Shown: positions 1 through 34,164 of the stretch, one piece after another
Numbering within the stretch: the stretch's first letter is position 1
Layout of the letters: every line of letters begins with the position of its first letter
DNA from: Candidatus Gastranaerophilales bacterium
GTDB taxonomy: Bacteria; Cyanobacteriota; Vampirovibrionia; Gastranaerophilales; Gastranaerophilaceae
Length of the DNA stretch: 34,164 nucleotides
NCBI GenBank assembly: GCA_947624645.1
Contig: CANQLG010000019.1
Location: 1 to 34,164 of the forward strand
Direction of reading: 5' to 3'
The notes under the pieces: generated by a model
Database searches by the model: none
What the model saw: the letters and a program-made list of their open reading frames with translations, nothing else
Told to the model about the DNA's origin: nothing
Position numbers and translations under genes: made by a program

Positions 1-36
1 CAGGCAGACACTCTAACCAAACTGAGCTACGATCCC
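1..36 (-). tRNA. tRNA-Asp (probable), 5' part only
   Basis: Read on the minus strand, this starts GGGATCG, followed by TA, a D-arm (GCTC...GAGT) containing GGTTA, and then the start of an anticodon arm TCTGC-CTG. The window edge cuts the gene after what should be anticodon base 34, a G. A TCTGC stem followed by CTG fits the usual bacterial tRNA-Asp(GTC) arrangement. The last two anticodon bases, the T-arm and the 3' acceptor strand lie outside the window, so the isotype is an inference; only the tRNA nature is clear. It is transcribed divergently from glyS. Confidence 0.6.
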
Positions 37-129
37 AACGCAACTTATTATATTCTAAGCAAAAAAAAATTGCAACATTTCAATTTTATTTATAATATAA
101 TTTTTTTATACACATCTATGAGGCTCATT

Positions 130-2157
130 ATGAATAAATATTTATTGGAAATAGGAACTGAGGAACTGGCATATAAATTTATTCCGTCTGCAATGGAACA
201 ATTAAAGACCGAATTTACAAAAGCTTTAAATGAGAATGGTATTAATTTCAAAGATATTAATATATATGCTACTCCAAGACGTCTTAGTGTAATAGTTAAT
301 GATATAAGCGAAAAACAAGCTGATATTATAAAAACTCTCAAAGGTCCTATTGAAAATATTGCTTATGATGAAAACGGAGAACTGACAAAAGCAGCAATTG
401 GTTTCGCTAATAAGAACGGAATTTCACCCGAAAACTTATATAAAGAAAATAATTATGTTTGGGCTAAAATTGAGCAAAAAGGTAAATATACAAAGGATTT
501 ATTAAAAGATATTGTGCCTGAAATAATATTAAAATTAAAAGGCACTCACTTTATGCGTTGGGCTGATTTAGATATAAAATTTCAACGTCCTATAAGATGG
601 ATTGTTTCATTATTAAATAATGATATTGTGGAATTTGAGTTTGCTGATATTAAAGCTACAAATATAACAAGAGGTCATAGATTTGCCGAAACAGAGATTA
701 TAATTAATTCACCTGATGAATATTTAACAAAACTCGAAGCTGCAAAAGTAATCGCCGACCCTAAAAAACGTAAAGAAACTATTGTTATGCTTTCAAAAGC
801 AAAAGCAAAAGAAATTGATGCAGATATTGTTATTGATGATGATTTATTGGATGAAATAACTTTTATAACCGAATGGCCTATTCCTGTTGTATGTTCTTTT
901 GAAGAAAAATATTTAGAAATTCCGGAAAAAGTAACCGTCACTGTTATGGCGGTACATCAAAGATATTTTCCGTTATATAAAGACGGCAAACTTTTGAATA
1001 AATTTATCACTGTAAGTAACTATGTAGGTGACTATTTTGATAATATAAAAGCCGGAAATGAGCGTGTTGTCAAAGCAAGATTAGAAGATGCAATATTCTT
1101 TGTTCACGAAGACACACAAAAACCGTTAATTTCATACTTGGATGATTTAAAAGGCGTAACATTCCAGAAAGGATGCGGCTCTATTTATGACAAAACTAAA
1201 CGAATCTGTACACTTTCAAAAAATATTGCAAAAGAAATCCATGCTCCTTTAGATTCGGTAGAAAGAACTGCACTATTATGTAAAGCTGATTTAGTAACAA
1301 AGTTAGTTTTTGAATTTACGGAATTACAAGGATACATAGGTGCTGATTATGCTTTAAGAAGCGGAGAAACAAAAGAAGTAGCAAAAGGTATCATGGAACA
1401 TTATTATCCACTGAATGCCGAATCTGAGACAGCTCAGAGCCTTGAAGGACAAATAGTCGGAATCGCAGATAAGATTGATACAATTGTAACTGTTTTTGCC
1501 GATGGCAAAAAAATTTCAGGCTCTCAAGATCCCTTGGGTGTTAGACGTGCAACGCTTGGAGTACTCAAAACAATTTTAGAAAACAATATGGAAATTAATG
1601 TATCAAAATTAATAAATAATGCGATTGAAATTATACCCGTTAAAATTGATGATAAGACTAAGCTGTTTAACAATATTAAAGAATTTTTTGAACAAAGATT
1701 AATTATTTTACTTTCAGATACTTATAAACATAATGTATTGGAAGCATGCATAAGTGAAAATGATGTATTATCGGACTTAAAAGATTTTATAACGAGATTA
1801 AACATCATAACCGATATAGTTAACAATAAAGAATACGGCAAATTTCATGAAGGTATTAACAGAATTTTAAGACTTATAAAAAACGAAAACTGCTCTCCAG
1901 AAGTCAATCCTGATTTATTTAATACCGCAGCAGAAAAAAGCTTATGGATTACAGTTAAAAATATAGATGAAAGACAGCTTTCATATCCACAACTTGAAGA
2001 AAAACTCACAAATTTAACTCCGTTTATATCAGAATTTTTTGATAAGGTTTTAGTTATGGACAAAAATGAAAAAATAAAACAGAACAGAATTAACTTGCTT
2101 TATCTTATCAAAACAAAGTTTGCGAAATTGGCAGATTTTAGTAAAATTGTTTATTAA
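130..2157 (+). CDS. glyS: Glycine--tRNA ligase beta subunit
   Basis: This is the beta subunit of the bacterial alpha2-beta2 glycyl-tRNA synthetase, which charges tRNA-Gly; beta carries the tRNA-binding and HD-like regions. The 675-residue protein has the usual family length. Family landmarks in order are LLEIGTEEL at the N-terminus, ATPRRLSV (about residue 48), MRWADLDIKFQRPIRWIVSL (about 145-165), TRGHRF, and ADKIDTIVTVF followed by SGSQDPLGVRRATLGVLK (about 450-490). The ATG at 130 is chosen over in-frame ATGs at 70 and 118 because GAGG lies just upstream at 120-123 and family homology starts there. The alpha subunit gene glyQ is not next to it: upstream is a divergent tRNA and downstream a convergent gene, so the subunits are probably encoded at separate loci. 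Confidence 0.96.
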   Translation: MNKYLLEIGTEELAYKFIPSAMEQLKTEFTKALNENGINFKDINIYATPRRLSVIVNDISEKQADIIKTLKGPIENIAYDENGELTKAAIGFANKNGISPENLYKENNYVWAKIEQKGKYTKDLLKDIVPEIILKLKGTHFMRWADLDIKFQRPIRWIVSLLNNDIVEFEFADIKATNITRGHRFAETEIIINSPDEYLTKLEAAKVIADPKKRKETIVMLSKAKAKEIDADIVIDDDLLDEITFITEWPIPVVCSFEEKYLEIPEKVTVTVMAVHQRYFPLYKDGKLLNKFITVSNYVGDYFDNIKAGNERVVKARLEDAIFFVHEDTQKPLISYLDDLKGVTFQKGCGSIYDKTKRICTLSKNIAKEIHAPLDSVERTALLCKADLVTKLVFEFTELQGYIGADYALRSGETKEVAKGIMEHYYPLNAESETAQSLEGQIVGIADKIDTIVTVFADGKKISGSQDPLGVRRATLGVLKTILENNMEINVSKLINNAIEIIPVKIDDKTKLFNNIKEFFEQRLIILLSDTYKHNVLEACISENDVLSDLKDFITRLNIITDIVNNKEYGKFHEGINRILRLIKNENCSPEVNPDLFNTAAEKSLWITVKNIDERQLSYPQLEEKLTNLTPFISEFFDKVLVMDKNEKIKQNRINLLYLIKTKFAKLADFSKIVY

Positions 2158-2158
2158 A

Positions 2159-3379
2159 TTATATTTTAAAATTTTCTATAATTGCTCTTATATTGGGATT
2201 TTTAACTCGCCTAAGGGCAATAGAAATTTTATTATTATCAATTGCATTAATACTTTTTAAAGTATTTAATACTTCACATATAACAATTTCATTTTCAGAA
2301 TTTAAAAGTTTATTTAATTTTTCAATTGCATCTTGAATATTATATTCAGTAATTATTCCCAATACTGATAAAATTCTGTCATCGGAAGTATCTAGTTCAA
2401 GTATTGCTAATTTTTTCTGTTTTTCCCAAAATTCATTATTTTGACTGTTTAATAACTTATAAATAGAAGAAATTTCATATCTGGTATCTTTATCTTCATC
2501 AAAAATATATTCTTGGTTTTCCATAAACATTTTAAATTTAGAATAAGCCGCAAGAAGAATTTTAGCAGTTTTACTTTTAAACTCACCGTCATATCTAAAT
2601 AACTTATTAATTATATCAAACAATTGAAATTGGAATATATCAGACAAAGGTAAAATTTCACCCAAACCTAATATAATATTATCAATTACAAGCAAAGTTT
2701 CAAATTTATAGTCAGATTCTAACAGATCCGTAAGTGGTATCATATAAGGTATTTGTCCTGCAATATTTTCAGGCATTTTAGAAGATTGCATGGCTGAAAA
2801 AATTTCTTTTAGCGGGAATTTATTACCATAAGCAGCAAAAAATTTAACAGCTTTTAGCTTATCAAAATCATCATTGGAAGTAAGCATATTCAATGCAATA
2901 TCATAAGAAATATCATCTTGCATTTGCCCTAATGCTTGGGCTGAATTAAATGATAAACTTTCATCTTCATCAAATGCATATCTGTTTAATAATTCCAAAG
3001 AAATTGTATCAGGAATATAGAAAAAATATTTAGCTGAATATATTTTTTGATTAATATTCCCTTTATCCAAAAGTTCAAATATTTCATCAGTTAAATCCTG
3101 ATTGGCATGCTTAGCTAAATTTGAAATTAATACATCATCATAATAAGAAGAATAACAATCAAAAAATTTAATAATATTAAGGAAATTTTTTTTATTAATT
3201 GCTTTCTCTATACGTTTTTCAACATTATTTCTGATGAATGGAAACAGAAAATCCGACTTATTAACTAACATTTTAAATAAATCAATATCAGCATGATTAA
3301 TAAGAAAATCGGCAGCTTCCTGAGCGAGATTTTCATCTTTCCCAGTTAAATTTTTTAAATATAAATCAAGTTTTTGCAT
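2159..3379 (-). CDS. HEAT-repeat protein of unknown function
   Basis: A 406-residue soluble protein made almost entirely of paired amphipathic helices. Segments such as DEDESLSFNSAQALGQMQDD and ENEIVICEVLNTLKSINA have the look of HEAT/PBS-lyase-like repeats. No signal peptide, membrane segment or catalytic motif is visible. Such proteins usually act as protein-binding scaffolds; the partner here is unknown. Its stop codon lies one base from the glyS stop, so the two genes converge with no room for a terminator between them. It lies downstream of the SLH gene on the same strand but is separated from it by a strong hairpin terminator, so it is probably transcribed on its own. Confidence 0.75.
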   Translation of the reverse strand: MQKLDLYLKNLTGKDENLAQEAADFLINHADIDLFKMLVNKSDFLFPFIRNNVEKRIEKAINKKNFLNIIKFFDCYSSYYDDVLISNLAKHANQDLTDEIFELLDKGNINQKIYSAKYFFYIPDTISLELLNRYAFDEDESLSFNSAQALGQMQDDISYDIALNMLTSNDDFDKLKAVKFFAAYGNKFPLKEIFSAMQSSKMPENIAGQIPYMIPLTDLLESDYKFETLLVIDNIILGLGEILPLSDIFQFQLFDIINKLFRYDGEFKSKTAKILLAAYSKFKMFMENQEYIFDEDKDTRYEISSIYKLLNSQNNEFWEKQKKLAILELDTSDDRILSVLGIITEYNIQDAIEKLNKLLNSENEIVICEVLNTLKSINAIDNNKISIALRRVKNPNIRAIIENFKI

Positions 3380-3416
3380 ATTGTTATTATATATGTATAT
3401 TTATTGTTTTACAATA

Positions 3417-3444
3417 AAACCCCCGAAGAAAACTTCGGGGGTTT
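3417..3444 (-). terminator. Rho-independent terminator of the SLH gene
   Basis: A 12-bp perfect stem (AAACCCCCGAAG / CTTCGGGGGTTT) encloses a 4-nt loop. On the minus strand it is followed by a short T-rich run, 17 bases beyond the stop codon of the SLH gene at 3461. Confidence 0.9.
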
Positions 3445-3460
3445 CAAAACTGTATTTAAA

Positions 3461-4813
3461 TTATTCTTGAATTTCGGTTCTGGTTGTAGTCGTATATTGT
3501 TGAGTATAGTCATTATACAGACTGCAATCAACTTTAAGTTCAACCAAAACATCTTCATTAGCTCTTGCTTTGAAGTTTACACCGGGTGTTAAGAAGCCTG
3601 TTAAAAGACCAACACCTGCACCAGTTGGTATACCGATAGCCAAACCGTCACCTGAACGATCATTAGCAGCGCCAATAGGCAACCCGATAGCAGCACCACC
3701 GATAGCAGCACCCGCAACAGTATATTCTAACGGTTTTAACCATTTATTTTCCGATAATACACCTTCTTGGTTATTAAGAACTCTCGCTATAAACGGATAT
3801 TTATTACCGTTAGGAAATTCCATTTCTGTAAAATGCAAATATACTTCAGAGTTTTTATTAATCCATCTTTTATCTCTTAATTCTTCAATCGTTGCATATA
3901 ATTTAGTATTTGCAGGTATTAGTAGAGTACCTTCTTTTGTAATAACATCATCTTTAAAATAGAACGGAATAACATCACCGATTTGGTGTTTAGTAGAATT
4001 AAAAGGTTCAACAAAAGAAACTTGGAATACATTCTTAGCTAAAATGATACGTCTTAAATTAGTAATTTGAACTCTATCAACAATAGCTTTACCGTATGTA
4101 TCAAGGTGTTCGGTAGCTAAAATGTATTCTTGAGGTTCAGCAGGAACTACTTCCTGAGGTTCTTCAGCTTTATATTCAGGTTCAACAAGTTCAAGTGCTT
4201 TCATTAATCTTGCCAAAAGAACAGCTGCTTCAGCTCTGTTTAATTCTCTGTTAGGATTTAATTCAGTATCTAAAGGCCAATTAACATACAAACCATATTT
4301 AATAGCTTTAGAGAACGGATAAACACCCCAATCAGGAATTTGACTTGAGTCTGCAAACTGATTCAAAATAGAAGTATCAACATCCGTATCTTTTGTTATA
4401 TGACTCATAATAGAAGCCGTTTCAGTTTTTGTAATAAATCTTTGGGGTTTAAATTCACCATCGGTATAACCATAAATCAAACCGAATTGGTCTGATCTTG
4501 CAATTGACGGATAACCGTATATTGTCGGATCAACGTCGGAATAATTAGGCTCAGATGTTATTGGTGCCTGAGCTAAACCCAAAGCCCTTAATAACCATTC
4601 TGTCCAATCAACCCTGGTAACTCTTTCCAACGGTTTATATGTACTGTCACCATAAATCGGAACAATATTTTTTGTAACTACATCTTCAATTTCCTCTGCT
4701 GCCCAATAATCATCAGGAATATCGGTATAGCTTTTTGCAAGTGCAGAAGAAAAACCGGTAAGCAACAAACCTATACTTAAAAAGATTGCTGCTATGTTCT
4801 TTCTAATACTCAT
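3461..4813 (-). CDS. Secreted SLH-domain protein with C-terminal glycine-zipper segment
   Basis: A 450-residue exported protein. A signal peptide (basic start, hydrophobic 8-24, cleavage probably after ALA-26) precedes three SLH-like repeats at about 28-75, 91-140 and 153-205. These carry the typical 'DIPDDYW', 'GLIYGYTDGEFKP' and 'LNRAEAAVLLARL' landmarks. A Glu/Pro linker (about 215-230) leads to a domain of unknown function (about 235-365) and then a glycine-zipper segment (about 366-409, repeated G-x3-G/A steps). SLH domains normally anchor proteins to cell-wall-linked polymers. No OprB-type beta-barrel was recognised, so this is probably not a classical cyanobacterial SLH porin. It is a paralogue of the gene at 8482 over its whole length. 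It has GAGG ahead of the ATG, a canonical promoter upstream and its own terminator. Confidence 0.88.
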   Translation of the reverse strand: MSIRKNIAAIFLSIGLLLTGFSSALAKSYTDIPDDYWAAEEIEDVVTKNIVPIYGDSTYKPLERVTRVDWTEWLLRALGLAQAPITSEPNYSDVDPTIYGYPSIARSDQFGLIYGYTDGEFKPQRFITKTETASIMSHITKDTDVDTSILNQFADSSQIPDWGVYPFSKAIKYGLYVNWPLDTELNPNRELNRAEAAVLLARLMKALELVEPEYKAEEPQEVVPAEPQEYILATEHLDTYGKAIVDRVQITNLRRIILAKNVFQVSFVEPFNSTKHQIGDVIPFYFKDDVITKEGTLLIPANTKLYATIEELRDKRWINKNSEVYLHFTEMEFPNGNKYPFIARVLNNQEGVLSENKWLKPLEYTVAGAAIGGAAIGLPIGAANDRSGDGLAIGIPTGAGVGLLTGFLTPGVNFKARANEDVLVELKVDCSLYNDYTQQYTTTTRTEIQE

Positions 4814-4869
4814 TTTTACCTCACTTAAACTATATTTATGTAATTTATACTATTCTTTAATCTAAAAAA

Positions 4870-4898
4870 ATTATATGTTAAAAAACTATTTTAGGCAA
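4870..4898 (-). promoter_or_regulatory. Sigma70-type promoter for the SLH gene at 3461-4813
   Basis: On the minus strand, TTGCCT (4898-4893) is followed after exactly 17 nt by a perfect TATAAT (4875-4870). The start site would lie near 4863, giving a leader of about 50 nt. Confidence 0.7.
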
Positions 4899-4921
4899 CA
4901 AAACTAATACTTATAATGTAG

Positions 4922-4951
4922 AATTTTTAAATATCTACATATTTAAAAATT
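4922..4951. repeat. Perfect 13-bp inverted repeat between divergent promoters
   Basis: AATTTTTAAATAT is followed by the loop CTAC and then its exact reverse complement. It lies upstream of both the minus-strand SLH promoter and the plus-strand TPR promoter, 7 bases from the latter's -35 box. It could be an operator or a cruciform/UP-like element. The arms are pure A/T, so chance occurrence is less unlikely than in balanced sequence. Confidence 0.55.
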
Positions 4952-4958
4952 TATAATA

Positions 4959-4986
4959 TTGACTAATCAGTAAAAATAGTAATAAT
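4959..4986 (+). promoter_or_regulatory. Sigma70-type promoter for the secreted TPR gene
   Basis: TTGACT (4959-4964), a 16-nt spacer and AATAAT (4981-4986), each five of six to consensus. The predicted start is near 4993, with an AGGAGG at 5001-5006 ahead of the ATG at 5013. Confidence 0.6.
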
Positions 4987-5012
4987 TATTATTGTAGAGT
5001 AGGAGGAAAAAT

Positions 5013-6896
5013 ATGAAAAAACTGACAATATGTGCTTGTTTACTTTGTACAATGGCATTTATAAACTCATCATTAGCTAATTCTACCGATGATATTTCGC
5101 AAAAAACAATTTTGAAGCAAAAACAAAATGAATTAGCAAAACTTAATATAAAAAATGATAATCAAGTAACAGAATATTTAAATTTAGAGTCTGAAATAGC
5201 TGATATAAATATGTATATCAACGAAAATAAAGCCACTTTAAAACTCTTAAATAAAATTCTAAATCAAACTCAGGAGTTATATGGAGAAAAATCAATTGAA
5301 ACCATACCTGTATATATAAAACTATTCGATTTCTACTGGAAAACTAATAATTCCTTAGCCCAAAAAACATATTTGGATAAGGCACTGGAAATAATAACAT
5401 TAAATCCTGGCAACAAGAATTTAGAAAAAGAAGTTTATTCTCGTAAAGCTCATTTTTATCATCATTATGAAAATCCGTATAAATCATTAAAAACTTTAGA
5501 AACAGTAAAAAACTACGTTGATAATAATAATTTTAATGACAAATATTATTACTTAGGTCAAATTGCAGCATCAAACCAAGCAACAAGAAATTTTAAAGCA
5601 ACTGATAAGGCATACAAGGATTTATATAATTATCTAATAAATTCTAAGAAAGCAACCAAAGATGATTATTTTGATTATTACTGCATGTTAATACTATATT
5701 ACATTGATTCAAGCCAATACAATAAAGTTCCAAAGTTATATAACACAATTATGAAATATGCAAAAGGAAACGATGATAATTCCATATCTAAAAGAATAGA
5801 AATTAATTCCATATTTATAAGTTATTATAAAGAATTGCATGAATTAAAAAAAGCAAAAGAATTACTTGATGAAAGCAGTAAATTGGTATCTGCAATACAA
5901 GATTCTCATATAAAAAAAGAATCGCAAATTCAACTAAATAATGATTTTATACATTATTACAATGAAAAAAATGAACATATAAAATCAAAATCCTATTTAA
6001 ATGAAATCTATGAATATTATAAAAAACAATGTTCGGGAATAGATACAAAATGGAAGAAAGATAAATATGATTCATATATAGATTTATACAATAATTTAAA
6101 TAATGCGGATAAAGCATTAGAGATAGCAAAAAAATTAGAGAATATATTGGAAGATGAAAAAGAAACTGCCCCCGTTATATATGGTAATTTATTAATTAAA
6201 ATAAGTGAAATAAATAATAAAGAGAACACAATATCTAAAAGGATACAATATGCAATATCCGCAAAAACACAATATGAAAAAGCATTACCTAAAAATAGTT
6301 TTAAATTATATGAAATTAATAAGAGTTTAGGTGATTTATATAACGAGAACGGTAATCCAAATAAAGCATTAGAATCTTTGAAACTTGCAGAAAAAATATT
6401 ATTACCCTTAGAAGGAGAAAACAACAAAGAAGCAATAGAAATAAATACAAGTTATGCAGAAACATACTGTAATATGGGTGACTTAAATTCCGCAATAATA
6501 AGAATAAATAAAGCAATTAATACCGCTAAAAAAATATATGGGACAGAAAATATAAAAGTATACAAATTAATATATGAAAAGTCCAATATTTATAAACATT
6601 TTAATCAAACTAAAAATGCACAAATATATTATAATCAAGTTGCAAAAGTAATAGAAGCAAATAAATTAACAAGTGAAGACAACAGTTTAAATTATGACTA
6701 TTACAGCAACTTGGCAAAGAAAAATATAGAAGAAGGAAATTATAATAAAGCACTTGAATATACGGCAATAGCAGAGCAATATGCAAAACGTTCTCTGGAA
6801 AAATCCGATTTAAATTACATATTGTCAGATATTCATAAAAGATTAAATAACCCTATTGAATCCGCGAAATACAAATTAAGGGCAAAAAAAGCTTAA
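5013..6896 (+). CDS. Secreted TPR-repeat protein
   Basis: A 627-residue protein with a clear signal peptide (MKK start, hydrophobic core, probable cleavage after about residue 22 in SSLA-N). The rest is helical repeats rich in Lys, Asn, Tyr and Glu. Several units look like kinesin-light-chain-type tetratricopeptide repeats, for example NPNKALESLKLAEKIL, GDLNSAIIRINKAINTAKK and EGNYNKALEYTAIAEQYAKR in the C-terminal third. No enzyme motif is visible. TPR arrays bind other proteins, so a periplasmic or surface scaffold is the best guess; the partner is unknown. Start choice is firm: AGGAGG sits 7 nt upstream and the signal peptide begins at this ATG. It forms a single-gene unit with its own promoter and terminator and is divergent from an SLH gene, hinting at a shared envelope role. 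Confidence 0.8.
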   Translation: MKKLTICACLLCTMAFINSSLANSTDDISQKTILKQKQNELAKLNIKNDNQVTEYLNLESEIADINMYINENKATLKLLNKILNQTQELYGEKSIETIPVYIKLFDFYWKTNNSLAQKTYLDKALEIITLNPGNKNLEKEVYSRKAHFYHHYENPYKSLKTLETVKNYVDNNNFNDKYYYLGQIAASNQATRNFKATDKAYKDLYNYLINSKKATKDDYFDYYCMLILYYIDSSQYNKVPKLYNTIMKYAKGNDDNSISKRIEINSIFISYYKELHELKKAKELLDESSKLVSAIQDSHIKKESQIQLNNDFIHYYNEKNEHIKSKSYLNEIYEYYKKQCSGIDTKWKKDKYDSYIDLYNNLNNADKALEIAKKLENILEDEKETAPVIYGNLLIKISEINNKENTISKRIQYAISAKTQYEKALPKNSFKLYEINKSLGDLYNENGNPNKALESLKLAEKILLPLEGENNKEAIEINTSYAETYCNMGDLNSAIIRINKAINTAKKIYGTENIKVYKLIYEKSNIYKHFNQTKNAQIYYNQVAKVIEANKLTSEDNSLNYDYYSNLAKKNIEEGNYNKALEYTAIAEQYAKRSLEKSDLNYILSDIHKRLNNPIESAKYKLRAKKA

Positions 6897-6915
6897 ATGT
6901 AACAAAATTAAAAAT

Positions 6916-6945
6916 AAAAGAGATAGGTTATAGCCTATCTCTTTT
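6916..6945 (+). terminator. Rho-independent terminator after the TPR gene
   Basis: A stem AAAAGAGATAGG / CCTATCTCTTTT with a 6-nt loop, running into a T-tract, 20 bases after the stop codon. Confidence 0.88.
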
Positions 6946-7325
6946 TTGATTGGTTAAGTTAGTTAGTAAATGCTTAAAGTTTTCTTTATGATATTCACAA
7001 GATAAATTTTAAGATTTTAAAAGAAACTTTAAAAAAATTAATAGCATAAATTTTTATGTATAATAAACTTACAGGACATTGAAAAATTTATATAAGGGTA
7101 TAATAACTCTTTTTTATATGTAGCCAATCAACAATTTTATTTTAGACTTTTGATTTATATATACGATATTATAACGTTTATAAAACTTCATTTTAAGCGT
7201 TACACTGTACAAAATTCGACTATTTCCGTTCGTAATTAAATTGGAATTCTGCAAGAAACGCACAAATACCAGTCCGAACCGTATTTGAAACCTATCAAAT
7301 TAATAATAAATAAAAAGGTAATATT
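6946..7325. other. Long intergenic stretch without a recognisable gene
   Basis: About 380 bases with no ORF of useful size. Most is very A/T-rich. A perfect TATAAT lies at 7099-7104, but the nearest -35-like TTGAAA (7079-7084) is only 14 nt away, so it is a poor promoter. The part at about 7195-7290 is more balanced in composition and contains short open stretches broken by stops, as a decayed gene might, but no family could be recognised. The SD for the next gene (AAAAAGG) is at its right end. Confidence 0.4.
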
Positions 7326-7967
7326 ATGCAAAATAAAAAAATTAATAATTTAATAAAAATCTCATTAATAGCATTAATTTCCGGATTTATATTTTTATTC
7401 ATTAAAATACAGGTAGGATTATTATTTATATTTACATATTTAATATTAGGTATCTTTTTAAATATTAAATATCCAAAAGAATTAAAAAAATTTAGAGAAA
7501 ATGCGAATAAATTTGCAAAAGAAAACAAAGAAAGAAAATTTTTAAACAAAAAATATTCGATAGTTCATATTGACGGTATAAACGTTGCTGAAAATAATCA
7601 AAAATGTACACTCACAATATCGCCAATAAACGTTATTTTTACAGATAATGACAATAATGTTCTTGATGAAATAGAATTCTCAAAAATTAAAAATGTTCGA
7701 ATTTTACAACAAATTGAACAATCACAAAAAGAAAAATCGCCGGTATATAGGGCGATAATTGGTGGCGTTTTACTCGGTCCAGTGGGTGCGATAGTTGGCG
7801 GTCTAAGCGGTTTAACTTCGGCTTTTAAAAGTGATAAAAAATATTATATTGAAATAGAACGTCCGGAACCGGACGATAATATAATTTTTACAGGATGCAA
7901 CAAGGATATACAAGAATTAAATAAAATAATATCCAAAAGGGTTTCAATGGAATTAAAAAAGCAATAA
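7326..7967 (+). CDS. Membrane protein with C-terminal PH-like/glycine-zipper region
   Basis: A 213-residue protein. Two adjacent hydrophobic segments at about 12-29 and 31-47 form a hairpin in the membrane. A basic charged helix (51-75) follows, then a beta-rich region (about 78-205) that resembles bacterial PH-like domains (CTLTISPINVIFTDNDNNVL... alternating strands). That domain is interrupted at 143-166 by a glycine-rich hydrophobic segment with G-x3-G spacing (GGVLLGPVGAIVGGLSGL). The role is unknown; PH-like membrane proteins of this type are common and poorly studied. The start follows a weak SD (AAGG). It stands alone between a long AT-rich gap and the tRNA pair on the other strand. 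Confidence 0.65.
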   Translation: MQNKKINNLIKISLIALISGFIFLFIKIQVGLLFIFTYLILGIFLNIKYPKELKKFRENANKFAKENKERKFLNKKYSIVHIDGINVAENNQKCTLTISPINVIFTDNDNNVLDEIEFSKIKNVRILQQIEQSQKEKSPVYRAIIGGVLLGPVGAIVGGLSGLTSAFKSDKKYYIEIERPEPDDNIIFTGCNKDIQELNKIISKRVSMELKKQ

Positions 7968-8109
7968 TACATGCATGTGTATCATTTAACAAATAAGAAA
8001 TCGGCAGTTTTTCTACCCTGACAATTTAATAAAAAAATATTGTAAAAATAACGAACTTAAAGTAGCTGAAATCTAAACCGAACATATTTTGGTCATAAAT
8101 TAAATATAA

Positions 8110-8147
8110 GAAAACACTTCCAAAATATTACTTGAAAGTGCTTTTTC
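8110..8147 (-). terminator. Probable terminator for the tRNA-Leu/tRNA-Lys transcript
   Basis: CACTT (8115-8119) pairs with AAGTG (8136-8140), with an inner CAA/TTG pairing and flanking A/T runs that give TTTT on the minus strand, just beyond the 3' end of tRNA-Leu. The stem has mismatches, so this is moderate evidence. Confidence 0.45.
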
Positions 8148-8154
8148 TTTTAAA

Positions 8155-8236
8155 TGGTGGGCATGAAGAGACTCGAACTCCCACGCTTACGCACCAGTTC
8201 CTAAGACTGGCGTGTCTACCATTCCACCACATGCCC
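8155..8236 (-). tRNA. tRNA-Leu(TAG), CCA encoded
   Basis: The acceptor stem GGGCATG/CATGCCC is followed by ACCA, so the CCA end is encoded. The anticodon loop CTTAGGA on a CCAGT/ACTGG stem gives anticodon TAG, which reads CTA. The long variable arm (TGCG-TAA-GCG type) is diagnostic of a class II tRNA such as Leu. It lies 45 nt downstream of tRNA-Lys on the same strand, and the two are probably co-transcribed. Confidence 0.96.
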
Positions 8237-8281
8237 ATTGGAATATTATTTGATATATTTATTTGTCAGATGTTACAAATA

Positions 8282-8354
<73 letters not shown>

Positions 8355-8410
8355 TTGTATAATTTTGATTATAATATAAACAAAAAAATAATCTACAATT
8401 TTAATAATTA

Positions 8411-8439
8411 TTGCATTAATAATTTTTATATTATATAAT
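8411..8439 (+). promoter_or_regulatory. Sigma70-type promoter for the SLH gene at 8482
   Basis: TTGCAT (8411-8416), a 17-nt spacer and a perfect TATAAT (8434-8439). The leader would be about 36 nt, with GGAG ahead of the ATG. It closely resembles the promoter of the paralogue at 4870-4898 (TTGCCT-17-TATAAT). Confidence 0.72.
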
Positions 8440-8481
8440 TCAAGTTGTTTAGTATAGTTTAAATCAAAATGGAGAAAAAAA

Positions 8482-9747
8482 ATGAAAAAGATTTTAGCTA
8501 TGTTTGCTGTATTTTTCATGATGGTAGCCTATAATAACGCAGCTAAAGCAGACGTATACAGTGATGTACCTGCTGATTATTGGGCAAACAAAGAAATTAC
8601 GGCAGTTGTAAATGATGGTATTTTACAATTACAAGGAAAAACATTCCTTCCTGAAAAAGATGTTTCAAGGTCAGATTTCAACTCTGCATTATTGAGAACA
8701 TTAGGTCACAGAACACCAAGTTTATCAGAATCAAACCCATTTTCTGACGTAACTTCTTCAAGAAAAGACTATGGAGATATCTTATTATCTTCTAAATTAG
8801 GTTTAATTTACGGTTATAATGACGGAACATTTAAGCCTGACAGAATTATGACAAAAACGGAAGCAGCTTCTGTTATCAGTCATATTACAAAAGACTACAA
8901 AGGCAATTTAAGAGCATTAAATGCTTTCAAAGATAGAGAAGACATTCCGGCATGGGGTACTCGTCAATTTGCCAAAACAATTGATTTAGGTGTTTATGTA
9001 AATTATCCTGATGCTGATGAGTTATTACCAAATAAAAACTTAACCAGAGCTGAAGCAGCTGTTTTACTTTATAAATTAAAACAACAGATTTGTGCTGTTA
9101 AAGACCAATATAAGAGCAGTGAAACTATACTTTCTACTGAACATTTAGATGTTACAAAAAAAGCAGAAGTAGATGAAGTTCAAATTACAAATCAAAGAAA
9201 AATCGTTTTAGCTAAAAACATTATTAAAGGATATTTCTATACATACTTCACATCAAGAGATGTACAAGTAGGTGATCCTGTAACATTTACAGTTAAAAAA
9301 GATATTTATACAAAAGAAGGTACTTTAGTAATCCCTGCTACAACAATAATGAAAGCAAGAGTTACAAGTGTTGAACCTAAAAAATGGTGGAACAAGAACG
9401 ATAAAGTTACAGTAGAATTTGAATCAATGACATTGCCATCAGGTGCATGTGTTCCGTTCAATGCTGAAGTAATCAACAACAACGGTGTATTAACTGAAAG
9501 CAGATGGGTAAAACCGATAGTCTATACATTAGGCGGAGCAGCATTAGGCGGCGGTATCGGTGTTGGTGCAGGTTCTGCTAAACATCACGGACATCGTCAC
9601 TATGGTGAAGGTGTTGCTATCGGTGTTCCTGTTGGTGGAGCAGTTGGTTTAATAACAGGTTTAACAACTCCCGGTAGAACATATAAAGCTAATGATGGAG
9701 ACTTTGTTTGGTTAGAATTAACTCAAGATTTATCTATACCTAACTAG
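8482..9747 (+). CDS. Secreted SLH-domain protein with C-terminal glycine zipper (paralogue of 3461-4813)
   Basis: A 421-residue exported protein. A signal peptide (cleavage probably after AKA-23) is followed by three SLH-like repeats (about 24-75, 87-137, 148-200), including GLIYGYNDGTFKPDRIMTKT and LTRAEAAVLLYKL. A middle domain (about 215-345) follows, then a glycine-zipper segment (about 350-394). The order of domains and many blocks match the other SLH gene, such as EVQITNQRKIVLAKN, YTKEGTLVIPA and AIGVPVGGAVGLITG. Distinctive here is a His cluster (H368, H369, H371, H373) in the zipper loop, where the paralogue has an Asp/Arg loop instead. It is likely an envelope or surface protein anchored by SLH domains; the function of the C-terminal half is unknown. 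It has its own promoter and terminator. Confidence 0.88.
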   Translation: MKKILAMFAVFFMMVAYNNAAKADVYSDVPADYWANKEITAVVNDGILQLQGKTFLPEKDVSRSDFNSALLRTLGHRTPSLSESNPFSDVTSSRKDYGDILLSSKLGLIYGYNDGTFKPDRIMTKTEAASVISHITKDYKGNLRALNAFKDREDIPAWGTRQFAKTIDLGVYVNYPDADELLPNKNLTRAEAAVLLYKLKQQICAVKDQYKSSETILSTEHLDVTKKAEVDEVQITNQRKIVLAKNIIKGYFYTYFTSRDVQVGDPVTFTVKKDIYTKEGTLVIPATTIMKARVTSVEPKKWWNKNDKVTVEFESMTLPSGACVPFNAEVINNNGVLTESRWVKPIVYTLGGAALGGGIGVGAGSAKHHGHRHYGEGVAIGVPVGGAVGLITGLTTPGRTYKANDGDFVWLELTQDLSIPN

Positions 9748-9766
9748 TCAATATAATTTACAATAG

Positions 9767-9800
9767 AAAACCCTTTGATATAATATCAAAGGGTTTTTTT
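9767..9800 (+). terminator. Rho-independent terminator after SLH gene
   Basis: A 14-bp perfect stem (AAAACCCTTTGATA / TATCAAAGGGTTTT) with a 3-nt loop, followed by further T residues. Confidence 0.92.
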
Positions 9801-9804
9801 ATAC

Positions 9805-9833
9805 TTGAATTAAAAATATTTTCCTGCTAGTAT
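9805..9833 (+). promoter_or_regulatory. Promoter of rpsU
   Basis: TTGAAT (9805-9810), a 17-nt spacer and TAGTAT (9828-9833), with an extended -10 TG one base upstream (TGC-TAGTAT). The predicted leader is about 37 nt. Confidence 0.55.
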
Positions 9834-9876
9834 CAATATATAAATAAAAAAGACATAAAAGGTGGTGAAAATATAA

Positions 9877-10050
9877 ATGCCTGAAGTACGTGTTGGCGAT
9901 AATGAAAGTATTGAAAGTGCTTTAAAAAGATTTAAAAAGAAGATACAAAAGGCCGGTATACTTTCGGAAATTAAACGTCGTGAACGTTATGAAAAGCCAA
10001 GTATAAAGAAAAAACGTAAATCTGAAGCAGCTCGCAAAAGACGCGTTTAA
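9877..10050 (+). CDS. rpsU: 30S ribosomal protein S21 (bS21)
   Basis: A 57-residue, strongly basic protein beginning [20 protein letters not shown] and ending in a Lys/Arg-rich tail ([14 protein letters not shown]). This is the classic bS21 layout: a short beta start, a '[15 protein letters not shown]' helix, then '[12 protein letters not shown]'. bS21 sits near the 3' end of 16S rRNA on the small subunit and helps initiation on mRNAs. The length is typical. A GGTGGTG purine-rich site lies 9 nt ahead of the ATG. It is a single-gene transcript between a promoter and a terminator. The gene is short, so automated callers can miss it. Confidence 0.95.
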
Positions 10051-10057
10051 TAAAAAG

Positions 10058-10088
10058 AAAAGAACTAACCAAGGTTAGTTCTTTTTTT
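10058..10088. terminator. Bidirectional terminator between rpsU and the convergent gene
   Basis: Stem AGAACTAAC / GTTAGTTCT with loop CAAG, flanked by A- and T-runs on both sides, so it can end rpsU (+) and the gene at 10103 (-). Confidence 0.88.
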
Positions 10089-10102
10089 CACCTTACTTTA
10101 CC

Positions 10103-11107
10103 CTATTTATCAATATATAAACCAAATACTTTTAATAAATTTTTAAATCTGTCCTTAATTCCATCAGCTGTTTTAGTTACGCCCTTTGCACCATCCTTAG
10201 ATACTGAATCAGGTGTACCTTTTGCATTTCCTTTAGATGACTTTGCTTTTGATTTTTTCGGTGTTGCAGTTTGTTTATCCAAAGTTGCTTTTTCTGTTGA
10301 GGTACTTTTGGGAGTTGTCGGCTTATTTTCAGCTGTCGGTGCTTCACCTTCAGAAGTTTTCTTTGGTGACTCTGTCAGTTTACTTTCAGTTGCAGTCGAT
10401 TTACCCTCGGGAGTTTTTTGTGTTAACTCTGTTGTTTTACTTTCTGTTGCTGGCGCTTCCTTTGCTTTCGGTTTTATTTTAGTCAAAGCAGCTGAAATAT
10501 TTATTGAAGCATTATTTATACATTTATGAATATTTGAAGGAATATCTTTGAAGCACCTGACAACAGCTTTAAAAACAGACATTTTACCTGCATTTTCAAC
10601 TCCTGCAGATTTTAATGATGATTTAGCAGCCAAAGCCGAAACTCCGGTTGTAAAAGTACCCGAACCAATTTGCTGCCATGCTTTTCTGGCTTGAGCATCG
10701 GTTTTAGCAGTTGCCTGATTATATACACCTTTTCCGATTTGAATAGCGCCACCAGTAATACCTGCTGCCACAAATAGTGGTGCAGCAGCACCTCCGGTTA
10801 AAGTAATAATTGCAGCACCTGCCGCAACTGACAATGCAGTTATAGCTATATTTTTAGGGGATGATACCATTGATTTTAACGGTTGAATAATCCCTTTTCC
10901 AAAATTAGATAATTTTTCTTTTAATGAAATTTTACCGTCATCTTTTCCATCTAAACTTGTTTTTACAAGCACATCCCGTGACATACCACCTGATGGAATT
11001 GAATTTTTTGTATGTACAATTTTATGGCGTACATTGCCACTTTTCATCTGTGAAAGAATGTGACCTCTCAAATCAAATAAATTTGAATCTACGAAATTAT
11101 ATCTCAT
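10103..11107 (-). CDS. Hypothetical protein with hydrophobic core and Thr/Lys/Glu repeat tail
   Basis: The function is not recognised. The start is taken at ATG 11107 rather than the in-frame ATG at 11131. AAAGGGG lies a few bases before 11107 (inside the longer reading), whereas the upstream ATG has only A/T before it. The 334-residue protein has a polar N-terminus, an Ala/Gly-rich hydrophobic stretch (about 86-126) that could span a membrane once or twice, and a helical part with 'QARKAWQQIGSG'. A low-complexity Lys/Thr/Ser/Glu/Pro tail with degenerate repeats of about 20 residues (about 219-278) follows, then a short amphipathic C-terminus. No signal peptide was seen. Such glycine-zipper plus disordered-tail proteins look lineage-specific. 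It is 67 nt downstream of rex on the same strand, so it could be co-transcribed with it. Confidence 0.6.
   Translation of the reverse strand: MRYNFVDSNLFDLRGHILSQMKSGNVRHKIVHTKNSIPSGGMSRDVLVKTSLDGKDDGKISLKEKLSNFGKGIIQPLKSMVSSPKNIAITALSVAAGAAIITLTGGAAAPLFVAAGITGGAIQIGKGVYNQATAKTDAQARKAWQQIGSGTFTTGVSALAAKSSLKSAGVENAGKMSVFKAVVRCFKDIPSNIHKCINNASINISAALTKIKPKAKEAPATESKTTELTQKTPEGKSTATESKLTESPKKTSEGEAPTAENKPTTPKSTSTEKATLDKQTATPKKSKAKSSKGNAKGTPDSVSKDGAKGVTKTADGIKDRFKNLLKVFGLYIDK
10274..10453 (-). repeat. Degenerate coding repeat in the tail of the hypothetical protein
   Basis: Three imperfect units of about 20 residues with the pattern (A/T)TESK-T-E-(K)KTPEGE/K-(A)T. Examples are TESKTTELTQKTPEGK, TESKLTESPKKTSEGE and TAENKPTTPKSTSTEK. 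They are Pro/Thr/Lys-rich and probably disordered. Confidence 0.55.
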
Positions 11108-11198
11108 AATAACCCCTTTAGGTGCTCTCATTTATATAAAAAAAATATTTATATTGAGAATTTACCAAAAGTAATTTTATGTAACAAATTGTAAAATA

Positions 11199-11819
11199 TT
11201 AATCTTTATGGTTTACCGTAAATTGCAAAAAATTACCTATTAAATTTTCATTCCAAACCTGAACTTTAGCAGGAACATTTAAAACACAGGGAGTAAAATT
11301 CCAAATATACATAATACCTGCTCTGACAATAAAATCCGTGACTTCTTGAGCAAATTGCCTAGGTACTGTTAAAATAACAATTTTAACATTTTGTTTTTCC
11401 GCCATTTCTGCTAATTTATCAATATCATATACTTTTTTACCGTTAATAATAGAACCAATTTTTAAATAACTGTTATCAAACAATGCAGAAATATAAAATC
11501 CGTAGGCTTCAAAATTATCATATTTAGCAAGAGCCATACCAAGATTGCCCGCCCCAACTATATATGCAGTTTTAACATTCTCAAATTTAAGTGTTTTTTC
11601 AATCAAATTTTTTAACTCAACAGATTTATAACCGACCTTACATTTTCCCTTATAATGAAGCAAAGCTATATCTTTTCTTACTTGAGTATTATCAATATGC
11701 AGTAATTCAGCAATTTGCGGACTTGAAATATATTCAATATTTTTTTCTATATAATCAGTTAAAATACTGTGATAGAGAGTTAACCTGTTAATAACTTTGT
11801 CCGAAAGTATTTTTTTCAC
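11199..11819 (-). CDS. rex: Redox-sensing transcriptional repressor Rex
   Basis: Rex dimers bind operator DNA when NADH is low and let go when NADH rises, which induces fermentation genes. The 206-residue protein has an N-terminal winged helix with the recognition motif QVRKDIALL (46-54) and a Rossmann domain with VGAGNLGMAL (88-97, GxGxxG). The conserved VILTVPRQFAQEV (about 148-160) and a closing 'WNFTPCVLNVP' also match the family. The length is typical. The start codon is GTG, set by GAGGAA 5 nt upstream. It lies directly downstream of adhE, a standard Rex target, but a strong hairpin separates them, so rex is expressed by read-through or its own weak promoter. The usual 'YFGEFGKRGVGY' block is diverged here (LHYKGKCKVGY). 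Confidence 0.93.
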   Translation of the reverse strand: MKKILSDKVINRLTLYHSILTDYIEKNIEYISSPQIAELLHIDNTQVRKDIALLHYKGKCKVGYKSVELKNLIEKTLKFENVKTAYIVGAGNLGMALAKYDNFEAYGFYISALFDNSYLKIGSIINGKKVYDIDKLAEMAEKQNVKIVILTVPRQFAQEVTDFIVRAGIMYIWNFTPCVLNVPAKVQVWNENLIGNFLQFTVNHKD

Positions 11820-11830
11820 TTTAATTCCTC

Positions 11831-11862
11831 AAAAAATGAGAGGAACTAAAAAGTTCCTCTCA
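11831..11862 (-). terminator. Terminator between adhE and rex
   Basis: An 11-bp perfect stem (TGAGAGGAACT / AGTTCCTCTCA) with a 4-nt loop and a run of six T on the minus strand, 12 bases past the adhE stop. The T-run is immediately followed by the rex ribosome binding site. Confidence 0.9.
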
Positions 11863-11874
11863 AATATTTACTGA

Positions 11875-14556
11875 TTAAACAATACCCTTATAAGCATCAA
11901 GATAAATTTTCTTGATATCAGACATTAACGGATATACCGGGTTAGCACCTGTACATTGATCATCAAATGCCAATTCTACAAGTTCATCTAAATTAGCCAT
12001 AAAGGTCTTTTCATCCACCCCAAAATCTTTAATAGAATTTGGAAGATTTATATTTTTCATTAATTTATCAACAGCTTTGATTAGCAATTGAACTTTTTCA
12101 TCATCATTTTTACCGCCCAAACCAAGTTCATCAGCGACTTGACCATATCTGGTTTTTGCGCAGGGGAACTTATATTGAGGGAATGTAGCTTGTTTTTTAG
12201 GTGCATCGGAAGCATTATATTTAATAACCTGTCTGATTAATAAAGCGTTAGCTACACCATGCGGAACATGATACATAGCACCAAGTTTATGTGCCATAGA
12301 GTGGCAAACACCCAAGAATGAGTTTGCAAATGCCATACCTGCAATAGTTGCAGCATAATGCATTTTTTCTCTTGCAACAGGGTCATTAGCGCCCTCATTA
12401 TATGAGCGTTCCAAATATCTGAATACTAATTTCGTAGCCTCAAGAGCGTTGGAATTTGTAAAGTTTGTTGCCATACTTGAAACATAAGCTTCAAGAGCGT
12501 GAACTAAAGCATCAATACCTGATGCGGATGTCAATCCTTTAGGCATACCGTCAACAAAATTCGGGTCAACAATTGCCATATTAGGAGTCAATGCGTAATC
12601 AGCTATTGCGTATTTTACGTGAGTTTCATCATCCGTAATAATAGCAAAAGGAGTAACTTCACTACCCGTACCTGATGTAGTCGGTATAGCAACCATTGTA
12701 GCCTTTTTACCAAGTTCAGGAATAGAACAAATTCTTTTTCTTATATCCATAAATCTCATAGAAATATCCGAAAAATTAGTTTCGGGTTGTTCATACATAA
12801 GCCATAATATTTTAGCCGCATCCATGGGAGAACCGCCACCCAACGCAATAATAACATCAGGTTCAAATGGTCTTAATATAGATATTGCCTGATTAATTGT
12901 CGATAATGTAGGATCCGGCTTAACATCAAAGAATACTTCATGTTCGATACCGATTTCATCCAATACGTTAGTAATCGTATCAACTGCACCAGAGTTAAAC
13001 AAGAATCTGTCTGTAACAATAAATGCACGTTTTTTACCTGCGAGTTCTCTTAAAGCTAAATCGGTAGCACCTCTTTTAAAGTAAATTTTAGCAGGAACCT
13101 TAAACCAAAGCATATTCTCTCTCCTTTCAGCAACGGTCTTGTAGTTCAATAAATTTTCAACTCCTACGTTACCTGAAACGGCATTACCGCCCCAAGAACC
13201 GCAACCGAGTGTTAATGACGGTTCTAATTTAAAGTTATACAAGTCACCGATACCGCCTTGTGATGAAGGGGAGTTAACAAGGACTCTGCATGTCGGCATT
13301 TTTTCGGCATATTTATCAATTCTTTCTTTATGTCTTTCATCAGTATATATAACCGAAGTATGTCCTGCTCCACCTTTTGAAACAAGTTCGTATGCCATTT
13401 CTGCCGCTTCTTCAAAATCCTTAGCTTTATACATTGATAGGACAGGTGATAATTTTTCACGGCTGAACGGATCATTCCAATCAACTTTTGTTCTTTCGAC
13501 CAATAAAATTTTTGCATTTTCAGGTACTTTAAATCCTGCAAGTTCTGCAATTCTATGAGCACATTGACCGACAATATCAGGATGCGCCGTACCGCGTTTA
13601 GGATCAATTATCGGCAAATCTATTAATTTTTGTGTTTCTGTTTTATTAACCAGATAAGCTCCTCTATATACAAATTCTTTTTTTACTGTTTCATACACAT
13701 CTTTAACAACAATAACCGATTGTTCTGAAGCACATATCATACCGTTATCGAATGTTTTTGACATTAAAATTGACGAAACAGCTGTTTTTATATCAGCAGT
13801 TTCATCAATAACAGCAGGTGTATTTCCCGGTCCTACACCTAAAGCAGGGTTACCTGATGAATATGCTGCTTTTACCATGCCGGGACCTCCCGTTGCCAAT
13901 ATACAATCAATTTCTTTGTGATTCATCAAAGCACTTGATAATTCAATAGACGGAACATCAATCCAGCCTATAATATTTTCAGGAGCACCAGCTTTAACGG
14001 CTGCATCCAATACAACTTTTGCTGCAGCTATTGTTGATTTTGTTGCTCTCGGATGCGGTGAAAATATTATTCCGTTTCTTGTTTTTAATGATATTAACGA
14101 CTTAAATATTGCGGTAGAAGTCGGGTTTGTTGTAGGAACTATCCCTGCCAAAACTCCCAAAGGTTCAGCAACAATTTTTATACCGTTTGCTTTATCTTCT
14201 TTTATTATTCCGCAGGTTTTAGCATTTTTATGTTTATTATATATATATTCTGATGCATAATGGTTTTTAATAATTTTGTCTTCTAAAACGCCCATACCTG
14301 TTTCTTCAACAGCCATTCTTGCTAAAGGTATACGAGCTTTATCTGCGGCAGCAGCTGCTGCTTTAAATATTGCATCCACTTGTTCTTGCGTAAATGTTTC
14401 AAATATTTTTTGAGCTTTTTTAACTTTAGAAATCAACACTTCCAACTGGTCAAGTGTTTCAACAACATTAGATTGATTTAACGCTTTTTCTAAAGCTTCA
14501 ACATTTTTTTTGCTTTTAGAAGCAGTTTTTTTAGTTGCATTGCTTTTTGTTGCCAT
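11875..14556 (-). CDS. adhE: Bifunctional acetaldehyde-CoA/alcohol dehydrogenase
   Basis: Converts acetyl-CoA to acetaldehyde and then ethanol, re-oxidising two NADH; AdhE often forms spirosome filaments. The 893-residue protein has the full two-domain family architecture. The CoA-acylating aldehyde dehydrogenase half has its catalytic Cys275 in NGMICASEQS and a TGGPGMVKAAYSSG NAD region. The iron-dependent alcohol dehydrogenase half has GGGSPMDAAK (about 573-582) and metal ligands D682, H686, H752 and H766, whose spacing matches E. coli AdhE. An N-terminal Lys/Thr/Ala-rich extension of about 18 residues precedes the conserved part. AAGGA lies upstream of the ATG. Regulation by the neighbouring Rex is likely from known biology; a TTGTGA half-site overlaps the putative promoter, but no full Rex palindrome was seen. 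Confidence 0.97.
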   Translation of the reverse strand: MATKSNATKKTASKSKKNVEALEKALNQSNVVETLDQLEVLISKVKKAQKIFETFTQEQVDAIFKAAAAAADKARIPLARMAVEETGMGVLEDKIIKNHYASEYIYNKHKNAKTCGIIKEDKANGIKIVAEPLGVLAGIVPTTNPTSTAIFKSLISLKTRNGIIFSPHPRATKSTIAAAKVVLDAAVKAGAPENIIGWIDVPSIELSSALMNHKEIDCILATGGPGMVKAAYSSGNPALGVGPGNTPAVIDETADIKTAVSSILMSKTFDNGMICASEQSVIVVKDVYETVKKEFVYRGAYLVNKTETQKLIDLPIIDPKRGTAHPDIVGQCAHRIAELAGFKVPENAKILLVERTKVDWNDPFSREKLSPVLSMYKAKDFEEAAEMAYELVSKGGAGHTSVIYTDERHKERIDKYAEKMPTCRVLVNSPSSQGGIGDLYNFKLEPSLTLGCGSWGGNAVSGNVGVENLLNYKTVAERRENMLWFKVPAKIYFKRGATDLALRELAGKKRAFIVTDRFLFNSGAVDTITNVLDEIGIEHEVFFDVKPDPTLSTINQAISILRPFEPDVIIALGGGSPMDAAKILWLMYEQPETNFSDISMRFMDIRKRICSIPELGKKATMVAIPTTSGTGSEVTPFAIITDDETHVKYAIADYALTPNMAIVDPNFVDGMPKGLTSASGIDALVHALEAYVSSMATNFTNSNALEATKLVFRYLERSYNEGANDPVAREKMHYAATIAGMAFANSFLGVCHSMAHKLGAMYHVPHGVANALLIRQVIKYNASDAPKKQATFPQYKFPCAKTRYGQVADELGLGGKNDDEKVQLLIKAVDKLMKNINLPNSIKDFGVDEKTFMANLDELVELAFDDQCTGANPVYPLMSDIKKIYLDAYKGIV

Positions 14557-14590
14557 AATGTTTCGGATCCTTTCGTGATTAAAATCTCTA

Positions 14591-14624
14591 TTTATAGATA
14601 ACCATAAAAACTCACAATTGTCAA
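14591..14624 (-). promoter_or_regulatory. Putative adhE promoter region with a Rex-like half-site
   Basis: The minus strand has a perfect -35 TTGACA (14624-14619), but the boxes at 17-18 nt are poor; TATAAA (14596-14591) is 22 nt away. TTGTGA, a Rex half-site, lies within the spacer (read from CTCACAA at 14611-14617). The -10 and the operator remain uncertain. Confidence 0.3.
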
Positions 14625-14665
14625 CGAAATAAGTTAACCTACAATAAAACTATAATAATTAAAAA

Positions 14666-15271
14666 CTATTTATTCCTATATATTATTTCTATTAGCACCA
14701 TAATAGGCCAAGCAAGTAAAAACATCCAAAACCCGAAATAAAAGATATCATTTAAACTTGATACCTCAAAAAGATAACATAATGAAGGATTATGAATATA
14801 ATTTTCAAACTTTACCTTTTCAACATTCGTATTTAATGTAAGCTTTTCGGGGTTTTTCATATCTAAAGAAGCAACATAACGCTTAAAGGGATTTTTCTTT
14901 ATTCCGTTATCATATAAATTATAATAAATATGCTTAATATGTACTTCCGGTCCGCGTCTTTTGGGCGGAGAATGGAAAAGACAAAAAAGCCCAAGTTGAA
15001 AATCTATATAACTATTTGAGGAAATTTTAAAATTTTCACTATATCCAATATTACCGATATATTTATGTTCTACCTTACAAGACAAATTTTCATTGCAATA
15101 CATTGATTCGTAATAAGGATTAAATGCAGAATATATTAAAGTTCCAAATAATATTATAGTGATAAAAGTTACAATAAATAAAAAATTAATAGTCCCCGTA
15201 CGATCAATAAACAAAGATTTTCTCCTTGTTTTTTTAATTTCATAATCATCATATTTTTCATCATAAACCAT
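14666..15271 (-). CDS. Hypothetical membrane protein, two membrane segments
   Basis: The function is not recognised. The 201-residue protein has a charged, Tyr/Lys-rich N-terminus (1-24), a membrane segment at about 28-49, an extracytoplasmic region of about 125 residues with four Cys, and a second membrane segment at about 177-197 ending in Arg-Asn-Lys. The middle region has no motif I can assign; it contains a basic 'PPKRRGPEVHI' turn. On the minus strand a TTGCCT followed by TAAAAAT at 15-16 nt precedes the start, a possible promoter. It is a single gene divergent from the small secreted protein at 15415. Confidence 0.55.
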   Translation of the reverse strand: MVYDEKYDDYEIKKTRRKSLFIDRTGTINFLFIVTFITIILFGTLIYSAFNPYYESMYCNENLSCKVEHKYIGNIGYSENFKISSNSYIDFQLGLFCLFHSPPKRRGPEVHIKHIYYNLYDNGIKKNPFKRYVASLDMKNPEKLTLNTNVEKVKFENYIHNPSLCYLFEVSSLNDIFYFGFWMFLLAWPIMVLIEIIYRNK

Positions 15272-15414
15272 AATAATGTTGTATCATTTTTAAGAAAATC
15301 AGTAAAGAGGCAAAATACGATTTTTTAAATTTTTTTAAAAAACTAATTTCTAAACTATATAAATGATTTATAAAAAAAAGTTTTATATATAATAATGCTT
15401 AAAAGGAGGTATAT

Positions 15415-15822
15415 ATGAAATTCAACGCAATTTTATTAGGAATATTATGTTTGTTAATTAGTTCAAACATTGCTAAAGCAAATGAATACTATTGTTCTCA
15501 GGATACAAATTCTTATAATTCAAATTACATTTATGATTCATCAAAAACTGCCGAGGCTTATTGCGGATGGCTAAAAGATCCGTTTTTTTCAAAAAAAGAT
15601 CCAAACCGTTATGTAAATTGTGTAAAAAGATACAATGAGTTAAAAACTTCGTTCACAAAAGGTATTTGTACACCGATATATACAAAAACATACACTCAAG
15701 GCAGTTCAAAATGTATTGTACATTATTTTAAAACAGGTGCAAAACTTAGAGAAACACAAAGAGAATGCTACGGTTCAGATATCGACAGTTTAAAATCACA
15801 AATTGATAAAATTTATAAATAA
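15415..15822 (+). CDS. Small secreted protein with six conserved-looking cysteines
   Basis: A 135-residue product. The signal peptide covers 1-22 (hydrophobic core ILLGILCLLIS, probable cleavage after AKA). The mature part is about 113 residues, rich in Tyr/Lys/Ser, with six Cys (27, 50, 69, 85, 100, 118) that could form three disulfides. No family recognised. An unusually strong AAAAGGAGGT precedes the ATG, and a perfect TATAAT at 15388-15393 (weak -35) would give a leader of only about 15 nt. These suggest high translation. A shared terminator follows, and the next gene converges on it. Confidence 0.6.
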   Translation: MKFNAILLGILCLLISSNIAKANEYYCSQDTNSYNSNYIYDSSKTAEAYCGWLKDPFFSKKDPNRYVNCVKRYNELKTSFTKGICTPIYTKTYTQGSSKCIVHYFKTGAKLRETQRECYGSDIDSLKSQIDKIYK

Positions 15823-15826
15823 ATAG

Positions 15827-15857
15827 AAAAAGGCGGTTTTTAAAAAACCGCCTTTTT
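15827..15857. terminator. Bidirectional terminator
   Basis: Stem AAAAAGGCGGTTTT / AAAACCGCCTTTTT with a 3-nt loop. It is symmetrical, with A- and T-runs, and serves both the small secreted protein (+) and the GH77 gene (-). Confidence 0.92.
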
Positions 15858-15865
15858 AATAATAA

Positions 15866-17707
15866 CTATGCATAAAGTTTATCAGCTTCTTTTTTTGTCA
15901 TCGGACCTTTTTGTCTTAATATATCAGCGAAGTATTGTAATTTTTCAACTAACATAGAAGAGTGACCATGATACTTAGCTTTCACTGCTTTAGCCAGAGC
16001 ATCCGCACTATTTAAGCCTTTACCTTGTGCAAGATTTTCAAAATATTCTCTTTCATAATCTTGTGAAGCACGATATGACCAGTTTTCCTCAGTAGTATTA
16101 GGTACATTAATTCTTCTGTTTGAGCCTAAAATATCAGGTAAAGTGGCAAATTGATTTTTTGTAGTGAAAAGTTCCGCCCAAATAGCTTTAGAAAACGCTT
16201 CAGGTGAGCGTTCAAGCTCATGTTTATGCAAATGCAAGTCATGTGCTAAATAACCTATACGGGATTTGCCTGAATATACCTGTTCCAATAATGTTTCGTC
16301 ATCATGGGTTCCCGGCCCTATAATATAATCACCCGGGCGCATATTCTGGTATTTATTATCACCGTGTGATTCATAATATTTGACTCTTCCCCATTGATCC
16401 GCACCATATTTTGTAATATGGATTAAAGTTGCACCCGAATGTTTAACATCATCAAGCGAATCATACGAATTTCCGCCCAATAATTCCAAAAATACCTTAT
16501 CTCTCGAAACATTATTTGCATCGGCAGCTTTCATAACTATGTCATTTATAATTTTTCCGCCAATATCAGGCTGATGGTGTAATTTATGCCCCAATTTATT
16601 ACCGTTAGAGTCAAATACTTCTCTGCCGTTATGTTTTTGGGGTTCACATATTAAAGGCTTAATTAATTGCCAAGCTGCATCTATTCTTACACCATTATAA
16701 CGTTTAAAGAATAAATTAAATTTGTTATACAATAGCTCGCCCGCATCTGAGTTTATTTTGCTAAAATCAATTGCAGGTGACCAACAGGAATATTTTCCGT
16801 CGCCTATATCACAACCAAATTCCTTATTGTGGTAAAAAGCAGATTTATGAGCCCAAAAATCTTTTTGCGAAAATCCTATTTGGCAGTCGCCATATATATC
16901 AATGCCTTTTGCATTAAAATTATTTTTGGATTCTTTTTGTTGTTTATCGGCTATATATTGAACAAATTCGTTAAAATCAACAACATTATTTCCTTCCGAA
17001 TCCTTAACATATTTTAATTGAGCAATTCTTTCCGCATCACCATGCTTTGTTGCAAAAACATTTTGATCACGTAAAGTCCATGTTCTCATATCCTCAGAAT
17101 TGTTTGCAACTGCTGCCGCTTCAAAAAGTGCATCTTTTTCAAGCCAATAAGTATTTTCCTGTTTAAATTTTTCAAATTCTTGTTTTAACGGTGAATTTTC
17201 ATCCAATTTTATAAAACGTTTATATGCCTTTTGAAGCATGGCTTTTTGTCCGTCTTCGCCAAACACATTTTGATAGTCTACATTATCATGGTCTTTTACT
17301 CTTGTCATATAAGGAGAATTTAAATCTTTTGAGTTAAGTAATTTACCGTAATTTTCATCAGCCAGTTTAGTCAAATCAATTATATGCATGCCAAGAGAAA
17401 ATCCGGTACCCGAATAGGGAGAACGAACGAAATTTGATATTTCGCCTTGCGGCTGTAACTGTATTGCATTAACTCCGCACATAACTTTTAACAGTTCCGC
17501 CATATTTTGAGCATCCTTAGAAAAACTGGTACCGATACCCGTATCTTTTTCCGTTGACGGAACACTAAAATCAAATATGGTAGCCGCAGTTTTATCAATA
17601 TTGAGCAATTTTCTTGCTTCATTTTGAAGTTGACAAAACTCTTTTTGTTCAGCCGAAGACAAAGCTCTACCAAAGCTCGCAGTACTACGGATTGCAGAAA
17701 TTTTCAT
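15866..17707 (-). CDS. 4-alpha-glucanotransferase, GH77 (divergent MalQ-type)
   Basis: GH77 enzymes move alpha-1,4-glucan segments between chains (disproportionation), in maltodextrin and glycogen metabolism. The 613-residue protein carries the family's active-site blocks. These are GIDIYGDCQIGFSQKDFWA (about 268-286), VRIDAAW with nucleophile D343, VFLELLGG with likely acid/base E408, GTHDDET with stabilising D469, and the NVPNTTEENWSYR block near the C-terminus. The early part has 'WxP/QLQPQGE...SPYSGTGFSLG'-like acceptor-site sequence (about 83-106). It is diverged from E. coli MalQ (no LPxGxPG-type entry block was recognised), so exact specificity is uncertain. A short N-terminal tag (MKISAIRSTASFGRALSS) precedes the conserved domain. 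AAGGAGT sets the start. It is monocistronic and divergent from the NSS transporter. Confidence 0.82.
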   Translation of the reverse strand: MKISAIRSTASFGRALSSAEQKEFCQLQNEARKLLNIDKTAATIFDFSVPSTEKDTGIGTSFSKDAQNMAELLKVMCGVNAIQLQPQGEISNFVRSPYSGTGFSLGMHIIDLTKLADENYGKLLNSKDLNSPYMTRVKDHDNVDYQNVFGEDGQKAMLQKAYKRFIKLDENSPLKQEFEKFKQENTYWLEKDALFEAAAVANNSEDMRTWTLRDQNVFATKHGDAERIAQLKYVKDSEGNNVVDFNEFVQYIADKQQKESKNNFNAKGIDIYGDCQIGFSQKDFWAHKSAFYHNKEFGCDIGDGKYSCWSPAIDFSKINSDAGELLYNKFNLFFKRYNGVRIDAAWQLIKPLICEPQKHNGREVFDSNGNKLGHKLHHQPDIGGKIINDIVMKAADANNVSRDKVFLELLGGNSYDSLDDVKHSGATLIHITKYGADQWGRVKYYESHGDNKYQNMRPGDYIIGPGTHDDETLLEQVYSGKSRIGYLAHDLHLHKHELERSPEAFSKAIWAELFTTKNQFATLPDILGSNRRINVPNTTEENWSYRASQDYEREYFENLAQGKGLNSADALAKAVKAKYHGHSSMLVEKLQYFADILRQKGPMTKKEADKLYA

Positions 17708-17760
17708 ATTGTACTCCTTAACACAAAGACCTAAATATATAATACCTGTAAAAATAAAAA

Positions 17761-17789
17761 TTGCTATATATTTACAATTTGTTTAAAAT
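17761..17789 (+). promoter_or_regulatory. Promoter of the NSS transporter gene
   Basis: TTGCTA (17761-17766), a 17-nt spacer and TAAAAT (17784-17789). The transcript would start near 17796, which rules out the in-frame TTG at 17790 as a start codon and supports ATG 17829. Confidence 0.6.
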
Positions 17790-17828
17790 TTGTTATCTTT
17801 TTTTTGTCACAACAGTGAGTATAAAAAA

Positions 17829-19130
17829 ATGGAAGAAGAAAAAGTTCAATGGACTTCGCATTTAAGTTTTATCTTAGCAACAGTTGGCAGTGCGGTAGGT
17901 CTTGGTAATATTTGGCGTTTCCCTTATATTATGGGTAAAAATGGAGGAGCTGTATTTCTTCTCACTTATTTATTTATAATAGCCTTTATATGCATAATTC
18001 CTTTATGCTGCGAGCTTTTTATCGGTAAAAAATATAAAACCGATACTATTCAAGCTATAAAATCAGTTAATTCAAAATTCACTTGGGTTGGCTGGCTTTG
18101 CATTATAACCGTAATTTTAATCCCATGTTTTTATTTTGTAGTCGGAGGCTGGATATTAAATTATATATGGATATTTTTAACAAATAATCTTCCCGCAAAT
18201 TTTAGCGGATATTTTAATTCATACAGTTCTCAAATTTTCATGCCCGTATTCTTAACAATTTTATTTTTAATAATGACTGCAGCTTTTCCATTTAGAGGGG
18301 TCAATAAAGGGATAGAAAAAGCAAATAATATAATGATGCCGTTGTTTACTTTAATGTTAATCGGGCTTGCCATATATGCACTTTTTCAGCCCGGAGCAAA
18401 AGACGGATTAATGTTTATGTTTAAACCTGATTTTACTCAGTTTAATAAAACAATGATATTAACGGCACTGGGGCAAGCTCTCTTCACCTTGAGTATAGGT
18501 ATGGGAACCATACTTACATACGGAAGTTATATGAAAGATAAAACAAATATAATTAAATCAGGATATACTTTAATATTTTGTGATACTCTGATAGCACTTA
18601 TAGCAGGAATTATGATATTCCCGATTGTATTTACTTTTAATGTAGAACCCAGTGCAGGAGCAGCTCTGGCATTCATTTCTTTACCCGAAATGTTTTCCAA
18701 ACTCCCGTTCTCATCAATATACGGGCTTATATTCTTTACATTACTTTTCTTTGCATCTATAACATCAGGTATAAGTATGATGGAAACAGGAATTTTATCA
18801 ATTATAAAGAATTTCAACATAACGAGAAAAAGAGCAACAATAATACTAACAGTTATTATCGGTTTGATAAGTATACCCTCAACTCTTTCTTTTGGTATTT
18901 TAAAAGATTTTACGCTGTTTAACAAAACTATTTTTGATTTGTTGGATTATTCCACATCAAACATTTTACTGCCGTTTAATACCTTATTAATATGCTTATT
19001 ATCCGGCTGGTGTATAAAATCCTTATGGAAAGAAATATTGGGCGAAAACATTTTCGGATATATTTTTAACATACTTTTAAAATTTGTTGTTCCGATAATA
19101 TTAATTTTAGTTTTAGTTACGGGTTTATAG
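17829..19130 (+). CDS. Sodium-dependent amino-acid transporter, NSS (SNF) family
   Basis: Imports an amino acid or related amine with Na+; the substrate cannot be read from sequence. The 433-residue protein has about 11 hydrophobic segments, the number usual for bacterial NSS members. The family signature lies in TM1: VGSAVGLGNIWRFPYIMGKN (about 19-38), with the unwound Na+/substrate site, followed by GGAVFLLTY. TM6/TM8-like segments with small residues are also present (LGQALFTLSIGMG, FFASITSGISMMETG). The ATG at 17829 is chosen because the reading extended upstream would begin at the transcription start. The ribosome binding site is weak (GTGAG). It stands alone, with its own promoter and terminator. 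Confidence 0.92.
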   Translation: MEEEKVQWTSHLSFILATVGSAVGLGNIWRFPYIMGKNGGAVFLLTYLFIIAFICIIPLCCELFIGKKYKTDTIQAIKSVNSKFTWVGWLCIITVILIPCFYFVVGGWILNYIWIFLTNNLPANFSGYFNSYSSQIFMPVFLTILFLIMTAAFPFRGVNKGIEKANNIMMPLFTLMLIGLAIYALFQPGAKDGLMFMFKPDFTQFNKTMILTALGQALFTLSIGMGTILTYGSYMKDKTNIIKSGYTLIFCDTLIALIAGIMIFPIVFTFNVEPSAGAALAFISLPEMFSKLPFSSIYGLIFFTLLFFASITSGISMMETGILSIIKNFNITRKRATIILTVIIGLISIPSTLSFGILKDFTLFNKTIFDLLDYSTSNILLPFNTLLICLLSGWCIKSLWKEILGENIFGYIFNILLKFVVPIILILVLVTGL

Positions 19131-19147
19131 CTTATATTATGGGATAA

Positions 19148-19176
19148 AAAAAGGAAGCCTAAAAGCTTCCTTTTTT
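19148..19176. terminator. Bidirectional terminator
   Basis: Stem AAAAAGGAAGC / GCTTCCTTTTT with a 6-nt loop and T- and A-runs. It ends the NSS gene (+) and probably the GGGtGRT operon (-). Confidence 0.88.
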
Positions 19177-19219
19177 AAATTTATTTTGCTCGCATTCGCT
19201 CGACTACGCCTTACGGAAA

Positions 19220-20218
19220 TCACACCATAGCCTTTTCTACCGCAACTGCGACAGCAACCGTAGCACCAACCATAGGGTTATTTCCCATACCTATAACACC
19301 CATCATTTCTACGTGAGCCGGAACAGAAGAAGAGCCTGCAAACTGAGCATCGCTGTGCATTCTGCCCATAGTATCAGTCATACCGTAAGAAGCAGGGCCT
19401 GCTGCTACGTTATCTGGGTGAAGAGTTCTGCCTGTTCCGCCGCCTGATGCTACCGAGAAATATTTTCTTCCGTTTTCAATAGCCCATTTTTTATATGTAC
19501 CTGCAACCGGATGTTGAAATCTTGTCGGATTGGTTGAATTACCGGTAATTGAAACATCAACACCTTCTTTAATCATGATTGCAACGCCTTCAGATACATC
19601 ATCAGCGCCGTAGCATTTAACTTTAGCTCTTTCACCGTCAGAGAACGGAGTTTCTTTAACAATTTTCAATTCGCCTGTTTTATAATCGTATTCGGTTTCA
19701 ACATGGGTAAAACCGTTTATTCTTGAAATTACATAAGCAGCATCTTTACCTAAACCGTTTAATATAACTCTTAAGGGTTCTTTTCTTACTTTATTAGCGT
19801 TTCTTGCAATACCTATTGCGCCTTCGGCTGCCGCAAAAGATTCATGACCAGCTAAGAAGCAAAAACATTTGGTTTCTTCTCTTAAAAGCATTGCACCTAA
19901 ATTTCCGTGTCCCAAGCCTACTTTTCTTGTATCACCAACGGAACCGGGAACCGCAAAAGCTTGTAAACCTTCTCCGATAGCTTCTGCTGCATCTGCCGCA
20001 TTTTTAATTCCTTTTTTTATTGCAATAGCGCAGCCCAAAGTATATGCCCAAGATGCATTATCAAACGCAATCGGCTGTATACCTTTTACTATTTCATCAA
20101 CATTTATACCTTTAGACAAACATAGCTCATTAGCTTCATCAAGCGATTTAAACCCATATTGGTCAAGAACTTTAGCTAAAGATTTTTCACGTCTGTCTTG
20201 TCCTTCAAATTTTGCCAT
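19220..20218 (-). CDS. GGGtGRT family protein
   Basis: A 332-residue soluble protein of the family named after its central glycine motif, here GGGTGRT at 259-265. Other conserved-looking blocks are FAVPGSVGDTRKVGLGHGNLGAMLL (split at about 88-112), FLAGHESFAAAEGAIGIARNAN (about 121-142) and a C-terminal Gly/Met/Val-rich segment (MMGVIGMGNNPMVGATVAV). Members are found mainly in anaerobes and are typically next to a NifU-like scaffold gene, as here; the biochemical role is, to my knowledge, not established. AAAGGAAAT precedes the ATG. It is the second gene of a two-gene unit, 46 nt after its partner. No signal peptide or membrane segment is present, and Cys are few (33, 63, 118, 120, 202). Confidence 0.9.
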   Translation of the reverse strand: MAKFEGQDRREKSLAKVLDQYGFKSLDEANELCLSKGINVDEIVKGIQPIAFDNASWAYTLGCAIAIKKGIKNAADAAEAIGEGLQAFAVPGSVGDTRKVGLGHGNLGAMLLREETKCFCFLAGHESFAAAEGAIGIARNANKVRKEPLRVILNGLGKDAAYVISRINGFTHVETEYDYKTGELKIVKETPFSDGERAKVKCYGADDVSEGVAIMIKEGVDVSITGNSTNPTRFQHPVAGTYKKWAIENGRKYFSVASGGGTGRTLHPDNVAAGPASYGMTDTMGRMHSDAQFAGSSSVPAHVEMMGVIGMGNNPMVGATVAVAVAVEKAMV

Positions 20219-20264
20219 ATTCTATTTCCTTTTTAATCAGTTATACTTTTTGTTTATACCGCAA

Positions 20265-20957
20265 TTATTCTTTTCTCGGATCGATTGTTTTTACAGCTTC
20301 AGCAAATCTGCCGTAAGTACCTATATTTTTTTCATAAGCTTCTTTTGGATCGGTACCTTTTTTAATAGCATCCATAACTTTGCCGAGATTAACAAATTTG
20401 TATCCGATAACTTCATTATTTTTATCTAAACCGAGCTCAAGAATATAACCTTCCGTCAAAGATAAATATCTTACACCTTTTTGTTTAGTTGAATGAATAG
20501 TACCTACCATAGAGCACAACCCTTTACCCAAATCTTCAAGTCCTGCACCTATCGGCAATCCGCCTTCAGAAAATGCAGTTTGAGTTCTGCCGTATACTAT
20601 TTGTAAAAATAGTTCTCTCATTGCAACATTGATTGCATCACAAACTAAGTCGGTATTTAAAGCTTCAAGAATTGTTTTCCCCGGCAGTATCTCGCCTGCC
20701 ATAGCAGCAGAGTGAGTCATACCTGAGCATCCGATTGTTTCTACCAAAGCTTCTTGGATAACACCTTCTTTAACGTTTAAAGTTAATTTGCAGGTACCTT
20801 GTTGAGGTGCACAGCATCCGCACCCGTGAGTTAAACCCGAAATATCTTTAATCTCTTTACACTTTGTCCATTGTCCCTCTTGCGGGATAGGAGCAGGCGA
20901 ACCTTTCACGCCTCTTTTTACACAACATTGGTTTTCGATTTCATGTGTAACTTGCAT
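20265..20957 (-). CDS. NifU-like iron-sulfur scaffold protein (GGGtGRT partner)
   Basis: A 230-residue protein related to the NifU/IscU N-terminal scaffold domain: GCSGMTHSAAMAGEILPGKT (about 76-95) resembles the NifU 'GC...SSSM..E..KGKT' core. It is unusually Cys-rich: C11, C12, C33, C46, C48, C49, C56, C77, C106 and C148, with a CGCC motif at about 46-49. This fits cluster or metal binding. The start is ATG 20957, fixed by AGGAGGG immediately before it; the longer reading frame begins inside that site. It is the first gene of the unit with the GGGtGRT gene. A TATAAT on the minus strand (21002-20997), with a poor -35, may be its promoter. Which enzyme receives the cluster is unknown. Confidence 0.85.
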   Translation of the reverse strand: MQVTHEIENQCCVKRGVKGSPAPIPQEGQWTKCKEIKDISGLTHGCGCCAPQQGTCKLTLNVKEGVIQEALVETIGCSGMTHSAAMAGEILPGKTILEALNTDLVCDAINVAMRELFLQIVYGRTQTAFSEGGLPIGAGLEDLGKGLCSMVGTIHSTKQKGVRYLSLTEGYILELGLDKNNEVIGYKFVNLGKVMDAIKKGTDPKEAYEKNIGTYGRFAEAVKTIDPRKE

Positions 20958-21037
20958 AATCCCTCCTGTTTTTAATATCAATATCAGATTGACTAAATTA
21001 TATTACAAATAAAAATTTAATTTAAGTCATGGAAATT

Positions 21038-24000
21038 TTATGAATTACCCAAACTGAAGATATTATAAATTTCTTCATCCGATAATTCTGTTATAACCTT
21101 TTCACCTTCAAATACAGCCAGATTTACAAGTTCTTTTTTCTGTTTAATCATCTCGTCTATTTTTTCTTCAAAAGTGCCTAAAGTTACCAGCCTATGTACC
21201 ATAACATTTTTATTTTGACCGATACGGTAGCTTCTGTCCGTTGCTTGTTCTTCAACCGCAGGATTCCACCATAAGTCATAATGTATAACATTTGTAGCCG
21301 AAGTTAAATTCAATCCCGTTCCGCCGGCTTTTAATGACAGAAGCATTATTTTTTGCTCAGGATTAACTTCAAATTCATGAAGCATATTCTGCCTTTGAGT
21401 TGTATTTAAAGAGCCATGGAAAAACAACGGAGTTATATTAAGCTCATTTTGGATAATAGTTGAAAGAATATTTCCCATTTCTTTATACTGCGTAAAAGCA
21501 ATAACTTTTTCATCATTTTCAAGAATTTGAGCTAAAAGAGAAATAAATTTTTCGGTTTTACCTGAAACATCCTTTGTCATTTCCCCATATTTTAAGTACT
21601 GGAACGGATGATTACAAATTTGCTTAAGCGCTGTAATAAGTTTAAATATTATTCCTCGTCTGTTTATTCCTTTTTGATTCGAAATATCATTCATCATTGA
21701 ATTTAAAGTTTTTTCATAAAGAGCAGCTTGTGATTTTGTTAAATAACAATATTCATCAAGAACCATTTTTTCAGGTAAATCATCAATAATTGTTTTATCG
21801 GTTTTTAATCGTCTTAAAACAAACGGTGATATGGACAATTTAAGTTTATCCGCCTGTTCATACTGTTTAAATCTTTCAATTGGGATAGCATAGCACTTTT
21901 GAAAATCTCTGATTGAACCTAAATAACCTTTATTTATAAAATCAAAAATACTCCAAAGTTCCGTAAGTTTATTTTCAACAGGAGTACCCGTCATTGCTAT
22001 TTTTATATCGGATTTTAAAGATTTAACGGCAGTTGTTTGAGAAGTATCGGGGTTTTTTATATTTTGTGCTTCATCAACAATAACCATACCCCATTGAGTC
22101 TTTTTTACTTCCTCTATATCAATTCTGAGAATAGCAAAAGTTGTAATAATAACATCAGATTTCAAATTTAATACACGTTCGGGGCCATGGTAAGCTACGG
22201 CATTTAAAGACGGTGCAAACATTTTTAACTCTTTAAGCCAATTCCCCATTAATGTTGTAGGACAAATAACCAAAACCGGAGCTTTTAATTTATTTTCTTC
22301 TTTTAACTTTAATATTAAACTTATAACCTGAATAGTTTTTCCTAAGCCCATATCGTCAGCAATACAAGAGCCAAATCCCTTAGTTGTATTTGTATACAGC
22401 CATTTTAATCCACCTACCTGATACGGTCTTAATTCACCGTTTAATTTTTCGGGCGGTGTTACCTCGACAGTTTTTCCGATATCCTTAACTATGTTTGCAA
22501 ATGCCTGATCATAATCAAATTCATATTCATTTAAATGACCGGAAAATGCGGCATGAAGCATTTCCATTCGTGTAATTTTATCCACTTTCGGATTTTTAAG
22601 TTTATTAATAATTGCCTGTGCTTCATTTTGGTCTATAAGAATATATTTATTTTTAAACTCTATTATCCCGTTAGCATCTTTAATAAGTTTTTCAAATTCT
22701 TCAACCGAAATTTTTTCATCACCGATAGCAACCTGAAACGAAAAATCAAAAATACTTGATAAACTGATATTTCCTCCTTTACCGTTTAAGATATCCGCAA
22801 CTTCCTGTTCTCTTGATGCCTTTATTTTCGCATTTATAGAAGCTCTTGGAACAACTATATTTCCGAAATTCGGAGGGAAATTTATATTAATTCCCGCTTT
22901 ATTTAAATAATAAGCGGTATGAATCATCAATTTATATACATCATTCAACGAAAGGTATAATTTATGATTACTTTCATCATCAAAAAGAGTTTCCAGCTCT
23001 TTATAGTATCTTAGTGCATAATTAAGCTGTTTTTCAACAATATTTACAAGATACGAATTTTGATATCCCCAGCTCGTCCCATCTTTATCTATTTCCAACA
23101 GTTGTTTTTTGGGTTCTTTAGCATTAAGTTTTTCGTCATTAGCTTTGACAGAAATTGTTAATAAAAACCTATCCTCTTCAATTTTTTCAATATCCAATTG
23201 AGGGCTTACGGGATATTTGCCTATATAAATTTCATCAAGCCATTCTGATATAGCATCCGCAACATCCAAAGAACGAATATATCGCTTACTATTTATGGGC
23301 TTTAGAAAATAAACGGAAGATTCAAGCTCTTTAAAACGATATGCTTTAAATTTTAAGAACATGAAAATTACGTAATTTAAATAATTTTCAATTAAAATAT
23401 CAGCAATATTTTTAATATCCGAAATTACCGAAAAATCAAGCGAATAAACTTCATCAACGGAATCTTGCAGAAAATCATTTATTGCGAACATTTCATAAGA
23501 TATGCTGAATAAATTATCCGTTTTATTAACTTTTGGAAGAAAATATAATTTTTCAACAACTTTTTTAACAAATTGAGTAATAGTATTTAAAACTTTAAAT
23601 GAGTCCGAAATATTTATAGTGTCAATAATTGAGTCAAATCCTGAAAAATACTCCCAAATAAGCTCTAATGGAATTTTATATCCGATTTTTTCTGTTTCCC
23701 GACCGTTTTCTCTGATGGTACATGTACAAGAAGAGAATCGATACATAGAGCCTTTGGTTTTCAGGTAAAAATCAAAATTATTTGTAGGACTAACAAATAC
23801 TTCAATATTTTTACCGTTTTTAATAATATGAAAGTCAGTATTTTTAATAACATGGCTTGAATTTTGAAAAGTTAAAGCAAATTCATCTTCCACAAGCTGA
23901 TAAATTGTACTCAACATAAGCCTGAAATCTTTTTTTTCAAGTCCGACAGGATTTTCAGTCAGATTATGAAACATTTCATCAATATTATTTTTTTTAAAAG

Positions 24001-24040
24001 AAAATGCAAATTTATTATCCATAACAGTTTCGGTAGACAT
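21038..24040 (-). CDS. SNF2-family DNA-dependent ATPase/helicase
   Basis: A 1000-residue Swi2/Snf2 ATPase. The motor lies in the C-terminal half, with motif I DDMGLGKT (562-569), motif II VDEAQNIKNP (DEAQ box 656-659), motif III MTGTPVEN (683-690), motif V-type LSLKAGGTGLNLT (901-913) and motif VI QATDRSYRIGQ (932-942). These enzymes translocate on duplex DNA and remodel protein-DNA complexes; the bacterial role of this subtype is unclear. The N-terminal half (1-530) is an uncharacterised accessory region. Its end (about 425-480, 'FDFSFQVAIGDEKISVEEFEKL') resembles the SNF2-associated domain known as DUF3670. No SWIM zinc finger was recognised. GAGGTC precedes the ATG. It is upstream of the NifU-like/GGGtGRT pair, with an 80-nt gap, and divergent from the Cys-repeat gene. 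No defence-system partner gene is adjacent. Confidence 0.93.
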   Translation of the reverse strand: MSTETVMDNKFAFSFKKNNIDEMFHNLTENPVGLEKKDFRLMLSTIYQLVEDEFALTFQNSSHVIKNTDFHIIKNGKNIEVFVSPTNNFDFYLKTKGSMYRFSSCTCTIRENGRETEKIGYKIPLELIWEYFSGFDSIIDTINISDSFKVLNTITQFVKKVVEKLYFLPKVNKTDNLFSISYEMFAINDFLQDSVDEVYSLDFSVISDIKNIADILIENYLNYVIFMFLKFKAYRFKELESSVYFLKPINSKRYIRSLDVADAISEWLDEIYIGKYPVSPQLDIEKIEEDRFLLTISVKANDEKLNAKEPKKQLLEIDKDGTSWGYQNSYLVNIVEKQLNYALRYYKELETLFDDESNHKLYLSLNDVYKLMIHTAYYLNKAGININFPPNFGNIVVPRASINAKIKASREQEVADILNGKGGNISLSSIFDFSFQVAIGDEKISVEEFEKLIKDANGIIEFKNKYILIDQNEAQAIINKLKNPKVDKITRMEMLHAAFSGHLNEYEFDYDQAFANIVKDIGKTVEVTPPEKLNGELRPYQVGGLKWLYTNTTKGFGSCIADDMGLGKTIQVISLILKLKEENKLKAPVLVICPTTLMGNWLKELKMFAPSLNAVAYHGPERVLNLKSDVIITTFAILRIDIEEVKKTQWGMVIVDEAQNIKNPDTSQTTAVKSLKSDIKIAMTGTPVENKLTELWSIFDFINKGYLGSIRDFQKCYAIPIERFKQYEQADKLKLSISPFVLRRLKTDKTIIDDLPEKMVLDEYCYLTKSQAALYEKTLNSMMNDISNQKGINRRGIIFKLITALKQICNHPFQYLKYGEMTKDVSGKTEKFISLLAQILENDEKVIAFTQYKEMGNILSTIIQNELNITPLFFHGSLNTTQRQNMLHEFEVNPEQKIMLLSLKAGGTGLNLTSATNVIHYDLWWNPAVEEQATDRSYRIGQNKNVMVHRLVTLGTFEEKIDEMIKQKKELVNLAVFEGEKVITELSDEEIYNIFSLGNS

Positions 24041-24174
24041 AAAGACCTCAAAAACTCACCATTTTTTATATTATACATAAAAAATATTTATTTTGAAAAT
24101 CCTTGTTTAATTAAGCTTCTCGTGGTAAAATTGGCTAGTTTTCCTATATGTAGTTATAAGACAGGAGTTAAGGT

Positions 24175-25143
24175 ATGAAAAAATTATTAACAGGATTTTA
24201 CGCATTAATCCTAACATTTTGTTTTGCCTGTATATCAAATGCGTGTGATATAGAGGGGCTTTATGATAACTATCAGGCAGTATATATGCCCTCAACAAAT
24301 ACTTGGACAACAGGTGGAATGGCTGATGACAGAATTGTTTTAACGAAAAAAACTTCGACAGGGTCAGGCAGTTATTCAGAATACTATAACAGTGACGGAA
24401 CTTTAGCTGTTGCTTTAGATTCTAATTTTGAATTTATTAAGGACGGAAGACTTATTGCAGTTGACAATGCAGACCTTAAATATTACGAAGTCAAGTATGA
24501 AGATGGCAAATTTACGGAAAAACCGCTTTGTGAAGCAGAATTGGCAGAAATATTTCCTAAAGCTCAAATAGTTAAAATATCAGAATTCCAAAAAAATAAA
24601 ATAACCGTAAATAAACTCGTTTCAGAAGATAAAATAATAGTTTTATTAAATGATACAGATAAATCATTCTATAAATATTCCTGCAATCCGAATGTACAAA
24701 ATAAAGATATAAAAGGATTATTAAAATTAACAACAAAAGGTAAAGTTAAATTTTCACACTACGGAGATAAGAAGAATCTATACACGATAAAAGTCAAAAC
24801 AGGTTTAGGATGTGCATGCAAAGAAAAATGTAATTGCCTAAAAAACGGCGAGAAATGCACATGCGGCGAAAAATGCAACTGCAAAGAAAAATGTAACTGT
24901 CTAAAAGATGGCGAAAAATGTACTTGTGGTGAAAATTGCAATTGCAAAGAGAAATGTAACTGTCTAAAAGACGGCGAAAAATGCACATGTAGCGAAAACT
25001 GCAACTGCAAAGAAAAATGTAACTGTCTAAAAGACGGAGAAAAATGCACCTGTGGCGAAAATTGCAATTGCAAAAAAGAATGTAACTGTTTAAAAGACGG
25101 AGAAAAATGCACTTGCGGCGAAAATTGCAATTGCAAAAAATAG
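24175..25143 (+). CDS. Secreted cysteine-repeat (metallothionein-like) protein
   Basis: A 322-residue product. The signal peptide covers about 1-23 (hydrophobic LLTGFYALILTFCFAC; cleavage probably in SNA-C). Residues 24-212 form a beta-rich domain I cannot assign. Residues 213-322 hold 32 Cys in 110 residues, arranged as five exact-length 21-residue repeats with the pattern C-x3-C-x-C-x6-C-x-C-x3-C-x, and a final C. Repeated CxC pairs (CNC, CTC) with Lys/Glu spacers and no aromatics are typical of metallothioneins, which bind Zn, Cu or Cd by thiolate clusters. Typical bacterial metallothioneins are small and cytoplasmic, so an exported repeat form would be unusual. Disulfide cross-linking is an alternative. 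It shares a unit with the TPR gene 15 nt downstream. AGGAG precedes the ATG. Confidence 0.8.
   Translation: MKKLLTGFYALILTFCFACISNACDIEGLYDNYQAVYMPSTNTWTTGGMADDRIVLTKKTSTGSGSYSEYYNSDGTLAVALDSNFEFIKDGRLIAVDNADLKYYEVKYEDGKFTEKPLCEAELAEIFPKAQIVKISEFQKNKITVNKLVSEDKIIVLLNDTDKSFYKYSCNPNVQNKDIKGLLKLTTKGKVKFSHYGDKKNLYTIKVKTGLGCACKEKCNCLKNGEKCTCGEKCNCKEKCNCLKDGEKCTCGENCNCKEKCNCLKDGEKCTCSENCNCKEKCNCLKDGEKCTCGENCNCKKECNCLKDGEKCTCGENCNCKK
24817..25131 (+). repeat. Five in-frame 63-bp tandem repeats encoding Cys clusters
   Basis: Five consecutive 63-base units (codons 215-319). They differ mainly at third positions (for example TGT/TGC, GGC/GGT, AAC/AAT), while the Cys positions are identical in all five. 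Amino-acid variation is limited to a few sites (Lys/Asn/Asp and Gly/Ser). The pattern suggests old duplication with selection on the protein, plus potential for copy-number change. Confidence 0.93.
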
Positions 25144-25158
25144 TTGGAAAGGGAAATT

Positions 25159-25821
25159 ATGAAAAAGATATTACTAACAACAATTGTTATGTTAGGATTG
25201 ACAGCAGGAGCTTTTGCTTCATCACTCACAGATTATGAAGCAGGCAGAGCAGCCTATGATGCAAAAGATTATACAACGGCAATAACTAAATATGACAGTG
25301 CAATAAAACAAAATTCAAAATATGCCGAAGCATATTACGGAAAAGGTGAAGCACAAATGGAGCTTCAACAATATGACGATGCCATAAAATCTTTTACCAA
25401 AGTTATAACATTAAAACCCAAATCAGCAGACGGATATTACGGAAGAGGAGCGGCAAATGCTTCAAAACAAAATTGGGCTGCCGCAAAAAAAGATTTAGAT
25501 ATTGCTGTTAAATATGATCCAAATAATTATGAAAAATATGAAGCACGTTCAATGGTTCTGTATGAATTAAAAGAGAAAGATGCAGCTTATGCGGATATAG
25601 AAAAAGCTATATCTTTGGCACCTAATGAACCTACTCCATACCGTTTAAGAGCATTATTCAAACTTGGAGACTTAAAATTCCGTGCAGCCAGAGCTGATTT
25701 CAGCTATGCAAAGAAAATAGAAAAAGCAAAAACAAAAGCGGAAAAGAAAGCTGCCAAAGAAGCAAAAAAAGCAGAAAAAGCAGAAAAAGCAGCACAAAAG
25801 GCAGAAAAAGCTTCTAAATAG
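25159..25821 (+). CDS. Secreted TPR protein with Lys/Ala/Glu-rich tail
   Basis: A 220-residue product. The signal peptide covers about 1-20 (MLGLTAGAFA-S). Four TPR-like units follow at about 24-57, 58-91, 92-125 and 126-159 (AYYGKGEAQMELQQYDDAIK, GYYGRGAANASKQNWAAAK), plus a partial one. A tail at 185-220 made almost only of Lys, Ala and Glu is likely a charged helix or coiled coil. The start is ATG 25159, with AAGGGA upstream; the frame reading from 25144 is excluded by the ribosome site. Only 15 nt separate it from the Cys-repeat gene, so the two are probably co-translated and may work together in the periplasm, for example with the TPR unit binding a partner. No enzymatic motif is present. 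Confidence 0.78.
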   Translation: MKKILLTTIVMLGLTAGAFASSLTDYEAGRAAYDAKDYTTAITKYDSAIKQNSKYAEAYYGKGEAQMELQQYDDAIKSFTKVITLKPKSADGYYGRGAANASKQNWAAAKKDLDIAVKYDPNNYEKYEARSMVLYELKEKDAAYADIEKAISLAPNEPTPYRLRALFKLGDLKFRAARADFSYAKKIEKAKTKAEKKAAKEAKKAEKAEKAAQKAEKASK

Positions 25822-25837
25822 TTTTAAAAACACAATA

Positions 25838-25867
25838 AAAAAACCTCCGACAAAAAGGAGGTTTTTT
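25838..25867 (+). terminator. Terminator of the Cys-repeat/TPR unit
   Basis: Stem AAAAAACCTCC / GGAGGTTTTTT with an 8-nt loop, ending in a T-run, 17 nt after the TPR stop. Confidence 0.9.
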
Positions 25868-25896
25868 ATTGTATAATTGATAAAAAGGAAACAATA

Positions 25897-26928
25897 ATGA
25901 AATATAAAAGCTGTCACTTAATAGAGCATGGAATATCAATAAACATTGATTCCGTTCAGGCTTGTTGTTTATCCAGAGAATTTAATAAAGGACAGCTTCC
26001 TATTCTTACTAATTATTCAAACAATAAAATTAACTGGGACGAGATATTTGAAATAAAAAATCGTCACAGAAAACATCAAAAAGTACAAGACTTAACACTT
26101 TGTGAAGGGTGTTATAATTTAAGAGAAGAAGATTGGGACGAGGAAGATTATATTTCCTTTATTAATTTTGACCATTGGAGTCATTGTAATTCAAATTGTA
26201 TATACTGTTGCGTTCAAACATATAAGCAAAAGCAAAAAAATAATATATTGGGAGCTATTAAAGACTTAATAAAACAGAAAAAATTCAAACCCACGGGAGA
26301 AATAACTTTTCAAGGCGGAGAACCTACAATATTAAAAGAATTTGAAGCTCTGTTAAAATTGTTTATTAAAGAAGGAGCAAAAATAAGAATCCATTCATCA
26401 GGTATATTATTCAGCAGAGCCATAAGAGACGGCTTAAAGAAAGGTAATGTAACCGTTGTTATATCTCCGGATGCAGGCACAAGAGAAACATATAAAAAAG
26501 TTAAACGTACGGATAAATTTGATAAAGTATGGAAAAATATTGAACATTACCGCAAAGGATTAAAAGAAGACTTTGCAAAAAATGTTAAAGTTAAATTCAT
26601 AATAATTCCCGGAGTAAATGATTCATTCGAAGAAATAACGATATTTTTAAATAAAATTAAAAAACTTGATATAAAAAGTATTGTTACGGATGTAGAATAT
26701 ACCTATGCTAATCAAAATATAAATAATATTTCTCCGCATGTATATATGTTGATGGATTATATAGAAGATTTTGCCAAAAATAATAATATAAATTACGAAT
26801 TATATGATTCGGCATTATATGCGCAACGGCAAAGACAATCGGAAAAAATAACGGAATTTAATCCTGAGAACATAGAAAAAGTTAAAAATCAAAACTTAAA
26901 TAAAAATATTAAGTATCAGAATTCTTAA
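25897..26928 (+). CDS. Radical SAM protein with N-terminal twitch/SPASM-like Cys region
   Basis: A 343-residue radical SAM enzyme. The cluster motif CNSNCIYC (C97, C101, C104; CX3CX2C) is preceded by WSH and followed by the GGEPT SAM-binding loop (140-144) and a SAM-strand-like 'VVISPDAGTRETYKKV' (about 184-200). The N-terminal region carries C6, C23/C24 and C69/C72 (CEGC) in an arrangement like the N-terminal twitch/SPASM segment of radical SAM proteins in which the auxiliary cluster precedes the barrel. So a second Fe-S cluster is likely. The substrate is unknown; such proteins often sit in surface polysaccharide or peptide modification loci. AAAAGGAAA precedes the ATG. Its 3' end overlaps the convergent membrane-protein gene by 20 bp. 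No obvious precursor peptide gene is adjacent. Confidence 0.82.
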   Translation: MKYKSCHLIEHGISINIDSVQACCLSREFNKGQLPILTNYSNNKINWDEIFEIKNRHRKHQKVQDLTLCEGCYNLREEDWDEEDYISFINFDHWSHCNSNCIYCCVQTYKQKQKNNILGAIKDLIKQKKFKPTGEITFQGGEPTILKEFEALLKLFIKEGAKIRIHSSGILFSRAIRDGLKKGNVTVVISPDAGTRETYKKVKRTDKFDKVWKNIEHYRKGLKEDFAKNVKVKFIIIPGVNDSFEEITIFLNKIKKLDIKSIVTDVEYTYANQNINNISPHVYMLMDYIEDFAKNNNINYELYDSALYAQRQRQSEKITEFNPENIEKVKNQNLNKNIKYQNS

Positions 26929-28405
26929 CCCTTCCTGATTTTTTAAATTCTTCACTAACCTTAGTTAAATCCCAATATTTGGTTTTTAGTTTAAATTTAC
27001 ACGTTTGTAAATATAGAATTTGGTTTTGTTCATCAAAATAGGTATTGTCAGAATCTATAAAACAAAACTGACTGTAATCATTATAATATTCCTGCGGCAT
27101 TATTATCTTGGTGTCAGTCGTTGAAGAATTGAATAATATAGAACGCTGTATTTGAGCGAAACAATTATTAGTATTTAAAAATTTCAGATTTTCAATATCC
27201 TCTTTCGGAATAGTAATAATATTTTGGGCAGAATCAGATATTATATTTTTAAAATATTCACTGCTTTTTTGAAAGTAAAACGAAGTATTTATCTGCCAGC
27301 ACAGATTCAAAATACCCCAAATACTTGTTATAATTAAAAGATTTGAACAAAACTTTGAATTTATATCAATTTTTAAATAATCAAAACAAAGAATAGTAAT
27401 AATAATCGGGAAAAGCAACCAAAGTGCCAAACTGTAATTTAAAAGTTCAACATTTGTATCAGGAGTGAAATATGTTTTTTTATATATTATAAAAACCGAT
27501 AGACAAGCCCAAAGAAATACAAAAAATAACCCTTTAAAATTCAATTTTTTTCTATAAACCATAAGGAAACAAATAACAATAAGAGCCGAAACCGGAATAA
27601 GTAAATTTTCGTCAAATAAGCGCAGCAAGGTAACTTTTGAAGCTTCAAACCATTCGCTAAGTCCTGCCCCGAAATCCAAATTTCCTCTGGTATATCTGAT
27701 AAATAACATTTTAAACGGAGTATATATAGCAGCGCACAAACATCCGAATCCGATTAATGCCTTATACCAAGAATTTTCATCATCCCGTCTTTTTATATAC
27801 AAATTGGAAAAAATAAACATAATAATTCCATATATCATAATTGTCTCAAAAGATTCAAACATATATATTATCAGCAGAATAACAGGCAATAAATCTTTAA
27901 GTGTAAGCTTAGTTTTGGAAAGGAAATATGCCAATAACATAAAATAGCATATAACGGTAATATGCAATTCTCTGCAAGCCCACACCGCATTTGGTATGGA
28001 AAGAATAAAATAAAAAGCATAAGAAATAGCAGCTATATCAAATCTTTGGGTTTTTTTAGCAACAAAATAATTTAAAATAAGCAAACAAAAAGGAACTATA
28101 AAATAAGAAACAGAGTATATTTTTATTAAATTCAATAATGAAATATTTTTTATAAAAATTAAAATAAAATTACAAGGAACGGAGACAAGAAAATTGTTTA
28201 AATATCGGGAACGGTTATCATCAAAAATTAAAAAACCGTCATAATCATTTACTAAAGGAGAAATAAAAGAAAAAAACATTGCGGGAATATCAAAAAATAT
28301 ACCCTCATTATTTTTGGCATAAAAAAACATAAAGACAATAAATGTAATTAATAGAATAATCAGCCAATATTTATTTTTTATGAAAATATTTTTTTCATCA
28401 TCCAT
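26909..28405 (-). CDS. Polytopic membrane protein, possible GT-C-type glycosyltransferase
   Basis: The 498-residue protein has about ten to twelve hydrophobic segments between residues 12 and 375, followed by a soluble C-terminal domain of about 120 residues with several Cys (CF, FCF, TCKF). The first extracytoplasmic loop has an acidic DYDGFLIFDDNRSRYLN segment, as in GT-C-fold transferases that use lipid-linked sugars. This is a fold-level guess only. No conserved family signature was recognised. No convincing ribosome binding site precedes the ATG at 28405; the first methionine is accepted because the following hydrophobic segment and length are consistent. It converges with, and overlaps by 20 bp, the radical SAM gene, and is divergent from gatC. 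Confidence 0.6.
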   Translation of the reverse strand: MDDEKNIFIKNKYWLIILLITFIVFMFFYAKNNEGIFFDIPAMFFSFISPLVNDYDGFLIFDDNRSRYLNNFLVSVPCNFILIFIKNISLLNLIKIYSVSYFIVPFCLLILNYFVAKKTQRFDIAAISYAFYFILSIPNAVWACRELHITVICYFMLLAYFLSKTKLTLKDLLPVILLIIYMFESFETIMIYGIIMFIFSNLYIKRRDDENSWYKALIGFGCLCAAIYTPFKMLFIRYTRGNLDFGAGLSEWFEASKVTLLRLFDENLLIPVSALIVICFLMVYRKKLNFKGLFFVFLWACLSVFIIYKKTYFTPDTNVELLNYSLALWLLFPIIITILCFDYLKIDINSKFCSNLLIITSIWGILNLCWQINTSFYFQKSSEYFKNIISDSAQNIITIPKEDIENLKFLNTNNCFAQIQRSILFNSSTTDTKIIMPQEYYNDYSQFCFIDSDNTYFDEQNQILYLQTCKFKLKTKYWDLTKVSEEFKKSGRVKNSDT

Positions 28406-28473
28406 AAAAAAATAATAACATGAAAAAAGGGCGTACTTATGCTAAAATTTAAAATATATTTTGGAGAAGAAAA

Positions 28474-28755
28474 ATGATAGGAACAAAAGACGTAGAACAC
28501 GTAGCAAAATTAGCAAGACTTGAATTAACAGAAGAAGAAACCGAAAAATATTCAAAACAACTCGGAGATATATTAAAATATGTGGAACAAATGAACGAGG
28601 TTGATACCCAAGGTATAGAGCCCATGCCTCACGCTATCCCTATATATAATGTAATGCGTGAAGACGAAGTAAAATATGAAGAAACAAAAGAAGAAATGAT
28701 GGCAAATGCCCCGTATGAAGAAAACGGATTTTTCAGAGTGCCAAAGATAAATTAA
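28474..28755 (+). CDS. gatC: Glutamyl-tRNA(Gln)/aspartyl-tRNA(Asn) amidotransferase subunit C
   Basis: The small stabilising subunit of GatCAB, which makes Gln-tRNA(Gln) and Asn-tRNA(Asn) by amidating the mischarged tRNAs. The 93-residue protein matches GatC throughout: DVEHVAKLARLELTEEE, QLGDILKYVEQMNEVDT, IEPMPHAIP, and a C-terminal 'APYEENGFFRVPKI'. A GGAGAAG precedes the ATG; an extended -10 (TGC-TAAAAT at 28440-28448) with a weak -35 may be the promoter. It is followed after 15 nt by pyrG, with which it probably forms an operon. gatA and gatB are not in this window. Confidence 0.96.
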   Translation: MIGTKDVEHVAKLARLELTEEETEKYSKQLGDILKYVEQMNEVDTQGIEPMPHAIPIYNVMREDEVKYEETKEEMMANAPYEENGFFRVPKIN

Positions 28756-28770
28756 TGAATTGAGGAATTG

Positions 28771-30405
28771 ATGACAACAAAATATATATTCGTGACAGGA
28801 GGAGTAGTATCATCTTTAGGGAAAGGAATAGTTGCCGCTTCCTTAGGTAAATTACTGAAAGCACGGGGATTTAGCGTAGTTATACAAAAATTTGACCCCT
28901 ATATTAATGTAGACCCCGGGACAATGAGCCCGTTTCAACATGGGGAAGTATTTGTTACGGATGACGGAGCAGAAACAGATTTAGATTTAGGGCATTATGA
29001 AAGATTTACCGATACAAATTTAGGGCAAATAAATAATGTAACATCAGGCAGTATATATCAAACCGTAATAAATAAAGAACGTCATGGTGATTATCTTGGA
29101 GCAACGGTTCAAACGATACCGCATATAACAAACGAAATAAAATCAAGAATAAAAAAAGCAACCCAGCAATTTAAACCTGATTTCATAATAGCGGAAATCG
29201 GAGGTACGATAGGTGATATAGAGAGCCTGCCATTTATAGAGGCAATAAGACAATTCCGCAGTGAAATCGGATTTGGCAACAGTATATCAATACATGTCAC
29301 ATTATTACCATATCTGCCAACTTCAGGCGAATTAAAAACAAAACCGTCTCAGCACAGTGTAACGAATTTGAGAAGTTACGGTATACAGCCTGAAATATTG
29401 GTTTGCAGAACTGCAAAACCGATACCCAAAAAAGAGAAAGAAAAACTTGCCCTGTTTTGTTCAGTTCCAAAAGATGCAGTAATAGAATGCCGTGATATGA
29501 AAAGCATATATGAAGTTCCTTTAGCACTGGAAGAACAGAATATGGGTGCGGTAGTACTTCAAAGATTATTTATGCAGGACGTAAAGCCAAATTTAGATTC
29601 TTGGAAAAATTTGGTATACAAAATAAAGAATCCTCAAAAGACACTAAGAATTGCAATTGCAGGCAAATATACAAAATTATCCGACGCATATATATCAGTC
29701 GTAGAATCTTTAAAACATGCGGGATACAATAACGATGCACAAATTGACATAAAATGGATAAACTCGGAAGACTGCATAGATTATGAAAAGGCAAAAGAAG
29801 CTTTATCTGATGTTGACGGGCTTGTAGTCCCTGGAGGGTTTGGCATAAGAGGCATTGAAGGCAAATTAAATGTAATAAGATACGCAAGAGAAAACAATCT
29901 TCCGTTCTTAGGATTATGCCTCGGCATGCAATGTGCAGTAATTGAATATGCCAGAAATGTTGTAGGATTAAAAAATGCAAATTCGATGGAATTTAATGAA
30001 AATACTCCCTACCCCGTTATAGATTTAATGACCGAACAAAAAAATGTAGAGGGCTACGGCGGAACAATGAGGCTTGGGAAATTTGAATGTCATATTCAAA
30101 AAGGCACAAAAGCCTATGAAGCATACGGCACTGATGTAATTTTTGAACGTCATCGTCACAGATACGAAGTAAATAACGAATATCGTAAACAAATCTCAGA
30201 TGCAGGCTTGGTATTTTCAGGATTATCACCTGACGGAATGCTTTGTGAGATGGTAGAATTACCCTCAAATGATTGGTTTGTAGCATGCCAGTTCCATCCC
30301 GAATTTAAATCACGCCCCGAACATCCTCATCCTTTATTTGCAGGGTTAATAAATGCAGCAAATAAAAGAATAGAAGCAAAAAATCAGGAACTTACAAAAG
30401 TATAA
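28771..30405 (+). CDS. pyrG: CTP synthase (glutamine hydrolysing)
   Basis: Converts UTP to CTP using ATP and ammonia from glutamine, the last step of CTP synthesis. The 544-residue protein has the usual length. The amidoligase half starts [20 protein letters not shown] (P-loop) and carries the conserved [20 protein letters not shown] and [12 protein letters not shown]. The class I glutaminase half has nucleophile Cys383 in GLCLGMQ and the His509-Glu511 pair in QFHPEF. ATG 28771 is the start, with GAGG 5 nt upstream, rather than the adjacent TTG. It is the second gene of a probable gatC-pyrG operon, and its 3' end faces the repeat-like element at 30433. Confidence 0.98.
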
Positions 30406-30432
30406 ATCAAATATAAATATAAATATAAAAAT

Positions 30433-30608
30433 AAAAATTAAAAAATAAAATTTGAAAATCATTTACGGAGTTTCGTAAATTTTCTTGTAAGACAACATCA
30501 AAGCGAGGACTGTTTGACGACCGTTAGGTCGGAGTTCCGCAGCTCGGGTCGCACATAGAAAATTAGAAACATAGTATCAGGTTTTCAAATTTTACTTTTT
30601 TAATTTTT
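30433..30608. repeat. Inverted-repeat-bounded, GC-richer intergenic element
   Basis: Arms of 28 and 29 bases (30433-30460 and 30580-30608) are reverse complements with one mismatch and one extra base. Between them lie a perfect 7-bp stem (ATTTACG/CGTAAAT, 30461-30480) and a GC-richer core (30501-30552) containing the hairpin CGACC-GTTA-GGTCG (30518-30531) and complementary CGAG/CTCG arms. It fills the gap between convergent pyrG and era, where REP- or MITE-like elements often sit. It may also end transcription from both sides. No ORF is present. Confidence 0.6.
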
Positions 30609-30643
30609 CATAAATATAAAAAAATTAATCAATTATAAGGCTT

Positions 30644-31531
30644 TTAATACATTTTATCCAAATCTTTGGATTTTTTGCGCCAATCTTTAACTACTTTCAC
30701 CTGTAAATCCAAATATATTTTTTTTCCTGCGGTATCCTCAAGCTCCTTACGTGCTTCCGTGCCTATTTTCTTAAGCATAGAAGCATTTTTTCCGATAATT
30801 ATACCTTTTTGAGTTTCCTGTTCAACTATAATTTGAGCACAAATACGGTCTATGTTTTCTTCTTCTTCATAAGAATCAATCACAACAGCAACGCTGTGCG
30901 GCACTTCATCATGAGTATAGAGAAGAATTTTTTCTCTGATAAGCTCTCGGGCAATATTTCGCATCGTTTCATCGGTTATTTCATCATCTTCATAGACTTT
31001 CTCCCCGACAGGAAGCTTTCTTATAATATTTTTTATTAAAGTATCAAAGTTCCTGCCTGTTTTTGCGGAAATTTTTATGCAGGAATAATTTTTCTCAAAC
31101 AGGGTTTTATAAGTTAAAAGGTTTTCCTCTCGTTTATTTAAATCTTTTTCAAGGTCATATTTATTGGCAACAATAAGCATTTCGCCGTTATATGATTTTA
31201 GAACATTTTCAACAATCCACTTATCGCCTCTGCCGGCCGAAGTTGCACCATCTACAATAAACAAAACCAAATCGACATCGGGTATGGCGCTTTTAGCTTC
31301 ATCGACAAGACATTCACCAAGTTTATCAACCGGTTTATGAATCCCCGGGGTATCAACAAAAACTATTTGAGCTTCATCTGTTGTTAAAATCCCGTTAATT
31401 CTGCGCCTTGTTGTTTGAGCCTTATTTGTTGCAATAGCAATTTTTTGACCGATAATTCGATTCAAGATAGTGGATTTACCTACATTAGGGCGTCCTATTA
31501 TAGCAACATATCCGAATTTATAATGTTTCAT
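30644..31531 (-). CDS. era: GTPase Era
   Basis: An essential GTPase that binds the 3' end of 16S rRNA and helps 30S assembly. The 295-residue protein has G1 GRPNVGKS (13-20), switch-like TRRRINGI, G3 DTPG (60-63), G4 NKYD (123-126), and a C-terminal type II KH domain with the GIIIGKNASMLKKIG loop. The ATG at 31531 is preferred over a reading starting upstream at 31573: GGAG lies 4 nt before it and homology starts at KFGYVAIIG. It overlaps the stop of the upstream CDF-CorC gene by 14 bp, so the two are translationally coupled in one operon from the promoter at 33398. Confidence 0.97.
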   Translation of the reverse strand: MKHYKFGYVAIIGRPNVGKSTILNRIIGQKIAIATNKAQTTRRRINGILTTDEAQIVFVDTPGIHKPVDKLGECLVDEAKSAIPDVDLVLFIVDGATSAGRGDKWIVENVLKSYNGEMLIVANKYDLEKDLNKREENLLTYKTLFEKNYSCIKISAKTGRNFDTLIKNIIRKLPVGEKVYEDDEITDETMRNIARELIREKILLYTHDEVPHSVAVVIDSYEEEENIDRICAQIIVEQETQKGIIIGKNASMLKKIGTEARKELEDTAGKKIYLDLQVKVVKDWRKKSKDLDKMY

Positions 31532-33365
31532 TCTGCTCCGCTGTTTCTGTTGGCTGTGGTTCCGATTCAACAAAGGGAGTATCTTTTCTCATAATAACTC
31601 TTGAAATTCTTATTCCGTCGAGTTCTATTACCTCAAAAGAAAGATTTTTATCTTCAACCTTATCTCCGATTTCAGGCTCTCTGCCGAGCAGCCCGAAAAC
31701 ATACCCGCCTATTGTTTGAAAATCCTCACTTGGAATATCCAAATCATATTTTTCGTTAATATCTTCAATATCCATTTGAGAAGAAACATTAAGAGTATTA
31801 TCATCTATTTTAATAAGTTCGGGTACAGGGGCTTCATCAAATTCGTCATATATCTCGCCGACTATTTCTTCAATAATATCTTCAACGGTAACGATACCGG
31901 CGATACCTCCATGTTCATCAACAACGGCAGCAATTTGATTTTTAGTGGCGGTAAAATCATTTAATAAATCACTGATAAACTTATTTTCAGGTATAATAAG
32001 AATTTCCCTTGCCAGTGATTTAATTGCAAAGCCTTCTTGTTCATAAGTTTTATCTCTAAGCGCCTTTAATGCATCTTTTGCATTTATAACCCCTATTAAA
32101 TTATCCACCGTATCTTCGTATATCGGGATACGGGTATGCCCTGATTCAATAATAACGTCAATTAAGGTGTTAAGATTATCTTCAGCATCAATAAATTGAA
32201 CCTGAGGACGCGGAACCATTATTTCTTTTACGACAGTTTGTGCGAATGAATAGAAGTTAGAAAGCATATTTGCTTCTTTATTGTCAATAACTTCAATTTT
32301 TTCACCCTCTTGAATAATTTTATCGAATTTATTTTCCCAGTTTTCCTCTGCATCGTTTGAATCTATTTCAACAGAAACATGAGAAATATTTTTAATATTT
32401 TCCCTTATCTTGCGTTCAACCATTTCTGTAATGTCGTCGGCTTCTTTTACTTGGATCTCAGGGTCAACTTCTATTTTTATATTAACAATTAAGCCCGATG
32501 TTCCCATATTCATAGTTTTTAATTCTTTAACACAGCTGACGCAGTGCAAATTTTCGGCAATTTGTTTAATAACTTCTTCAACCTGAGGTTCAGCAGATAA
32601 CCCGGTTAAAAGGTTAACGTTGTTTTTAAGCATATAACCCGCTAAAAATAAAAGTAATGACGCAATAATACCTGAAGCAATACCATCAGGAATATGGGCA
32701 ATATTATCAGGCAGAAGTTTTGAAACAGAAACCGCGACAAAAGCGACTATAACACCCGTTAGAGCCACAACATCTTCATACCAAACATATTTTGTAGTAG
32801 GGGTGTTAATTTTATGTACGTATTTAATTGATTTAATAAAATCTAAAACAGGGTTTTTATGTTCAATCAGCGATTCTTCCAAAACGGCATGAACAGCACT
32901 GTTAACAGCCCAGCTCTCAAAGCAGATACTTGCAATAAGAATAACGGCAAGAGCATGATAGTTGCTTAAAAGCTGTTTATTAACAAAAATCTTATCATAA
33001 GCACTGATTAAAGAAACTGCAGCACCTATAAACATCAAAATACAAGCAATAATAGTCCAAACATTAGTTTCCAGCCCGTGCCCAAAAGGATGAACTCTGT
33101 CAGAGGGTCTTGAACCTCTTTTTAAACCGACCATAAGACATATGCTGTTAAAAGAATCCACCCCTGAGTGAACAGCTTCTGCAAACATTGCAGAACTCTT
33201 TGTAAAATACCAGGAAGCGAATTTAATTAAAGTAATAAAAACATTAGCTAAAAAAGCCCGAACAACTGCTCTGAATTTAAGATTAACATTTTGTTTTTTT
33301 TCAAGATTTTCCGCGGCAGATTCTATACTTTGATTTTCCTGTGCGGGGTTTGAGTCTGATGTCAT
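31518..33365 (-). CDS. CDF-type metal transporter fused to CBS-pair and CorC/HlyC domain
   Basis: A 615-residue fusion. Residues about 30-255 are a six-helix cation diffusion facilitator: TM2 has AEAVHSGVDSFNS (H66, D70), followed by the typical HPFGHGLET (92-100). TM5 has EDVVALTGV with Glu/Asp where canonical CDFs have an HxxxD site, as in the SLC30A9-like branch. Residues about 258-336 fit the CDF cytoplasmic dimer domain. Residues about 365-505 match the start and CBS pair of CorC/TlyC proteins (VKEIMVPRPQVQFID, SGHTRIPIYED, VVDEHGGIAGIVTVEDIIEEIVGEI), and about 513-592 the CorC_HlyC domain. CorC proteins usually carry a DUF21 membrane domain; here a CDF stands in its place. The likely role is divalent-metal export with regulation by the C-terminus; metal and nucleotide unknown. 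Co-transcribed with era. Confidence 0.9.
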   Translation of the reverse strand: MTSDSNPAQENQSIESAAENLEKKQNVNLKFRAVVRAFLANVFITLIKFASWYFTKSSAMFAEAVHSGVDSFNSICLMVGLKRGSRPSDRVHPFGHGLETNVWTIIACILMFIGAAVSLISAYDKIFVNKQLLSNYHALAVILIASICFESWAVNSAVHAVLEESLIEHKNPVLDFIKSIKYVHKINTPTTKYVWYEDVVALTGVIVAFVAVSVSKLLPDNIAHIPDGIASGIIASLLLFLAGYMLKNNVNLLTGLSAEPQVEEVIKQIAENLHCVSCVKELKTMNMGTSGLIVNIKIEVDPEIQVKEADDITEMVERKIRENIKNISHVSVEIDSNDAEENWENKFDKIIQEGEKIEVIDNKEANMLSNFYSFAQTVVKEIMVPRPQVQFIDAEDNLNTLIDVIIESGHTRIPIYEDTVDNLIGVINAKDALKALRDKTYEQEGFAIKSLAREILIIPENKFISDLLNDFTATKNQIAAVVDEHGGIAGIVTVEDIIEEIVGEIYDEFDEAPVPELIKIDDNTLNVSSQMDIEDINEKYDLDIPSEDFQTIGGYVFGLLGREPEIGDKVEDKNLSFEVIELDGIRISRVIMRKDTPFVESEPQPTETAEQNETL

Positions 33366-33397
33366 TTTTACCCTTATATTGTTATATAACGAGGTAT

Positions 33398-33426
33398 ATT
33401 ATAAAATAAATAAATAAAAATGTCTA
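33398..33426 (-). promoter_or_regulatory. Promoter of the CDF-CorC / era operon
   Basis: On the minus strand, TAGACA (33426-33421), an exactly 17-nt spacer and a perfect TATAAT (33403-33398). The start site is near 33391, with AAGGGT ahead of the ATG. Confidence 0.75.
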
Positions 33427-33466
33427 TTGTGATAAATATAATGGTTTACAAGGCAAAATGAATTAT

Positions 33467-33859
33467 TTACCATTGTTTTTTATAAACTTTTAATCTGAAA
33501 TAGTCATATGGTGCCAACATTGCCCATGCAACGGCAAATGATGCCCCAGAGGATAAATTAATAAAAATACAGATGATATATAATAAAACACTCAGAGCTA
33601 ATGTATATATTATTGCTTTTAACCACATTCCCTTAAAAAGGTAGTAAAACGGACCAAAAAATCCTGCCGCTAATATAGTCCATATCCCTCCATTTTTAAA
33701 ATAAATTGAACTTAAAATTTCCATACTTCGAGATTGTTTATATTCTTTATTAAACTGTAAAAAAACTTTATCATCACAGCAATATTTATTTATTATTTTA
33801 AATCTGGTTTTCCAGGACTCACTTACGTTTAAATTATCTATTACAACTTCATCAATCAT
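33467..33859 (-). CDS. DUF2628-like small membrane protein
   Basis: A 130-residue protein with a soluble N-terminus of about 50 residues and two or three hydrophobic segments (about 58-75, 81-101, 105-117). The segment AAGFFGPFYYLFKGMWLKAIIY (about 64-85) carries the F-G-P-x-Y-Y-x-x-x-K-G-M-W-x-K-A core typical of DUF2628 proteins, whose function is unknown. A strong AAGGAG lies 8 nt before the ATG. The upstream promoter contains a run of nine G in its spacer (33887-33895), so expression may vary with tract length. It is upstream of, and on the same strand as, the CDF-CorC/era operon, which has its own promoter. Confidence 0.75.
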   Translation of the reverse strand: MIDEVVIDNLNVSESWKTRFKIINKYCCDDKVFLQFNKEYKQSRSMEILSSIYFKNGGIWTILAAGFFGPFYYLFKGMWLKAIIYTLALSVLLYIICIFINLSSGASFAVAWAMLAPYDYFRLKVYKKQW

Positions 33860-33880
33860 ATAAATTTCTCCTTAAGAATA

Positions 33881-33910
33881 ATAATACCCCCCCCCGAAGA
33901 AAAATGTAAA
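33881..33910 (-). promoter_or_regulatory. Promoter with a G9 homopolymer in the spacer (possible phase-variable switch)
   Basis: On the minus strand: -35 TTTACA (33910-33905), an 18-nt spacer made of TTTTTCTTC plus nine G, and -10 TATTAT (33886-33881). Loss of one G would give the optimal 17-nt spacing. The start would be close to 33874, leaving a very short leader before AAGGAG. Confidence 0.6.
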
Positions 33911-33983
33911 TAAAAATGTTTAAAAAATTTTTTTTAGTATTAAAATAATATTATCGAATAATTGAAAACCAAATAACAATTAT

Positions 33984-34064
33984 CGGGATGTAGCGAGCTT
34001 GACTCTGCCGACTCAAACGATACAGTGTATCGTTCGAGGAGAGGTAGCACCGTAGGTGCGCTAC
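33984..34064 (+). repeat. Truncated tRNA-Pro-like copy merged with a structured element
   Basis: Positions 33982-33995 repeat the start of the intact tRNA-Pro about 104 bases further on (ATCGGGATGTAGCG, then AGCTTG after one missing base). The rest is not tRNA. It can form a three-way structure: closing stem GTAGC/GCTAC (33990-33994 with 34060-34064), a long hairpin (34012-34038, AACGATAC-AGT-GTATCGTT core with CTC/GAG, extended by CTCT/AGAG), and a second hairpin GCACC-GTA-GGTGC (34047-34059). It is GC-richer than its surroundings. Confidence 0.55.
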
Positions 34065-34087
34065 AATATGAAAACTGAATACTAAAT

Positions 34088-34161
34088 CGGGATGTAGCGC
34101 AGCTTGGTAGCGCACCGTGTTCGGGTCGCGGGGGTCGCAAGTTCGAATCTTGTCATCCCGA
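34088..34161 (+). tRNA. tRNA-Pro(CGG), CCA not encoded
   Basis: The acceptor stem CGGGATG/CATCCCG begins with the C typical of bacterial tRNA-Pro and has discriminator A. The D-arm is GCGC...GCGC. The anticodon stem CCGTG/CGCGG has loop TTCGGGT, giving anticodon CGG. The T-arm is GCAAG-TTCGAAT-CTTGT. The gene is followed by TTT, with no encoded CCA. Confidence 0.95.
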
Positions 34162-34164
34162 TTT

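Follow-up and report, generated by a model that had tools for sequence, protein, structure and literature searches.

The locus at positions 24175 to 25143 raises the question of whether a protein with a dense, periodic cysteine tail and a predicted signal peptide is a metallothionein placed outside the cytosol. The original prediction had read it as a possible new class of secreted metallothionein. The window, that is, the whole stretch of 34,164 nucleotides that was analysed, is contig C19 of a 2.14-Mb MAG that is 99.8% complete and whose nearest genomes are those of Candidatus Gastranaerophilales, several of them sampled from rabbit gut.

Anatomy of the gene and its product

The gene (24175..25143, + strand) starts with ATG, encodes 322 amino acids plus a stop and has syntenic orthologues in other MAGs. 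The open reading frame, the predicted signal peptide, a domain of about 190 residues, 32 cysteines in 110 residues and five exact repeats of 21 residues, all described in the original prediction, were confirmed. The repeat array is not an assembly artefact, since orthologues in independent MAGs also have a tail, at the corresponding syntenic position. A reverse-strand ORF at 24759-25229 was found to be the mirror of the repeat and was rejected as a gene.

Upstream, a ribosome-binding site AGGAG (24163..24167, + strand) and a putative promoter (24103..24131, + strand) comprising TTGTTT (24103-24108), a 17-nt spacer and TAAAAT (24126-24131) were read from the sequence. GGAG was kept 5' of nearly all orthologues and TTGTTT...TGCTATAAT 5' of most of them; the promoter assignment is tentative because it lies below the reach of the consensus scan. 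TTGTTT and a TATAAT-like box are common to the promoters of the orthologues, with no palindrome evident among them, and no CsoR-like operator with up to 3 mismatches was present near 24175, the nearest being at 21984 and 25638. The gene may be constitutive, and the missing operator speaks against a metallothionein-like role.

Residues 1-23 (24175..24243, + strand) were predicted to form a type I signal peptide, with MKK, a hydrophobic core and an AxA-like cleavage site, SNA/CDIEG, just before 24244. The corresponding place in orthologues reads IANA/C, VYA/A or QAYEF, and the site looks like type I (SNA/C) and not like a lipobox because the orthologue L004 has VYA/AD there. The signal begins MKKLLTGF and lacks a twin arginine. 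On the strength of this peptide, the protein is predicted to be exported.

The tail, residues 213-322 (24811..25140, + strand), holds 32 of the 37 cysteines of the protein (29% Cys), with 16 CxC pairs, 23 K and 19 D/E, and is devoid of F, Y, W, H and M. Tandem repeat analysis (TRF) and the cysteine periodicity agreed on five 63-nt copies (24817..25131, + strand), each encoding 21 residues and 6 cysteines, at 24817-24879, 24880-24942, 24943-25005, 25006-25068 and 25069-25131; TRF returned period 63, 5.1 copies, 88% matches and 0 indels. The unit, C-x3-C-x-C-x6-C-x-C-x3-C-x, recurs in register in all five copies, and the cysteine autocorrelation at lag 21 was 26, against a maximum of 18 among 20,000 shuffles of the tail. 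When the copies were compared with each other, pS was 0.63 and pN 0.038, the differences being mostly at third positions; the resulting pN/pS of about 0.06 is rough because pS is near saturation. At cysteine codons, all 14 pairwise differences were synonymous. The cysteines of the tail are clearly under selection.

A high cysteine content in CxC motifs with few or no aromatic residues is the broad description of a metallothionein, and the tail fits it. Profile support, which the original prediction had proposed as a check, was not obtained: of the curated metallothionein profiles, PF00131 reached E 1.4 and 9.5 bits (cut-off 23) with the 322-residue protein, no bacterial metallothionein model was among the matches listed for it, and the orthologue L031 gave only PF02068 at E 0.58. 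The same prediction had held that homology to an EGF- or granulin-type disulfide family would speak against it; none was present in Pfam at E up to 10. In NCBIfam, SclA, LpxD, EntB and similar families matched below cut-off and were judged compositional.

The array varies among relatives at one locus

Orthologous tails, whose repeat number the original prediction had suggested surveying, differed at the syntenic locus: L036 has none, L039 a stub with 5 Cys and L031 as many as 38, and the units are 6, 20 or 21 residues long. Within the family the array lies at the C terminus (5-38 Cys), directly after the signal peptide, or at both places: in L043 and L044 a Cys cluster directly after the signal peptide replaces the tail, and L042 has both. 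The 21-residue periodicity is thus real here, but the basic unit of the family is the CxC pair, with gaps mostly of 3-6 residues, and the 21-residue repeat is an arrangement peculiar to the lineage of the window. In the nearest pair of tails, L033 and L041, 19/19 cysteines were kept and 8/35 other residues differed. Several tails have odd numbers of cysteines (5, 13, 15, 19 and 23), which supports a metallothionein-like reading.

When 40 N-domains were placed in a tree, those with an array fell into one weakly supported part (82/45), inside which the tail-less L012, L018 and L036 also sit. Both one gain followed by losses and several gains fit this pattern. Copy number and spacing may vary freely because a CxC array would require cysteine density alone and no fixed fold; the varied unit, number and spacing of the tails would not fit a disulfide-folded domain.

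The N-domain and its neighborhood

The N-domain, residues 24-210 (24244..24804, + strand; about 187 residues), is beta-rich and conserved in genomes of the family. Its unassigned status in the original prediction stood, as neither Pfam nor NCBIfam gave a match above cut-off, and sequence searches of the PDB with the whole protein and with an N-domain profile found nothing. An AlphaFold2 model of residues 24-212 was likewise beta-rich (mean pLDDT 81, pTM 0.82); compared with the PDB by Foldseek and VIA-align, it matched common folds no more than weakly (best E 0.042, Z not above 5.5), and these matches divided into propeller-like blades over residues 7-100 and cupredoxins over 104-185. The cupredoxin matches to the second half reached at best Z 4.9 over 71 residues at an rmsd of 3.2 Å, with Foldseek E > 0.04, a level common by chance. 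The domain appears to have no obvious conserved metal site, since Cys and His are never invariant in an alignment of 14 sequences.

Relatives of the N-domain were found in 119 of 191 family genomes and 26 of 41 genera, mostly without a Cys array; most are N-domain-only proteins of about 210-250 aa. That so many members lack the array counts against the metallothionein-like reading. In distant relatives (L211, L212, L215, L216, L221 and L222) the domain is the C-terminal part of proteins of about 580-620 aa. L211, the single one of these scanned, carries a zinc ribbon at its N terminus as well as a hydrophobic segment and is possibly a membrane sensor or scaffold. Identity among relatives was mostly about 85-98% for the flanking proteins and 55-70% for the N-domain (94% for the partial orthologue L032); the N-domain being far below its flanks, the gene evolves fast. 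A tblastn search of plasmids with the whole 322-residue protein gave no matches.

The syntenic order is SNF2 helicase, N-domain gene, sometimes a TPR gene, radical-SAM-like gene, gatC and pyrG. The radical-SAM-like gene (25897-26928, + strand) adjoins the N-domain gene in most orthologous loci. An exported TPR protein of 220 aa (25159..25821, + strand; Pfam TPR_16, E 1.3e-17) begins 15 nt past the stop at 25143, and the N-domain/TPR gene pair recurs in L004/L040, L005, L006, L008, L009, L012, L034, L043 and L044, including other genera. This pairing across genera suggests that the two proteins may function together.

A small metallothionein-like protein is linked to a CsoR-family gene

A cytosolic metallothionein-like protein of 38 aa, MAKCSNPKCKCENCTCGDNCQCDGETCNCPDCADKKEE, is encoded on contig C40 of the same genome (L090:2036-2149, + strand), followed by a CsoR/RicR-family repressor gene (the pair, L090:2036-2472, + strand). 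The small protein had no Pfam or NCBIfam match, and tblastn with it gave one weak partial match in plasmids and one in phages. The same gene order was seen in 12/12 loci inspected, and a 39-aa version of the protein is identical in amino acids in 7 loci from several genera. The adjoining gene, the only CsoR-family gene found in the genome, matched PF02583 at E 2.5e-25; its best NCBIfam match was RicR at E 7e-17, below that model's cut-off. A palindrome of the TATACCC-N5-GGGTAT type lies between the -35 (TTGACA) and the -10 in 7/7 aligned promoters of the small gene, one half being imperfect in some, and the only exact CsoR-like site in the genome is the one at this gene. Since mycobacterial RicR controls the copper metallothionein gene mymT (PMC6337107), the natural reading of the pair is a copper-responsive metallothionein operon.

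The small protein carries the motif CxCGDNCxC, and its CTCGDNCQC compares with CTCGENCNC in the tail. This shared CTCG[DE]NC-x-C appears to be the strongest link of the tail to metal; the motif is short and the composition biased, and the likeness (CxCG[DE]NCxC) could be convergence.

Similar arrays occur on other proteins

Cysteine arrays were also observed on exported proteins of other kinds. L077, of 210 aa, has 51 Cys and not much besides; at L218:4610-5239 (+ strand, G002:C18) an exported protein, likewise of 210 aa with 51 Cys, consists almost wholly of CxC arrays and is encoded directly after a flavodoxin-like gene. In L080, a signal peptide is followed by a Cys array and then a helical domain; assignment of this second half to Spy/CpxP or Metal_resist (LTXXQ) fell below cut-off at E 0.26-0.31 and is suggestive only. 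Exported Cys-rich proteins with Spy/CpxP-like helical second halves were noticed at two loci, one with LTXXQ similarity below cut-off (L217:3634-4413, + strand, G241:C26) and one, from contig C6 of the window's own genome, that is Spy/CpxP-like in look, with no LTXXQ similarity (L139:1449-2009, + strand).

Two cytosolic proteins are similarly equipped: a MinD-type ATPase extended at its N terminus by a Cys/His-rich, metallothionein-like segment (L213:546-1745, - strand, G039:C20) and an ADP-forming acyl-CoA synthetase-like protein with a short C-terminal Cys tail, CNCGEGCECGEICTC (L214:228-2426, + strand, G097:C12), for which further matches were found in G180:C14 and G223:C12. A match to the tail in L219 (G225:C25) proved to be an unrelated CSFGE-type pentapeptide-like repeat beside DNA methyltransferase-like ORFs. 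A phylum-level DNA pattern for three CxC pairs was abandoned because low-complexity GTG-type repeats dominated its matches and a reversed control was equally high.

Interpretation and alternative explanations

We consider the 322-residue protein to be an exported, modular metallothionein-like array, with a probability of about 0.58. It would leave the cytosol by the Sec route and reach the cell envelope, beyond the inner membrane, with the beta-rich N-domain serving as carrier for the tail. The five 6-Cys units would use their CxC pairs to bind soft metal ions in thiolate clusters; Cu(I) is the most plausible ion, with Zn or Cd also possible, and the protein would thereby buffer or capture metal outside the cytosol. 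The shared motif, the CsoR link of the small relative and the cytosolic arrays favor thiolate metal binding, plausibly of Cu(I); the arrays on L213 and L214 point this way because disulfides are unexpected in the cytosol.

A broader version of this reading is tentative, and we think it somewhat doubtful. It holds that the small CsoR-linked cytosolic copper metallothionein and related arrays on several exported proteins and cytosolic enzymes form a modular metallothionein cassette. The exported proteins would be the N-domain family, the Spy/CpxP-like protein and the free-standing 51-Cys protein. Together they would make up a metal-capture layer of the Gastranaerophilaceae envelope, with the arrays rebuilt independently in each species.

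The serious rival to the metallothionein-like reading, though the less probable of the two in our estimate, is that the tail is a disulfide cross-linker, oxidised by VKOR-DsbA and joining proteins of the N-domain family into a tough layer in the envelope or at the surface. Our prediction of an envelope free of disulfide machinery, a condition that would have favored reduced thiols, was wrong: VKOR was found in 28/28 relatives searched, in which DsbB was absent in every case (28/28), and contig C5 of the window's own genome encodes VKOR fused to a DsbA-like domain (L220:1545-2732, - strand). The hosts of this VKOR are gut bacteria thought to be anaerobic. Among proteins with 2-8 Cys, even counts outnumbered odd ones by 24 to 6 in exported proteins and by 363 to 249 in cytosolic ones (one-sided Fisher P 0.016), in a count that covers 1.62 Mb of the genome with crude signal-peptide and gene calls; the skew of the exported proteins vanishes when 1-Cys proteins are added (24 versus 25). 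Given the fusion and the skew, exported or envelope thiols may be oxidised. Cys-rich structural proteins such as CotY/CotZ, CdeC and CdeM offer a precedent, cross-linking of this sort having been proposed for spore-coat proteins (PMC6101409). The presence of CxC arrays on cytosolic proteins and on the CsoR-linked small protein argues against cross-linking, as do the tight CxC spacing, which strains intramolecular pairing, and the odd counts and varied spacing of several tails; irregular intermolecular cross-linking would, however, tolerate odd counts, variable spacing and CxC arrays elsewhere.

Much less probable is that the tail serves at the cell surface to store sulfur or as a sacrificial redox buffer, acting on oxidants, electrophiles or sulfide-derived species with no specific metal. 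The high thiol density of a protein that a gut anaerobe exports would suit such a role, and some bacterial metallothioneins, such as PmtA, guard against oxidative stress (PMC11237414), but the flanking genes (SNF2 helicase, TPR, radical-SAM-like, GatC and PyrG) include none for redox or sulfur recycling and the CsoR link of the small relative indicates metal. We regard it as very unlikely that the array arose by selfish or neutral expansion of low-complexity sequence and has no function of its own, for although copy number varies strongly and near relatives have no array (L036) or a stub (L039), the low pN/pS between copies, the unchanged cysteine codons, a Cys pattern kept across species while spacer residues change, and the recurrence of similar arrays on several protein types all speak against it.

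Significance and relation to known systems

A search of the open-access literature turned up neither a paper on proteins of this type in Gastranaerophilales nor one that uses the phrase "periplasmic metallothionein." The bacterial metallothioneins found there are small and, except for PmtA with its unexplained surface exposure (PMC11237414), intracellular. If the preferred reading of an exported metallothionein-like array is true, a Sec-exported tandem array on a lineage-specific carrier would mean that thiolate metal buffers are deployed by bacteria beyond the cytosol as well, and in the animal gut, a setting in which Cu and Zn are under host control. The question raised is whether a thiol-dense array can stay reduced and metal loaded where the envelope has a disulfide oxidase, and the variable arrays at one syntenic locus would serve as a natural experiment in how loosely a metallothionein can be constrained.

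Like SmtA and BmtA, which come from the same phylum, the protein is Cys-rich and has CxC motifs. SmtA is small, and its GATA-like zinc-finger core contains hydrophobic and His residues, whereas the window's tail lacks aromatics and His, comprises five tandem copies behind a signal peptide and is unmatched by the Pfam metallothionein models. Proteins of the SmtA/BmtA type are wholly Cys-rich and cytosolic; here only residues 213-322 are Cys-rich and a signal peptide is predicted. Csp1 is also exported with many cysteines and is a proposed holder of Cu(I) outside the cytosol (PMC7558416), but it is a Tat-exported four-helix bundle lined with cysteines, whereas in the window's protein these lie in short hydrophilic CxC repeats that follow the beta-rich N-domain, and a twin arginine is missing from the signal. 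The protein is therefore not a member of the described SmtA/BmtA and Csp families. PmtA resembles it as a metallothionein reported outside the cytoplasm (PMC11237414) but lacks a signal peptide, and a classical one is predicted here. CdeC/CdeM and CotY/CotZ share a high cysteine content, sequence repeats and an outer-layer location; all are, however, spore proteins, with about 8-9% Cys in CdeC and CdeM compared with 29% in the tail, and the accessible part of the source describes no CxC arrays in them (PMC6101409). A further counterpart is MymT, a CxC-rich thiolate protein under RicR control (PMC6337107), to which the small relative beside its CsoR/RicR-family gene corresponds; MymT itself is 4.9 kDa, whereas the window's protein has 322 residues, a predicted export signal, a 110-residue array and a gene of its own without such an operator. 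An exported metallothionein-like array is the best reading of the locus, and "new class," as originally proposed, is too strong a term; the domain is of a known kind, and what is new is the architecture in which it is found.
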